64,000 nucleotides of DNA from Opitutaceae bacterium (GTDB lineage: Bacteria > Verrucomicrobiota > Verrucomicrobiia > Opitutales > Opitutaceae). This document shows positions 1-64,000 of this stretch, in pieces; the first letter of the stretch is position 1; each line of letters opens with the position of its first letter. The position numbers and the translations under genes are program-made. The notes beneath the pieces were generated by a model. It searched no databases, had not been told where the DNA came from, and saw only the letters and a list, made by a program, of their open reading frames with translations. The stretch covers positions 23,699-87,698 of the forward strand of contig JAUYAK010000029.1 of the NCBI GenBank assembly GCA_030693515.1, read 5' to 3'.

Positions 1-614
1 TCAAGTGCAACGGCTCGCAAGTGGAGGGTCACGACGGGACCCAGGCGCGCGATGCCTTCGTCCAGGCCGCGGATGGCCTCGGCGGGTGGCAGCAGGGCCG
101 CGCGTTCGATGAAAAGCTCCGGGGGTGGCTGCGCGAGCTGCGCAATCGCGGTGTCGAGATCGGCGAGTGCGGCGGCATGGGCTTTGAGGGCGCGGTGCGC
201 ACGCGCGCGCAGGACGAGGGCGGCCGCATCGGTCGGATCGAGGGCGAGCGCGGTGTCGAGCAGCGCCACCGCATCCTGCGGGCGCCCGGCGCTGAGTTCG
301 AGGGCGCCGCGCGCTTGCGCGAGCCGCGGCAGGCGAGGGGAGAGTTCGGCGGCGAGCAGGAAGTTGGCCTCGGCGGAGACCCAGTCCTCGTGGCGCGAGT
401 AGAGTTCGCCGCGCTGGAGGTAGAGTTCGGCATTGGCGGGCTGGGCCGCGATGGCGGCGTTGAGCCGCGTGAGGGCCTCCTCGATCTCGGGGTGGGCGGC
501 CAGAGTGGCGGCGCCCAAAACAAAGGCGGCCAACACGAACGGGACAGACCCGCGCCGATTGAAAGAGGGGTGCCGAGGGGAAGACAACGCCGCGACTGAC
601 GGTCGCGCGATCAT
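1..614 (-). CDS. TPR-repeat protein, 3' truncated by window edge
   Basis: Open minus frame from ATG at 614 (not in ORF track because it runs off the edge): MIARPSVAALSS...LAAFVLGAATLAAHPEIEEALTRLNAAIAAQPANAELYLQRGELYSRHEDWVSAEANFLLAAELSPRLPRLAQARGALELSAG..; TPR-like helices and signal-peptide-like N-terminus. Confidence 0.75.
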   Translation of the reverse strand, partial: MIARPSVAALSSPRHPSFNRRGSVPFVLAAFVLGAATLAAHPEIEEALTRLNAAIAAQPANAELYLQRGELYSRHEDWVSAEANFLLAAELSPRLPRLAQARGALELSAGRPQDAVALLDTALALDPTDAAALVLRARAHRALKAHAAALADLDTAIAQLAQPPPELFIERAALLPPAEAIRGLDEGIARLGPVVTLHLRAVAL

Positions 615-645
615 TACGTTGCGCTTGGGCCCGCGTGGCCGGAGC

Positions 646-1749
646 TCAAGTGTTGAAGCGGAAGAGCGCCACGTCGCCATCGGCGAAGACGTATTCCTTG
701 CCTTCCAACCGGTATTTGCCGGCTTCGCGCGCGGCGGCGACGCTCCCCAGGGTCGTGAGGTCCGTGTAGGAGACGACCTCGGCCTTGATGAAGCCCTTTT
801 CGAAATCGGTGTGGATGACGCCCGCGGCCTGCGGGGCTTTCCAGCCCTTCTTGATGGTCCAGGCGCGGACTTCCTTTTCGCCGGCGGTGAAATAGGTCTG
901 CAGCCCGAGCAGCGTGTAGGTGCCCTTGATGAGCGAGGACACGCCGGAGTCATCGACGCCGAGATCCTTGAGAAAGGCCTTCGCTTCGTCCGGAGAAAGG
1001 TCGATCAGCTCGCTCTCGATTTTGGCGGAGATGGGGACGTAGGCGGCATCGTGATGGGTGCGCACGTATTCGGCGACTTTTTGCACGAAGGGATTCTGCT
1101 GCGCGGTCGCGAGATCGCCTTCGGCGACGTTGCAGGCGAAGAGCACGGGTTTGGCGGTGAGGAGCTGAAAGAGCTTCATCGCGGCCTTCTCATCGTCGGT
1201 GGCGACGAGGGTGTTGGCGGTCTTGCCGGAGTTGAGATGAGGCTCGAGTTTTTGCAGCAGGGCCATCTCGGCGATGGCCTCCTTGTCGCCGGCCTTGGCG
1301 CTTTTCTGGGACTTGATCATGCGCTTGCCCACGGCGTCGAGGTCCGCGAGGACCAGCTCGGTGGTGATGACCTCGATGTCGCGCACGGGATCGATGCCGC
1401 CCATGGTGTGGATGATGTCGGTATCCTCGAAGCAGCGGACGACCTGCACGATGGCATCGACCTCGCGGATGGTGGCGAGGAATTGGTTGCCGAGACCCTC
1501 GCCCTTGCTGGCGCCGGCGACGAGGCCCGCGATATCGACAAACTCAATGGCGGCGGGGACCACGACATTGGTCTTGGCAATCTTTTGCAGCACATAGGCC
1601 CGGGCATCCGGCACGATCACCACGCCCACGTTGGGATCGATGGTGCAAAACGGATAATTGGCCGCCTCGGCTTTGCGCGAGCGGGTGAGGGCGTTGAAGA
1701 GAGTGGACTTGCCCACGTTGGGCAAGCCGACGATACCAGCTTTCAGCAT
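646..1749 (-). CDS. ychF: Redox-regulated ATPase/GTPase YchF (OLA1 family)
   Basis: [44 protein letters not shown]... and C-terminal TGS-like domain. Confidence 0.97.
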
Positions 1750-1855
1750 AACGTGCGAAAGTCACGGGGCCTGCGAATCCGGTCAACGGAAAAGCCGGAG
1801 AACGCTAGCCAACGGGGCAAACTTGCTGCAACTTCCCCGGCCTCGCTCCCTCCCT

Positions 1856-2308
1856 ATGAATACCCTGGCGCTGGCGATCATGGAAGACGCAGAACCCAAG
1901 AACGATGCCGAACGCGACGCTCTCGAACGCAATTGGTTCGATGAGAAGCGCGGCATGTGGCGCGACGGCGATGCGCTGTTGCGCTTCGTCCGCCGCCATC
2001 GGGCTGACATCCTGCGCGAGGCCGGCACCTGCTCGACCGACGAGGAGCTCATCCGCACGGTAAAAATCGCCATCCTGCGCGTCCGCTCCCTCAGCATGAG
2101 CGCGGAATTGAAAGCCCAGATGCGCGAAATCGAGAAAGAACTGTGGATTCAAGGGGCCCACACGCCGGAGGACGTGATGCGCATCAAATTCGAATGGACC
2201 CGTGATCACGCCGAGAACTGGCGCAAGTGGCGCGTGAAGGAATACATCTACCTCGTCGACCGGTTCAGTTCACGCGTGCTGCACGCCCTGCGCGATACCG
2301 CCCAATAA
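1856..2308 (+). CDS. Conserved hypothetical protein
   Basis: In-frame ATG at 1856; charged helical protein MNTLALAIMEDAEPKNDAERDALERNWFDEKRGMW... Confidence 0.7.
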   Translation: MNTLALAIMEDAEPKNDAERDALERNWFDEKRGMWRDGDALLRFVRRHRADILREAGTCSTDEELIRTVKIAILRVRSLSMSAELKAQMREIEKELWIQGAHTPEDVMRIKFEWTRDHAENWRKWRVKEYIYLVDRFSSRVLHALRDTAQ

Positions 2309-2429
2309 GTGCGGGTCCCCGGGCCTCGGCCTGCACGACGAGACGGAAAAATGCCGTTGACGGCGGGTGCGCCGCCCGGCCTAGTGGTCGGCTTTTCATC
2401 ACACCCTCAGCCGTCTCACGTCCGACCTC

Positions 2430-2627
2430 ATGTCCATCGAAATCAAGATCCGCAAGAACGAGCCCATCGACCGTGCGCTCCGCCGCATGAAGAAGAAGCT
2501 CGATCGCGAGAACATCATCAAGGGCACGCGCGCGAAGCGCTACTTCGAGAAGCCCTGCGAGAAGCGCCGCCGCAAGGAGAAGGTCATGGCCTTCACCCAG
2601 ATGCTGCGCAACCGCTACGCGGAGTAA
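2430..2627 (+). CDS. rpsU: 30S ribosomal protein S21
   Basis: 65 aa MSIEIKIRKNEPIDRALRRMKKKLDRENIIKGTRAKRYFEKPCEKRRRKEK. Confidence 0.95.
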   Translation: MSIEIKIRKNEPIDRALRRMKKKLDRENIIKGTRAKRYFEKPCEKRRRKEKVMAFTQMLRNRYAE

Positions 2628-2655
2628 GCATCCCGCGGGTTTCGCCAATATTTCC

Positions 2656-2690
2656 GCCGCGCCGCCACGCAAGTGGGGGCGCGGCTTTTT
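2656..2690 (+). terminator. Rho-independent terminator after rpsU
   Basis: GCCGCGCC...GGCGCGGC stem followed by TTTTT. Confidence 0.75.
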
Positions 2691-2753
2691 GCTGCGCGGT
2701 TTTTTCGCCGTGCAATCCGCCGCGCCGCCCGCCGGTATCTCCGCGCCGTCCGC

Positions 2754-3692
2754 GTGAAACCGATCCTCGCCCTCTCCACCTGTTGGAATTCGCACCGTCA
2801 CCGTGATGGTCATGCGATGCTGGCGGAGATTGCGGCGCTGGGCTTCAGCCACGCCGAGCTGAGCCACGGCATCCGGGTCACCCTCGTCCCCGGGATCCTG
2901 CGCGCCGTCGAGGAAGGCCTCGTGCAGATCAGCTCCACCCATAATTTTTGCCCGCTCCCCGCGGGTCTCACGCAGGCTGCGCCCAATCTCTACGAGCCTT
3001 CGTCGCCCGACCGGGGCGAGCGCGAACAGTGGGTCCGGCAGACGCTGCGCTCGATCGAGTTTGCCGCGAGGGTCCGCGCCCGCGCACTGGTGTGCCACCT
3101 CGGGAGCGTCCGGTTCTTTTGGTTTAATCCCACGCCCAAGGTCCGACGTTTTCTCCGCGACCATCCCGAGGCCGGGCGCACGCCGGACGACGGCGCCTAC
3201 CGCGCGATCGTGGGCCCGGCCCTCGACAAGCTCCGCCGCCGCCAGCCGCAGTTCTTGGAGCGGGTGCAGGCGAGCCTCGCGGAGGTGATTCCTTTTGCGG
3301 CAGAGAAAGGGGTGCGACTCGGCCTTGAGAATCGTGAAGGGTTCGACGAGCTGCCGCTCGACGCCGGCTGGGCCGAGTTGCTCGCGGGTTTCGCGGGCGA
3401 TGCGCCGGTCGGCTACTGGCACGACACCGGCCACGCTGATCTCAAGGAAAGCATGGGCCTGCTCCGCCACCGCGAGCACCTCGCCGCGCTGGCGCCGCGT
3501 CTCCTCGGCTGGCATCTGCACGACGTCAGCGCGGGCAAGGACCACCAGCCCGTCGGCGCGGGCCGGATCGATTTCAAGATGATCAGCGAATTCTGGCGGC
3601 CCGAGCACCTGCTCACGCTGGAACTGAATCCACGCGTGAGCGTGGACGAGGTGCGCGCGTCGAAAGCGCGCATCGAGGCGCTCAACGCGTAG
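2754..3692 (+). CDS. DUF692/sugar phosphate isomerase-epimerase-like TIM barrel protein
   Basis: GTG start; MKPILALSTCWNSHRHRDGHAMLAEIAALGFSHAELSHG...GLENREGFDELPLD...GYWHDTGHADLKESMG. Confidence 0.8.
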   Translation: MKPILALSTCWNSHRHRDGHAMLAEIAALGFSHAELSHGIRVTLVPGILRAVEEGLVQISSTHNFCPLPAGLTQAAPNLYEPSSPDRGEREQWVRQTLRSIEFAARVRARALVCHLGSVRFFWFNPTPKVRRFLRDHPEAGRTPDDGAYRAIVGPALDKLRRRQPQFLERVQASLAEVIPFAAEKGVRLGLENREGFDELPLDAGWAELLAGFAGDAPVGYWHDTGHADLKESMGLLRHREHLAALAPRLLGWHLHDVSAGKDHQPVGAGRIDFKMISEFWRPEHLLTLELNPRVSVDEVRASKARIEALNA

Positions 3693-4719
3693 CACGCGCC
3701 GCGAGAATCTCGCCCACCCAGCGACGGTGCGGCCCTGAGAGCGTGAGCCCGGCGAGATTCTCGAACGGCACCCAGGCGAGTCCGGCGCGCAGCCGCCCGC
3801 GGGGCGGCGGCACCGCGTGAATCGACTCGGTAATCTGAAAACGCGTGATGCCGCGGCGTTTTTTCGCGAGGAGTTCTCCCTGGGTCACCGTCGCCGGATA
3901 GAGGCCGGCCTGCTCGGGCGTGGGTAGTTCGTGGATATCGGCCAGGCGCCGCGCGCCACTGTCGGCCCGATGTAGCAGCAGCGCACCTCCGCGCTCGCAC
4001 CACGCGCGGATCACCGCGCGCTGCTCCATTTTCTTGGCGGCGAGGCGCGGGAAATCCTCCGCGTTGCCGGCGCGTCCCGCGGCGCAGCAGGCGCGGACAG
4101 GGCACGTGAGGCAAAGCGGCTTTTGGCGGAAGCACACCGTCGCCCCCAGCTCCATCATCGCCTGGTTGTGATCGCCGGGGCGATCCGCGGGCAGCAACGC
4201 TGAGGCGAGTGGCGTGAAGGCCTTTGCTGCGCTCGCGCTGTCCCGAAACTCGGTCGCATCGGACGTAAGCCGCGCGAGGATGCGGACGACGTTGCCATCG
4301 ACACAGGCCGCCGGCGCGCCAAACGAGATGCTCGTGATCGCCGCGGCCGTGTAGGGGCCCACGCCGGGCAGCTCGCGCCAGGCCTCGGGCGTGCGCCGCA
4401 GTTCCGGCCACGCGGCGACCTGCTGCGCGAGGCGGTGGAGATTGCGGGCGCGCGAGTAGTAGCCGAGGCCTTCCCACAGCTTGAGCACGCGCGCCTCGGG
4501 CGCGGCGGCGAGCGCGGCGAAGTCCGGCAGCTCCGCCAGCCAGCGCGCGAGGTAGGGCAGCACCGTCTTCACCTGCGTCTGCTGGAGCATGAACTCGCTC
4601 ACGACGGTCTTGTAGAGCGATGGCGCCTCGCGCCACGGCAGCGCCCGCGCCTGCGCGCGATACCACGCGAGCAGCGCCCGCTGAAATTCCGCCCGTCGTG
4701 CAATCAGGTGTCCGGCCAC
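3682..4719 (-). CDS. mutY: A/G-specific adenine glycosylase
   Basis: WYRAQARALPWREAPSLYKTVVSEFMLQQTQVKTVLPYLARW...ELPGVGPYTAAAITSISFG..VDGNVVRILAR; Cys cluster CFRQKPLCLTCPVRACC; start (GTG) uncertain. Confidence 0.93.
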   Translation of the reverse strand: MAGHLIARRAEFQRALLAWYRAQARALPWREAPSLYKTVVSEFMLQQTQVKTVLPYLARWLAELPDFAALAAAPEARVLKLWEGLGYYSRARNLHRLAQQVAAWPELRRTPEAWRELPGVGPYTAAAITSISFGAPAACVDGNVVRILARLTSDATEFRDSASAAKAFTPLASALLPADRPGDHNQAMMELGATVCFRQKPLCLTCPVRACCAAGRAGNAEDFPRLAAKKMEQRAVIRAWCERGGALLLHRADSGARRLADIHELPTPEQAGLYPATVTQGELLAKKRRGITRFQITESIHAVPPPRGRLRAGLAWVPFENLAGLTLSGPHRRWVGEILAARATR

Positions 4720-4800
4720 GCGGGGCAGTGAAGGCGCAAAAACGCGTCGCGGGCCAGAATCGTTTTGTGCTTTCCGCGCCTTTGCTGGCCAATCTCCCCG

Positions 4801-5811
4801 ATGCCGAAAAATACCCGCGACGACGCCGACGCGCCCAAGAAGCTCGCCTCCTACACGGTGAAGCTCGACGACGCCCAGATGGAGAAACTCCGCGGGATCG
4901 GGGAAGGCCGCGGCTGGGAGCGCTTCGAGGTGCCCTACACCCGGTTCGCGTTCAAGGCCGAGCAGCTCAAGATCAACGTGAGCGCTTACACGAGTGGCAA
5001 GGTCGTGATTGCCGGGAAGGGCACGGAGGATTTCGTGCGCGACACCCTCGAGCCCGAGGTGCTGGGCGCGGCGACACTGGGCTACGACGAGGTGCTGCAT
5101 CCGGATTGGTTCGAGCCGCACGCGGGCCTCGACGAGAGCGGCAAGGGCGATTTCTTTGGTCCGGTCGTCGCTGCGACCGTCATCGCTGACAAGTCAGCGA
5201 TCGAGGCTTGGCGGGAGGCGGGCGTGCAGGACTCCAAGAAAATCGCCGAGCCGCAGATCATGAAACTCGACCAGATCATCCGGAGCACCCGCGGTGCAGT
5301 AGTCGAGGTCTGCTACTGCCGGACGATGGAACGCTACAACGAGCTGATGGGCCGCCCCGGCGCCAATCTCAACCGGCTCCTTGCCTGGCAGCATGCGACG
5401 GCTCTGTCCGATGCGCTCGCGAAAAAACGCGTGCCGTGGGGACTCCTCGACCAATTTTCCGAGCAACCGCTCGTGCAGCGCGAACTGGCGAAGAAAGGGG
5501 TAGCTGATTTCGAGTTGAAGATGCGCACCAAGGCCGAATCTGATCCGGTCGTGGCCGCGGCGTCCGTGGTGGCGCGCGCGGAGTTTGTGCGGGCGATGCA
5601 CGAGCTCTCCAAACGGTTCGGGGCCAAACTGCAGAAAGGCGCCGGGCCGCTCGTGAAGACGCAGGCCGCCCAGATCATGGAAAAATTCGGCACGCGGGCC
5701 CTCGGCGATTACGCGAAACTCCACTTCCGCACCGCCTACGAGGTCGTGTCGGCCGCGGGCAAGCTGGATGAGCTTCCGCTGAAAGAGCCGGGCCCGAAGA
5801 TGGCGTGGTAG
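4801..5811 (+). CDS. rnhC: Ribonuclease HIII
   Basis: N-terminal TBP-like region then AGLDESGKGDFFGPVVAATVIA...; ATG at 4801. Confidence 0.92.
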   Translation: MPKNTRDDADAPKKLASYTVKLDDAQMEKLRGIGEGRGWERFEVPYTRFAFKAEQLKINVSAYTSGKVVIAGKGTEDFVRDTLEPEVLGAATLGYDEVLHPDWFEPHAGLDESGKGDFFGPVVAATVIADKSAIEAWREAGVQDSKKIAEPQIMKLDQIIRSTRGAVVEVCYCRTMERYNELMGRPGANLNRLLAWQHATALSDALAKKRVPWGLLDQFSEQPLVQRELAKKGVADFELKMRTKAESDPVVAAASVVARAEFVRAMHELSKRFGAKLQKGAGPLVKTQAAQIMEKFGTRALGDYAKLHFRTAYEVVSAAGKLDELPLKEPGPKMAW

Positions 5812-5856
5812 GCCCAGGTGCATGCCACGGCCTGATCTCCGTCCACCCACTTTCCG

Positions 5857-6399
5857 ATGCCCCCCGAGAATTCCGATCAAGGCCGCTGGTTTGCGGAGCA
5901 CCTTCGGCCCCACGAGCCGATGCTGCGCGCCTGGCTGCGGGGGCAGTTTCCCCGGGCGGGGGAGGTGGACGATATTGTGCAGGAGGCGTTCATGCGGGTG
6001 TTGCAGGCCCGCGAGAGCCGGGTGATCGAGTCGCCGAAGGCCTTCCTGTTTGCGACCGCGCGCAATCTCGCGCTCGCCCGGGTGCGCCATCTTCAGGTGG
6101 AGGTTGATTTTGCCTTAACGGAAAGCGCTCTCATGGGCGTCTGCGATGAGAGCGCCGATGTGGCCGATGAGGTCGCCCGCGCGCAGGAACTCGAACTCTT
6201 GACCCGCGCCATCCAGTCCCTTCCCGCCCGCTGCCGGCAGGTCATCACCCTGCGGCGGATCTACGGCCTTTCGCAGAGGGAGGTCGCCGCGCAGCTCGGC
6301 ATCGCGGAACACACCGTCGAGGCCCAGGGCACCATCGGTCTGCGCAAACTGGCCGACTACTTTGAACGGCTCGAACGCCGCCCGCCCCGCCGTGCCTAA
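5857..6399 (+). CDS. RNA polymerase ECF sigma factor (FecI-like)
   Basis: AEVDDIVQEAFMRVLQARE...SLPARCRQVITLRRIYGLSQREVAAQLGIAEHTVEAQ. Confidence 0.92.
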   Translation: MPPENSDQGRWFAEHLRPHEPMLRAWLRGQFPRAGEVDDIVQEAFMRVLQARESRVIESPKAFLFATARNLALARVRHLQVEVDFALTESALMGVCDESADVADEVARAQELELLTRAIQSLPARCRQVITLRRIYGLSQREVAAQLGIAEHTVEAQGTIGLRKLADYFERLERRPPRRA

Positions 6400-7447
6400 A
6401 CCAGCCCCCGACGATTTCTCCAACGACCGAGCCGCTGATGAGGCGGCCGCCTGGGTGCTGCGTTGCGATCGGGGGCTGACCCCGGGGGAACAGGACGACT
6501 TTTCGCAATGGCTCGCGCGCGACTCCCGGCATCGCGAGCAGTGGGCGCGGCATCGCCGGCATTGGGCCCGGCTGGCGCCATTGGCGCAGTGGCGCCCCGA
6601 GCACAGTGCGCGGCCCAACCCCGATTTGCTGGCACCGGCGGCGCGTCCCATGTCTCGATGGTGGCTGGCCCCGTTGGCCGCGGCGGCGGCGGTCGTGCTG
6701 CTTTTGGCCCTGCGGTCGGGTGCCCCGCCGGAGGCCGGAAGCCCGGCGCCAGTCGCCTCGACCGTCGTCCGCGAGCCGGCGTCCACGCGCCGCATCCTCG
6801 AGGACGGCTCCTTGGTTGAGCTCAACCGCGGGGCGGTGCTGCACCAGGCGTTCACCGCGACGGCGCGGCAGGTGCGCCTGGAGCGCGGCGAGGCTCATTT
6901 CACCGTGATCAAGGATCAGGCGCGGCCATTCATCGTCACGGCGGGAGGCGTGGATGTCTGGGCGGTGGGGACGGCCTTCAATGTCCGCTTCGACGCCGCC
7001 TCACTCGAGGTGCTGGTGACGGAGGGAAGGGTGCGGCTCAGCGAAGTGCGCCCGACTCCGCCTGCCCCGCACGAGCCTGCGGCCAGTCTCCCGGCACCAC
7101 TGGTGCCGGCGCTCAATGCCGGGCAACGGGCGGTGGTATCGTTCACTGGCGAGGCCCACCCACCGCGCATCGCGACCCTCACTGCGGGGGAAATCGAGCG
7201 GGTGCTGGCGTGGCAGCACCGGATGCTGGACTTTACCTCTGCCCCGCTGGCAGAGATCGTGGTGGAATTCAACCGCCGCAACCGCGTTCAGCTGGCCGTG
7301 CCCGATCCCGAATTGGCGGCGGTGCGGATCAGTGCATCGTTTCGTTCGGACAATGTGGAGGGGTTCGTGCGGCTCGTGGAACTCGGTTTCGGGGTGCAGG
7401 CCGAGCGCCGCGGCGAGACGGAGATTCTCCTGCGCAAGGCCCCGTGA
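6362..7447 (+). CDS. FecR-family anti-sigma/regulator
   Basis: N-terminal DUF4880-like AAAWVLRCDRGLTPGEQDDFSQWLARDSRHREQWAR, TM helix, FecR domain RRILEDGSLVELNRGAVL. Confidence 0.92.
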   Translation: MNGSNAARPAVPKPAPDDFSNDRAADEAAAWVLRCDRGLTPGEQDDFSQWLARDSRHREQWARHRRHWARLAPLAQWRPEHSARPNPDLLAPAARPMSRWWLAPLAAAAAVVLLLALRSGAPPEAGSPAPVASTVVREPASTRRILEDGSLVELNRGAVLHQAFTATARQVRLERGEAHFTVIKDQARPFIVTAGGVDVWAVGTAFNVRFDAASLEVLVTEGRVRLSEVRPTPPAPHEPAASLPAPLVPALNAGQRAVVSFTGEAHPPRIATLTAGEIERVLAWQHRMLDFTSAPLAEIVVEFNRRNRVQLAVPDPELAAVRISASFRSDNVEGFVRLVELGFGVQAERRGETEILLRKAP

Positions 7448-7562
7448 GCGCCCGGTGGTCGCTGTCAGGGCGCAGGCTGAAAGTTCTTTTAGCGGAAATT
7501 CCGCGGCGGCGCATCTTGGTTGGCATATCAAGCCGACGAGAACCCGATGAACCCCTCACCCC

Positions 7563-10500
7563 ATGGCCCTGAAAGACGTGCTCCGTCCTTCGCTGCGAAC
7601 CGCCCGCTTTTGGCCGCTCCTTGTCGCCCTGCTGTTCGGCGCGGGGTCGCTTGCCGGGGCGGCGGATGGCGTCCCGATGGCGTTCGATCTGCCGGTGGGC
7701 GAGGCGGCCGTGACGCTCAAGCAGTTCGGCGCCCAGGCGAACCGGGAAATCATGTTTCCCGCCGCGGCGGTTGCGGGCGTGCGGACCCATGCAGTCCAGG
7801 GCGAATTCACACCGCGCGCGGCGCTCGAACTCCTGATCGCCCGGACGGGCCTCACCGCCGCGGAGGACGATTTGTCCGGCGCGTTGATGATTTTCCGCGC
7901 CGCTCCGGCGCCAGCCGTCTCCAACGATTCCAAGCCCGATTCACAACCCAAGCCACCTGACCCGCCCATGACCCGCAAGACCCCGCTCGCCCTCCTCGGC
8001 GCCCTGTTCGCCTTCGTTACCGCGCCCGCGCAAAACGCCCCTGTGTCCGCCGCGCCGGCCGATCCGGCGAAGACGGAGGCCATCGTGCTTTCCGAATTCC
8101 GCGTCGATACCTCCAAGGATCGCGGCTATCTCGCCACCAACGCCACGACCGGCACCCGCCTCAACATGGCGATCAAGGACATCCCGCTCCCGGTCGAGGT
8201 CATCACGCGCGAATTCATCGAGGACATCGGCGCCTTCGATATCAAGGAGGCCCTCGATTACTCCGCCGGCATCGTCCAGGAGACGGTGACCACCTCGAAC
8301 AACTTTACCTTTAGCCCATCGGGCTCCGGCAACGCGGGTTCGGTCACGCGCGACAGCCCCGGCTTCACCGTGCGCGGCCTCAACACCCGCTCGTTTCTGC
8401 GCAGTGGCTTTCGGCAGGACACCGTCACCGACAATATCAACGTGGACCGCATGGAGGTCGCCCGCGGCCCGCAGGCGCTGCTCTACGGCGTCGCCTCGCT
8501 CGGTGGCGTCGTGAACATCTCGCCGCGTTATCCGCGCGCCACGCCCAAGCAGGATGTCCGACTGGGCTACGGTAGCTTCGGCTTTGCCCGCGCCGAACTT
8601 TACGCGACCGGCAATCTGCTCCGGAAAAACGACGGCAAACGCACGCTCAACTACGGCGTCGGGCTCGTCGCGCAGGCGCAGAGCCGGCCCGAGGAACTCA
8701 ACGATCGGACGCGCGTGCTGGTGACCCCGGCACTGGACTTTCGGGTGTTTGAGAACACCAACATCTTCGTCGATGTGGAATACGGCCGCTTCCGCACCGA
8801 GGGCAACGGCTTCCAGGACATCGGCGATGCCAACGCCGGCAACGTCCGCAACCAGTTTGGCCTGCGCGTCGCGGAGAACGTGAACATCTACAACCAAGCT
8901 GTCGGGGTCGCGCGCGACCGCTTTGGCAAGGGCCGCTTCTTCCGCTGGAGCGGCAAGGACCACTACCAGCAGGACGATTACTTCTCCGGCACCGTCGAAA
9001 TCACCCAGCGGCTGCCCTACAACCTGACTGTGGTCGCGGGAGGAAACTATGCCGACACGCACACCACCCGGCGCACTAACGGCGGCCAGGGCGTCTCGAC
9101 CCAAAACACCGCGAGCCCCGCCATCACGCCCACCGCCATCGGCCGCTGGGTCAATGTCGGCCAGAATCCCGTCACGCCCGCGCAGACCTACTGGAAATCG
9201 GTAAACTACAACTGGTCCGCTTCGCCGACCAACAAGCGCATCAAGCAAACCCGCCTCGACCTCAGCTACGAATTTACGATCTTCGGCAACAAGCAGGGCC
9301 TGCTCCTCGGGCGCACCGACCAGTCCACCTTCCAAGTCACGCGTAACACCACGCAGGCGAGTTCCAATCTGGCCGGCGGCACCAACCAATCCTACGTCGC
9401 TTATGGCGACCTCGGCCACATCGCCTATGCCGGCGAGACCATCCGGCCGGTAAACGATGCCTCGTTCCAAGAGTGGAACACCGGCCACTACGCTGTGCTG
9501 CAAAGCCGCTGGTGGCATAATCGGGTTACCCTCCTCGGCGGGTTCCGCAATGACCGCTACATGGTCCGCGATCTCCAGTATGATTTTGCGAAGGCGAATC
9601 CAACACTGCCCGACAGCGACCTTTCAAACTGGGTGCGCAGCAAAACCTTCAACGCCACGGCCGCCAACAGCGCGCCCGGCGCGGTGCCGAAGGTCAACGG
9701 CTACCGCTTCGGCGGCGGTGTCCAGCATGAGGACGGTCCCACGCTGGGTCTGAGCCTCAAGATTTCCGAGGCGCTCAGCATTTACGGCGCGGCTGCCACC
9801 GGCGTCTTTCCCAACACCGGCCAGCGTGACGGCAACGGGAATCCCTTCAATGCCGAGCGGAGCGAAAGCCGCGAGATCGGTTTGAAATTCGATCTCTTCA
9901 AGGGTGCCAGCGGCCGTTCGCGCGTCTCGGGCACGGTCTCCGTCTTCAAGGTCGATCGCGAGAATGCGATCTATAATCTGTTCTGGGCTCCACAGGGCCG
10001 CAGCAATGACCGTCGGCGCTCGCGCGGCTTCGCGACTGCTTCGGTCTCCGGCACCGGTGCCGGCGCCTACTCGGTCACCAATTCCGGCTTCCTCGATTTC
10101 GAGACCTCGCAACCCGTCACCTACCTCCTCCCCATCGGCTACGTGGCTCCGTCCGACCTCGGCAGCCCCCGGATCACGGGTGCGCCGCAGCAATCTGGCT
10201 TCATCCTCGTCGATTACGCCTCGCTCGGCAGCGCCGCCACCGATCCGCTGCGTCGGGCGCTTGATGCGGCCGCCAGCGACGGCAGCAGCCTCACCGCGCT
10301 CCAGACGGCCTCGGTCGGCACCGGCGCGACGGGCCTCTACGCCAACAACGGCTACGCGCTGAACCGCAACTCCGACACCGCCTACAACGACCGATCGAAG
10401 GGCGTCGAGGCGCAGATCTACCTGAATCTCACGGACAATCTTTCCACCGTCCTCACCTACACCCACCTCGTGCAGGGCATCACCGGAGGCTTCAAGGTCG

Positions 10501-11078
10501 CCGATCAGGCCAAGAGCACGGAATACGATTCGTGGTGGAACTACATGGGCGTGCCGCTCGCCGCCCGTCGGGCCAACCTCGACGAAGCCAGTTACGATTT
10601 CTCGGGCCAGATCAAGGGCGCGCGCACCTCGGACAACCCGCGCAACTCGGCCTCGGTTTGGAACAACTACAAGGTGCAGGCCGATGGCTGGCTGCGCGGC
10701 TTCGAGATCGGCACCGGCGTCACGTGGGTGAGCCAGCGTCAGAGCGAGGTCAGCATCAACAACGGTGCGCGCGATCTGAAGCTCGCGGAGAACGTGCGCT
10801 TCAAGCCGGCCTATCCGCAGCACATCGCCGTCAACGCCGCGCTTGGCTGGCGGGGCACGGCCCTGGGCCGCAAGTGGAACGTCCGGCTCAACGTGAACAA
10901 TCTGCTGAACGACCAGAAGGACGCCGCGTTCGGTTCGAGCACGCTCCACATCGATCCGGCGACCGGCGCCACCGTGCCCTCGGCCACGCCCGGCGCGCAG
11001 AGAATCTCCGTGCCCGAGCGCGTCGTGCGCTACTTCGATCCGATTTCATTCCGCTTCACCGCGAGCACGAGTTTCTGA
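7563..11078 (+). CDS. STN-domain-containing TonB-dependent receptor
   Basis: STN domain (FDLPVGEAAVTLKQFGAQANREIMFP), plug (DIPLPVEVITREFIEDIGAFDIKEAL...RGPQALLYGVASLGGVVNI), C-terminal beta-barrel ending in F. Confidence 0.95.
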   Translation: MALKDVLRPSLRTARFWPLLVALLFGAGSLAGAADGVPMAFDLPVGEAAVTLKQFGAQANREIMFPAAAVAGVRTHAVQGEFTPRAALELLIARTGLTAAEDDLSGALMIFRAAPAPAVSNDSKPDSQPKPPDPPMTRKTPLALLGALFAFVTAPAQNAPVSAAPADPAKTEAIVLSEFRVDTSKDRGYLATNATTGTRLNMAIKDIPLPVEVITREFIEDIGAFDIKEALDYSAGIVQETVTTSNNFTFSPSGSGNAGSVTRDSPGFTVRGLNTRSFLRSGFRQDTVTDNINVDRMEVARGPQALLYGVASLGGVVNISPRYPRATPKQDVRLGYGSFGFARAELYATGNLLRKNDGKRTLNYGVGLVAQAQSRPEELNDRTRVLVTPALDFRVFENTNIFVDVEYGRFRTEGNGFQDIGDANAGNVRNQFGLRVAENVNIYNQAVGVARDRFGKGRFFRWSGKDHYQQDDYFSGTVEITQRLPYNLTVVAGGNYADTHTTRRTNGGQGVSTQNTASPAITPTAIGRWVNVGQNPVTPAQTYWKSVNYNWSASPTNKRIKQTRLDLSYEFTIFGNKQGLLLGRTDQSTFQVTRNTTQASSNLAGGTNQSYVAYGDLGHIAYAGETIRPVNDASFQEWNTGHYAVLQSRWWHNRVTLLGGFRNDRYMVRDLQYDFAKANPTLPDSDLSNWVRSKTFNATAANSAPGAVPKVNGYRFGGGVQHEDGPTLGLSLKISEALSIYGAAATGVFPNTGQRDGNGNPFNAERSESREIGLKFDLFKGASGRSRVSGTVSVFKVDRENAIYNLFWAPQGRSNDRRRSRGFATASVSGTGAGAYSVTNSGFLDFETSQPVTYLLPIGYVAPSDLGSPRITGAPQQSGFILVDYASLGSAATDPLRRALDAAASDGSSLTALQTASVGTGATGLYANNGYALNRNSDTAYNDRSKGVEAQIYLNLTDNLSTVLTYTHLVQGITGGFKVADQAKSTEYDSWWNYMGVPLAARRANLDEASYDFSGQIKGARTSDNPRNSASVWNNYKVQADGWLRGFEIGTGVTWVSQRQSEVSINNGARDLKLAENVRFKPAYPQHIAVNAALGWRGTALGRKWNVRLNVNNLLNDQKDAAFGSSTLHIDPATGATVPSATPGAQRISVPERVVRYFDPISFRFTASTSF

Positions 11079-11165
11079 CGGCGCGTCGGAAACCCGTTCC
11101 ACCGGGATGCCCGCACGGCACAGCGGGCATTCGTCGGGCCGCCACATACCAAACGACATTCGGGT

Positions 11166-11261
11166 AGTGGATCAGTTTGATTGTGGGAGGGGCTTTACGC
11201 CCCGACGTGTCGCGGGGTAAACCCGCTCCCATAGGTTCGATCAGAAGCAAACTGACCCACT
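11166..11261. repeat. Intergenic nested palindrome
   Basis: Outer arms AGTGGATCAGTTTG / CAAACTGACCCACT; inner GTGGGAGGGGCTTTACGCCCCGAC ... CGGGGTAAACCCGCTCCCAT. Confidence 0.75.
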
Positions 11262-11269
11262 GCCGGCAT

Positions 11270-11785
11270 TCACGCCATCGCCGCGAGCGCAAGGCCGTGT
11301 TCCGTCGCGAAACGCTCGGCTGGCTCGCCAAAGATAAACAGCGCGCCCATCGCCACCGGCCGCGCGCCGCACGCCCTCAAGTCGGCGTGCGTCCCGCGCA
11401 CGGCCGAGCCCGCGCTGATCGCGTCATCCACGATGGCGACGCGTTTGCCCCGCGCTTGCCCGCGCAGCGGGGCCGGCAGGGTGTAGCGCACAGGGAAGAG
11501 TCCCGTCGCCTCGGCGGGTTCGAAACGCTCGGTGAACCAATACTCCGCGCCCAACTGCGCCGCGATTTGCCCGGCGAGCAGCGCACCGCCGGTCATCGGC
11601 CCGCACACCGCCTCGATCCGATGCGGCGCGAGCCGTTGCGCCAGCTCCGCGACAAACGGCCGGAGTTGTTCGCCCTGCGCCAGCAAGCGGTCGAGTTCGA
11701 ACCACCGCTCACTGTGGTAGCCCGACTCCATCCGAAAATGCCCGCTGCGCCCGGCGAGGAGGGCGATGAGGGGCTCGTTGCTCAT
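11270..11785 (-). CDS. pyrE: Orotate phosphoribosyltransferase-like
   Basis: PRTase motif RGQARGKRVAIVDDAISAGSAVRGT; ESGYHSERWFELDRLL. Confidence 0.8.
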   Translation of the reverse strand: MSNEPLIALLAGRSGHFRMESGYHSERWFELDRLLAQGEQLRPFVAELAQRLAPHRIEAVCGPMTGGALLAGQIAAQLGAEYWFTERFEPAEATGLFPVRYTLPAPLRGQARGKRVAIVDDAISAGSAVRGTHADLRACGARPVAMGALFIFGEPAERFATEHGLALAAMA

Positions 11786-11842
11786 GAGCGTCGCCTCATC
11801 AATTGCTCGTCTCGGGATACCTGCGATCGTCGCTCGTCTCCA

Positions 11843-12412
11843 TCACTTTTTGCGCAGCTTGGCTACGGTGGCACGGGCATTATGTCTGACCGTCTCTTTA
11901 GCAGCGTCAGAGATTGGCGTGTCAGTCTTCTCCGTCCGTGCAACTCCTCGATGTGTCGCAACGTGAATTGAAGCGAGAAGCGCACTGGCGGTAGCAGTGA
12001 ATTTCGCTCTCGGTCTAGCATCTTTCTCGTTCCAGTCGTGGACCAAATTTGAGCAGAGGTTTTGCACGGATACCTGATCAAAAGTCATCGGCTCGGAATT
12101 GTGAGCGAATTGGTTTCTGACCTTTCGAATGATATCCAAGTCGTGGCGTTCCGATTTGGAAAGCATCCCCAGATAGTAAGCTATTTTGATTCTTGCTGAG
12201 AAACTACCTAGAGGCGCTTGTGACCCAAACAAATCGTCTTCGATCTTTGCGCTATTCACCAGCGAAGCAGACAGCATCTCTGAAAGAGATTTATCGAGAT
12301 ACGCAGCAGCGAAAAGAGCACACCCTCTATCAGATTCGAGTGTGAGCGCTTTTCGGAAAGCGCGAAACTGATCGGCTTTGATAGCAAGGAACTTGGCGTC
12401 AGCGGGTGCCAT
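11843..12412 (-). CDS. MltR-like (mannitol repressor family) protein
   Basis: DRGCALFAAAYLDKSLSEML...SFSARIKIAYYLGMLSKSERHDLDIIRKVRNQFAHN. Confidence 0.65.
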   Translation of the reverse strand: MAPADAKFLAIKADQFRAFRKALTLESDRGCALFAAAYLDKSLSEMLSASLVNSAKIEDDLFGSQAPLGSFSARIKIAYYLGMLSKSERHDLDIIRKVRNQFAHNSEPMTFDQVSVQNLCSNLVHDWNEKDARPRAKFTATASALLASIHVATHRGVARTEKTDTPISDAAKETVRHNARATVAKLRKK

Positions 12413-12421
12413 TGTTGTCGG

Positions 12422-14362
12422 CTATTGTGGCACCACCACGTCCCGCACCGCCCGCTCCTCACTCGGCCGCGCCGCCAGCGCCTTCAGCTCCACCGCATCG
12501 GGCAAATCCCGGCCCGCTTTCACGGTGTAGGTGCCGGGGCGATAGACGCGGGGGCGGAAGCGTTCACCCTGCACCCGGACGGTGTAGAGGATTTCGCCGG
12601 TGGCTTCCTCGATCACTTGCACGACGGGATTCGGCGCACCCTTGAAGTTCAGCTCGGGCAAATGGCCCGCGATCGCACGGCCGTCGTTGGCATCCATGGC
12701 GACGGTGATCGGCCAGCCGGGGAATTGTGCGTGCTTGCCATCGGCGCCGGGAAAACGCGGCCAGCATTCGAAGGTGATCTGGCGCGATTGTTTGTTGAAA
12801 CGCACGAGGCCGTAGCCGTCGGCACGCTGGCGCTCGTCGGCGATGTCGGGCGGATTGGCGTAGGCGAGCATCGTGATCTTGTTGCCGAGGCCGTCGAGGT
12901 AGTCGCCGGTCCAGGGGAGCGGGCTGCCGGGCACGGGGCGCGCGCCGGCCTTCTCGTCGAGCGGGTGCCACCAGCGGCCGTAGATGGTGTTCACGATCGC
13001 GGGATTGGTGAAGGAGAACGGGCCGTCACGATAGGCCCCGATGCCGTGCTGCACGACGACCGCGAGGTGCTGGTCGCCGCAGAGATGCACGGCCCAGGCG
13101 CGGCGGATCTCCTCGAGCGCGCGGTTGCGGCCGGTCTGGGGCCAGCCGTTGCAATCGAGATCGGCGAGCAGACGGTTGGTGCGCTGGCCGTGGAGGTGGA
13201 CCGCGCCGGCAAACGCGGTCTGCGAGAGCACGGCCTTCATCTCGGCGCCGGTCCAATCCTGCGTCCACGCACGGAGGAAGCGCATTTGCCGTTCGCCGAG
13301 GAGTTCGAGGCCGGGGAGGTCGATGCTCTCGGGATTGAAGTCGGGTTGGTTGTAGTGATCGGGGCGCGGGCCGGCCTGCGGGATTTTGCCCTGCGGGCCG
13401 GTCTTGAACTTGCGATCCTCGAGGATCGCAAAGTCCATGCCGCCGACGCGCAGGCGGGTGAAGTAAACCGTGATGCCGCGCTCGACCGGCGCGGGATCGA
13501 CGGGGTCGGGGAGGTGCCAGGATTGCTGGCGCTGGACCATGTTCACGTAGTCCACGGGGTAAATGTAGCCGCCGTCGGAAGCGTCGCCGCGGTTGGATTT
13601 TTTCCCGTTCTCGCCCCAGACGTTGCCGTGGCCCACGTCGTGATCGTCGGGGATCGAGATGGTCGGCCGGTCGCGCATGACATCGCGAAACTGGAGGCCG
13701 AACTCGATCCACCCGGAGGTGTGCTCGGTGTGGCGGTAAGTCTGATCGCCGGCGAAAAACAGCAGGTCCGGATTCTGCGCCCGCAAGTGATCGATGATCT
13801 CGGGGCGCGCGCCGGTGGTGCGCGATGAGTTGCAGGAGAGGCTGGCGACGACGATTTCGTTTCTGTCGCGCGGATCGCGGCGGACGAGGCCTTCGAAGAC
13901 GGCGGCCGCGCCGTGGCGGACGCGATAAGGGGCGTCCACCGAACCGTCCCAGCGCTCGACGCGGAAATGGGCGCTCCACCCGGGATACACGACCGGCGTG
14001 CGGGCGATTTCCTGCCAGCGGCCGCCGCGCTGGATCTCAAGGCGGGCTTCGCGCGGCTCGCCGGGTTTGAGGGGGTAGAGCTGGGCCGTGAGCTTGAGCA
14101 CGCCCCGGTCCTGCGTGTAGAGCGCAAAGGCCACGACTTGATCGCGCGGCACGTCCATCGGAGGGAGCGCGGGCTGGCCACCCTGTTTCTTTTTGGATTC
14201 GGCCTTCGCGTTGGCGGCGGCGGTGGGCTTGGCCCACCACTCGCCGGTGGCACGACCGTCGAGGGTCGGGTAGTCGGGACCGAAAGGCTGCGGGTTCTCT
14301 GCGGCGGCGAGGCGGGCGGCGGCGAGCAGGAGGAGGACCGGAAGGGCGAGGCGGGGCTTCAT
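12422..14362 (-). CDS. PhoD-like alkaline phosphatase / metallophosphatase, exported
   Basis: Signal peptide MKPRLALPVLLLLAAARLAAA; DLLFFAGDQTYRH, ISIPDDHDVGHGNVWGE, HLCGDQHLAVV. Confidence 0.85.
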   Translation of the reverse strand: MKPRLALPVLLLLAAARLAAAENPQPFGPDYPTLDGRATGEWWAKPTAAANAKAESKKKQGGQPALPPMDVPRDQVVAFALYTQDRGVLKLTAQLYPLKPGEPREARLEIQRGGRWQEIARTPVVYPGWSAHFRVERWDGSVDAPYRVRHGAAAVFEGLVRRDPRDRNEIVVASLSCNSSRTTGARPEIIDHLRAQNPDLLFFAGDQTYRHTEHTSGWIEFGLQFRDVMRDRPTISIPDDHDVGHGNVWGENGKKSNRGDASDGGYIYPVDYVNMVQRQQSWHLPDPVDPAPVERGITVYFTRLRVGGMDFAILEDRKFKTGPQGKIPQAGPRPDHYNQPDFNPESIDLPGLELLGERQMRFLRAWTQDWTGAEMKAVLSQTAFAGAVHLHGQRTNRLLADLDCNGWPQTGRNRALEEIRRAWAVHLCGDQHLAVVVQHGIGAYRDGPFSFTNPAIVNTIYGRWWHPLDEKAGARPVPGSPLPWTGDYLDGLGNKITMLAYANPPDIADERQRADGYGLVRFNKQSRQITFECWPRFPGADGKHAQFPGWPITVAMDANDGRAIAGHLPELNFKGAPNPVVQVIEEATGEILYTVRVQGERFRPRVYRPGTYTVKAGRDLPDAVELKALAARPSEERAVRDVVVPQ

Positions 14363-14552
14363 GGGTGGGCGACGTTCGGGGAATCGCCGGCCGCGGGCAA
14401 GCCGAGTGATCGGGGTAGGGCGAGTCTGCGACCCGCCCCCGGTGCGAACACTCAGCGGGCAAAAAGGCGGGGCCCTGACCCGCCCGCTGGCAAGCCGCGC
14501 GATGGACAACCCGCGGATTGCGGTTACTCCTGCGGGACTCCTCCCTCTTCCC

Positions 14553-15296
14553 ATGCGTGCGATAACTTTGGCAGTGCGGCTTTCATTTGTATTGGGCGTC
14601 GGCCTCGTGGCCATTCGTGCGGCCGACGATGATCGCCCGCCCGAGGCGCGCTACGACACGAGCGGCAAGGCGACCCGCGACGGCATCGGGAAAAGATATT
14701 TCGGCCGCGAGATCGCGCACTTCATGGGGCACCAAGGCGCGGGCTGGCTGGAGCGGCCCGAGCGCGAGCAGGAGGAGCGCACAGACTTGCTGCTCAAGGA
14801 ACTCGCGCTCCGGCCCGGCGAGCACGTGGCCGACATCGGCGCGGGCAGCGGTTATTTTTCGTGGCGCATGGCGAAAATCGTGGGCGAGACGGGCCGCGTC
14901 TATGCGACCGACATCCAGCAGGAGATGCTCGACATCCTGATGCGCCAGATGCGCAAGCACGGCGCGGATAAAATCGTGCAGCCCATCCTCGGCACGGTGC
15001 AGGACAGCGGCCTGCCGGCGGCGTCGGTGGACACGATCATTCTCGTCGATGTCTACCACGAGCTGGATTTCCCCTATGAGATGACGCGCTCGATGATCGC
15101 CGCGCTGAAGCCGGGCGGGCGGCTCGTGCTGGTCGAATATCGCGGCGAGGATCCCGCGGTGCCGATCAAACCGCTGCACAAGATGACCGCCGCGCAGGTG
15201 AAAAAGGAGCTGGCCGTGCAGCCCGTGACTTTCGAACGCAACATCGCGACCCTGCCGCGGCAGCACATCTTGATCTTCCGGAAAAACGCGCCGTGA
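14553..15296 (+). CDS. Exported class I SAM-dependent methyltransferase
   Basis: LRPGEHVADIGAGSGYFSWRMAKIVGETGRVYATDIQQEML. Confidence 0.88.
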   Translation: MRAITLAVRLSFVLGVGLVAIRAADDDRPPEARYDTSGKATRDGIGKRYFGREIAHFMGHQGAGWLERPEREQEERTDLLLKELALRPGEHVADIGAGSGYFSWRMAKIVGETGRVYATDIQQEMLDILMRQMRKHGADKIVQPILGTVQDSGLPAASVDTIILVDVYHELDFPYEMTRSMIAALKPGGRLVLVEYRGEDPAVPIKPLHKMTAAQVKKELAVQPVTFERNIATLPRQHILIFRKNAP

Positions 15297-16516
15297 GCGC
15301 GCCGGCGCCGAACATCCTCTGGATTGTCACTACGCAGTGGCGGGCCCAGGCGACCGGCTATGCCGGCGATCCCAAGGCGCGCACGCCGGTGCTCGACGCA
15401 CTCGCTGCGGAGAGCGTGAACTACACGCAGGCGGTGACGCCGCATCCGTTCGGCCCATTTGCCCGCGCGGCGCTGCTGACGGGCGTGCCCTCGCCCGAGA
15501 ACGGTGTGCGCGACTACTTCGACATGTTGCCACGGGGTTCGCGCACCATCGCCCACGAGATGCGCGCGCGCGGCTACGCGACAGCATTCTTCGGCAAGTG
15601 GGGCGTGGGCCGCCGCGACCCGCGCGTGCCGCTTGTGGGCGAGGAGGCGGCGAAAGTGATCGTGCCGGAGGGCGAGCGTGGCGGGTTTGAGTTTTTCGCG
15701 GGCTTCGAGGGAGGTTTTCAATTTAACGATCCATGGCTGCACGGGACGCGCCTGCCCACGCCGGCGAAATTTACCGGCTATCAAGCCGACGTTCTGGCGC
15801 AGCAGGCCGAGGGCTGGTGGCTCGGCGGCGGCGGCGATCCGCGGCCTTGGTTTTGCGTGGTCAGCATCGAGTCACCGCACCCGCCGTATGCGGCTCCGGC
15901 TGGTCCACTTGAACCCGGCAATCCCGATGGGATCATTCTGCCTGCAAACGTCCCTAGCGGCGGAGTCATCGAGGCGAGGACGAGACAAGAACTTGCCGGC
16001 TACTATTCGCACATTGAGGCAACGGATTGGAGTGTGGGCTTGCTGCTTAGTAATCTGCGCTGCGAGCGGGATCGCGATAACACCATCGTCGTCTTCACGA
16101 GCGTTCACGGCGACATGCACGGGGCCCACGGGTTGTTTCGCAAAGGCTGGCCGCACGAGGAGAGCGTCCGTGTGCCCCTCCTCATCCGCTCGCCCGGCGA
16201 GCCGCCGCGGCGCGCCGATGCGCCCGTGTCGCTCCTCGATTTGCCCGAGCTCACGCTCGCCCGCATCGAAAATCGAAAATCAAAAATCGAAAATGCGAGC
16301 GCCGCCCGCATCTCCATGCCCGCGGTCGTTGCGCTGCCCGATCAATGCGACCGCGTGTGGCGCGGGGTGCGCACGCCGACGCGCAAACTCGTGCTCAACG
16401 CCGACGGCTCGCCGTGGCTGTTCTTCGATCTCGCAAATGATCCGGGCGAGCGGGTGAACCTCGCGGCCGATCCGGCGCGCGCCGCGGAGATCGCGGCACT
16501 GCGGACGCGGGTGTGA
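15293..16516 (+). CDS. Sulfatase-family hydrolase
   Basis: NILWIVTTQWRAQATGYAGDPKARTPVLDALAAESVNYTQAVTPHPFGPFARAALLTG; FFGKWGVG. Confidence 0.85.
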   Translation: MSAPAPNILWIVTTQWRAQATGYAGDPKARTPVLDALAAESVNYTQAVTPHPFGPFARAALLTGVPSPENGVRDYFDMLPRGSRTIAHEMRARGYATAFFGKWGVGRRDPRVPLVGEEAAKVIVPEGERGGFEFFAGFEGGFQFNDPWLHGTRLPTPAKFTGYQADVLAQQAEGWWLGGGGDPRPWFCVVSIESPHPPYAAPAGPLEPGNPDGIILPANVPSGGVIEARTRQELAGYYSHIEATDWSVGLLLSNLRCERDRDNTIVVFTSVHGDMHGAHGLFRKGWPHEESVRVPLLIRSPGEPPRRADAPVSLLDLPELTLARIENRKSKIENASAARISMPAVVALPDQCDRVWRGVRTPTRKLVLNADGSPWLFFDLANDPGERVNLAADPARAAEIAALRTRV

Positions 16517-17155
16517 CTATTTCCGTTCGACGCCAGCGGCAACGCGTTCGCTGGTCGCCCGACGTGCGAGATGCGCCACGGTGAGTTCGCGGGGAAACAG
16601 CAGCGTGAGCAGCCAAGGAGCCGTGAAGGCGGCCGCGGCGGCGAGGCCCGCCAGGTCGAGCTCGGCACCCGTTACGACGAGACCCACACCCACGGTGGTC
16701 GCGCCCAGCACCGGGAAAAACAGGGCCGGAGCCCGCACGCCGAGCGCAAACACGATGGCGAGCAGCACGGAGAAGAACCCCGTCTCGACCGGCAGGAATC
16801 CCAGCGCGCTGCCGGCCGTATAGGCAAACGGCGCGCAGGCCGCGTGGCGTTCCTTGCACACAAAAGTCTGCAGCAGCGCGCCGAATCCGAGGACAGCGCC
16901 CTGCACGAGCGTCGGGCTGTGCGCCGCGAAACCCGTCGCCTCTGGTCCGCTGGCGATGCCCGCCGCGAGATACCACGCGCCGAGCGTGGCGCGCAAAAAG
17001 TCGATGGCGTGAAAACCGTGGCCCAATGTGCGCGGCCAATAGCCGGACCAGTCGCTGCCGAGCGCGCGGTGGCGGGTGCGCGCCCCGTGGAAAAGCCCGA
17101 GGGGCGTGAGCAGAAGGGCGAGCGCGGCGGCGAAAAGCGGCCAGTCGATCAGCAT
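16517..17155 (-). CDS. Hypothetical multi-pass membrane protein
   Basis: Hydrophobic segments MLIDWPLFAAALALLLTPLGLF... ; no family recognised. Confidence 0.6.
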   Translation of the reverse strand: MLIDWPLFAAALALLLTPLGLFHGARTRHRALGSDWSGYWPRTLGHGFHAIDFLRATLGAWYLAAGIASGPEATGFAAHSPTLVQGAVLGFGALLQTFVCKERHAACAPFAYTAGSALGFLPVETGFFSVLLAIVFALGVRAPALFFPVLGATTVGVGLVVTGAELDLAGLAAAAAFTAPWLLTLLFPRELTVAHLARRATSERVAAGVERK

Positions 17156-17177
17156 GGGCGGCGCGGCGGCGGTGGGC

Positions 17178-19625
17178 TCACGCCTCCGGACGGCGGGCGG
17201 GCGTCGTCGTCGCGTGCGGCCCAAACAGCCGCCGGATCGAATCGGTGATTTCCTGGATCTTCACGGGCTTGGAAATGTAGTCGTCCATCCCCGCGGCCAG
17301 ACACATCTCGCGGTCGCCCTGCATGGCGTTGGCGGTGAGCGCGACGATGCGGGGCTGGCGGTTGGCGGGGAGCCGCGCACGGATCTGGCGGGTGGCCTCG
17401 ATGCCGTCCATCTCGGGCATCTGCAGATCCATCAGCACGAGATCGTAGAACCGGTGTTCGAGTGTGTGCACCGCCTCGAGACCGTTGGAGACAGAGTTGG
17501 CGCGGTAGCCCATGCGCTCCAGGAACCGCAGCGCGACCCGCTGGTTCACCGAGTTGTCCTCGGCCAGGAGAATTTCGAGCGGGATTTCGATCCCGAGCGG
17601 CTGTTCCTCCCCGGCGGTCAGTTCCGTTGCGATGGTCGCGGCCGGGCGGAAGAGCCGGGCGACGCACTGGGCAAACGCCGCGTGGCGGATCGGTTTGGTC
17701 GTCGCGGCAAAGGCCTGTCCGTTGCGCGGCGCGGAGGGAGCCGGGGTGCCCAACGCGTGCAGCGCGATGCATGGGCACGGGATGGACCCGGCCGCGGCGA
17801 GCACGGCGGCGCCGTCTTCGCCCGCCGCGTCGGTGACGATCAGCAGCGGCGGATGCGCAAGCCTGGACGTGGCCGCGACGGCGGTCGCGGCGTCGGCCAC
17901 GACCATGCAGGCCACGCCCCACTTCTCAAAGGTCGCGTGCAGACGCGCGGCGGTCACCGGGTTGTCCTCGATGCAGAGTGCGATGCGTCCGCGATGGGCG
18001 GCCGGCACCGGCGGCGGTTCGAGGGTTTCGGCTTCGGGGGCGGCGCGTGTGCCGATGGTGAAGATGAACGACGAGCCGTGTCCCACGCGGCTTTCGACGC
18101 GGATGCGGCCGCCCATCAGCTCGCAAAGGCGGTGCGAGATGGCGAGGCCGAGGCCGGTGCCGCCGTATTTGCGCGTGGTCGAGGAGTCGACCTGGCTGAA
18201 GGCGCGGAACAGCCGGTCGATGCGGTCGGCGGGGATGCCGATGCCGGTGTCGCGCACGGTGAACTCGATCACCGTGTCGGCCGGGAAGGGCGTGGCACTG
18301 CGCGCGAAGCCCGGGGTCTCGGCCCCCGGCGCGGCGCGGCGCACTTCCACGGAAATGCTGCCGTGCGGCGTGAACTTCACGGCGTTGTTGACGAGGTTCA
18401 CGATCACCTGGCGCACCCGCGTGACGTCGCCCACGATCCACGGCGGCACCTCGGGGGCGATGAGGTAGCCGAGCTCGATTTTTTTCGCCGCCGCCTGCAA
18501 GGCGAAGAGGTCGAGCGCTTCCTCGATGCAGACGGCGAGTTCAAAAGGTGTGCGCTCGAGATCCATCTTGCCCGACTCGATTTTAGAGAAGTCGAGGATG
18601 TCGTTGATGATCGTGAGCAGGGCCTCGCCGGAGGTGCGCACGGTGTTCACGAAGTCGCGCTGCTCCTCGTTCAGCGGGGTCTCGAGGAGGAGGCTGGTCA
18701 TGCCGATCACGCCGTTCATGGGCGTGCGGATTTCGTGGGACATCGAGGCGAGGAACTCGCTCTTGGCGCGCGAGGCCTCGTCGGCCTCGGCCTTCGCGCG
18801 GCGCAGCTGTTGCTCGGTGTCCACCCGGGCCGTGATGTCGGTGCCGACCGTGATGAAGTTCTCGATCTCGCCGGCGGCGTTGCGCACGGGCTGGATCTCG
18901 ATGTGCAGATGGTAGCGGTGGCCGGAGAGGGCGTAGTGGACGGCGTCGGTGCTGATGCCCTGGCCGCGCGCGATGGCGGCGCGAATCCGGGCGACGGTCT
19001 TTGAGTCGGTCTCAGGACCGGCCATGAAATCGGTTTGGTGCTGGCCGATCACTTCTTCGAGCGGGCGCTCGACGAGGCGGCAGAAGGCCTCGTTGGCCCA
19101 CTCGATGCGGCCGTCCGGCTGGCTGATGAGCACGGGGTTGTCGGTCTTGGCGGCGACGAGCGAGAGCTTGTGGGCGTCGGCTTGGCTTTCGCGCAGTGCT
19201 TCCTCGGCGGTGCGGCGCGCGGTCACATCCTGCACGGTGCCCAGGATCTGGCCGGCGGAGCGGTCGGTGGCGTGGGGGACAAACTTGGTCCGCGCGCAGA
19301 GCCAGCGCCACTGGTCGTCGCGCGTGCGCACGCGATACTCGGATTCGACGAGCGGAGTGGCGCCGGCAAGCTGCGTGTCGATCGCGCGCTGGTAGGCCGC
19401 AAGATCATCGGGGTGGATCAGTGAACGCCACGCCGCGACGGTCGCGGGTTGGCTTGCTGGCTCGTAGCCGAGCAACCGCCAGAGGCCGTCACTGTGATAG
19501 GCTGCGCCTGTGCCGAGATTCCACTCGACGATGCCAACCTGGGAAAATTCGAGGGCGAGGCGCAGACGCTCCTCCGAGTCATGGAGACCCTGGCGAGGTG
19601 TCGTCGGTCGCGGTGCGTTCATCAA
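17178..19625 (-). CDS. PAS-containing hybrid sensor histidine kinase with two receiver-like domains
   Basis: PAS (QVGIVEWNLGTGAAYHSDGLWRLLG), HisKA (FLASMSHEIRTPMNGVIGMT), HATPase (GTGLGLAISHRL), REC (ILLAEDNSVNQRVALRFLERMGY...DLVLMDLQMPEMDG). Confidence 0.95.
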   Translation of the reverse strand: MMNAPRPTTPRQGLHDSEERLRLALEFSQVGIVEWNLGTGAAYHSDGLWRLLGYEPASQPATVAAWRSLIHPDDLAAYQRAIDTQLAGATPLVESEYRVRTRDDQWRWLCARTKFVPHATDRSAGQILGTVQDVTARRTAEEALRESQADAHKLSLVAAKTDNPVLISQPDGRIEWANEAFCRLVERPLEEVIGQHQTDFMAGPETDSKTVARIRAAIARGQGISTDAVHYALSGHRYHLHIEIQPVRNAAGEIENFITVGTDITARVDTEQQLRRAKAEADEASRAKSEFLASMSHEIRTPMNGVIGMTSLLLETPLNEEQRDFVNTVRTSGEALLTIINDILDFSKIESGKMDLERTPFELAVCIEEALDLFALQAAAKKIELGYLIAPEVPPWIVGDVTRVRQVIVNLVNNAVKFTPHGSISVEVRRAAPGAETPGFARSATPFPADTVIEFTVRDTGIGIPADRIDRLFRAFSQVDSSTTRKYGGTGLGLAISHRLCELMGGRIRVESRVGHGSSFIFTIGTRAAPEAETLEPPPVPAAHRGRIALCIEDNPVTAARLHATFEKWGVACMVVADAATAVAATSRLAHPPLLIVTDAAGEDGAAVLAAAGSIPCPCIALHALGTPAPSAPRNGQAFAATTKPIRHAAFAQCVARLFRPAATIATELTAGEEQPLGIEIPLEILLAEDNSVNQRVALRFLERMGYRANSVSNGLEAVHTLEHRFYDLVLMDLQMPEMDGIEATRQIRARLPANRQPRIVALTANAMQGDREMCLAAGMDDYISKPVKIQEITDSIRRLFGPHATTTPARRPEA

Positions 19626-19694
19626 CGAGGAAGTGATGCGACGATGCGGGACGCGGCGCGCGGTGCAACGTGTTTCCCGTCGGGACCGTCGGGT

Positions 19695-22475
19695 CTAGGG
19701 CTTCAGCCCGGCGGGTGGGGGGGCGGGGAGAGGGGGTGCGGCGGGAGGCGGGTCATCCCCCGGCTGGGCCGGGCGGGAGAAATTGGCCAGCGACCACTCG
19801 GGCTTGTCGAGCGGGCCGGTGAGGCGGACTTCGAAGGCGTTGGAGAGCGGCGTGAGCACGGCGCCGACGACGCTCTTGATGACGTTGCCGCTTTCCTGGA
19901 ACGGAAAGATCTTCGCGTTGAAATCGAGTTCGCCTCGGTCGAGCGCGTAGGTGCCGTGCCCGTCGATGGCCGAATTGGCGCCGCGGAGCGTGACCTTCGG
20001 GAACACGATCCGCGCCCCCTCGATCTTGAAATTACCGCGGGCCTCGTTGAAGCGCAGCGCGGTGAACGTGAAAAGCCCCGAGAGCGCGCCGAGCATGGGC
20101 ACTTCGCCGAGGCTGGCGCCGCGCAGCACGCCGGTGCCTTCGCCGCGGTAGCTCAGGGCGTCGTTGTAGCCGCCCTCGGCCTTGGCGGCGAGATCGACGT
20201 GCACGCCGGCCTTGTCTTGGACGAATTTTCCCGGGGCGGCGGGCGGCACACCGCGCCGCGCGGCGAAGAAGGTGTTCACGCCCGTGACGAGGGGGCCCAG
20301 GCTCGCGTCGCTGAGCATGAGATCGAAAGCCAGGCGTCGTTGCTCTCCCGCCCCCCAGGCCCGTGCCTGCCCGGTCACCCGACCGCCGGCGAACAAGGCG
20401 CGCACATGGTCGACGTTCAATTGGTCCGCATCGACCGCCGCTTTGAAGGACACATCCTCCAGCGGAAATCCGTAAAAGCGGAACTCGCCCGCGGACTGGG
20501 CCTCGATGCGGAGCTTGGTCGCCGCGCCGCCGGCTGCCGCCGGGTGCGCGAATCGCCCCTCGACGCGTGCGGTGGGGGCCTGGGCGAGTTGAAACGGCTG
20601 AAAATACTCCGAAATCGGCGGCCCGATCAGCCGGGCGATGGCCGGAAGCTCGAAAGTGGAGTCGAACGCGATGTCCACCGTGCGCCACTCCGCGGCCGCG
20701 GTATCGGCCGTGTAGGTGAAGCGGCCGGTGGTCCGCCCCGCCCCGCGGGTCGCGAGCAGTTCCAGGCTGTCGATAAACCCCGGCCGGATGAAAAGCCGCG
20801 TGCGCACCCGGTCCAACTCGGCCCCGCGAATCATCGGCTGCGCGACATCGGCAAAGACAAACACGCGCGACTGCCAGCCTTCGAGCCAGACGCCACGCAC
20901 ATCGACATCGGCTTCCGGCGCCGCGTGCGCGAAGTCGAACTGCTGAAAAAAGCGCTCCCACCATCCGCTGCGAAACCAGCCGGAGATGGCGAGGGGGCGC
21001 AGCCGGCCCGTCAGCAGGAAGCGGTGCGCATGCGTCGCCAGATTATGCTCGTAGCTGCCGCGTGCGAAGTTTTCGCCGATGCGCGCAAACGCCTCAGGCG
21101 CGTAAAATCGCCCGGGCTCCAGCTCCGCGAGCACGCGTCCGTCGGTCATGGTCACGCCGTAGGCGCGCACCGTGGGGACCGAAATGCGCGCGGTGAGCCG
21201 CTCGAATTTTCCGCCGGGGCCGAAGCGGACCTCGCCCCGTTCGATGGCCATGGTGTCGAAATCGAAAAAGCGCCGCACGTCCGCGCCCAGGCGGGTCGCG
21301 ATGAGGTCGAGCACGCCGGGCGAGATTTCGCCGGCGAAGCGCGCGGTGCCGCGGCGCGTCTCCGTGTCCCCCTCGGCTTGCACGGCCAGCGGGGCGCCCA
21401 AAATCCGGGCCGTGGCGCTCACCGCGACGGCGGGCAGCGGCCGGGGCAGGACGCGGGCGCTCAACGCCGTCGCGCTCGCGCCTGCGGCGGTCACGGCGTC
21501 GGCCGTGAGCAGCAGCTCGCGCAGGTCAAAGCCGGCGTCGTCGAGCCGCAGCCGGCCGAGGATCCGCGCCTGCACGCCGCGGGCGCTCACGCCGCCCGGC
21601 AGCCGCAGCTCTGAGGCGGAGGCATCGATGTGCGACGGTGGCGCATCGCCGAAAAGCACGATCCGCGTGCCAATCTCGAGATCGCGGGCCTCCACGGTGT
21701 CCGGGCCCGGCAGCCGGGCCACGCGCGCGAGCGCGCGCAGCCGGATCGCGGCGGAGCCGCCGGGCGACGGAGAAAATTCCAGATCGAGCGAGGGCGCCTC
21801 GCAACGGCCGATGGCCTCGGCGAGCGACAGCGCCTGCCGGCTCCATTGGGGAAGTTTCTTTCCGATTGTCGTCGCGAGATCGTCGCCGGGCGGCTGGGCG
21901 GCGGTGAAGCCGCCGAGGGCGAGCTTGCCGTGCGCCGTGAGGGTGAGCCCGGCGAGCCGGCCGGAAAACTGGCGCACCACGACCGCATTGCGCTCGGGCT
22001 CCAGGGTGAGATCGAAATCGCTGAGCAGCGCCTCGGCCCGGCCGGTCGGCGACAGCATCGCGGGCACGGCCACGGCTACACCGTTCAGGCGGAGTTCGAG
22101 CGGCTCGACCATGCCGATGGCAAGCAGCAGAGGATCGAGGCGCACGAAGAGGGCGTGCGCGGTGACCAGCGGCTCCGCAAAGGGCGGCAGCGAGAGAGCG
22201 ACGTTTTCCGCGAACAGCCGGCCCGAAAGATCGAAGGCCGTGCGGCCGAACTTCGCGCGGAGGCCGCCGCGCGCCAGCCGATCCTCCAGGCTGCGCAGCA
22301 CAAATCCCGGCACCGCCACCTCGCGGGCCGTGAGCACGTAGAGCTGCGCGGCCAGCAGCAGCACGAGGGCGAGCCATACGGTCCAGAGCGCAAAAGAGCC
22401 GAGGCAAGAACCCACGGCGCGGACGCCGAGCCAGCACAGCTGGGCGAAGCGGTTGGTGGGGCCGGTGGATTTCAT
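19695..22475 (-). CDS. Large AsmA/DUF3971-like envelope protein
   Basis: N-terminal TM; C-terminal AsmA-like repeats (YRGEGTGVLRGASLGEVPMLGALSGLFTFTALRFNEARGNFKIEGARIVFPKVTLRGANSAIDGHGTYALDRGELDFNAKIFPF). Confidence 0.75.
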   Translation of the reverse strand: MKSTGPTNRFAQLCWLGVRAVGSCLGSFALWTVWLALVLLLAAQLYVLTAREVAVPGFVLRSLEDRLARGGLRAKFGRTAFDLSGRLFAENVALSLPPFAEPLVTAHALFVRLDPLLLAIGMVEPLELRLNGVAVAVPAMLSPTGRAEALLSDFDLTLEPERNAVVVRQFSGRLAGLTLTAHGKLALGGFTAAQPPGDDLATTIGKKLPQWSRQALSLAEAIGRCEAPSLDLEFSPSPGGSAAIRLRALARVARLPGPDTVEARDLEIGTRIVLFGDAPPSHIDASASELRLPGGVSARGVQARILGRLRLDDAGFDLRELLLTADAVTAAGASATALSARVLPRPLPAVAVSATARILGAPLAVQAEGDTETRRGTARFAGEISPGVLDLIATRLGADVRRFFDFDTMAIERGEVRFGPGGKFERLTARISVPTVRAYGVTMTDGRVLAELEPGRFYAPEAFARIGENFARGSYEHNLATHAHRFLLTGRLRPLAISGWFRSGWWERFFQQFDFAHAAPEADVDVRGVWLEGWQSRVFVFADVAQPMIRGAELDRVRTRLFIRPGFIDSLELLATRGAGRTTGRFTYTADTAAAEWRTVDIAFDSTFELPAIARLIGPPISEYFQPFQLAQAPTARVEGRFAHPAAAGGAATKLRIEAQSAGEFRFYGFPLEDVSFKAAVDADQLNVDHVRALFAGGRVTGQARAWGAGEQRRLAFDLMLSDASLGPLVTGVNTFFAARRGVPPAAPGKFVQDKAGVHVDLAAKAEGGYNDALSYRGEGTGVLRGASLGEVPMLGALSGLFTFTALRFNEARGNFKIEGARIVFPKVTLRGANSAIDGHGTYALDRGELDFNAKIFPFQESGNVIKSVVGAVLTPLSNAFEVRLTGPLDKPEWSLANFSRPAQPGDDPPPAAPPLPAPPPAGLKP

Positions 22476-22528
22476 CGCGGGGGGAGCGGGCGCGGGGCGA
22501 TCGCTCAGCCCCGTTTCAGACCGTCCGG

Positions 22529-24472
22529 TTACTGCTTTGGCGCCGGCGGCGGGCCCGGATCGCGGGCGCCGTAGGCGAGGGTCCAGAGGGCGTCCACGAG
22601 CGGCTGCTCAAGGGTGAAGACGACGTCGAGTTCCTTTGATCCGGCGTATTGCAGGGCGCCGCCGAGGCGCTCGCTGAGGTGGAGCGGCCGGACGGCCAGC
22701 AGCTCCGCCCCGGCGGGCCCGGGCAGCGCGATCGTGGTTTCGAGCAGCAGGCGCCACGGGCGATCATCGCCGGCGGCGGTGATTTTCTCGGTAAAGCCGC
22801 CGGGCAGAAAATCCTTGGCCCGCAGGGCGCGCAGGGCGGTGACGACGGTGGCCAGCGCCGCGGAGGGCGGCTGGCCGGCCTCGACGGGAGACTCGAAGAG
22901 CACGCGCTTCGAGTCGATTTCGGTGATCTTCACGGCGGCGATGCGCGCGGAGGCGGGCAGCGGATCGGACACGGCGCGATCGCGCCACGCGAGCGGCGAG
23001 AGATCGAGGTCGCGCTCGATCTCGGGGCGCACCTGCACGATCGAGTTGCCGGGATCGCCGGGCGTGCCGGCGCGGGCAAAGAGCGTGGTGCGGCTGGCAT
23101 CGGTGCCGAGCCGCAGGACGAGCGGCGCCGCGGCGCCCGCGAGCGTGATGGTGACTTCGCGCAGGGGGCGGTTGAAACCCCAGTCCTCGAGGTCGGCGGC
23201 CTTGGGTTCGTCGCTTTGGAATTTTTCCGCCGTGAGCAGCGAGAGCCGGTCGAGCAAACGGAGGACGGCGGCGCGCTCGGCGGGCAGGGTCTGCGGCCCC
23301 TGCGTGCCGTCGCTGCGCACGACGATCTGCCACGCTGGGGCGGCACCGGCCGTCTGCCCGGCGGGCGGCTCGAGGCGCTGCAGCGTGATCGGCGGCTGGC
23401 GCGGTTGCGCGGGCGACGAAAGGGCGACCGCGGTCACCTGCGCGGGATCGAAGTCAAGGATGCGGCGTTCGCGCAGGGTCTCGTGCGCGTTCCCGAGCGC
23501 GCGGAACAGCTCGACAGGAATCGCGACCGTGAAGACGGCGGTGCGGCTCTCGAGCTGGCCATAATATTCCGCAGTCGCGGCCGCCGGGGCGGTGCCGGCG
23601 GCGGGCACGGGGTCGCCGATGAAAAGCGTCTCGGTCACGCCGTTGCCTTCGAGCGTGACGCGCATCGTGGGCGAGGACGAGGGCAGGGTGGCGGGCGGCG
23701 TGGCGGGGAAGGATTTGGCGCGGAGCCCGTTGAGCTCCTTGATGACGACTTCCATCGCGGTCGTGCTGGCGGCGGCGATGAGCGGGGTTTCAAACCGCCA
23801 GCGGGTGCCGTCGCGGCGGATGCGCACGCGGGCGTTGGTGTTGCCCGCGGTCTGGACGGTGAGCGAGCGCGCCTCAAAGACGCGGACGGCGAGCAGCGTG
23901 TCGGCGCGCAGCTGGTCAAGCGGGGTGGTGAGCGTGTCGGCGAAGCTGCGTTTCACGACGTGCACGCGCTCGCGATCGGGGGAGAGGAGGTAGAGGCGCC
24001 TGCCGTCCTTGGTCGTGTCGCCGAGGAGGAGCACGGTGGTCGAGCGCGCGATGCTGGCGGGCGAGGCCGGATCGATGGAGGAGAAGGCGACCTTGAGCTT
24101 GGGCTTTTCGAGGTCGATGCCGTAGTCGGCGAGCGAGAGGCCGCTCTTGCCGAGGTCGGCGACGGGAAAGGCGGACTCGTGCTCGAGCAGCTGCAGATCA
24201 TGCACGAGGGCGCTCGCGGCGTGGAGGTTGGCGGGCCACTCGAAAGGTTGGGTGAGGAACCAAGTGTCGCGCCGGCGCTCAAGCGCGAAGGAACCGCCCG
24301 AGACTGAACTTGTGACCTCAATCGAGCGGATATCAGAAGCCTCGGGGCCGAGCACGCGGCGTTTGGTTTCCTTCGCCTCGGCGTCCCGGCGCCAAGGCCG
24401 CTCGAACTTGAAGATGAAGATGAACAGCGCGGCGTTCAGGAAGATGAGGACGAGCGTGACTTTGGTGCGCAT
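22529..24472 (-). CDS. DUF4340 domain-containing protein
   Basis: MRTKVTLVLIFLNAALFIFIFKFERPWRR...ITSIEVTSS; LSLADYGIDLEKPKLKV; located beside GldG/GldF/GldA-like genes. Confidence 0.8.
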   Translation of the reverse strand: MRTKVTLVLIFLNAALFIFIFKFERPWRRDAEAKETKRRVLGPEASDIRSIEVTSSVSGGSFALERRRDTWFLTQPFEWPANLHAASALVHDLQLLEHESAFPVADLGKSGLSLADYGIDLEKPKLKVAFSSIDPASPASIARSTTVLLLGDTTKDGRRLYLLSPDRERVHVVKRSFADTLTTPLDQLRADTLLAVRVFEARSLTVQTAGNTNARVRIRRDGTRWRFETPLIAAASTTAMEVVIKELNGLRAKSFPATPPATLPSSSPTMRVTLEGNGVTETLFIGDPVPAAGTAPAAATAEYYGQLESRTAVFTVAIPVELFRALGNAHETLRERRILDFDPAQVTAVALSSPAQPRQPPITLQRLEPPAGQTAGAAPAWQIVVRSDGTQGPQTLPAERAAVLRLLDRLSLLTAEKFQSDEPKAADLEDWGFNRPLREVTITLAGAAAPLVLRLGTDASRTTLFARAGTPGDPGNSIVQVRPEIERDLDLSPLAWRDRAVSDPLPASARIAAVKITEIDSKRVLFESPVEAGQPPSAALATVVTALRALRAKDFLPGGFTEKITAAGDDRPWRLLLETTIALPGPAGAELLAVRPLHLSERLGGALQYAGSKELDVVFTLEQPLVDALWTLAYGARDPGPPPAPKQ

Positions 24473-24476
24473 GACG

Positions 24477-24590
24477 GGAGGAGCTGAGAGCTAAGAGCCT
24501 AGAGCAGAGAGCAGGAAGCGTAGACTCTCATGGTGGCGCATTGTTCAGGCTCTGGACTCTCGGCTCCGGGCTCTCAGCTTCTCCTTGTCC
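24477..24590. repeat. Purine/pyrimidine-rich inverted repeat between DUF4340 and GldG-like genes
   Basis: AGGAGCTGAGAGC(TAAGAGCCTAGAGCAGAGAGC)...GGCTCTGGACTCTCGGCTCCGGGCTCTCAGCTTCTCCT. Confidence 0.65.
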
Positions 24591-26061
24591 AATAGACCGT
24601 GATGCCGAGAATCATCGCGAGGCCGGGGAGGCCGGCGAGGAGGAGATAGCGGAGCTTGGTGAAATCGGCGGCGCTCAGCGCGAGCTGGAAACGCTCGATC
24701 GGGCGCGGGGGGATCGAGAGCTGGTGATCGCGGTCGACGCACCAGTTCACGGCGTTGAGGGCGAGGAGCAGGCTGGCGTTGTCGAGGCGGCCGTTGGAGA
24801 GGGCGTCGCCGGTGCCGACGACGACGATTTTCCCGCCGCGCACGCTGAAGGGGAGATTGTCGCGCGCGGCGGTGCGCTCGGAGGCGACGATTACGCCGAG
24901 GCGGTTGGGCGGGTCCATGCCGGGGAGCGGCCGGGTGTCCACGCCCGGATCGTAGCGCGGGGTCTCGCCGGGGGGGAAGCCGCCGCGCTCGCCCCACGCC
25001 TGTTCGGAGGTGGCGGCGATGGTGACGGTGTTGAGTCCGCCGCCGAGGGCGCGGCCGGGGTCGGGGAAGACGGTGCGCGTGAGGCCAAAACGCAGCGCCT
25101 GGCTGCCGCTGGTCACGAGGCTCTTGGTGATCGGGTGGGTGCCGGAGAGGTGGCGGATGAGCAGCTCGAGGTTCTCGGTCATGGCGCCGGGGCCGGGATC
25201 GAGGATGACGTCCGGGTGCACGAGAATGCCCCAATCGAGGAGCAAGTCGTCGAGCCCGAGGGCGGAGGTGGTCTTGCCCGGCGAAAGAAAAAAGATCAGC
25301 CGGCCGGCGCCGGTGGCGAGGTATTGGCGGAGGTTTTCCTGCTCCTGCCGGGTGAAGGCGCTCAGCGGGGAGACGATGACGAGGAGCGAGGCATCGTCGG
25401 GGATTTTTCGGTTGGCGGAAAAGTCGAGCGGCTCCACTTCGAAATTTCGCAGCTTGAGCTGATCGCGCAGGGCGGTGAGCCCCAGCTGCGGATCGGCGTT
25501 GTCGATGCGCAGTTCGCCGTGGCCGGTGACGAAATAAATTTTTTCGCGGCGGAGCATCGTCACATCGAGGATGGCGGCGGTGAGGGCCTGCTCGCCGTGG
25601 AAGGTGTCGCGCTGCTTGTTTTTCAGCGTGTAGAGGTTGTCGATGGGCTCGATGCGGCGCCGATCCCCCGAGACGAGCAGAATCACGCCGGCCTGATCGA
25701 GGCCGAGTTCCTCGGCGCGACGGCGGTTCTGGTAAACGTCCACCGTCTCCTTGGTGATCTGGCCGGAGCTGCGGCCGGCGGTGGCGTGGACGTATTCGTC
25801 GATGAAGCCCTTGACCTCAAGGTTCTCGGTCTCGCCGCCCGTGGTCATCACGATGTGCACGGGGCGCTGGAGATTGTGGAGGTAGGCGAGCGACTCGGCG
25901 GAGAGGGAGAAGCGGCCGCCCCGCGTCAGGTCGAAACGCGAGGCATGGCTCTTGGCGACGTAGTTGAGCCCGGCGAACAGCGTGACGAACAGCACGGCCT
26001 GCAGCCCGAGGTTGAACGTGCGGAGCCAGCGGACGGCGCGGAAACTGGTGATGGCGGGCAT
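24574..26061 (-). CDS. GldG-family ABC-associated protein
   Basis: MPAITSFRAVRWLRTFNLGLQAVLFVTLFAGLNYVAKSHASRFDLTRGGRFSLSAESLAYL. Confidence 0.85.
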   Translation of the reverse strand: MPAITSFRAVRWLRTFNLGLQAVLFVTLFAGLNYVAKSHASRFDLTRGGRFSLSAESLAYLHNLQRPVHIVMTTGGETENLEVKGFIDEYVHATAGRSSGQITKETVDVYQNRRRAEELGLDQAGVILLVSGDRRRIEPIDNLYTLKNKQRDTFHGEQALTAAILDVTMLRREKIYFVTGHGELRIDNADPQLGLTALRDQLKLRNFEVEPLDFSANRKIPDDASLLVIVSPLSAFTRQEQENLRQYLATGAGRLIFFLSPGKTTSALGLDDLLLDWGILVHPDVILDPGPGAMTENLELLIRHLSGTHPITKSLVTSGSQALRFGLTRTVFPDPGRALGGGLNTVTIAATSEQAWGERGGFPPGETPRYDPGVDTRPLPGMDPPNRLGVIVASERTAARDNLPFSVRGGKIVVVGTGDALSNGRLDNASLLLALNAVNWCVDRDHQLSIPPRPIERFQLALSAADFTKLRYLLLAGLPGLAMILGITVYWTRRS

Positions 26062-26071
26062 GCGCGGCGGT

Positions 26072-26833
26072 TCAGCTGTGGAGCAGTTTCACCTCGACGC
26101 TCAGGATGCTGAAGAGCAGCGCGAGCACGGTGCCGCTCACGTAGAACAGCACGTGGCGCGTGTCCACGACGCCGCGCACAAAGTCGTCGCGATGCCCAAA
26201 CACATGGCCGTAGTCGATCACGGCCTTGGCGGGGCGGAGCAGGCCGTGCTCGATCCAAGCGGAGTCGGTGAGGGCGTTGCCGCCGAGGATGAGGAGGCCG
26301 AGCAGCACGCCGCTGATGATCGCGGCGACGGACTGGTTGCGGGTGAGGGAGCTGGCGAAGACCCCGATCGCGATGAAGAAGAGGCCGGAGATCGCGATGA
26401 AGAGAAAGCCGCCGAGCAGCGGGCCGGAGTCGAGGACGCGCGCATCGCCGGAGAATTTGCGAAGGATGTAGAAGAACCCGCCGGTCGAGCCCCAGAGCGA
26501 GAGGTAGAGCACGTAGGCCGCGCCGAACTTGGCGACCACGACCTCGGTCGTGGTGACGGGCGTGGTGAGGAGCGTCTCGATGGTGCCGAGGCGCCGCTCC
26601 TCGGCGAGGCACTTCATCGTGAGCAGCGGCACCATCACGCAGGTCGGGAGCCAGAAGAGCTGGAAATAGACGCTCGCCGGAGAGGCCTCCTGCGGGGTGC
26701 CGGAGTAGATTTCGAGGATCTTGGTGAAGATGAGCCCCATGAAGGCGAGGAACAGCGTCGCGGCGACGTAGGTCGCCGGGCTGACGAGCAGCATCCGGAT
26801 CTCGTGGCTGAGGAGGGTAGGGAAGTGTTTCAC
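26072..26833 (-). CDS. ABC transporter permease (GldF-like)
   Basis: MVPLLTMKCLAEERRLGTIETLLTTPVTTTEVVVAKFGAAYVLYL. Confidence 0.9.
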   Translation of the reverse strand: MKHFPTLLSHEIRMLLVSPATYVAATLFLAFMGLIFTKILEIYSGTPQEASPASVYFQLFWLPTCVMVPLLTMKCLAEERRLGTIETLLTTPVTTTEVVVAKFGAAYVLYLSLWGSTGGFFYILRKFSGDARVLDSGPLLGGFLFIAISGLFFIAIGVFASSLTRNQSVAAIISGVLLGLLILGGNALTDSAWIEHGLLRPAKAVIDYGHVFGHRDDFVRGVVDTRHVLFYVSGTVLALLFSILSVEVKLLHS

Positions 26834-27852
26834 GGCGTGGCGGTCGGGGGCTGGGTCGCCGGCTGGGCGTCGCGGGCGAGCGGCGCGACCGCATCCCAGC
26901 TGCGGCGCGTGGCGGCGAGAAACACATCCTCGAACGTGGGCTGCCGGCGGCTGAGGGCGCGCACGCGGAGGTTTTTCGCCGCGAGGATACGCAGGAGTTC
27001 CTCGCCGAGATCGTCGTCGCGGCGCGTGGTGAGCGTGACGCGCCGGAAGCCCGTGGCATCGGGCGCGGTTTGCTCGGTGACTTGAAAGGTGGCATCGAGA
27101 TCGGCGAGCGCGGCGGGCAGGGTCTCGGGCGCGCCGTTGATTTCGAGCTGGTAGGTGGACTGGCCAAAAATGTCGCGGCGCAGATCCGCGGGCGTGCCCG
27201 AGGCGACGACGCGGCCCTGATTGATGATGAGCACGCGATCGCAGGTCATCTCGATCTCGGGCAGGATGTGCGAGGAGATGATCACGGCCATGCGGCCGCG
27301 GAGGCTCGCGATGAGATCGCGGACGATGAGGATCTGGTGCGGGTCGAGGCCGATGGTGGGCTCGTCCATGATGATCACGGGCGGCTCGGCGAGGATGGCC
27401 TCGGCGATGCCGACGCGCTGGCGATAGCCCTTGGAGAGCTGGCCGATGATTTTGTGGCGGACGCGCTTGAGGTCGCAGACTTCGAGGACCTCGTCGATGC
27501 GCGGGCCGAGTTTCCGGCGGGGCACTTCCTTCAGGCGACCGCGGAAATAAAGATACTCGGAGACGCGCATGTCTTCGGGCAGCGGGTTGTTCTCCGGCAT
27601 GTAGCCGATGCGGCGCTTGATGAGGTCAGGCTCCGCGGCCACGGATGCGCCGCAGATGTTCACGCTGCCGGCCGTGGCGGGCAGGTAGCCCGTGAGGATG
27701 CGCATCGTGGTGGACTTGCCCGCGCCGTTGGGGCCGAGGAAGCCCACGATCTCGCCCTGCGCCACGGTGAAGCTGATGTCGCTCACGGCCGTGACGCCGC
27801 CGTAGGTCTTCACCAGATGGGTGACTTCGATGGCGGGCGGTTGATCGGGCAT
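26830..27852 (-). CDS. ABC transporter ATP-binding protein (GldA-like)
   Basis: VAQGEIVGFLGPNGAGKSTTMRILTGYL; LSKGYRQRVGIAEAIL; IIMDEPTIGLDP; start ATG 27852. Confidence 0.93.
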   Translation of the reverse strand: MPDQPPAIEVTHLVKTYGGVTAVSDISFTVAQGEIVGFLGPNGAGKSTTMRILTGYLPATAGSVNICGASVAAEPDLIKRRIGYMPENNPLPEDMRVSEYLYFRGRLKEVPRRKLGPRIDEVLEVCDLKRVRHKIIGQLSKGYRQRVGIAEAILAEPPVIIMDEPTIGLDPHQILIVRDLIASLRGRMAVIISSHILPEIEMTCDRVLIINQGRVVASGTPADLRRDIFGQSTYQLEINGAPETLPAALADLDATFQVTEQTAPDATGFRRVTLTTRRDDDLGEELLRILAAKNLRVRALSRRQPTFEDVFLAATRRSWDAVAPLARDAQPATQPPTATP

Positions 27853-27902
27853 GCGGTCGGGAATGGTGGGACCCTCTAGGGAATGCGGGCGGCGCTCAAC
27901 GT

Positions 27903-28895
27903 TCAACTTGCCGCTTTTTCGAGCGTGACCTCGCCGGCGCGGAAACGGTGAGCCTTGCCGCGGGCGTCGCGCAGCAGCAGCGCGCCCTCGTCGTCGAGGC
28001 CGGTGACGGTGCCGGTGTGGCGGCGTCCGCCTTCGAGGAGCGAGATGGTTTTCCCCCGCAGCACATCGTGGCGGTGCCAGAGATCGGCGAACGTCTTCAG
28101 GTGCTCGCCGTCGGCAAACGTCTGGAACGCGAGCAGCACGCGGCCCACGAGGGCGGCGGCGAGGCGGTTGAGATCGAGCGGTGCGCCGGTGACTTCGGCG
28201 AGCGACACGGCGCGCTTCGCGAGATCGGCGGGCCAGGCGGTGGCGGGGCTGTTGACGTTGAGCCCGAGTCCGAAGACGAGGTCGCGGATGCGGTCGGCGT
28301 CGATGCGCGCCTCGGTGAGCATGCCGCCGGCCTTGCGGCCGTCGTAGAGGAGATCGTTGGGCCACTTGATGCCGGGCGCGAGGCCGGTGAATTTTTCGAG
28401 GAGCGCGCAGACGTTGACGCCCATCCAGAGGGTGAAGGTCTGCATGCGCTCCGGCTCGACGCGCGGGTGGAAGGCGAAACTCGCGTAGAGGTTGGCCGAC
28501 GAGTCGCTGTGCCACGTGCGGCCAAAGCGCCCGCGGCCCCGGGTCTGCTTGCGCGCGAGCACGGCGAACGGCGTCGCGCGGCCGGCGGCGAGCTGGCGCG
28601 CGGCCTCGTCGTTGGTGCTGTCCACGCTGTCGAGGACGATCAGGGTGAAGCCCCGCGGCCGCAGGCGTTGCTCGAGCTCGATGAGCGGCCCGAAGAGCGT
28701 GGCGGGGCGCGCCGCGATCCGGTAGCCGTGGGCGCGCTGCGCCTCGAAGGTGAAGCCCGCGGCGCGGAGTTTCTCCATGTGCTGCCAGACCGCGACGCGG
28801 CTCACGCCGAGCTTGGCGGCCAGCGTGGTGCCCGAGACCCATTCGGTCCCGGCGGCGAGGAGTTCGCGCAAAATGGTGTGCTCGGCGGACGGCAT
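27903..28895 (-). CDS. birA: Biotin--[acetyl-CoA-carboxylase] ligase with N-terminal HTH
   Basis: TTLAAKLGVSRVAVWQHMEKLRAAG; DSTNDEAARQL; KQTRGRGRFGRTW; IKWPNDLL. Confidence 0.92.
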   Translation of the reverse strand: MPSAEHTILRELLAAGTEWVSGTTLAAKLGVSRVAVWQHMEKLRAAGFTFEAQRAHGYRIAARPATLFGPLIELEQRLRPRGFTLIVLDSVDSTNDEAARQLAAGRATPFAVLARKQTRGRGRFGRTWHSDSSANLYASFAFHPRVEPERMQTFTLWMGVNVCALLEKFTGLAPGIKWPNDLLYDGRKAGGMLTEARIDADRIRDLVFGLGLNVNSPATAWPADLAKRAVSLAEVTGAPLDLNRLAAALVGRVLLAFQTFADGEHLKTFADLWHRHDVLRGKTISLLEGGRRHTGTVTGLDDEGALLLRDARGKAHRFRAGEVTLEKAAS

Positions 28896-28940
28896 GGCGG
28901 AGGGATTGAAATCAAAGGGCCGCCGCCCACAGTGGCGCAA

Positions 28941-29243
28941 ATGTCATTTGCGAAATTCCAGGAATCGATCGCGCGCGACGCGGCCCCGGCCGCGGACACG
29001 GGTGGGGCGCGGCAAGCGCTCTGGCACGATGCGCGCGGTGACTGGGACGCGGCGCACAACGCCGCGCAGGACGACCACAGTCGCGAGGGCTCGTGGGTCC
29101 ACGCCTACCTGCACCGCAAGGAAGGCGACGAGGGCAACGCCGGCTACTGGTATGCACGGGCCGGCCGTCGCGCACCGGCCAGCGGCACGACGCTCGCGGC
29201 CGAGTGGGAACAGATTGCGCGGGCGCTGAGCGGGGAGAAGTAG
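28941..29243 (+). CDS. Conserved hypothetical protein (~100 aa)
   Basis: MSFAKFQESIARDAAPAADTGGARQALWHDARGDWDAAHNAAQDDHSREGSWVHAYLHRKEGDEGNAGYWYARAGR. Confidence 0.8.
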   Translation: MSFAKFQESIARDAAPAADTGGARQALWHDARGDWDAAHNAAQDDHSREGSWVHAYLHRKEGDEGNAGYWYARAGRRAPASGTTLAAEWEQIARALSGEK

Positions 29244-29320
29244 CGGCGGGCATCCCTGCCCGCCGTGGTTTGGCGAACACCCCTGATCCCGAGTCGGCGG
29301 GCAGGGACGCCCGCCGCTAC
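29240..29320. repeat. Intergenic palindrome with hairpin in each arm
   Basis: GTAGCGGCGGGCATCCCTGCCCGCCG ... CGGCGGGCAGGGACGCCCGCCGCTAC. Confidence 0.85.
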
Positions 29321-29350
29321 GCGGAGCCGTGCGGCCGCGCGCGGCCCGCG

Positions 29351-29986
29351 TCATTTCGCGCTGCCGCTTTTGGCCCAGCCAAAATCGCTCGAGCGGAGGA
29401 AGGTCTGCTGGGCTTCCTTCAGGATGTAGGTGCCTTGGGCGGAGTCGGATTTCGCGGCGGCGGCGGCGGCTTCGTTGAGGCTGGCCATATTTTGGAGGCG
29501 TTCGTCCTCGGCATACATGGCGAGGGCGCGCGCCTCGTTGGTCATTGTGAGAAACGGGATGCGGAAACGGTTCAGCACCTGATCGGTCTCGGTGATGTAG
29601 CGCTTCATCGCGATGTCGGCGAGGCCCTTTTGGGTATGCACCGCCCGTTCGGACAGAATCGCAGGCTTCTTTTCCAGCACCAGGTATTTCGGCAGGCGCA
29701 CGATGCTGTTCTTGGGTTTGTCGATATCGCGGGCGTCGGGCAGTTCTTCCTCCGGTTTCGGCTCCGGCTTGGGCGGAGGCGGGGCAAACGTGGGCGCGGC
29801 CTGGGCGAGCGCGGCGGCGACTTCGGGCGAGATGACACGCGTGCGACGAGGAGCAGAGGGCTTTTCGTCCTCCTTTTTCTGCTGGAGGAGGGGTGAAGCG
29901 GGGGGCGCGCTCTGCGCCCGGACGGCTGGCCCGGACGGCGCGGCGATCAGGGCGCAGGCAAACGTGAGCGGAAGGAGGCGGCGCAT
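29351..29986 (-). CDS. Exported hypothetical protein
   Basis: MRRLLPLTFACALIAAPSGPAVRAQ signal peptide; no family recognised. Confidence 0.65.
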   Translation of the reverse strand: MRRLLPLTFACALIAAPSGPAVRAQSAPPASPLLQQKKEDEKPSAPRRTRVISPEVAAALAQAAPTFAPPPPKPEPKPEEELPDARDIDKPKNSIVRLPKYLVLEKKPAILSERAVHTQKGLADIAMKRYITETDQVLNRFRIPFLTMTNEARALAMYAEDERLQNMASLNEAAAAAAKSDSAQGTYILKEAQQTFLRSSDFGWAKSGSAK

Positions 29987-30123
29987 GATAGGGTGGGAGA
30001 AACGTGAAGTCGCGGCAGGTTCCGTGCAAGACCGGGAATCACCGGCGGCGTCTGCCGGGCGAGGAACGTATTTGACGCAAGGTGCGGTCTGTTCGCAACG
30101 TCCCAGCACCCCTTTTCCCCCGC

Positions 30124-31380
30124 ATGACATTTCGCTCCCTGCTCCTGTCCGCCCTCGTCGTGGGCTGCGCTTGGCCGCTCGCCGGCCAGCCCGCCCGGTT
30201 TCAGCTGCCCGCCACCGACGAAGGCCTGCCGGGCGCCGGCCCGATCCGGCGCTACGAGTGGTTCCAGAAACTCTGGACCGAGCGCCGCACCGGCTGGGCC
30301 GCCCGCGTGCGGCAGGATCAGGGCGCGGTGGTGTTCCTGGGCGATTCGATCACGCAGGGGTGGGGCACGGTGCCCGGCGCAGCCTTCCTCGGCGTCAAGA
30401 TCGCCAACCGCGGCATCAGCGGCGACACTACCCGCGGCGTGCTCATCCGGCTCCAGGAGGACGTGATCGCGCTCAATCCCAAGGGCGTCGTCCTCCTCAT
30501 CGGCACCAATGATCTCGAGGAAGGCGCCGCGCCCGAGACGATCGCCGGCAATCTCCGGCTCATCATCGCCGAGCTGCGCAAGGCCAATCCCGCGATGCCG
30601 CTCGTGCTGTGCAACGTGATGCCCAGTTCCGCTACGAAGAAGCGCCCCGACGACCCGATCAAAAAAATCAACCAGCTCTACTACGCCGCGATCAAGGACG
30701 AGCCGCAGATCACGTTTCTCGACACGTGGGCGCTGTTTGCCGACGCCAAGGGCGACGCCAAACCCGAGGAGTTTCCCGACCTGCTCCACCCGAATCCCGC
30801 GGGCTATTTCAAGTGGGCCGCCGCGCTCCGGCCGGTGCTCGAGACGACAGGCCTCGTGCCCGCGTGGCCCGACGACTTCACGCCGGAGCCCGGGTTCGAG
30901 TCCCTCTTCAATGGCCGCGATCTCACGGGCTGGGGTTATGAGACCGGTCCGGCCTTCGACGGCAAAACCACGAGTCCCGATGGCCGCTACGCTGCGGCGG
31001 CGGGCCGCCTGGTCGTGACCGTGGCGAGACAGGAGCGCGCTTACACGAAGCTGTGGACGACCCGGAAGTTCCCGCGCGACTTCACGCTGAAGCTCGAATT
31101 CCGCGCGAGCCCCAACGCCGACAGCGGCGTCTTCGTCCGCGCGCCGCAGCTGCAGGTGCGCGACTATCTCATCGCCGGTCCCTACACTTCACTGAAAAAC
31201 TATCGCCCGCTTGACTGGAACGAGGTGATCGTGACCGTGCGCGGTGGTGTGGCGCGAGCCACCTGCAACGGTGAAGTGCTGGTGGAGGCGTTTCCCGTGC
31301 CTGCGACCGGCTCCATCGGCCTCGAGAGCGACCGGGGCCAGCTCGAGTATCGCCGCATTCGTGTGCAAGAAGCCCGTTAA
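30124..31380 (+). CDS. GDSL/SGNH hydrolase fused to DUF1080 (3-keto-disaccharide hydrolase-type) domain
   Basis: GDS block VVFLGDSITQGWG, IANRGISGDTTRGVLIRL, LIGTNDLEE, LHPNPAGY; C-terminal ESLFNGRDLTGWGY...LKLEFRASPNADSGVFVRAP. Confidence 0.88.
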   Translation: MTFRSLLLSALVVGCAWPLAGQPARFQLPATDEGLPGAGPIRRYEWFQKLWTERRTGWAARVRQDQGAVVFLGDSITQGWGTVPGAAFLGVKIANRGISGDTTRGVLIRLQEDVIALNPKGVVLLIGTNDLEEGAAPETIAGNLRLIIAELRKANPAMPLVLCNVMPSSATKKRPDDPIKKINQLYYAAIKDEPQITFLDTWALFADAKGDAKPEEFPDLLHPNPAGYFKWAAALRPVLETTGLVPAWPDDFTPEPGFESLFNGRDLTGWGYETGPAFDGKTTSPDGRYAAAAGRLVVTVARQERAYTKLWTTRKFPRDFTLKLEFRASPNADSGVFVRAPQLQVRDYLIAGPYTSLKNYRPLDWNEVIVTVRGGVARATCNGEVLVEAFPVPATGSIGLESDRGQLEYRRIRVQEAR

Positions 31381-31401
31381 CCCCTCCCCGAAAAAATTCC
31401 C

Positions 31402-33117
31402 ATGGCCAACATCCAAGGCGCAGGCACCAAGCAAAACACCTACGACGCCATCGTCGTCGGCTCCGGCATCAGCGGCGGCTGGGCCGCGAAGGAGCTCACT
31501 GAAAAGGGCCTCAAGACCCTCGTCCTCGAGCGCGGTCGCGACGTGAAGCACGGCGATTACCCGACCGCGATGAAGGATAGCTGGGAATTCGAAGGCCGCA
31601 CCAAGCCCGCGCTCGCCGATGTCGCGAAGCAGCAAAAGCAAAATCGCACCGGCTACACGACTCATCCCGCGACCGCGCACTGGTTCGTCAACGACCTCGA
31701 GAATCCCTACTCCGAGGACAAGCCCTTCGACTGGATGCGCGGCTACCACGTCGGCGGCCGTTCGCTCACCTGGGGCCGGCAGTCGTATCGTTTCAGCGAT
31801 CTCGATTTCGAGGCCAACGCGAAGGACGGCGTCGCCGTCGACTGGCCCATTCGCTACGCCGACATCGCGCCCTGGTATGACTACGCGGAGCGCTTCGCCG
31901 GCATCAACGGCAACCGCGACGGCCTCGCGCAGCTCCCCGACGGGCAGTTCCTCCCGCCGATGGAGATGAACTGCCTCGAGACGCAGGTGCGCGACCGCAT
32001 CAAGTCCTCCTTCGGCGGCCGCGCGATGATCATCGGCCGCTCCGCCAATCTCACGCAGCCGCACAACGGCCGCGGCAATTGCCAGTTTCGCAACCGCTGC
32101 AGCCGCGGCTGCCCCTACGGCGCCTACTTCTCCAGCAACGCCGCTACGCTCCCCGCCGCCTACGCCACCGGCAACCTCACGCTCCGCCCCTTCTCGATCG
32201 TCAACGGCCTGATCTACGACAAGGACAAGGGCCGCGCCACCGGCGTGCGCGTGATCGACGCCGAGACCAACGAGGTCATCGAGTTTCACGCCAAGGTGAT
32301 CTTCCTCTGCGCCTCGGCCATCGCCTCGACGTTCATTTTGCTCAACTCGAAGTCGGACCGTTTCCCCAACGGCCTGGGCAACGACAGCGGCGAGCTCGGG
32401 CACAACCTGATGGACCACCACTTCAAGGTCGGCGCCACGGGCCTCTCGGACGAGTTTGCCGACCGCTATTATCGCGGCCACCGGCCCAACGGCATCTACA
32501 TCCCGCGCTTCCGCAACATCGACAAGGCGAGCACGCGCAAGGACTACCTCCGCGGCTTCGGTTACCAAGGCAGCGCGAGCCGCGCCGACTGGACGCTCGG
32601 CATCAAGGAACTCTCCCTCTTCGGCGGCAAGCTGAAGGCCGACCTCATCGCGCCCGGCCCCTGGCGCATGGGCATCGGCTCGTGGGGCGAGTGCCTGCCC
32701 TACCACGCCAACAAGCTTTATCTGAACACCGCCGTGCGCGACAAATGGGGCCAGCCCACCGTGACCTTCGACTGCGGCTGGAAGGAAAACGAACTCGCGA
32801 TGCGCAAGGACATGAAGCAATCCGCGATCGAGATGCTCGAAGCCGCGGGCCTGAAGAACGTGACCGGTTTCGACGATGTGGGTGCAAGCAATCCCGGTAA
32901 CTGCATCCACGAGATGGGCACCGCGCGCATGGGCCGCGATCCCAAGACCTCGGTGCTCAACAAGTGGAACCAAGTCCACACCGCGCCCAACGTCTTCGTG
33001 ACCGACGGCGCGTGCATGACCTCCAATGCGTGCGTCAACCCCTCGCTCACCTACATGGCGCTGACCGCGCGCGCCGCCGATCACGCCGTAGGCGAACTCA
33101 AGAAACAGAACCTCTGA
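31402..33117 (+). CDS. GMC-family oxidoreductase
   Basis: YDAIVVGSGISGGWAAKELTEKGLKTLVLERGRDVKHGDYP; C-terminal GTARMGRDP...NVFVTDGACMTSNACVNPSLTYMALTARAADHA. Confidence 0.93.
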   Translation: MANIQGAGTKQNTYDAIVVGSGISGGWAAKELTEKGLKTLVLERGRDVKHGDYPTAMKDSWEFEGRTKPALADVAKQQKQNRTGYTTHPATAHWFVNDLENPYSEDKPFDWMRGYHVGGRSLTWGRQSYRFSDLDFEANAKDGVAVDWPIRYADIAPWYDYAERFAGINGNRDGLAQLPDGQFLPPMEMNCLETQVRDRIKSSFGGRAMIIGRSANLTQPHNGRGNCQFRNRCSRGCPYGAYFSSNAATLPAAYATGNLTLRPFSIVNGLIYDKDKGRATGVRVIDAETNEVIEFHAKVIFLCASAIASTFILLNSKSDRFPNGLGNDSGELGHNLMDHHFKVGATGLSDEFADRYYRGHRPNGIYIPRFRNIDKASTRKDYLRGFGYQGSASRADWTLGIKELSLFGGKLKADLIAPGPWRMGIGSWGECLPYHANKLYLNTAVRDKWGQPTVTFDCGWKENELAMRKDMKQSAIEMLEAAGLKNVTGFDDVGASNPGNCIHEMGTARMGRDPKTSVLNKWNQVHTAPNVFVTDGACMTSNACVNPSLTYMALTARAADHAVGELKKQNL

Positions 33118-33133
33118 ACCTCGAACGCCGGCC

Positions 33134-33730
33134 ATGAACTCCTCTTCTCTTCCCGATTCTCCAGCCGCTCCCACCATGAACCGTCGCGAGGCGATCCAGC
33201 GCGCCGCGCTCCTGCTCGGTGTCGCGATCACGCCTTCGATTCTCCAAGGCGTGCTCCGCGCGCAGACGCCCGCGGCCGGCGCCAAGCCGCAGTTCCTCAC
33301 CGCCGCGCAATTCGCGACCGCGAGCGCCGTGGCCGAGCGCATCCTCCCGCGCACCGACACGCCCGGCGCGATCGACGTCGGCGTGCCTGCCTTCATCGAT
33401 CTCATGGCGGGGAAATACATGACCGATGCCGAGCGGCGCACCTTCACCGCCGGCCTTGCCGAGGTGGAGGCGAAGAGCGCGGCGGCGCATCAGGCGGCCT
33501 TCGGGAAACTCCCGGCCGCGCAACAGGACGCCCTGCTCACGGCGATGGCCGAGGCGGCGCAGCCCAAGCGCGGCACCTTCTTCCACCAAATCAAGGAACT
33601 GACCATCCTCGGTTATTTCACCTCCGAACCCGTCGGGCGAAACGTGACGCACTACGATCCCATCCCCGGCCGCTACCAAGGCTGCATCCCGCTGGCCGAG
33701 GTCGGCAATCGGGCTTGGACGCGAAACTGA
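33134..33730 (+). CDS. Gluconate 2-dehydrogenase subunit 3-family protein (Tat signal)
   Basis: NRREAIQRAALLLG leader; VAERILPRTDTPGAIDVGVPAFID; downstream of GMC gene. Confidence 0.88.
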   Translation: MNSSSLPDSPAAPTMNRREAIQRAALLLGVAITPSILQGVLRAQTPAAGAKPQFLTAAQFATASAVAERILPRTDTPGAIDVGVPAFIDLMAGKYMTDAERRTFTAGLAEVEAKSAAAHQAAFGKLPAAQQDALLTAMAEAAQPKRGTFFHQIKELTILGYFTSEPVGRNVTHYDPIPGRYQGCIPLAEVGNRAWTRN

Positions 33731-33748
33731 AGATACCGGCGAATGTTT

Positions 33749-33819
33749 CGTGGGAGGGGCTTTATGCCCCGACAGGTTTTTTCAAACGCGCTGAGTCGGG
33801 GCATAAAGCCCCTCCCACG
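33749..33819. repeat. Intergenic palindrome
   Basis: CGTGGGAGGGGCTTTATGCCCCGAC AGGTTTTTTCAAACGCGCTGA GTCGGGGCATAAAGCCCCTCCCACG. Confidence 0.9.
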
Positions 33820-33836
33820 AAAAACTGCGGCGTGCA

Positions 33837-34385
33837 TCATCCGGGATAAAGCTCCGCCAGCTTCCGAATCGTCTTCAGATTGCGCATCGAGGATGAGGGC
33901 AGCTTGAGCGCGCGTAGCGCGGGGGAGGCCCACACCTTTGACTCGTGGGATTTAATGCCCCGGCAGAGCCAGAAATACTCGCGGCCTGTGACGTGAAACT
34001 CGTCCGTCGCGGTGCGCATCGCCGCGAGGCTCCGCGCCTGCGCCACCGGCAGCGGCGCGCCGAAGAAGCCGATGTGCACCGTGTTTTCCGGTGCTTCCAT
34101 GTCGGCGCGCGCGAAGGGCCGCAGCGCGGCGAGCGCCGCGACTTCGGCGTGGGTGCGCACGAAGGTATCGACGTCATAGCCGAGCCGGGCCGCGAGGTGT
34201 TTTTCGATCTTCACCGCGAGCTTCAGCGGGTCGCGGGCGCGGTCGTCGAAGATCACGTTGCCGCTGGCAATGAAGGTCTCGACCCCGGTGCAGCCCAGTT
34301 CGACAAAAAGTTCACAAAGGCGCTCCATCTTCAGCCGGCGGCGGCCGAGGTTGATGCCGCGGAGGAATGCGAGGTAACGGGGCAT
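33837..34385 (-). CDS. DUF1697 domain-containing protein
   Basis: MPRYLAFLRGINLGRRRLKMERLCELFVELGCTGVETFIASGNVIFD. Confidence 0.9.
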   Translation of the reverse strand: MPRYLAFLRGINLGRRRLKMERLCELFVELGCTGVETFIASGNVIFDDRARDPLKLAVKIEKHLAARLGYDVDTFVRTHAEVAALAALRPFARADMEAPENTVHIGFFGAPLPVAQARSLAAMRTATDEFHVTGREYFWLCRGIKSHESKVWASPALRALKLPSSSMRNLKTIRKLAELYPG

Positions 34386-34496
34386 GGGGAAGGTGAACGC
34401 GAGAGGGGCTGCGCTTATTTGTGGCGTCAACCCTGCGCAGTTTCCGCACGTCTCCCGCCTGCGCCCGAGCGGGTGGCGGGCCGATGGGCTTGGGAC

Positions 34497-35261
34497 ATGC
34501 GTTTTATGAAAACCCGTCTGTTCGCCGCGCTCATCGGCCCGTTGTCGTGCCTTTCGTCCGCGTCGGACCACGCTTCTGCCAAGCCGAAAGTGGCGCCGGA
34601 GGCCGCACTCGAGATTCTGCTGGCGGGCAACCAGCGGTTTATGGTCGGCCGGCCGATGTTTCCCGACCAGAGCCCGAATCGCCGCCGTGAACTGGCCGCC
34701 GGTCAGAAGCCATTTGCGATTGTGCTGACGTGCGCGGATTCGCGCGTCGCGCCGGAGCTGTATTTCGACCAGGGCCTCGGCAATCTCTTCGTCGTCCGCA
34801 ACGCCGGCAACATCCTCAACGACCACACCATCGGCAGCATCGAGTATGCGGTCGAGCACCTGGGCTCGTCGCTGATTCTGGTCGTGGGCCATGGCAAATG
34901 TGGCGCGGTCGGTGCGGCGGTCGCAGGCGGTCATGCGCCCGGCCGCATCCCAAGCATCATCGAGTCGATCCTGCCGGCGGTGAAGGCCAGCGCCGGCGAG
35001 GCCGGCGATCCGGTGGACAACGCGATTCGCGCCAACGCCCGGCAGGTCGCCGCCGCGCTCGCGGTGTGCGCCCCGATTCTTGGCGACGCCGTGCAGCAGG
35101 GCCGGCTCAAGGTCATCCCCGCCCGCTACGATTTGGCGACCGGCCGCGTTGAAATCCTCTACGCCCAGCCCGCCGCTCCCGTGGCGGCCAAGGTCGCGCC
35201 CGTGCCGCACGGTGAAACCGTCGCGCACGCTGAGCCGGCCAAGCCGGCGGCGCACGAGTGA
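34497..35261 (+). CDS. Beta-class carbonic anhydrase, exported
   Basis: LTCADSRVAPELYFDQGLGNLFVVRNAGN...SIEYAVEHLGSSLILVVGHGKCGAV. Confidence 0.93.
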   Translation: MRFMKTRLFAALIGPLSCLSSASDHASAKPKVAPEAALEILLAGNQRFMVGRPMFPDQSPNRRRELAAGQKPFAIVLTCADSRVAPELYFDQGLGNLFVVRNAGNILNDHTIGSIEYAVEHLGSSLILVVGHGKCGAVGAAVAGGHAPGRIPSIIESILPAVKASAGEAGDPVDNAIRANARQVAAALAVCAPILGDAVQQGRLKVIPARYDLATGRVEILYAQPAAPVAAKVAPVPHGETVAHAEPAKPAAHE

Positions 35262-35289
35262 GCATCGCGCGATAGCCCGACGGCGAGGT

Positions 35290-35370
35290 CCAAGGTAGGG
35301 CGGGTCTGTGACCCGCTCCGAAACGTTCGGCGCGCGCGAATGGGCGCGCCACAGACCCGCCTACCCAAGG
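35290..35370. repeat. Intergenic palindrome
   Basis: GGTAGGGCGGGTCTGTGACCCGC ... GCGCGCCACAGACCCGCCTACCC. Confidence 0.8.
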
Positions 35371-35425
35371 CCACCGCTTTCGGTTTCGAATCGGGTCAGC
35401 GCTATGGCGCGATTCTCATTATGCT

Positions 35426-36247
35426 TCAGGCCGCCGGCCGCCGGACCGCGCGCACAATCAGCGCGAGGCCTGCGATGGCGAGGAAGAGGGAGTAGAACGT
35501 CCCGCGGCTGAGCCCGAACAGCAGCGACGCATCCGGCTCGCGAAAGACCTCGGCGATCATGCGCGCGACCGCGTAGGCCAGGAAGAATTCGCCGCTCAGG
35601 CGCCCCGGCTGCGTGCGCGCGACGTCGCTCCGCCAGAAGCGCCATTGCATCAGCACCAGCATCAGCAGGCCCTCGAGCGCGGCCGCGTAGAGCTGCGAGG
35701 GATGCCGCGGCACCGCGGCCTGGCCGAGCGCGCGGTCGATTTCGTTGTGGGGAAAGATGACCGCCCACGCGACGTTCGAGGCTTTGCCGACGAGCTCGCC
35801 GTTGATGAAATTCGCCAGCCGGCCAAAGAGAAATCCCGCCGGCACCGTCGTGACGACGAGATCACCGGCACTGAGGAAAGAGGTCTTTTGTTTTCGCACC
35901 CACCACCACAGGGCGAGCCCCACGCCCACAAAACCGCCATGACTGGCCATGCCGCCCTGCCATATCACGAAAAACGAGAGCGGATCGGAGATGAGGCTGC
36001 CCGGTTCGTAGAGCAGAAAATATCCGAGCCGCCCCCCCACGAGCACCCCCACGATCAGCACCGTGATGAGGTCTGAGATCGCGGTGGGGCCGTGGGGCGA
36101 GCGACCCTTTTTCCAATAGAGCCAGAGCAGCGCCACGGCCGCTGCGAAACCGGCCAGATACGCGAGACCGTAGTAGCGGATGCCAAAATTGTCCGAGAAG
36201 CGGACGAGGAACGGACTCCAGTCGTGGACCCAATGGGCGAGCGGCAT
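35426..36247 (-). CDS. lgt: Prolipoprotein diacylglyceryl transferase
   Basis: FGIRYYGLAYLAGF; LLVGGRLGYFLLYEP; GFLFGRLANFINGELVGK; HPSQLYAAALEG. Confidence 0.95.
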   Translation of the reverse strand: MPLAHWVHDWSPFLVRFSDNFGIRYYGLAYLAGFAAAVALLWLYWKKGRSPHGPTAISDLITVLIVGVLVGGRLGYFLLYEPGSLISDPLSFFVIWQGGMASHGGFVGVGLALWWWVRKQKTSFLSAGDLVVTTVPAGFLFGRLANFINGELVGKASNVAWAVIFPHNEIDRALGQAAVPRHPSQLYAAALEGLLMLVLMQWRFWRSDVARTQPGRLSGEFFLAYAVARMIAEVFREPDASLLFGLSRGTFYSLFLAIAGLALIVRAVRRPAA

Positions 36248-36348
36248 GACCAAACCGTGGCCGCGCCGTGCGCCCGCGCGCAATGCTGAACCCACCGGGG
36301 CGAAATCAGCCTTGCGGCGCGCGCCGCGCGACCCGCACCTTTCCGCGC

Positions 36349-37445
<1,097 letters not shown>

Positions 37446-37449
<4 letters not shown>

Positions 37450-37500
37450 GTCGGGCTTTACGCCCGACATTTTCATTGTCGGGGATAAACCCCGACCTAC
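37446..37500. repeat. Intergenic palindrome overlapping gcvT stop codon
   Basis: GTAGGTCGGGCTTTACGCCCGAC ATTTTCATT GTCGGGGATAAACCCCGACCTAC. Confidence 0.9.
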
Positions 37501-37515
37501 AGATTGAATTTCCGC

Positions 37516-37899
37516 ATGAGCCACATCCCCGCTGACCTTCGCTACGCCAAATCGCACGAATGGGTGCGCGCCGAATCCGACGGCACCGTCACCATCGGCA
37601 TCACCGACTACGCGCAAAATTCCCTCGGCGACATCACCTACGTGCAGGTGCCCAAGGTCGGCGCGACGCTCAAGGCCGGCGAGACATTCGGCGTCGTCGA
37701 GTCCGTCAAGGCCGCGAGCGATCTCTATCTGCCGATCGCGGGCACCGTGGTGGCGGTGAACCCCGCGCTCGACAGCGCCCCCGAGACGGTGAACCGCGCG
37801 CCCTATGCCGAAGGCTGGATGTTGCGCGTGAAGCCCGCCGACGCCGGCAGTGTGGCCGCGCTGCTCGACGCCGCGGCCTACACCAAGCTCGTGAGCTAA
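37516..37899 (+). CDS. gcvH: Glycine cleavage system H protein
   Basis: [43 protein letters not shown]...[20 protein letters not shown]. Confidence 0.96.
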
Positions 37900-37923
37900 G
37901 AGGCGTCGAAAAAGTCGCTGAAA

Positions 37924-38010
37924 GGTGGCGGGCGGCTCTCCGAGCCGCCCTGAGTGTGAGCCGCGGCTCGCCCTTGAACCCAGGCCGGCGCGGAGAGCCG
38001 GCCCCACCGT
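37924..38010. repeat. Intergenic imperfect palindrome
   Basis: GGTGGCGGGCGGCTCTCCGAGCCGCC ... GGCGCGGAGAGCCGGCCCCACC. Confidence 0.65.
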
Positions 38011-38023
38011 TTCCACCAGGCTT

Positions 38024-38080
38024 TCAGAGCAAGCCGAGTTGCGAATCGGCGGCCGGGGCGACGGAGATTGTTTTTTGGCC
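38024..38080 (-). pseudogene. Relic of mutS 3' terminus (copy C)
   Basis: Minus-strand reading ends ..KTISVAPAADSQLGLL* versus mutS ..[16 protein letters not shown]. Confidence 0.65.
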
Positions 38081-38300
38081 ACGCTCGCTGCGGTGGCCTG
38101 CGGCGCTGACGGCCCGTGCATCGAGTCGCACGTCGAGCCCGCCAAGGGCATCGGCGACGATCCGAAGCAGGCGCTCACGCCGGAGGTCCTCAGGAAAACC
38201 ATCACGCAGGCGCGGCAGCTCTGGGCGATTCAGCGCGACCCTCCGGAGGCTGAGGAACGTGCGCTTGACGAATGTGGCTGCATGAGGCCACATGGGCGCC

Positions 38301-38639
38301 ATGAAGAAGAAAAAGACCTCAACCCACGTGCTCGGGATTCAGCCGACCAAGCGGGTGACCGCCGCGCAGATCCGCGAGGATGGAAAAATCTACGGCCTGC
38401 GCCGCGACGCGCTGGGTGTGCGCGAGGCCAAGAACCAGCTTTCCAGCCTCCTTCAGCGGGCCGCCGGCGGGGAGGAAATCGTGATCACGAGCGACGGGGT
38501 GCCCGCCGCCATGATCGTGCGCTACAAGCCGGTGATTCGAGGGAAACCTTTCAAGCCGCATTGGAAATTGCTCCGATCGATGCCGATGACTTCGGATTCG
38601 ACCGTGCTCATTCGGAAGATGCGGGACGCGGGTTATTGA
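38301..38639 (+). CDS. Phd/YefM-like antitoxin
   Basis: VREAKNQLSSLLQRAAGGEEIVITSDGVPAAMIVRYKP; directly precedes PIN-domain ORF. Confidence 0.75.
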   Translation: MKKKKTSTHVLGIQPTKRVTAAQIREDGKIYGLRRDALGVREAKNQLSSLLQRAAGGEEIVITSDGVPAAMIVRYKPVIRGKPFKPHWKLLRSMPMTSDSTVLIRKMRDAGY

Positions 38640-38665
38640 GTGAGCCGCGCAACGCGGCTGATGAC

Positions 38666-39085
38666 ATGTATCTCGATTCTTCCGTGTTGGTGAAGCTCTA
38701 CGTCGCCGAACCGGATTCGGCGGCGTGCAGCGAAGGAGTAGCTGGTTCGGGCATCGCCTCGTCGGCGCTGGCCTATGGCGAGGTTTGCGCGGCGCTGCTG
38801 GCCAAGGAGCGTGCGGATGAAATCACGGCGGAGGTGCGCCATGCAGCGTGGGCCGCATTTTTGGAGGACATCGACGCGGGCGTGCTGACCCTTTTTGATC
38901 TGAATGCGATCACCGTGCGCGATGCGACGGTGGTGATGGAAGAAGTTCATCCCCACGTCTCGCTCCGCACGCTCGATGCGCTCCATTTGGCGACGTATCG
39001 CATTGCCAACACCGGGGCACTCTACACGGCGGACAAACGGATGAAGGCGGCGGCCAGATTTCTCGAGTTCGAGTTGGCTGAATAG
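38666..39085 (+). CDS. PIN-domain (VapC-like) toxin
   Basis: MYLDSSVLVKLYVAEPDS...SSALAYGEVCAALL...HVSLRTLDALHLATYRIANTGALYTADKRMKAAARFLEFEL. Confidence 0.82.
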   Translation: MYLDSSVLVKLYVAEPDSAACSEGVAGSGIASSALAYGEVCAALLAKERADEITAEVRHAAWAAFLEDIDAGVLTLFDLNAITVRDATVVMEEVHPHVSLRTLDALHLATYRIANTGALYTADKRMKAAARFLEFELAE

Positions 39086-39097
39086 GCTCGGCGCGGT

Positions 39098-39410
39098 TTA
39101 CAGCAGGCTGAGCTGGGAATCATCGGCCGGCGCGACGCTGATTTTCTTCTTCGGCTTCGCCGTTGGCGCGGCGGCGGGGAGCGTGACGTCGGTGTCGTCG
39201 CGCTCTAATTTCGCGAGGATGGTCTTGGCGCGATCAATCACGCTGAGAGGCAGGCCGGCGAGGCGGGCGACTTGGATGCCGTAGCTGCGGTCGGCGGCGC
39301 CGGGGACCACGCGGCGCACGAAGACGATCTCGTCGTTCCACTCCTTCACGGCGACGGAGAAGTTGCGCAGGCGCGGAAGGTGTTTCTCGAGCTGCGTGAG
39401 CTCCTGAGTG
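39098..39410 (-). pseudogene. Truncated mutS 3' end (copy B)
   Basis: [67 protein letters not shown]...[17 protein letters not shown], near-identical to C-terminus of the full mutS at 42862-45420. Confidence 0.9.
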
Positions 39411-39413
39411 TCG

Positions 39414-39445
39414 CAAAAAAGCCCGCTCCAAGGATGTGGAGCGGG
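39414..39445 (-). terminator. Rho-independent terminator for the minus-strand hydrolase gene
   Basis: Minus strand: CCCGCTCCACATCCTTGGAGCGGGCTTTTTT. Confidence 0.85.
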
Positions 39446-39469
39446 TGATGTGAACGAATTGAGAATCCC

Positions 39470-40534
39470 TTACTTCAGGTTCTTCTCAAAGAATGCAGTG
39501 ATCTGGTTGAAGGGAATCTTTTCCGAGCGGTCGTAGAGATCGACATGGTTCGCACCGGGAATGATTAGCAGTTCCTTCGGTTGCGCCGCGGCGGCGTAGG
39601 CGGTTTCGCTGAAGTAGCGTGAGTGCGCTTTTTCACCGTGAATGAAGAGAATCGGCCGCGGCGAAATTTCCGCGATGTAGGTCAGGAGCGGCATATTCAT
39701 GAACGACAGCGGCGTCGTGACCGACCAAGCGTTGCCCGAATTGACCGCGCGCGGATGGAACCCGCGCGGCGTCCGGTAGTAGTCGTGGTAGTCCACCAGG
39801 AACTGGGCTTCGCCACCCTTCAGATCGTTGTAGGGCGGTTGATAGGCGGGCGCGCCCTTCTCGGCGTCCTGCCAACGCAGTTGGCTGAGCTGCTCCAGCA
39901 TTTGGGTGCGCTGCTCGAGGGTCACACTGTCGTTGTAGCCCTTCGACATCACGCGGGTCATGTCATACATGGTGCTGGTCACGACGGCCTTGATGCGTTT
40001 GTCCACCGCGGTGGCATTCAGCGCCATGCCGCCCCAGCCGCAAATGCCGATGATGCCGATGCGATTCCGGTTCACCCGCGCGTTCAGCCCGAGGAAATCC
40101 ACCGCGGCGCTGAAGTCCTCGGTGTTGATGTCGGGCGAGGCAATGTTGCGAGGCTCGCCGCCGCTCTCCCCGGTGTAGGACGGATCGAATGCAAGGGAAA
40201 CGAAGCCGCGCGCGGCCATCGTATTCGCATAGAGTCCGGAAGACTGCTCCTTGACCGCGCCGAACGGACCGCTGATCGCCAGCGCCGGCAGCGGTTTGCC
40301 GTCGTGATTCTTCGGCATGTAGAGGTCGCCGGTGAGGCGGATGCCATAACGGTTGACGAAGGTGACCTTCTTCCGCGTGACCTGGTCGCTAAGGGCGAAG
40401 GTGTAGTGGTCGGATGCAGTGGCGGTATTCATGGCGATGGTGGTTGCGTGAGAGGTGGCGTTTTGAGCGTGGGCCGCGCCGAAAAAGAGGACCGTGCCTG
40501 CGGCGAATGACGTGATGAATTTCGGGAGTTTCAT
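39470..40534 (-). CDS. Exported alpha/beta hydrolase
   Basis: Signal peptide MKLPKFITSFAAGTVLFFGAAHA; GIIGICGWGGMALNATAVD nucleophile-elbow region; LFIHGEKAHSRYFSE. Confidence 0.88.
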   Translation of the reverse strand: MKLPKFITSFAAGTVLFFGAAHAQNATSHATTIAMNTATASDHYTFALSDQVTRKKVTFVNRYGIRLTGDLYMPKNHDGKPLPALAISGPFGAVKEQSSGLYANTMAARGFVSLAFDPSYTGESGGEPRNIASPDINTEDFSAAVDFLGLNARVNRNRIGIIGICGWGGMALNATAVDKRIKAVVTSTMYDMTRVMSKGYNDSVTLEQRTQMLEQLSQLRWQDAEKGAPAYQPPYNDLKGGEAQFLVDYHDYYRTPRGFHPRAVNSGNAWSVTTPLSFMNMPLLTYIAEISPRPILFIHGEKAHSRYFSETAYAAAAQPKELLIIPGANHVDLYDRSEKIPFNQITAFFEKNLK

Positions 40535-40663
40535 GATTGAGTCCCGACGATACCCGAAGCGCGTTCGCCGTGCGCCCGGTTGGTTGCTTCACCTTTAGTC
40601 CTGTTGCTCGAATCAGCTCGCGCTCAGCGAGCGAACCCTCGCGCGAGCGACGCCACCGCGGCG

Positions 40664-41569
40664 TCACGGTTGCCGTCTATACTCGCTCGGCGTCATGCCG
40701 GCTTCGCGCCGGAAAACCTGGGCGAAATGGCTCGCACTCGAAAATCCCAAATCGACTGCGATCGCGATCACGCTTTCCTTGGTCTCGCGCAACCGTCGCC
40801 GCGCCTCGTTCATGCGCGCGGTCATTTGATACTTCGCAGGCGCGACGCCGGTGGCCTGCTTGAAGAGACGGTGAAAGTGAAACTTGCTCAGACCGGCCAT
40901 GACCGCGAGCCGGTCCAGGTCGAACTCCTCGTCGAGGTGCATCTCGATCCAGTCGGTCACCTGCTTGAGCTTGAAGCCCGGCAGCGACGCGCTTTCGCCC
41001 ATGGGCTTTTTCGGAATCTCCGCGTAGTGCCGGGCAAGATGAGTCGCGATTAGCTGCGCGAGTCCCTGGACGCGCAGCACACTGGCCCGGCGCGCGATCA
41101 ACTCTTGGCGCACTCCCTCCATCATCCAACTCAGGTCGGGGTCGGTGAAGGCGGACAAATCCCGCAATCGCACCTGCGTGGCCTTCGCGCCGAAGACTTC
41201 TTCCATGGCGCGCTTGAGCAATGGCAACTCGACGAATGTCATCATCGAGAGGAACGGCTCGGGCGTGAGCGCTTTCCATCGGCACTCGTAAGGTCCGCCG
41301 CCCGTCGTCAGGAAAAACGAGCCTTTCTTGATGCGGTGCGTGATCCACGGCCCGTTACCTTCGCGCTCCTGAAACTCGGCTTCGCCCGAGAAGGTCCACG
41401 CCAGGTAGGGCTCGCTCACGCCCGGCATTTCCAGCGCCTCCGTCTCTCGCAGCGGCTCGGTAATCCACGCCTTCAGGTCGCGCCACGCTTTGCCCCGACT
41501 CGGGCGAAGGCACTTCGACTTCGTGTAAGGCAGGTAGGCTTCTGCGGAGGTTTTGTCCGGAATCGGCAT
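40664..41569 (-). CDS. AraC-family transcriptional regulator
   Basis: Two C-terminal HTHs: DWIEMHLDEEFDLDRLAVMAGLSKFHFHRLFKQATGVAPAKYQMTARMNEARRRLRETKESVIAIAVDLGFSSASHFAQVFRREAGMTPSEYR. Confidence 0.95.
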   Translation of the reverse strand: MPIPDKTSAEAYLPYTKSKCLRPSRGKAWRDLKAWITEPLRETEALEMPGVSEPYLAWTFSGEAEFQEREGNGPWITHRIKKGSFFLTTGGGPYECRWKALTPEPFLSMMTFVELPLLKRAMEEVFGAKATQVRLRDLSAFTDPDLSWMMEGVRQELIARRASVLRVQGLAQLIATHLARHYAEIPKKPMGESASLPGFKLKQVTDWIEMHLDEEFDLDRLAVMAGLSKFHFHRLFKQATGVAPAKYQMTARMNEARRRLRETKESVIAIAVDLGFSSASHFAQVFRREAGMTPSEYRRQP

Positions 41570-41670
41570 TGGGCTCTCGTGACATTAAATGATCTGTGGT
41601 CCCCTCTTAGTAGCGCCAGCAAACAGCGGCGTGAGTTCGGAGTCCAGCGCCCCGCGCTAGGTGTCCGTTT

Positions 41671-41701
41671 TGAGCAACCAGGTGACAGTCTGAGCAACCA
41701 G
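41671..41701. promoter_or_regulatory. Direct repeat, candidate AraC-type operator
   Basis: TGAGCAACCAG at 41671 and 41691 (20-bp spacing) between divergent AraC and cupin genes. Confidence 0.5.
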
Positions 41702-41740
41702 CCGCGCGCGGCAAAGGCCGCGATGGAGTAGATTCACGGC

Positions 41741-42271
41741 ATGACAACGCAAAGCGACACCACCGGACAGATCCACCGCCGCGCTTTCCTTAAAACCGCC
41801 GCCGCCGTGGTGGCGGGCACTGCGCTTCTCCGCGCACAGCAAAGCAACCCAACGACGAAAAGTCATACCATGGAAATTCAAATCACCCGCACAGGTTCGA
41901 AGCCGTCCGTCAAAGGGCCTGCAGACTGGTTCACCGGCACCACACGCATTGATCCCCTGTTCGATCCCACTGAATCGGCGCGCGCCGGCGCGGCGCACGT
42001 TACCTTTGAACCCGGTGCTCGCACGGCCTGGCACACCCATCCACTCGGTCAAAGGCTGATCGTCACCTCCGGACTCGGATGGGTGCAGGGTGAAGGCAGC
42101 CCCGTGCAGGAAATCCGTCCGGGCGATGTCGTCTGGTTCCCGCCCGGCCTGAGACACTGGCACGGCGCCACGCCCACCACCGCGATGACGCACATCGCAA
42201 TCCAAGAGCAGCTCAACGGCAAAGTCGTCGACTGGATGGAAAAGGTCACCGACGAGCAATATCGCCGATGA
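41741..42271 (+). CDS. Tat-exported cupin-domain protein
   Basis: [19 protein letters not shown] leader; [29 protein letters not shown]...[16 protein letters not shown]. Confidence 0.88.
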
Positions 42272-42711
42272 GAACCGCACTCTTGTGGCTCGGTTGCCTG
42301 AGCATGATCGTCGCGGCGCCAACCCGCGCAGCCGCCGATGGTAAGTCCGAATCAAGAACGATGACCTCAATCACAATTCGGATCGGAGAGAAAACGTTTA
42401 CGGCGCGCCTTGAGGACAATCCTACTGCCGAGGCCTTCAAGAAGATGCTTCCGCTCACCGTCAGGATGAGAGACCTGAACGAAAACGAGAAAGTGATCGA
42501 GTTGCCGTCTAACCTCCCCGGGGAAACGCTGAATCCGAAATCCATTCAGACTGGTGACCTCATGATCTGGAGTTCGCGCAGCCTCGTGCTCTTCTATAAG
42601 ACCTTTCCCACGCGCTACAGTTACTTCAGGCTTGGGCGCATCGAGAACACGCGCGGGCTGACGGAGGCCATCGGTTCGGGAAGCGTCACCGTCACATTCG
42701 AGATACCGTAA
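42268..42711 (+). CDS. Cyclophilin-like fold protein
   Basis: [53 protein letters not shown]...[18 protein letters not shown]. Confidence 0.75.
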
Positions 42712-42861
42712 GGCACGTCGAGGTAGCGGAACAATTCCACTGCTTTGATGGCGAAACGGCGGGAGGAAACATTTTAGGTCCGCCGGAGCCAAAGGAAGGT
42801 TATGTGCGTCCGCGCGCGGCTTCGAACTGCCACCGCGGACTTCGTTGAGCACCTGGATCAC

Positions 42862-45420
42862 TCACAGCAAACTAAGCTGCGAGTCGTCCGCTGGCGCGAC
42901 CGTGATTTTCTTCCTCGGCTTCGCCTGCGGTGCGGGCAGCGAGACCGACGTGTCGTCGCTCTCCAACTTCGCGAGGATGGTCTTGGCGCGGTCGATCACG
43001 CTGAGGGGCAGGCCGGCGAGGCGGGCGACTTGGATGCCGTAGCTGCGGTCGGCGGCGCCGGGAATCACGCGGCGGACGAAGACGATCTCGTCGTTCCACT
43101 CTTTCACGGCGACGGAGAAGTTGCGGAGGCGCGGGAGGTGTTTCTCGAGCTGAGTCAGCTCCTGGTAGTGCGTCGCGAAGAGCGTGCGGGGGCCGCGCTC
43201 GGGGCCGCGGTGCAGGTGCTCGACGACGGCCCACGCGATCGAGAGGCCGTCGTAGGTCGAGGTGCCGCGGCCGATCTCGTCGAGGATGATGAGGGAGCGC
43301 TCGGTGGCGTGGTTGAGGATGTTGGCGGTCTCGTTCATCTCGACCATGAAAGTCGAGTTGCCCCGCGCAAGGTCGTCGCTGGCGCCGACGCGGGAGAAAA
43401 TCCGATCGACGAGGCCGACGCGCGCGGACTTCGCGGGCACCCAGCAGCCGACCTGCGCCATGAGCGTGATGAGCGCGATCTGGCGGATGTAGGTGGATTT
43501 GCCGGCCATGTTGGGGCCGGTGAGCAAGACGAGCTGCGCGTCGTCGCAGGCGAGCAGCGTGTCGTTGGGCACGAAGGCGGCGCTGGTGCCGCGGGCGAGC
43601 GTGGCCTCGGGCGAGCGGAGGACTTGCTCGACGACGGGGTGGCGGCCCTCGGTGATTTCGAGCGTGTCGCCTTCGTCGAGCTCGGGGCGCGCGTAATTCC
43701 ACTCACGGGCGAGCAGCGCCCAGCCGGCGAGCACGTCGATCTCGGCGAGGGCGTCGGCGGTGCGCGCGAGGGCGAGCGATTCGTCGAGCACGGCGGCGAC
43801 GAGGGTGTTGAAGAGTTCGAGTTCGCGCGCGAGGGCGTTTTCCTCGGCGTGGAAGATTTCCTTTTCCTTCTGCTTGAGCCCCTCGGTCACGTAGCGCTCG
43901 CCGCCCACGGTCGTCTGCCGGCGGATGTAGTCGGCGGGGACGAGGTGGAGGTTGGCCTTGGTGATCTCGATGTAGTAGCCAAAATTGTTCGTGAACCTGA
44001 CCTTGAGGCTGCGGATGCCGGTGCGCTCCTGCTCGGTGCGCTCGAGATCGGAGAGCCACGTGCGGTTGCCGCTGGTGAGCGCGCGGAGCTCGTCGAGGCG
44101 GGCATCGTGGCCGGTGGCGATGGCGTTGCCGTCGGCGATGTCGTTCGGGAGCTCGGCGGCGAGGGCGGAAGCCAGGAGCTGGCGCAAGCCGGGCAGCTCG
44201 TGGAGCTGGGCGCTGAGGGCGGAGAGTTGGGCGTCGGGACCGAAGGCGGCGAGGGCGGCGCGCAGGGTGGGGAGCTGGGCGAGGGTGTCGCGGATGCCGC
44301 CGAGTTCGCGGGGATTGCGGAGGCGGTTTTGGAGGCGGCCGAGGATGCGCGGGATGTCGCGCACGGTGCCGAGCAGCTCGTGGACCTCGGCGAGGCGCGG
44401 GGGTTGTGCGAGCAGTTCGCCCACGATGGTCTGGCGGCGGCGCATCGGGGCGAGGTCGAGGGTGGGGGCGGCGAGCCAGCGCTCCAGGAGGCGCGCGCCA
44501 GCGGCGGTGGTGGTGCGGTTGATCGCGTGGAGCAGCGAGCCGTCGCGCGTGCCGCGGCTGGAGGAGAAAATTTCCAGGTTCCGCAGGGTCGCGGGGTCGA
44601 GGAGCAGCGTGCGGGTGCTGCGGTATTCCTGCAGGCCGCGGAGGTTCTCGGGTTTGGCGCAGAGGTTTTCCGTCGCGTAGTGGACGAGCGCGCCGGCGGG
44701 CCCGAGGCCGGGGTGCGAGGGCGCGAGGCCGAAGCCCTCGAGGTTGAGCACGCCCAGCGTGTCCATCACGGTCTTGGCGCCGCTGGAGGAATCAAAGTGG
44801 TAGCCGGGCAGCTCGGAGACGAGCCGCTCGGCGCAGAACCCGTGCAACGCGTGCAGCGCAGTCTGATCGTGCGGCGCGGCGGCCCAGCGCTCGCGTTCGC
44901 CCTCAATGATGAGCAATTCGGCGGGATCGAGGGCGGTGAGGACGGGAAGGAGATTCGCGATGCTGGCATCGCTCGCGACGCGGAACTCGCCCGTGGAGAG
45001 ATCGAGCCACGCGGCGTGCAGCCCGCGTTTGTCGATCGCGAGGGCGGCGAGGTAGTGGTTGCGGGCGGCGTCGAGCTGGTTGGCGGCCAGCGTGGTGCCG
45101 GGCGAGAGGATGCGCGTGAGCTGGCGGCGCACGAGCTTGCCGGCCTTGGCGGGCTCGGCCTGGTCGCAGATGGCGACCTTTTTGCCGGCGGCGAGGAGCT
45201 TGTTGACGTAGTTGTCGAGCGCCTGCGAGGGCAGGCCGGCCATCGGATGGTCCTGGCGCTTGGTGAGCGTGAGGCCGAGGAGCTTGGAGGCGGCGACGGC
45301 GTCCTCGAAGAACAGCTCGTAGAAGTCGCCCAGCCGAAACAGCAGGAGCGTGTCGCGCGGGAGGCCGCGCTTCACCTCGAAATACTGCTGCATCATCGGC
45401 GTGAGCTTCGCGTCGGACAT
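42862..45420 (-). CDS. mutS: DNA mismatch repair protein MutS
   Basis: TPMMQQYFEVKRGLPRDTLLLFRLGDFYELFFEDA...LLTGPNMAGKSTYIRQIALITLMAQVGCWVPA...ILDEIGRGTSTYDGLSIAWAVVEHL. Confidence 0.97.
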   Translation of the reverse strand: MSDAKLTPMMQQYFEVKRGLPRDTLLLFRLGDFYELFFEDAVAASKLLGLTLTKRQDHPMAGLPSQALDNYVNKLLAAGKKVAICDQAEPAKAGKLVRRQLTRILSPGTTLAANQLDAARNHYLAALAIDKRGLHAAWLDLSTGEFRVASDASIANLLPVLTALDPAELLIIEGERERWAAAPHDQTALHALHGFCAERLVSELPGYHFDSSSGAKTVMDTLGVLNLEGFGLAPSHPGLGPAGALVHYATENLCAKPENLRGLQEYRSTRTLLLDPATLRNLEIFSSSRGTRDGSLLHAINRTTTAAGARLLERWLAAPTLDLAPMRRRQTIVGELLAQPPRLAEVHELLGTVRDIPRILGRLQNRLRNPRELGGIRDTLAQLPTLRAALAAFGPDAQLSALSAQLHELPGLRQLLASALAAELPNDIADGNAIATGHDARLDELRALTSGNRTWLSDLERTEQERTGIRSLKVRFTNNFGYYIEITKANLHLVPADYIRRQTTVGGERYVTEGLKQKEKEIFHAEENALARELELFNTLVAAVLDESLALARTADALAEIDVLAGWALLAREWNYARPELDEGDTLEITEGRHPVVEQVLRSPEATLARGTSAAFVPNDTLLACDDAQLVLLTGPNMAGKSTYIRQIALITLMAQVGCWVPAKSARVGLVDRIFSRVGASDDLARGNSTFMVEMNETANILNHATERSLIILDEIGRGTSTYDGLSIAWAVVEHLHRGPERGPRTLFATHYQELTQLEKHLPRLRNFSVAVKEWNDEIVFVRRVIPGAADRSYGIQVARLAGLPLSVIDRAKTILAKLESDDTSVSLPAPQAKPRKKITVAPADDSQLSLL

Positions 45421-45505
45421 GGAAGCGGCGAACTTGCCCATGGAAACTGGGGAATACACGGAAATTTTTTTTGCCGCGCGCGCCGCCGCCTGAGACGGTC
45501 CCGCC

Positions 45506-46324
45506 ATGCTCCGCCCCCGCAAGAAATACACCGTGCGCGATCTCCAGCTGCTCAAGGGCCAGCGCTGCCTGACCCACATCCACGTGAAGTCGCCCGAGGA
45601 GGCCGCGGCGGCCGAGAGCGCGGGCATCGATTTGATGAGCTGCAGCTTCGATTCGCCGGAGTCGCAGGCGCAGCTGCCGGCGCTGGTGGCGGCCGCGCCC
45701 AACAGCTTCCTCTCCTGCGCGACGCCGCACGGCCTCGCGTCGCGCGAGGAGGCGATCCGGGTGGCGTTTCGCGCGCTCGAGATCGGGGCGAGCTCGGTCT
45801 ATTGCTCGGCGAGTCCGTTCATCATCGAGGCGATGGCGCGCGAGCGCATCCCGGTCGTCGGGCACCTCGGGATGGTGCCACGGCACGTGACGTGGACCAA
45901 CTACCGCGCCATCGGGAAGACCGCCGACGAGGCGGTGCAGCTCTTTCGCCAGATGAAGACGCTCGAGAGCGCTGGCGCCTACGCCGCGGAGCTGGAGTGC
46001 GTGCCGCACCCGCTCGCGACGTTTCTTTGCGCGCAGACGAAGATGCTGCTGATGTCGCTGGGATCGGGGGCGGGCTGCGACACGCAGTTCCTTTTCTCGG
46101 ACGATATTCTCGGCGACTACGACGAGCGACTCCCGCGGCACGCGAAGGCCTACCGGAATTTCCTCGAGGAGCACCGCCGGCTGCAGCGCGAGCGCATCGC
46201 CGCCTTTGGCGAATATGTCGCCGATGTGCAGGCGGGCCGGTTTCCCGAGCGCAGCCATCTGATCGAGATGGACGAAGCGGTGCTGAAAAAAGTGATCGAG
46301 GCGGTGGGCGGAGCGAAGCCCTGA
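45506..46324 (+). CDS. panB: 3-methyl-2-oxobutanoate hydroxymethyltransferase-like
   Basis: YTVRDLQLLKGQRCLTHIHVKSPEEAAAAESAGIDLMSC...PVVGHLGMVPRHVTWTNYRAIGKTADEA. Confidence 0.7.
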   Translation: MLRPRKKYTVRDLQLLKGQRCLTHIHVKSPEEAAAAESAGIDLMSCSFDSPESQAQLPALVAAAPNSFLSCATPHGLASREEAIRVAFRALEIGASSVYCSASPFIIEAMARERIPVVGHLGMVPRHVTWTNYRAIGKTADEAVQLFRQMKTLESAGAYAAELECVPHPLATFLCAQTKMLLMSLGSGAGCDTQFLFSDDILGDYDERLPRHAKAYRNFLEEHRRLQRERIAAFGEYVADVQAGRFPERSHLIEMDEAVLKKVIEAVGGAKP

Positions 46325-46332
46325 ACCCGGCG

Positions 46333-47103
46333 ATGAACCTCTATCATCGCGATCTCGGCGGGGCGGGGAAACCGCCGCTGATACTGCTGCACGGCATGCT
46401 CGGTTCGTCGCGCAACTGGCAGACGACGGGAGCGGACCTCGCCGCGCATTTCCATGTGTTCGCACCGGATCTCAGGAACCACGGAAGTTCGCCGCATGCG
46501 GCGACGATGAGCTACGAAGACATGATGGTCGATGTGCTCGCGTGGGCCGACGCGCAGGGAATCGCGCGCGCGACGTGGCTCGGCCACAGCATGGGGGGCA
46601 AGGTCGCGATGCTCCTCGCGTGCCGGCACCCGGCGCGCGTCGAGCGGCTCGTGGTCGTGGACATTGCGCCGCGGGATTATTTCTGGCCCGGCCACCGGCA
46701 GAGTTTTGCGGCGATGAACGAGCTGAACCTCGCCGACCTCGCCTCGCGCGCCGAGGCTGAGATGCGCATGGAAGGCCGGGTGCCGGCCTTGCCGCTGCGA
46801 AAATTCCTCGCGACCAACCTTCAGCGCGGCGCCGAGGGAGCCTGGTCGTGGCAGATCAACCTGCCCGCGCTCACGGCGGCGGTGCCGGAGTTGGAGAAGA
46901 ATCCGCTCGCCGCGGCCGATGTTTTTTCGGGGCCGACTCGTTTCATCGCCGGTGGTAAATCCGCCTACCTTGAATCCACGGATCACGCGACGATTCGCGC
47001 GCATTTCCCTGCCGCGGACATCCGCACGATCGCGGAGAGCGGACACAATCCGCACATGGAGGCGCGCGCGGCGTTCGTGGCCGCAGTGTTGAACCCCGCG
47101 TGA
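46333..47103 (+). CDS. Alpha/beta-fold hydrolase (YbfF-like)
   Basis: PPLILLHGMLGSSRNWQTTGADLAAHFHVFAPDLRNHGSSPH; TWLGHSMGGKVAMLLA. Confidence 0.92.
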   Translation: MNLYHRDLGGAGKPPLILLHGMLGSSRNWQTTGADLAAHFHVFAPDLRNHGSSPHAATMSYEDMMVDVLAWADAQGIARATWLGHSMGGKVAMLLACRHPARVERLVVVDIAPRDYFWPGHRQSFAAMNELNLADLASRAEAEMRMEGRVPALPLRKFLATNLQRGAEGAWSWQINLPALTAAVPELEKNPLAAADVFSGPTRFIAGGKSAYLESTDHATIRAHFPAADIRTIAESGHNPHMEARAAFVAAVLNPA

Positions 47104-47181
47104 TTTATTCGGCCAAAAGCCGCGTTGCTTTTCACCCGTCGGCTCCGCGATGCTTTCACCGCTCTTCAACCCCTTTTTCCC

Positions 47182-48987
47182 ATGCCCCAGATCACTTCGA
47201 GCCAGACGCAGCCCAGCTATGATGTCATCGTCGTCGGTTCCGGCGCCGCCGGCGGCCAGACGGCCTACACGTGCGTGATGGAGGGGGCCAAAGTCCTCAT
47301 GCTGGAGGCCGGGCGCAGCTACGATCCGGTGAAGGAGACGCCGATGTTCCAGAACAACAGCCAGGCGCCGTTGCGGGCCGCCTCGACGCCGGACAAACAA
47401 TTTTTCGGCTTCTACGACGCGACGGTGGACGGCGGTTGGGAAGTGCCCGGCGAACCCTACACGAACGCCTCGCCTGATCCGGAGCGCAAATTCTGGTGGT
47501 GGCGTCCGCGCATGCTCGGCGGCCGCACCAACCACTGGGGCCGCATCTCGCTCCGCAACGGGCCCTACGATTTCAAACCGCGCTCGCGCGATGGCCTCGG
47601 CCTCGACTGGCCGATGAGCTACGAGGATCTCGCGCCCTACTACGACAAGACCGAGATGCTCGTCGGCATCTTCGGCGACAATAACGGCCTCGAGAACACG
47701 CCCGACTCTCCCGACGGTTGCCTCCAGCCGCCGCCTGCGATGCGCGCGGGCGAGCAGCTCGTGAAGGCGCGGGGCAAGAAACTCGGCCTGCCGGTCATCC
47801 CGATTCATCGTGCGGTCCTCAGCCAAAAGCAGGACGCCGAGGTGCTGCCGAAAAAAATCCACCCCAACAATCCCCGCGCCCAGCGCCTGCTCGCCGACGC
47901 GATGCGCGCCCGCCAGGCCTGCTTCTGGGCCACCCCTTGCGGCCGCGGCTGCTCGATCAAGGCCAACTACCAATCGACCACCGTCCACCTCCCGCCCGCG
48001 CTCGCCAGCGGCAACCTCGACATCGTGTCCAACGCCATGGCGCGCGAGGTGACGACCGATGCCAACGGCAAGGCCACCGGCGTCATCTACATCGACAAGA
48101 CCACGGGCATGGAGCACGCGGTGAAGGCCAAGGTCGTGGTGCTCGCCGCCAGCTCCGCCGAGTCCGTGCGCATCATGCTCAATTCGAAGTCGGCGCGTTT
48201 CCCCAACGGCCTCGCCAACTCGAACGGCCTCGTCGGCAAATACATCATGGACACCGTCGGCGCTTCGCTCCGCGGTCAGATCCCCCTGCTGGAGAATCTC
48301 CCGCTGCACAACGAGGACGGCGCGGGCGGCGGCCACACCTACATTCCCTGGTGGCTCTACAAGGAGCAGCTCGCCGGCAAACTCGGCTTTGCGCGAGGCT
48401 ACCACATCGAGTTTCAGAGCGGACGCCACATGCCCGGCATGGGCACCACCGGCGGCATGGAAGCGCTCACTAGCGGCAGCTACGGCCGCCAGTTCAAGGA
48501 GGACGCGCGCCGCTACTATGGTTCGTTCCTGGGTTTCGCCGGCCGCGGCGAGATGATCCCCAACGACGACACCTACTGCGACCTCGATCCCGTGGTGAAG
48601 GACAAGTGGGGCATCCCGGTGCTGCGCTTTCATTGGAAATGGTCCGAGCACGAGACCCGGCAGGCGAAGCACATGCAGGAGACCTTTGCCCAGATCATCG
48701 AGGCGATGGGGGGCAAGGTTCAGTCCCGCCCCGCCGCCGACGGCGCGCAGGCCATCGAGCCCGGCGGCAAAATCATCCACGAAGTCGGCGGCACGATCAT
48801 GGGCGCGGACCCGAAGAAATCCGTGACCAACCAGTGGTGCCAGACCTGGGAGGTGAAGAACCTCTTCATCACGGACGGCGGCCCGTTCTGCTCCAACGCC
48901 GACAAGAATCCCACGCTCACCATCATGGCGCTCGCGTGGCGCGCCAGCGACTACCTGCTCGCCGAAATGAAGAAGGGAAATCTCTGA
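47182..48987 (+). CDS. GMC-family oxidoreductase (second copy)
   Basis: YDVIVVGSGAAGGQTAYTCVMEGAKVLMLEAGRSYDP; C-terminal NLFITDGGPFCSNADKNPTLTIMALAWRASDYL. Confidence 0.92.
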   Translation: MPQITSSQTQPSYDVIVVGSGAAGGQTAYTCVMEGAKVLMLEAGRSYDPVKETPMFQNNSQAPLRAASTPDKQFFGFYDATVDGGWEVPGEPYTNASPDPERKFWWWRPRMLGGRTNHWGRISLRNGPYDFKPRSRDGLGLDWPMSYEDLAPYYDKTEMLVGIFGDNNGLENTPDSPDGCLQPPPAMRAGEQLVKARGKKLGLPVIPIHRAVLSQKQDAEVLPKKIHPNNPRAQRLLADAMRARQACFWATPCGRGCSIKANYQSTTVHLPPALASGNLDIVSNAMAREVTTDANGKATGVIYIDKTTGMEHAVKAKVVVLAASSAESVRIMLNSKSARFPNGLANSNGLVGKYIMDTVGASLRGQIPLLENLPLHNEDGAGGGHTYIPWWLYKEQLAGKLGFARGYHIEFQSGRHMPGMGTTGGMEALTSGSYGRQFKEDARRYYGSFLGFAGRGEMIPNDDTYCDLDPVVKDKWGIPVLRFHWKWSEHETRQAKHMQETFAQIIEAMGGKVQSRPAADGAQAIEPGGKIIHEVGGTIMGADPKKSVTNQWCQTWEVKNLFITDGGPFCSNADKNPTLTIMALAWRASDYLLAEMKKGNL

Positions 48988-48988
48988 C

Positions 48989-49642
48989 ATGAACGCCCCC
49001 GACTCTCCCTCCACCCCGCAACGACTCGATCGGCGCGCCGCGATCAAGTGGATGATGGCCGCGGCCGCGGCGGCTTCTGTCGCCGACCGGCTCACCTACG
49101 GCGCCTCTGCCGCCAAGCCCGCGGCCGGCTACGGTAGCGATCCCGATCTGCTCAAGATCTACAAGCCGGGTGATCTCTGGCCGCTGACCTTCACCCCCGC
49201 GCAGCGCGCCACCGCGGCCGCGCTCTGCGACACCATCATCCCGGCCGACGCCAAGGGCCCCGCTGCGTCCGCCGTGGGCGTGCCCGATTTCATCGACGAG
49301 TGGATCAGCGCGCCCTATCCCGGCCACGACGCCGATCGGAAAACCGTGATCGACGGCCTCGCGTGGATCGAGGCGGAGGCGCAGAAGCGTTTCCAAAACG
49401 GATTCGGCAACCTTGTCACCCGCCAGAAAAACGCGATCTGCGACGACATCTGCTACGCGCCGAACGCCCAGCCCGAGTTCCGGCCGGCCGCCCAGTTTTT
49501 CCGCAAGTTCCGCGACCTCACCTCCGGCGGCTACTACTCGACGCCCGAGGGCATGAAGGACATCGGCTACGTCGGGAATGTCGCGACGGAAAAATTCGAG
49601 GGTCCGCCGCCCGAGGTTTTGAAGCAGCTCGGGCTGGCGTAG
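48989..49642 (+). CDS. Gluconate 2-dehydrogenase subunit 3-family protein (Tat signal)
   Basis: DRRAAIKWMMAAAAAASVA leader; ALCDTIIPADAKGPAASAVGVPDFIDEWISAPYPGHDADR. Confidence 0.9.
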   Translation: MNAPDSPSTPQRLDRRAAIKWMMAAAAAASVADRLTYGASAAKPAAGYGSDPDLLKIYKPGDLWPLTFTPAQRATAAALCDTIIPADAKGPAASAVGVPDFIDEWISAPYPGHDADRKTVIDGLAWIEAEAQKRFQNGFGNLVTRQKNAICDDICYAPNAQPEFRPAAQFFRKFRDLTSGGYYSTPEGMKDIGYVGNVATEKFEGPPPEVLKQLGLA

Positions 49643-49657
49643 GCCGGCTTTTTGAAT

Positions 49658-49724
49658 GCGTAGGCCTCGACCTTGGTCGAGGCCTACGCGCGGACCGGGC
49701 CTGACCAAGGTCAGGCCCTCCGGC
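49658..49724. repeat. Intergenic paired-hairpin repeat
   Basis: GCGTAGGCCTCGACCTTGGTCGAGGCCTACGC then GGGCCTGACCAAGGTCAGGCCC. Confidence 0.8.
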
Positions 49725-49745
49725 CGGCAACTACGGGCCGCAGGA

Positions 49746-50954
49746 TTACTCGTGCCGCAGCGCGTCGATCGGGTCGAGCTGCGCGGCCTTGTAGGCGGGG
49801 AAGAAGCCGAAGAAGATGCCGATGACCGTGCTGACGCCGACGGCGAGGAGCACCGACCACATGGGCACGAGCGTCGGCAGGCCGAAGTAATAGGTGACTA
49901 TCTCGGAGGCACCGTAGCCGCAGAGGATGCCGAGGCCACCGCCGAGCACGCTGAGCAGGATCGCCTCGATGAGGAACTGCAGCAGGACGTCGTTGCCGTG
50001 CGCGCCGATGGCGATGCGGATGCCGATCTCGCGGGTGCGCTCGGTCACGGAGACGAGCATGATGTTCATCACGCCGATGCCGCCGACGATGAGCGAGACG
50101 AGCGCGATGCCGCCGAGCAGGACGGTCATCGTCCGCGCGGTCGCGGTGAAGGTGGTGGAGAGTTCCTCCTGAGTGCGCACGGTGAAGTCGGGCTCGCGGC
50201 CGCGGCGGCGCTGGGTGAGCAGATCCTCGGTGGAGAGCTTGACCTCGGCGATCTTGTCAGCGTCGGACGCCTGGATGCGGATCATGCTGATGCTGGTGCG
50301 GCGCGAGACGCGGCGCATGTGGGAAGTGTAGGGGATCAGCACCACATCGTCTTCGTCGGAGCCGAAGACGCTGAAGCCCTTGGGCGTGAGGACGCCGAGG
50401 ATGCGGAAGGGCAGGTTGCGGATGCGCAGGGTCTGGCCGATGGGGTCTTCGTTGGGGAAGACCTGGTCGGCGACGGTTTTGCCGATGACACAGACTTTGG
50501 CGAGGGACTTGACCTCCTGGTCCGTGAACATGGCGCCGGCGGCCATGGGCCAGTTGCGGACGTAGGGGTAGTCGGGGCCGACGCCGTTGACGTTGGTGTT
50601 CCAGTTCAGGCCGTTGGCGAGGATCTGGTTGCGGTCGCGGATCTCGGGGCTGATGCCGTCGATGTTGGGGACCTCCGCGGCGATTGCTTCGTAGTCCTCG
50701 GGGGTGAGGGTGGCGGAGGAGCCGAAGCCGCCGCGCATGCCGCCGCTGCTCGAGGAGCCGGGCATGACGGTGATGAGATTCTGGCCGAGGGAGGCGATCT
50801 GGGCCTCGACCTGCACCTTGGCGCCGGTGCCCATGGCGACGGTGGTGATGACGGCGCCGATGCCGATGATGATGCCGAGCGCCGTGAGAATCGACCGCAT
50901 GGTGTTGCGGCGGAGGGCGCGGAGGGCGACGAGGAAGGTGGTGGTGAAACGCAT
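49746..50954 (-). CDS. MacB-like ABC transporter permease
   Basis: MRSILTALGIIIGIGAVITTVAMGTGAKVQVEAQIASLGQNLITV; FtsX-like C-terminus. Confidence 0.92.
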   Translation of the reverse strand: MRFTTTFLVALRALRRNTMRSILTALGIIIGIGAVITTVAMGTGAKVQVEAQIASLGQNLITVMPGSSSSGGMRGGFGSSATLTPEDYEAIAAEVPNIDGISPEIRDRNQILANGLNWNTNVNGVGPDYPYVRNWPMAAGAMFTDQEVKSLAKVCVIGKTVADQVFPNEDPIGQTLRIRNLPFRILGVLTPKGFSVFGSDEDDVVLIPYTSHMRRVSRRTSISMIRIQASDADKIAEVKLSTEDLLTQRRRGREPDFTVRTQEELSTTFTATARTMTVLLGGIALVSLIVGGIGVMNIMLVSVTERTREIGIRIAIGAHGNDVLLQFLIEAILLSVLGGGLGILCGYGASEIVTYYFGLPTLVPMWSVLLAVGVSTVIGIFFGFFPAYKAAQLDPIDALRHE

Positions 50955-50970
50955 GGCGGGTGGTGGTGCG

Positions 50971-51753
50971 TCAGGCGGCGGTGGCCCCGGCGAGAAGCTT
51001 GGCGGCGGTTTCGGCTTCCTTGAGCTTGGCCATCTCGTGGGCGGCGATGGAGCGGTTCTGGACGGCTTCGTCGCGGACCACCACGCCATCGCGGAGGATG
51101 AGGTTGCGCTTGCAGTAGTGGGCGATGTCGAGCTCGTGGGTGACCATCACGATGGTGATGCCCTGGTCGTTGAGCTTCTGGAAAACGCCCATGACCTCAA
51201 CGGAGGTCTTGGAGTCGAGGTTGCCGGTGGGCTCGTCCGCGAGGAGGACTTGCGGTTCGTTGACGAGGCCGCGGGCGATGGCGACGCGCTGCTGCTGGCC
51301 GCCGGAAAGCTGGTTGGGCATGTGGTCGGCGCGGTTGGCGAGGCCGACGATTTCAAGGCAATACATGGCGCGCTCCCGGATCTGGGAGGCGGTGACGCGG
51401 CGGTGGCGGCCGTAGAGCATGGGGAGCTCGACGTTTTCCAGCGCGGTGGTGCGGGCGAGGAGGTTGAAGCCCTGGAAGACGAACCCGAGCTTCTGATTGC
51501 GGAGGTCGGCAAGCTCGTTGCGGTCGAGCTTGTCGATGTCGATGCCGTCGAGCAGGTAGGTGCCGCGGGTCTGGCGGTCGAGACAGCCCAGCATGTTCAT
51601 CAGGGTGGACTTGCCGGAGCCGCTGGCGCCCATGAGGGCGATGAACTCGCCGCGTTGGATCTCCAAGCTCACGCCGCGCACGGCGTGCACGGGCACTTCG
51701 CCGGACTCGTAGATCTTGTGGATGTCCCGGATTTGGACGACGGGGGAAGACAT
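50971..51753 (-). CDS. MacB/LolD-like ABC transporter ATP-binding protein
   Basis: MGASGSGKSTLMNMLGCLDRQTRGTYLLDG; LSGGQQQRVAIARGLVNEPQVLLADEPTGNLDSKTS. Confidence 0.95.
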   Translation of the reverse strand: MSSPVVQIRDIHKIYESGEVPVHAVRGVSLEIQRGEFIALMGASGSGKSTLMNMLGCLDRQTRGTYLLDGIDIDKLDRNELADLRNQKLGFVFQGFNLLARTTALENVELPMLYGRHRRVTASQIRERAMYCLEIVGLANRADHMPNQLSGGQQQRVAIARGLVNEPQVLLADEPTGNLDSKTSVEVMGVFQKLNDQGITIVMVTHELDIAHYCKRNLILRDGVVVRDEAVQNRSIAAHEMAKLKEAETAAKLLAGATAA

Positions 51754-51777
51754 GGGGGCGGGCGCGGTCGAGAGGGA

Positions 51778-53301
51778 TCAGCGCGGGCCGCCGCGGGAAC
51801 TGCCGCCGGAACTGCCCCCGAAGCTGCGGCCACCGCTGAGCGGGTTGGAGCCGCCGGGAGCCGGCGCGGCGGTGGCGACGGCACCGGGCATGATCACGCC
51901 GGTGATGATGGTGTCGCCATCCGCCAGACCTTCGAGCACCTCGGTGGAGAAGCCATCCGAGACGCCGAGCTTCACGCTCACAGGCACGATGCGCTTGTCT
52001 TTGTCGGCGGCGTTGGCGTCGGAGAATTTATAGAGGGTGCGGGTGACAATAGTATTGTTGAAACCACGGTCGCCGCCGGGGCCGCTGGGGCCGCGGCCGC
52101 CGCCGCCACCCTTGCCACGGTCGCCGCCGCCGGTTTTGCCGCGTCCGCCCGGAGCGGCGAGCCGCGCCGCGATGAGATCGGGGTCGAGGCCCTTGTCCTT
52201 GGCGAGTTTCTTGGCCTTCTCGATTTGATCGGACGTGGGGGTCGAGCCGCGCTCGAAGCCGATCTCGCGCATGATGGCCATGGTGGCATTCATGCGCTCG
52301 TCGTCGGTCATGCCGCCGGAGGCGCCGGCCTTGTCGGCGGCCTTGGCTTCGCCGGGGGCGGCGGCCAGCAGTTCCTGGGGGACGCGCACCCGCAGGGCGC
52401 CGTTGGCGATGCGCAGCACGTTGGGCCGCTGCTGGACGATGATGGAGACGTTGGCGGTCATGCCGGGCTTGAGGCGGAGGTCGTCGTTGCTGACGTCGAT
52501 GATGGTGGCGTAGGAGACGACGCTCTGGCTGACGCTGGCGGCGTTGCGCACCATGCGGACGTTGCCCGTGAAGGTGCGGCTGGGAAAGGCGTCGACAGTG
52601 AACTTCACTTCCTGGCCTTCGGCGATGCTGCCGATGTCGGCTTCGGCGACGGCGGCGTTGATCTGCATCTTGGTGAGATCGTTCACGAGCGTGAAGAGCA
52701 CGGGGGCGTTCATGCTGGCGTTGACGGTGCGGCCCTTGTCGGTCTTGCGGTCGAGGACCATGCCGTCGATGGGCGCGGTGATGGTGCAGCGCGAGAGATC
52801 GAGGCGGGCGTTTTCGACGGCGGCGTTGCGGGTGAGCAGGGTGGCGTTGGACTGGGCGAGCTGGGCCTCGACATTGTCGAGTTCCTGCTGCGAAACGAGG
52901 TTCTTGCCGAAGAGCTCCTTGGTGCGTTCGACGTTGAGCAGGAGGAGGCGGTTGCTGGCCCTGGTGGACTCGAGGTCCGCGTCGGCTTGCTTGAGGCGCT
53001 GGGTGAGGGTCGATTCGTCGATGCGGGCGAGCACGTCGCCGGCCTTCACCTTGGAATTGAAGTCCACGAGCACTTCCTTGATCTGGCCGGAAACTTGCGC
53101 ACCGATGTCGACCGTCATGACGGGCTGAAGGTCGCCGGTGGCGGTGACGGATTGGGTGATGTCGCCGCGCGCGACCTTGGTGGTCTGGAATTCGGGCCCT
53201 TTGACGGTGCGCCCCTTTAGGTAATACCATGCGCCACCGCCTCCGCCGAGGAGAAGGAGGAGCAAGACGATAAGACCACCGTAGCTTTTAGATTTGGCCA
53301 T
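51778..53301 (-). CDS. MacA-like periplasmic adaptor (membrane fusion protein)
   Basis: VTATGDLQPVMTVDIGAQVSGQIKEVLVDFNSKVKAGDVLARID; coiled coil; Gly-rich C-terminus. Confidence 0.92.
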   Translation of the reverse strand: MAKSKSYGGLIVLLLLLLGGGGGAWYYLKGRTVKGPEFQTTKVARGDITQSVTATGDLQPVMTVDIGAQVSGQIKEVLVDFNSKVKAGDVLARIDESTLTQRLKQADADLESTRASNRLLLLNVERTKELFGKNLVSQQELDNVEAQLAQSNATLLTRNAAVENARLDLSRCTITAPIDGMVLDRKTDKGRTVNASMNAPVLFTLVNDLTKMQINAAVAEADIGSIAEGQEVKFTVDAFPSRTFTGNVRMVRNAASVSQSVVSYATIIDVSNDDLRLKPGMTANVSIIVQQRPNVLRIANGALRVRVPQELLAAAPGEAKAADKAGASGGMTDDERMNATMAIMREIGFERGSTPTSDQIEKAKKLAKDKGLDPDLIAARLAAPGGRGKTGGGDRGKGGGGGRGPSGPGGDRGFNNTIVTRTLYKFSDANAADKDKRIVPVSVKLGVSDGFSTEVLEGLADGDTIITGVIMPGAVATAAPAPGGSNPLSGGRSFGGSSGGSSRGGPR

Positions 53302-53584
53302 GGCTGCTGGGAGTAGAGGGTAAGGGCGGACGGTTGGTTGAAGGGTGGGAGCGCGCAAAGTGAATCTTCGCAGACTGTGGGAACACCGGCAGCGGGCTGC
53401 CGGCGACTCAATGCGCGTTCGCATAGACGGAGCCTTTTCGGAAAGGTAACGGAATTCGCCCCCCGGTGGGGATTGAAATCTGCTGTTGCGCGTGGGCGGG
53501 CAGGAACTTTGCCTCGCGGTTCGTGCCTCCGCGGCCGACCCCATGCCAACCCGTTCCACCCCATTCCGGCCCACCCGGACCGTC

Positions 53585-56500
53585 ATGCGCCGGGCCGCGA
53601 CCATGAAGTTCTGGCCGGCAGCTAGCCTCGCGGCGTGCATCATCCTCAGTGCCCGCGCCCAAATCTCGACCACGCCCATCGAGGGCCTGCGTGACGCCAC
53701 GCCCCGCGTCCATGCGATTGCAGGTGCGCGGATCGTCACGGCGCCCGGCTCGGTCATTGCGCGTGGCACGGTGGTGCTGCGCGACGGGGTGATTGTGGCG
53801 GTGGGCGCGGAATCCACCGTGGCGGTGCCGGCCGATGCGCGGGTCTGGTCCGCCGAGGGCCGGACGATCTATGCCGGGTTTATCGAGCCTCTGGCCGAGG
53901 TGCATCTGCCCGCGGCCTTGCGGACCGAGGGCACCGGGGGCGAAAGCACGGCCGGAGCCCGTGGTGGCCGGGGCAGTGCGGGAGCCGCGCCCGCCACCGA
54001 GGCACTCGCGCCGGCGGCGACGGCCCGCTCGTGGAACGCCCGCGTGACACCCGAGCGCGACGTGGCCCGCTTGCTCGCGGCCGATGATCGCGGGGTCGCG
54101 GCGCTGCGCGAGCTGGGTTTCACGGCCGCGGCGGTGGCGCCGGGGCGCGGGGTGTTTCGCGGCGAGAGTGCGCTGGTCAGCCTCAGCGGCCGCGCGCCGG
54201 GGCAGATTTTGCTGCGGCCGCGGCTGGCACAGCATGTGGCGTTTGAATTTGGCGCCGGTAGCTACCCGGCTTCGTTGATGGGCTCGATTGCGTTGGTGCG
54301 GCAGACGCTGTTGGACGCGAAATGGCTGCGCGACGCCACGGCGGCGCACGAGCGCAACCCCGCCCTCGAGCGCCCCGAGGCCAACGCCTCCCTCCACGCG
54401 CTCGCCGACCATGTGGCGGCCCAGCGCCCCGTGGTCATGGACACGCAGGATGAACTCGACCTGCTGCGCGCGCAGGCGCTCGCGGACGAATTTGGCCTCC
54501 GGCTCGTGCTGCGCGGCCGCGGCGCGGAGTATCGCGTGGCGGCTGCGCTCGCGGCGAAAAAGACTCCGGTCATCCTCCCGCTCAACTTCCCCGCGGTGCC
54601 CGAGGTCGAGACGCCGGACAAGGCCGGCGACATCCCGCTCTCGACCCTGCAACATTGGGAACTCGCCCCCGCCAACGCCGCGCGGCTCGCGGCGCAGGGC
54701 GTGCCCGTGGCGTTCACCACGGCGGGCCTGCGCACGCCCGACACCCAGTTTTGGAATGCCGTGCGCCTCGCGGTGCGCCGCGGCCTCGCGCCCGACGCGG
54801 CGCTCGCCGCCCTCACGACCGTGCCCGCGCAGGCCCTCGGCGCCGCCGATCTCGTGGGCACGATTGCGCCGGGCCGGCTCGCGCACCTCGTCGTGGCGAC
54901 GGGCGATCTGTTTTCCAGCGCGGCCGGGGCGGAGATTGTCGAGGTCTGGGTGGACGGCGTGCGTTTCGAGACCGAGGCCGCGCAGAAGGTGGACGCCCGC
55001 GGCACGTGGACGATCGCCTGGCGCGGCGCGACTGCGCCCGCGGATCTGCGCATCGAGGGCCGCGGAACCGCCCGGCCGCGCGCGCGGCTCGGCGACAAGG
55101 ATCTCACTTTTACGCAAACCCGCGGACAGCTCACGCTGCTCGCGCCGGCGGAATTGTTTCAGGGCCAGGATGCGAAAGGCACCGTGCGCCTCGCCGGCAC
55201 CGTGACCGGCGGCGCGATCGAGGGCACCGGGCTGCTGCCCGACGGCACGGCGTTTCGCTGGAGCGCGGAGCGCACCACTGCCGCCGAGCGGCCCGCCGCG
55301 CCCGCGCCGCGCGAGGAGAAATTCCTGGCCAACGCGGACGCGTGGCCGGCCGGCGCCTACGGCCGCAAAGGCATTCCCGACCAACCCGACGCCGTCCTCG
55401 TGCGCAACGCCACCATCTGGACCAGCGGCTCCGCCGGCCGCATCGACGGCGGCGATCTGCTGGTGCGCGCCGGCAAGATCGAGGGCGTCGGCCGTTATCT
55501 CGCCGCGCCCGCCGGCGCGGTCGTGATCGACGCGGCGGGCAAGCACATCACGGCCGGCCTGATCGACTGCCATTCGCACACCGCAATCTCGCGCGGCGTG
55601 AACGAAGGCACGAGCGCCGTTTCGGTCGAGGTGCGCGTGGCCGACGTGCTTGATGCCACGGATGTCAGCCTTTACCGCCAGCTCGGCGGCGGCACGACGA
55701 CCTCCAATCTCCTCCACGGCTCCTCCAACCCCATGGGCGGGCAGAACCAAGTCATCAAGCTCCGCTGGGGCGCCGGGCCCGAGGGGCTCAAGTTTGCCGG
55801 CGCCAAGCCCGGCGTGAAGTTCGCCCTTGGTGAAAACGTGAAACGCGCCAACTCGACGCCTTCCGCCACGGGCGCGCCGCTGCGCTACCCGCAGACGCGC
55901 ATGGGCGTGGAGCAAATCATGGCCGACACCTTCGCCCAGGCGCGCGACTACGAGCGCGCGCTCCAGGCCCCGCCCGGCTCCGCGCTCCCGCCGCGCCGCA
56001 ACCTCCGCCTCGAGGCCGCCCTCGAAATCCTCCGCGGCGAACGCGTGATCCATATCCACGCCTACCGGCAGGACGAGGTGCTGATGTTCATCCGCCTCGC
56101 GCAGCAGGAGAAGCTCACCGTCGCGACCTTCCAGCACATCCTCGAGGGCTACAAGGTCGCCCACGAAATCGCGCAGCTCGGTGCCGGCGCCTCGGCTTTC
56201 AGCGATTGGTGGGCCTACAAATACGAAGTCATCGACGCGATCCCCTACGCCGGCGCCATGATGCACCGCGCGGGCGTGCTCGTCTCCTTCAACTCGGACA
56301 ACAACGAGCTCGCCCGTCGCCTCAACACCGAGGCCGCCAAGGCCGTGAAATACGGCGGCGTGCCCGAGGAGGAGGCGTTGAAATTCGTCACCCTCAACCC
56401 GGCGAAGCAGCTCCGCATCGACGATCGCGTGGGCTCGCTCGAACCCGGCAAGGATGCCGACTTCGTGATCTGGAGCGCGAGTCCGCTCTCCAGCTACGCC

Positions 56501-56794
56501 CGGGTCGAGCAAACCTGGATCGATGGGCGGCCTTATTTTTCCCTGGCCGACGATGCCGCGCTGCGCGCCGCCGCTGCGACTGAGCGCGAGGCCCTGGTGC
56601 AAAAAGCGCTCGCCGAGCGCGTGCGCACCCTCGGCACTGGCAGCACTCCGGCTGCCGGCGCGCGCCCCGCCGCCGATACGCCGGATATCATCCGCCTCCT
56701 CCAGGCGATCGAGGCCCGCCACGCCCACGAATACCAAGGCATCTATCACGACGGAGCCGATGCCCACAACTGCTCGACCCATGCGCTGCAATAA
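53585..56794 (+). CDS. Exported large amidohydrolase-family protein (two amidohydrolase-like halves)
   Basis: C-terminal half HITAGLIDCHSHTAISRG...PAKQLRIDDRVGSLEPGKDADFVIW; N-terminal half amidohydrolase-like but degenerate. Confidence 0.88.
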   Translation: MRRAATMKFWPAASLAACIILSARAQISTTPIEGLRDATPRVHAIAGARIVTAPGSVIARGTVVLRDGVIVAVGAESTVAVPADARVWSAEGRTIYAGFIEPLAEVHLPAALRTEGTGGESTAGARGGRGSAGAAPATEALAPAATARSWNARVTPERDVARLLAADDRGVAALRELGFTAAAVAPGRGVFRGESALVSLSGRAPGQILLRPRLAQHVAFEFGAGSYPASLMGSIALVRQTLLDAKWLRDATAAHERNPALERPEANASLHALADHVAAQRPVVMDTQDELDLLRAQALADEFGLRLVLRGRGAEYRVAAALAAKKTPVILPLNFPAVPEVETPDKAGDIPLSTLQHWELAPANAARLAAQGVPVAFTTAGLRTPDTQFWNAVRLAVRRGLAPDAALAALTTVPAQALGAADLVGTIAPGRLAHLVVATGDLFSSAAGAEIVEVWVDGVRFETEAAQKVDARGTWTIAWRGATAPADLRIEGRGTARPRARLGDKDLTFTQTRGQLTLLAPAELFQGQDAKGTVRLAGTVTGGAIEGTGLLPDGTAFRWSAERTTAAERPAAPAPREEKFLANADAWPAGAYGRKGIPDQPDAVLVRNATIWTSGSAGRIDGGDLLVRAGKIEGVGRYLAAPAGAVVIDAAGKHITAGLIDCHSHTAISRGVNEGTSAVSVEVRVADVLDATDVSLYRQLGGGTTTSNLLHGSSNPMGGQNQVIKLRWGAGPEGLKFAGAKPGVKFALGENVKRANSTPSATGAPLRYPQTRMGVEQIMADTFAQARDYERALQAPPGSALPPRRNLRLEAALEILRGERVIHIHAYRQDEVLMFIRLAQQEKLTVATFQHILEGYKVAHEIAQLGAGASAFSDWWAYKYEVIDAIPYAGAMMHRAGVLVSFNSDNNELARRLNTEAAKAVKYGGVPEEEALKFVTLNPAKQLRIDDRVGSLEPGKDADFVIWSASPLSSYARVEQTWIDGRPYFSLADDAALRAAAATEREALVQKALAERVRTLGTGSTPAAGARPAADTPDIIRLLQAIEARHAHEYQGIYHDGADAHNCSTHALQ

Positions 56795-58106
56795 ACTCTT
56801 CGCCCTGCTCGGGGCCGCGGCCGTGGCTGCGAGCGCTTCCGACTCCATTCCGGCCGCGCGTCCCGGCAAACCGCTGCTCCTCCGCGGCGCCACCGTCCAC
56901 ACCGTGACCGGCGCGGTCCTGCCCGCGACCGACGTGCTGCTGCGCGACGGTAAGATCGCCGCCCTCGGCCCGAAGCTCGCCGCGCCGGGCGACGCGGCCA
57001 TCGTCGAGGTCAGTGGGAAACACGTTTATCCCGGCCTCATCTCGGCTGTCTCCGGCATGGGCCTCACCGAGCACAATTCCGTGCGCGGCTCCGTGGATCT
57101 CGCCGAGACCGGCGCGCTCAATCCCAACGCCCGCACGCAGCCCGCGCTCAACCCCGACAGCGATCACATCCCCGTCTCTCGCGCCAACGGCATCCTCACC
57201 GCGCTGAGCGTGCCGATGAGCACCGGCCTCATCGCCGGCACCTCGACCCTCATCCGCATGGACGGCTGGACGTGGGAGGACCTCACGCTCCGCGCCGCCG
57301 TGGCGCTGCACGTTTATTGGCCGAGCATGGCCGTGAACCGCGATCCCGGCGCCGCCCGCTCCGCCGCCGATCAGGAACGCACGATCACCGATAATCTCCG
57401 CCGCCTGCGCGACGCCTTTGCGGCAGCGCGCGCCTACGTCGTGGCGAAGGACAGCGCCGCTGCGCGCACCGACTTCGACTCGCGCTGGGAGGCGATGCGC
57501 CCCGTGCTGCGCGGGGCGCGCCCCGTGTTTGTCCACGCCACCGAGCGCAAGCAGATCGAAGCCGCCGTGGCCTGGGCGCGCGCCGAGAAACTCAAGATCA
57601 CCCTCGTCGGCGGGATCGACGCCTGGAAAGTCGCCGATCTCCTGAAGGCCCACGACATCCCCGTGATCGTGAGCCCGGTGCTCACGCTGCCGCTCCGCCG
57701 CGAGGATCCCTACGATGCGAGCTACGCCAACCCGGGCCACCTCCACGCGGCCGGTGTGCGTTTCTGCATCGCCAACGACGGCAGCGCCGAGATGGGCACG
57801 ATGGCCGATCGCAATCTCCCTTATCAGGCCGCCAAGGCCGCGGCCCACGGCCTGCCCCCGGCGGAGGCGCTGAAGGCCGTCACGATTTATCCGGCGCAGC
57901 TCCTCGGGGTCGCCGCCGAACTCGGTTCGATCGAGGTCGGCAAGCGCGCCACGCTCATCGTCACCGACGGCGATCCGCTGGAGGTCGCCACGCAGGTCGA
58001 GCAGGCCTACATCGACGGCGCGCGCATCGATCTCACCAGCCGCCACACGCGCCTGCGCGACAAATACCAGCAGCGCCAGGAGCAGCTCAAAGCGGGCGGC
58101 CGCTGA
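56781..58106 (+). CDS. Amidohydrolase-family protein, degenerate metal site
   Basis: KPLLLRGATVHTVTGAVLPATDVLLRDGKIAALGPKL...AAELGSIEVGKRATLIVTDGDPLEVATQVEQAYIDG. Confidence 0.82.
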   Translation: MRCNKLFALLGAAAVAASASDSIPAARPGKPLLLRGATVHTVTGAVLPATDVLLRDGKIAALGPKLAAPGDAAIVEVSGKHVYPGLISAVSGMGLTEHNSVRGSVDLAETGALNPNARTQPALNPDSDHIPVSRANGILTALSVPMSTGLIAGTSTLIRMDGWTWEDLTLRAAVALHVYWPSMAVNRDPGAARSAADQERTITDNLRRLRDAFAAARAYVVAKDSAAARTDFDSRWEAMRPVLRGARPVFVHATERKQIEAAVAWARAEKLKITLVGGIDAWKVADLLKAHDIPVIVSPVLTLPLRREDPYDASYANPGHLHAAGVRFCIANDGSAEMGTMADRNLPYQAAKAAAHGLPPAEALKAVTIYPAQLLGVAAELGSIEVGKRATLIVTDGDPLEVATQVEQAYIDGARIDLTSRHTRLRDKYQQRQEQLKAGGR

Positions 58107-58117
58107 ATATTTGGATT

Positions 58118-58195
58118 CTGTAGGGCTCGACCTTGGTCGATGCCCAGCTTCGGTTCCCGCAATCAGGCCTGAGCAAGCTCAGGCCCTGCGGTCCA
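58118..58195. repeat. Intergenic paired-hairpin repeat (same family as 49658)
   Basis: TGTAGGGCTCGACCTTGGTCGATGCCC ... AGGCCTGAGCAAGCTCAGGCCCTGCGG. Confidence 0.7.
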
Positions 58196-58274
58196 GAGCT
58201 ACGGGACATTGGGATCTATCAAAGTGGATTCTTCGCTCCGCTCAGAATTACAGGAATTTTTTCGCGCCCCTCGA

Positions 58275-59531
58275 TCACGGCGCGGTCTCGCCGAAGTAGT
58301 CGAAGAACACGGTCGCGAGCGATTCGCCATAGGCGGCCCAGTGGCGGCCGAGCGGCGCGATCTTCTCGCCGGCCACGGTGATGACGTTGGTGTTGAATTC
58401 GTGCACCGCGGCGTCGATGCCGAAGCGCCCGAGCCAGCCTTCGCCGAGCGTGCCGGTGTTGCGGAAGGCCGGCCCGGTCGCGCCTTCGGTGAACCACGTG
58501 TGCCGGCGCAGCAAGCGCTCGAAGACCGCCATGCGCGCGAGGTAGCGTTCGAGCAGCGGGCCGGGCGTGCGCGTGAGATGGAGCTGCCCGTTGCCGTCGT
58601 TGTGCAGCTCGAGCGCGAGGTCGGGCTTGCGCCCTGCGGCGATCATCGCCTCCAGCCAGCGTTCGAGCGCGGCGTTCTCCGGGGCGAGCGCGGGATCGGC
58701 GGGAGCGTTCCAATCGCGGTTGAGGTCCTTGCCGAGGGCGTTGAAGCGCGTGCGGCCGGCGGCGACACCGTCCTTGTTGGCCATCGGGAGAAACCAGACG
58801 CAGGTGCGCGCGAGGAATTTTTTCGCCTCGGCGTCGCCGCGGAGGAGACGACGCGCGAGTCCCTCGATCACCCAGTTGCCGCCCGGCTCCCACGGGTGCG
58901 CGCGGGCACGGAGAAACACGCGACGCGGCGCCGCCGGATCGCCCAGGCGCACGATCTCCAGATCGCGGCCCTGCACGGTTTTTCCGATGATGGTGATCTC
59001 GGTCAGCGGGCTGGCGCGTAGTTCGGCGAGGAAGGCGGCGAGTTCGGCCAGGCCGTAGGGTTCGATGCGTGCGATGTGGAGGCGCGGACCGGTGAGCTCA
59101 ACGGTCGCCCGCGCGCGGCCCGGCGCCGGATGCGTGATCGGGATGACGCGCCATGCGCGGCCGTCGTCGGACACCGAGAGCGTGCGCATGCTGGGCGCGA
59201 CCGAGGCGGCGCGGCCGTTGTAAACGTTGTCGAGGTTGACGAACTCGAGCGTCAGCCGCGCGCCGGGCGTCCCGTGAATCGTGAGACGGATGTGGCCCGC
59301 GGCGCGGTTGGTCGAGGCGCGCTCGTGATCGTAGAGCAGGTGGACGAGCACGGCGCCATCGGTGGCCGGCTCATACCAGAGCGGCGAGGCGTTCTCGTAG
59401 TTCGAATCGATGAACGCGAGGCCCGGGATGAGCGCCGGCTGGGCGGGTGCCGGGATCGGCGCGGGCGGGGCCGCGGCGCTCGCGACTGCGGGCGCAAGGG
59501 CGAGGAGCAGCGCAAGGCGGGTGAGCCGCAT
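58275..59531 (-). CDS. M14-family zinc carboxypeptidase
   Basis: VFLRARAHPWEPGGNWVIEGLARRLL; PMANKDGVAAGRTRFNALGKDLNRDWN; LELHNDG. Confidence 0.88.
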   Translation of the reverse strand: MRLTRLALLLALAPAVASAAAPPAPIPAPAQPALIPGLAFIDSNYENASPLWYEPATDGAVLVHLLYDHERASTNRAAGHIRLTIHGTPGARLTLEFVNLDNVYNGRAASVAPSMRTLSVSDDGRAWRVIPITHPAPGRARATVELTGPRLHIARIEPYGLAELAAFLAELRASPLTEITIIGKTVQGRDLEIVRLGDPAAPRRVFLRARAHPWEPGGNWVIEGLARRLLRGDAEAKKFLARTCVWFLPMANKDGVAAGRTRFNALGKDLNRDWNAPADPALAPENAALERWLEAMIAAGRKPDLALELHNDGNGQLHLTRTPGPLLERYLARMAVFERLLRRHTWFTEGATGPAFRNTGTLGEGWLGRFGIDAAVHEFNTNVITVAGEKIAPLGRHWAAYGESLATVFFDYFGETAP

Positions 59532-59551
59532 GAGATAGGATCGGACGCCGA

Positions 59552-60244
59552 TCACTGCACCACCTCACCCGCCTTCAGCTCGCGGAGGCGGATATTCTTC
59601 CAGCGCACCTCGAACGGGCCGGTGCCCTTGGCGATGCTGTGGACCTGCAGGCCGATGAAGCCGGTCGCGTCGAGCGCATCGCGAAAATCCGCGCAGGGCA
59701 CGCCGTTGACCCACGAGCGGATGCGGTCGCCCTGCGCGACGATGCGGTAGTGGTTCCACTCGCCGTCCTTGAACGCCGTGGCGGCGCCGGGCTTCTGCGC
59801 GAGATCGTCGTGCCACTTGGTCCAGCGGCCCTCGTCCCAGAAGTTTCCGGACACGCCCTTGGCGGCGGTCGTGATCTCGCACTGGTAGCCGTAAACTTCG
59901 CCGCTTTCGCGCTGCTTCTTGGGCTGCGAGGGTTGCGGCGTCGCCTTCGCATAGGTGTGGCTGCGGATCTGGATGCCGGAGTTGAGGCGCGGATCGCACC
60001 GCACCTCGCACTCGAACTCGAAGTCGGCGTAGTCGCGCGTGGTGCAGAGGAACGTGTTCTTCGAGCCCTCGACGGTGCGCCCGACGATCGCGCCGTCCTC
60101 GACGTGGTAGGTGGAGGTGCCGCCTTTCACGGTCCAGCCGGCGAGGGTTTTGCCGTCGAAGAGCGGCTTGAGGGCGGTGGGTTTATCCGCGGCGGTGAGC
60201 GGGGTCAGGGCGAGGAGGAGGGCGAGGCGGAGGAGCGTGTTCAT
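59552..60244 (-). CDS. DUF1080 domain (3-keto-disaccharide hydrolase-type) protein
   Basis: LKPLFDGKTLAGWTVKGGTSTYHVEDGAIVGRTVEGSKNTFLCTTRDYADFEFECEVRCDPRLNSGIQIRSH. Confidence 0.93.
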   Translation of the reverse strand: MNTLLRLALLLALTPLTAADKPTALKPLFDGKTLAGWTVKGGTSTYHVEDGAIVGRTVEGSKNTFLCTTRDYADFEFECEVRCDPRLNSGIQIRSHTYAKATPQPSQPKKQRESGEVYGYQCEITTAAKGVSGNFWDEGRWTKWHDDLAQKPGAATAFKDGEWNHYRIVAQGDRIRSWVNGVPCADFRDALDATGFIGLQVHSIAKGTGPFEVRWKNIRLRELKAGEVVQ

Positions 60245-60276
60245 GGCGGAATGGATCGGGCGGGCGGGGCCGTGGG

Positions 60277-61752
60277 TTATTGTTTTTTCCCGGCGCGTTT
60301 CGCCCGGCCCTCGGGTTGTGGCTGCGGCACGCGCGCGAGCTGAGCGAGCAGATCGCGGACGATCTCCGGGCGCTCGGCGGCGAGGTTGCGGGTCTCGTGC
60401 GGATCGGCCGTGAGATCGAAGAGTTCAGCTCGGCCGCCGGCGCGGTCGGCGATGAGGCGCCAGCGGTCGGTGCGGACGGTGCGATCGCCGTCGCTCCAGA
60501 AGCCGTGCGCGGGCTTGGCCGCGGGCGCGCGTGGATCGGCGAGCTGCGCGCGCAGGCTGCGGCCGTCGAGCGCCGCCGGCGGCTCGATCCGGCAGAGCTC
60601 GGCGAGCGTCGGGAAAATGTCCACCGTCTCGACGATCGCAGCGCTGGTGGCGCCCGGCTGGGGCAGGCCGGGATGGCGGATGAGCAGGGGCGAGCGCAGC
60701 GCCTGCTCGTAGAGGCAATGCTTGCCCCAGATGGCGTGCTCGCCGAGCAGGAAGCCGTGGTCGCCCCACAGGACGACGATGGTGTTGGATTCGAGTCCGG
60801 TCTCGCGGAGCGCATCGAGCACGCGGCCGATCTGCGCATCCGCGTAGCTTACACAGGCCGCGTAGGCGCGGCGGAGCTCGCGGGCGTAGTCCGCATCGGT
60901 GGCGGGATCGCGGCCCGCGTGGGCGTAGTTGCCGCGCAGTTCCCCGCTGTTGTGCCAGCCGGACGGCCACGCGGGCTGGGCGGCCGCGGCGGCGGGGAGG
61001 TCGGGCCCGCTGCCGGCGAGGTGGAGGTCGTGCCACTTCTGCGGCGCGGCGAAGGGGAGGTGTGGCTTAAAAAAGCCGACGCCGAAAAACCATGGCTGCC
61101 CGGATGCGGCGAGCTCGCGCAGCGTGGCGACGGCCTCGGCGGCGACCCATGCGTCGGGAAACGCGTCGTCGGGTCCGGCGTGGATTTGGAGCGGCGGCGA
61201 TTTGCCGGGTTCGCGCGCGGCGCCGCCCGCGTAGCCGTGCATGATCGCCAGCGGCGTGGGCCACGGGCCGCGCGGGATCGTGTGGCGGTCCCAGGCGCCG
61301 GGCAGCTCCTCGGGGCCCACGGCCCAGTCGCGGCCGGTGAGGCCGCCGGGGTAATGGCCGATTTTTCCGAGCGCGATCGTGCGATAGCCGGCGGCGCGGA
61401 ATGTCGCGGGCAGGCTGCGCGCGCCCCAGTCGGCGTGCGTGTCGCGGATGGCGTTGTTGCCGACGTGCGCCGGCTCGGCCGGGTAGCGGCCCCGCAGCAA
61501 GGCGCAGCGCGAGGCGCCGCAGGTGGGCGTCTGCACATAGTGGTGGCTGAAAATCCGCGCGGTCCGCGCAAACTCATCCATCCGCGGTGTGCGGGCGTGC
61601 GCCGCGCCGAGCGCGCCAAGGTCGTTGCGCAGATCATCGACGGCGAGGAAAAGGACGTTGGGCCGGGCCGGCGGCGTGGCGGCGGCGCAGGGGGCCGGAG
61701 CCAGGGCGACGGCGGCGGCGAGGGAGAGGCAGGCGAGGACGGGGAGGTGCAT
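60277..61752 (-). CDS. Sulfatase (iduronate-2-sulfatase-like), exported
   Basis: RPNVLFLAVDDLRNDLGALGAAHARTPRMDEFARTARIFSHHYVQTPTCGASRCALLRGRYP (CxASR motif). Confidence 0.92.
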   Translation of the reverse strand: MHLPVLACLSLAAAVALAPAPCAAATPPARPNVLFLAVDDLRNDLGALGAAHARTPRMDEFARTARIFSHHYVQTPTCGASRCALLRGRYPAEPAHVGNNAIRDTHADWGARSLPATFRAAGYRTIALGKIGHYPGGLTGRDWAVGPEELPGAWDRHTIPRGPWPTPLAIMHGYAGGAAREPGKSPPLQIHAGPDDAFPDAWVAAEAVATLRELAASGQPWFFGVGFFKPHLPFAAPQKWHDLHLAGSGPDLPAAAAAQPAWPSGWHNSGELRGNYAHAGRDPATDADYARELRRAYAACVSYADAQIGRVLDALRETGLESNTIVVLWGDHGFLLGEHAIWGKHCLYEQALRSPLLIRHPGLPQPGATSAAIVETVDIFPTLAELCRIEPPAALDGRSLRAQLADPRAPAAKPAHGFWSDGDRTVRTDRWRLIADRAGGRAELFDLTADPHETRNLAAERPEIVRDLLAQLARVPQPQPEGRAKRAGKKQ

Positions 61753-61829
61753 GGGGTGGGGCGGCGTGCGCGCCCACGATCACGAAAGCGCGCCGCAGGT
61801 AAAGCGCGGGGATCGGCGCAGGAGCAATC

Positions 61830-62130
61830 GCGCGGAGCGGCAGTGCCACTGGAAACAATGGGGCTGGTCCCGGCGGCGGCGGATGCTGCTGCGGCTGGGC
61901 GCCGATCTGTCGACGGTGCATCTGGCGTCGCGGAGTCGGAAAGGCTGCTGGCGGATGAGCACGAACAGCATCGCGACAAGTGCGTAGCCTTGGCGGTGCA
62001 AGCCGCCTTCACGAACGAGTGGTTGGGCCAACAAGGGGTGCCGGACCTGCCGGCGCTCTGGGTCGCTTATCATTACCCGCCGCCGCCGAAGACGGAGCCG
62101 GAAGCTCCGGCGCCGGCCGCGAAGGGGTAA
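61830..62130 (+). pseudogene. Group II intron reverse transcriptase/maturase, C-terminal fragment, frameshifted
   Basis: Frame 2: RQCHWKQWGWSRRRRMLLRLGADLSTVHLASRSRKGCWRMSTNSIATSA*, then frame 1: FTNEWLGQQGVPDLPALWVAYHYP; matches the conserved maturase C-terminus pattern (HWKxW...RSRKGYWRMS...NxWLxxQGVPxLxxLW..xHY). Confidence 0.82.
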
Positions 62131-62132
62131 AC

Positions 62133-62209
62133 ACGACGGAACCGCCGGATGCGGACCCGCATGTCCGGTGGTGTGGGGGCCGGGGGCTAATTCCCCCCGG
62201 CTACCCGAT
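62133..62209 (+). ncRNA. Group II (class C-like) intron domains V-VI and 3' end
   Basis: D5-like ACCGCCGGATGCGGACCCGCATGTCCGGTGGT hairpin, D6-like CCGGGGGCTAATTCCCCCCGG hairpin, 3' end CTACCCGAT. Confidence 0.65.
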
Positions 62210-62224
62210 TGGGCCACGGTGTCG

Positions 62225-62554
62225 TCATACAGCAAACTCCTTCGCATCTGGAATCATGCGCTGCTCTACCCACGCGGTAAGCGAATCGAACAGCTCAGTG
62301 TCGGGCCATCTCGGCTCTGTCTCTCGCTGAAAGGTCAAATGCACAACCGCGAAACTCGGTGCGGACTCTCCGAGGTAAAACAAAACGTCGTCACAATCTT
62401 GGCGAACGCCGATGGCTGCGACCGACCGACCAAACAGAACGTGTCCGGCGCACAACTCGCGTGGCAACTCGGCCTCTGCCTGTGACGCCTGCTCAGGTGA
62501 AGCCGGCAACCAAGGCTCGCGCCACTGAATCTGTGATGTGTCGAACTTTCTCAC
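62225..62554 (-). CDS. Integron cassette hypothetical protein
   Basis: GTG start just after an attC; MRKFDTSQIQWREPWLPASPEQASQAEAELPRELCAGHVLFGRSVAAIGVRQDCDDVLFYLGE. Confidence 0.7.
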   Translation of the reverse strand: MRKFDTSQIQWREPWLPASPEQASQAEAELPRELCAGHVLFGRSVAAIGVRQDCDDVLFYLGESAPSFAVVHLTFQRETEPRWPDTELFDSLTAWVEQRMIPDAKEFAV

Positions 62555-62567
62555 GGCGTGCGAAGTG

Positions 62568-62663
62568 GCCTAACGTCAGCGGTCAGCCACGCGCGGAGGA
62601 CGGACCTTGAGCAGCACCAAAAAGCGTGAACCCGCGCGTTGTGCTGTAGTGCTCTGGTTGGGC
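62568..62663 (-). other. attC site
   Basis: GCCTAACGTCAGCGGTCAGCCACGCGCGG...CCGCGCGTTGTGCTGTAGTGCTCTGGTTGGGC; cores inverted, imperfectly paired arms. Confidence 0.85.
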
Positions 62664-62670
62664 CTCTTCT

Positions 62671-63066
62671 TCATATGCCGTGCTCCTCGCCGAACTTCTT
62701 GATGAGGGCGGTGACCTGCGCGGCGACCTCGGCGGAGGAGAAAATATAGAGATCGAATGCATCGATGTCGTCCATGAATAGCCGGACTCTCAGCGGCACA
62801 ACTTGGCCTTTGAACTTCACGCTGAACGTGAGCTCCTTCTCTTCATCCATCTTAATCTTCTCCATCAACGCCGCGACCTTCTTCACTTCCGCGGGACCAA
62901 ACCCGGACTCGAATAGATGGGTCGCTCGCTCAAGAAACGGCGCCACATGCTTCTTGTCGAAGTTCGTGGAGGCTTCGTGAGCAGCTTCTTCTTTTGGAAG
63001 TGCGGCGCTCGGTGTTAGCAGCGCGAGGAGAGTAGCAAGTAATCTCTTCATGTTTTCTTTGCCCAA
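62671..63066 (-). CDS. Integron cassette exported hypothetical protein
   Basis: MGKENMKRLLATLLALLTPSAALPKEEA signal-peptide-like; bounded by attC sites (internal Met at 63051 may be the true start). Confidence 0.65.
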   Translation of the reverse strand: MGKENMKRLLATLLALLTPSAALPKEEAAHEASTNFDKKHVAPFLERATHLFESGFGPAEVKKVAALMEKIKMDEEKELTFSVKFKGQVVPLRVRLFMDDIDAFDLYIFSSAEVAAQVTALIKKFGEEHGI

Positions 63067-63126
63067 CGATTGAGGTCAGACACGGAGGGGCGAAGCCCCG
63101 GAGTTGTCTGTGCCGGCTGGATCGCC
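63061..63126 (-). other. attC site, one non-canonical core
   Basis: GCCCAACGATTGAGGTCAGACACGGAGGGGCGAAGCCCCGGAGTTGTCTGTGCCGGCTGGATCGCC. Confidence 0.65.
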
Positions 63127-63136
63127 TCTTTTTTCG

Positions 63137-63466
63137 TCAGAGCTCATAGGCTTCGATCACTTCCTCGCCATCAACTGGGATGGTGCTGGCAGAGAAAACG
63201 GTGCCGCAACCCTTGCATCTGACCTCTTCGGGCATGCGGCTCAGGCTTCCTTCTTTCTTCTGAGCGTCCGCAAGCAAGCTAGCTTCGGGGAGCTTCTGAT
63301 AATGCACCTTCCCTAAATCGAGACGGTAGATTGCGCCGGTAGCGGCCCCGACGAAAGTAGAGAAATCTCCGCCTGCACCACTTTCGAACATCTTGAACTC
63401 CGTCGCTAGGCCGCACTTTGGGCAAGTCGCGTGACAGAGGGAAATCGATAGACGTGAAGCTTTCAT
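63137..63466 (-). CDS. Integron cassette hypothetical protein with two CxxC motifs
   Basis: MKASRLSISLCHATCPKCGLATEFKMFESGAGGDF...EEVRCKGCGTVFSAS. Confidence 0.7.
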   Translation of the reverse strand: MKASRLSISLCHATCPKCGLATEFKMFESGAGGDFSTFVGAATGAIYRLDLGKVHYQKLPEASLLADAQKKEGSLSRMPEEVRCKGCGTVFSASTIPVDGEEVIEAYEL

Positions 63467-63472
63467 CTTTCC

Positions 63473-63604
63473 GGCGATCGACAAAGATGAGCCACGACCA
63501 CAGCCGGCGCGCCGCGTGCTGCACCGCAGTTGATGTAGTGATTCCAACAGATCATAGCACGCGGCGTGACGGCTGTGGTCGTTGGCTCTGGCGCCTTGTT
63601 GGGC
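63473..63604 (-). other. attC site (long), one non-canonical core
   Basis: GGCGATCGACAAAGATGAGCCACGACCACAGCCGGCGCGCCGCGTGCT...AGCACGCGGCGTGACGGCTGTGGTCGTTGGCTCTGGCGCCTTGTTGGGC. Confidence 0.8.
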
Positions 63605-63611
63605 CTTTTTT

Positions 63612-63971
63612 TCATTCTTCGGTGAGACGCTTCGCCAAATCGATCGCTCGGACCTCGAGCCCGCAGAGATTCACGTCCCAATTGGGGCCGACCATCGATC
63701 CATCAGCGTGCATGCCCTTCAGCCACGCGCCGATAAACTCATCGAGGGCAATCGCGGTAGGAACATACTCGCTCCAATCTTCTTTTTGGTGCCGCGCCGC
63801 ATACGCACGATCCGACCAAAACACCAAAACCGAGACGCCTTCATTTTCATGGGAAGGACAAACCGCCCAGCCGCCATCCGGCGACCGCAAGCCGTAGGCC
63901 TGGCCACTGTGGCGAACGCGGTCAACAAATCGGTCGTAGCTTTCCTGGGATGTGGCGCGATTTTGGAGCAT
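63612..63971 (-). CDS. Integron cassette DUF2750-like protein
   Basis: YDRFVDRVRHSGQAYGLRSPDGGWAVCPSHENEGVSVLVFWSDRAYAARHQKEDWSEYVPTAIALDEFIGAWLKGMHADGSMVGPNWD. Confidence 0.75.
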   Translation of the reverse strand: MLQNRATSQESYDRFVDRVRHSGQAYGLRSPDGGWAVCPSHENEGVSVLVFWSDRAYAARHQKEDWSEYVPTAIALDEFIGAWLKGMHADGSMVGPNWDVNLCGLEVRAIDLAKRLTEE

Positions 63972-63979
63972 CTTGTTTT

Positions 63980-64000
63980 GCCCAACGTCAAAGATGAGCC
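63980..64000 (-). other. Partial attC site at window edge
   Basis: GCCCAACGTCAAAGATGAGCC, same arm as the attC at 63473 apart from the core. Confidence 0.75.

Follow-up and report, generated by a model that had tools for sequence, protein, structure and literature searches.

At the right end of a 64,000-nucleotide stretch of DNA (the window) from the draft genome of an Opitutaceae bacterium, four open reading frames of 109 to 126 codons follow one another on the minus strand with attC sites between them. This arrangement raises the question of whether the frames are the cassettes of an integron and, if so, where the attachment site and the integrase that assembled them are located. A sequence-only reading of the window had proposed attC-bounded cassettes of a chromosomal integron in a possibly verrucomicrobial host; the latter was supported by placement of the genome in the family Opitutaceae.

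Cassettes and attC sites in the window

Core motifs alone provided weak evidence, as one perfect pair was observed and ∼1.4% of shuffled sequences yielded at least one. Folding with RNA parameters identified the bottom-strand stem at positions 63476 to 63604 as clearly exceptional relative to shuffles (z of −7.6), with z values of −2.0 and −0.8, marginally exceptional or not exceptional, for the other two attC stems. As motif counts and folding were too weak as proof of attC sites, a covariance model (R1) was trained on 16 attC sites, all of them from genomes other than that of the host. In a scan of the 64-kb window, all four matches within the array were on the minus strand and the sole extra match had an E value of 1.

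Starting from the contig end, the array (all on the minus strand) begins with the right part (L′ and R′) of a further attC site at positions 63980 to 64000, detected as a truncated R1 match of 19.6 bits (E = 0.0099). The cassette 1 frame (63612 to 63971; 119 amino acids) encodes a DUF2750 protein (PF11042; 1.1e-27) and precedes an attC site at 63473 to 63604 (40.3 bits; E = 8e-8), in which the R′ box GATCGCC (63473 to 63479) belongs to cassette 2. The frame of cassette 2 (63137 to 63466; 109 amino acids) contains CxxC pairs resembling those of zinc ribbons, falls below the family cut-offs, and is followed by an attC site at 63061 to 63126 (48.0 bits; E = 1e-9) with the variant R″ box GGCGATC at 63120 to 63126. 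Cassette 3 (62671 to 63051; 126 amino acids) has an N-terminal stretch resembling a signal peptide and no family above the cut-off, and its attC site lies at 62568 to 62663 (51.4 bits; E = 1.5e-10). No family was found for the 109-amino-acid product of the last cassette, cassette 4 (62225 to 62554). An Rfam match to mir-1756 at 63488 to 63589 was rejected, being merely the attC hairpin.

These matches placed attC-bounded cassettes where the sequence-only reading had put them, with E values of 1.5e-10 to 8e-8 for the three complete sites, and the covariance-model check for which it had called also returned the site cut off at 63980 to 64000. Its description of the core sites was correct as to the attC layout but not as to cassette 2, which carries the variant core GATCGCC/GGCGATC at both ends in place of GTTRRRY/RYYYAAC. 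The mismatches in the two attC sites flanking this cassette mirror each other at complementary positions. Possession by cassette 2 of its own core at both ends is direct evidence that the mobile unit is the cassette and not the intergenic segment. The expectation that cassette contents would be largely unsampled was also justified, with a Pfam family above the cut-off for one of the four, and models of defense genes produced no match to the four window cassettes. The GC content was 56 to 58% for the cassettes versus 67 to 74% for host genes. With at least two R1-detected attC sites bounding frames of the same orientation, no testable feature sets the window array apart from an ordinary integron array.

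A group II intron at the left border of the array

On its left side, the array ends at a group II intron that the sequence-only reading had overlooked. At the junction 62209/62210, the intron 3′ end interrupts the R″ box of the last attC site, the remainder of which (3′ exon TGGGC) is present in the sequence at positions 62210 to 62214 on the minus strand. Intron domains 5 and 6 and the 3′ end (..CTACCCGAT) span positions 62140 to 62209 on the plus strand, antisense to the cassettes (RF00029; 45.5 bits; E = 7.6e-7). They are preceded, at 61838 to 62139 on the plus strand, by the C-terminal maturase/X region of a reverse transcriptase (RT), located by tblastn with the intact 474-amino-acid RT of a related intron (locus L253; 373 bits for group_II_RT_mat). 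Residues 385 to 434 of this query aligned at 61838 to 61984 and residues 431 to 466 at 61996 to 62109, in two frames. As the window copy is 5′ truncated and frameshifted and no full group II RT was found in the assembly, this copy is termed a remnant. Past the remnant lies a sulfatase gene with its start at 61752.

Five near-identical copies of the intron 3′ end were detected in the host genome, one in the window and the others at the ends of contigs C58, C71, C79, and C113. Contigs C58, C71, and C79 each exhibited an attI site, one cassette, and an R″ box followed by the intron 3′ end, so that insertion into R″ on the bottom strand, antisense to the cassettes, was found at these three sites and at window position 62209/62210. 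At the start of contig C51, which has two attC sites, the intron 5′ end directly abuts what remains of an attC site (..GCTTGT/GTGTGCC on the bottom strand; 5′ exon ..CTTGT). The copy on C113 (right end of L020; G000:C113:41806-41945) was observed beside or inside a chromosomal gene with no attC site (..GGCGAGGAAA/ATCGGG). Repetition of this intron in the genome accounts for several of the contig breaks.

Group IIC-attC introns target R″ on the bottom strand of attC sites and follow a TTGT/T rule (PMC7923331). The host copies share with this class the R″ insertion on the attC bottom strand, the antisense orientation relative to the cassettes, and a TNGGC 3′ exon, and the CTTGT 5′ exon on C51 fits the rule (PMC7923331), whereas the window copy differs in being 5′ truncated and frameshifted; assignment to the class is based on the target and the antisense orientation. 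Related introns in other Opitutaceae genomes had a T-NGGC 3′ exon in most cases. One intact relative of 1,934 nucleotides encodes a 474-amino-acid group II RT and has the 5′ exon CTGGT, in line with the attC sequence of the Opitutaceae.

The integrase and attI site on contig C58

The right edge of the window is also the end of contig C2 (87,698 bp), and any intI gene on that side is, therefore, out of view. The array had been described as lying far from any visible integrase, which is true but solely because C2 stops at window position 64000. No attI-like sequence was found in the window even when three mismatches were allowed. The assembly, a draft of 130 contigs, contains one intact IntI, which is encoded at the end of C58, scored 393 bits against TIGR02249 (cut-off, 265), and is collinear through the catalytic domain with the solved IntI4 structure (2a3v, residues 13 to 318). 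The intI gene reads away from the contig end and is followed by attI (AATAACACTGTTAGGC) at 89 bp from the start of the intI frame, one cassette, an R″ box (GCCTAA), and the group IIC-attC intron. The C58 locus thus supplies an IntI that exceeds the cut-off and includes the IntI-specific region, an attI whose R box resembles GTTRRRY, and a cassette behind it. The proposal of a chromosomal integron was supported.

As for the further claim of the sequence-only reading, intI may lie past position 64000. An intact intI is situated on the end of C58 with attI and cassettes facing the break, and its position and direction would permit C58 to be joined to C2, to C51, or to another contig. On the other hand, attI sites number several in this genome, mostly with no intI, and four of the five intron 3′ ends are at contig ends; the window array may belong either to the intI-linked attI or to an orphan attI.

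Two other features of this locus were observed. The frame of the first C58 cassette (L011:13391-13906), adjacent to the intI-linked attI, is reversed relative to the array. The IntI has an N-terminal extension of ∼135 amino acids before the SAM-like domain (L011:13065-13469, minus strand), which has no Pfam match, is conserved in many members of the Opitutaceae, and is possibly an extra core-binding-like domain.

Copies of the attI core in the host genome and the family

The attI core AATAACACTGTTNGGC, which contains the R box GTTNGGC, was present in six exact copies in the host genome (two on C58 and one each on C71, C74, C79, and C117), and degenerate cores were detected on C124 and C128. 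In a second core search of this genome, all six matches were at cassette junctions. The core was found in 50 of 150 Opitutaceae genomes and a control pattern in none of the 150. As an exact pattern was used, degenerate sites are undercounted and the strict conservation of the core among sites is partly by construction. A core preceded by GSYB was not found in any of the ∼346 genomes sampled from the rest of the class, beyond the Opitutaceae, and cores without NGGC behind them numbered three in the 150 family genomes. Loci L176, L177, and L178, where attI cores are followed by something other than NGGC, may represent attI sites that are empty or have decayed. A location of the dispersed cores inside conserved structured RNAs was considered and rejected, as there were no Rfam matches.

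A total of 80 distinct attI-core sites were collected from the 150 Opitutaceae genomes. A full intI gene was located within ∼90 to 210 bp of 13 sites and intI remnants were retained at 6, while at least 56 had no intI within at least 1.5 kb upstream; for another 5, the upstream sequence was too short to judge. Nine orphan sites (attI without intI) came from six closed or nearly closed genomes (two each in G003, G004, and G005 and one each in G071, G046, and G113), indicating that such sites are not an assembly artifact. No IntI was detected in G003 or G071 at the strict threshold of 1e-60 applied in the family-wide search. This survey shows that the majority of the putative attI-borne arrays in the Opitutaceae are located away from intI, unlike the usual description of integrons.

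An inverted repeat centered 11 bp before the core was observed within the 20 bp upstream of it (e.g., GCTGCACTGAGTGCAGC and CCATACTGAGTATGG). Among 53 nonredundant sites, its arms paired more than shuffled partners (z of 3.75 at 1 of 16 offsets).

Cassettes were associated with the sites lacking intI. Of 66 sites, 50 had, in the nearest downstream GCCNAA[CT], a base complementary to that of the site's own core, versus ∼16 expected by chance (about one-quarter). Application of R1 to 69 attI-bearing loci, which were unequal in length and included some sites of the training set, yielded 104 attC sites, every one of them downstream on the attI strand and none upstream or on the opposite strand. 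At least one attC site was found at 33 of the 51 orphan sites scanned, and two of these had eleven (one in G003, with no detected IntI, and one in G041). By these measures, the predicted orphan attI sites bear real cassettes.

Origin of the orphan attI sites and a small divergent gene

The 150 to 290 bp upstream of many orphan sites were homologous within a genome and also resembled the region upstream of intI-linked attI sites (77% over 194 bp in G005; 92% over 165 bp in genus g46). Furthermore, 5′ pieces of intI persist beside some orphan sites, and intI remnants accompany attI in the host genome on C79 (81% over 99 amino acids) and C124 (47% over 192 amino acids). Due to the shared upstream homology and the 5′ intI pieces at some sites, an origin by intI loss is favored, and a scenario in which intI-attI platforms were duplicated and then lost intI would fit these data better than scattered off-target insertion. 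Two intI-attI platforms that are ∼97% identical over 1.5 kb were observed in the closed genome G049 (C1:2681428-2682777 and 2469594-2470958). This pair reflects the recent copying of an entire platform, presumed to be the first step toward an orphan attI.

A 290-bp upstream region common to orphan sites was considered as a noncoding element, but this was rejected because the region holds a small divergent gene. This gene, encoding a protein of ∼70 amino acids (sp70), is common to ∼10 orphan attI sites, and sp70 was present in 22 of the 150 Opitutaceae genomes. The sp70 loci comprise L146 (G106:C14:127907-128116) and ∼20 others, often in multiple copies (five matches in G106 and four in G129) that range from intact to frameshifted or cut. 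In most loci, the start codon is 89 to 92 bp from the attI core, which is sometimes degenerate, with conserved stretches in between. The gene stands where intI lies at intI-linked sites. The host genome has a decayed sp70 gene beside the C74 attI (G000:C74:15028-15156). The predicted structure (pLDDT of 82) consists of three strands and a C-terminal helix; searches of Pfam, PHROGs, PDB sequences, and PDB folds produced nothing significant. Any role of sp70 at attI is a guess prompted by its position.

Discussion

Our proposal, which we regard as probable when taken as a whole, is that the window stretch represents the distal end of a cassette array in a chromosomal integron of this Opitutaceae bacterium. 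The cassettes would have been taken up singly, through the action of an IntI tyrosine recombinase on an attI site to the right of the contig break; each brought its own attC. A group IIC-attC intron invaded the last attC site at R″ on the bottom strand, and its 5′-truncated copy now forms the border with the chromosome. One intact IntI is encoded on C58 beside an attI, and further attI copies carry cassettes but no intact intI. The additional attI copies most likely arose from duplicated intI-attI platforms in which intI decayed, and they may be, or may have been, served in trans by the remaining IntI. The window array probably hangs on one of these attI sites, with the link to attI lying out of view.

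Several other explanations of the array and the dispersed cores were considered. That chance inverted repeats lie between small open reading frames, with no integron involved, might be suggested by the paucity of perfect core pairs and by the two of three hairpins that were marginally or no more stable than shuffles, but is refuted by out-of-sample attC matches of 1e-10 to 1e-7 exactly at the frame boundaries and by the presence, at other sites of the host genome and across the Opitutaceae, of intI, attI, and attC sites belonging to the same families; its probability is negligible. A less easily dismissed explanation is that the window holds a simple CALIN, a decayed integron that has lost attI and intI and is unconnected to the C58 integrase. 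Contig C2 contains neither attI nor intI, the array ends on the left in a decayed intron, and CALINs are common and usually read as degraded integrons (PMC9024848). However, the contig stops inside an attC site, so that the attI-proximal end is missing and not shown to be absent, an intact IntI with attI is found at another contig end in a compatible orientation, and three attI-bearing contigs stop within the same intron; we therefore consider this explanation unlikely, though worth keeping in mind.

For the dispersed cores, the competing explanation is that these are off-target attG sites filled by IntI and not copies of attI. Insertion of cassettes at sites that are neither attI nor attC is known (Loot et al. 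2024, as cited in PMC12444791), and at many sites the junction has no more than a short attI-like part on its left side. Set against this are the ∼150 to 290 bp of upstream sequence that many orphan sites within a genome have in common with each other and, in some genera, with the intI-linked attI, the remnants of intI at some sites, and the constant distance of 90 bp to a small conserved gene at others. In addition, cores without NGGC are nearly absent (three in 150 genomes), and the core was not found in any genome sampled from the rest of the class. We judge an attG origin to be improbable.

A broader interpretation can be offered tentatively and with somewhat less than even confidence. The integron of the Opitutaceae would be a distributed one, with a single IntI serving attI platforms scattered over the chromosome, mostly without intI. 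Among these would be an old multicopy lineage with the sp70 gene in the position of intI, ∼90 bp from the attI core, and sp70 itself might work at attI, perhaps as an accessory factor that binds DNA or by regulating how cassettes are expressed.

Integrons are described as typically having one attI, beside intI, and arrays without an integrase are counted as decayed clusters because no attI models are applied beyond class 1 (PMC9024848). The Opitutaceae integrons share with the sedentary chromosomal integrons of the Vibrio and Xanthomonas type a TIGR02249 IntI, an attI beside a divergent intI, and attC-bounded cassettes, mostly of unknown function, that read away from attI. They differ in having short arrays, several attI sites per genome, most without intI, and an IntI with the ∼135-amino-acid N-terminal extension that lacks a Pfam match. 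As assembled, with the attI-proximal end missing, contig C2 holds a cluster of attC sites without a nearby intI, and both this contig and the orphan arrays would score as CALINs or single attC sites. In contrast to CALINs, the orphan arrays start at a recognizable attI and are, therefore, more than mere groups of attC sites, being platforms that lack nothing but intI. Such attI sites are invisible to IntegronFinder, since attI is modeled there for class 1 only (PMC9024848). Cassettes located away from intI are a feature shared with attG sites, but the left junction in the Opitutaceae is a repeated attI region and not an arbitrary genomic site.

For CALINs, Cury et al., as quoted in PMC8618304, list three sources: insertion off target, loss of intI, and rearrangement. 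Loss of intI from what appear to be duplicated attI platforms is visible in some of the Opitutaceae copies. Our literature search found no earlier description of integrons in the Opitutaceae, which is not proof that none exists. The window array itself adds a member to a familiar type, and the layout with many attI sites varies that type in a new way. An attI that is specific to the Opitutaceae and recognizable by sequence makes the question of CALIN origin directly testable, as well as whether CALINs stay live docking sites served in trans. If such service in trans does occur, one integrase would feed new genes into several positions of the chromosome at once.
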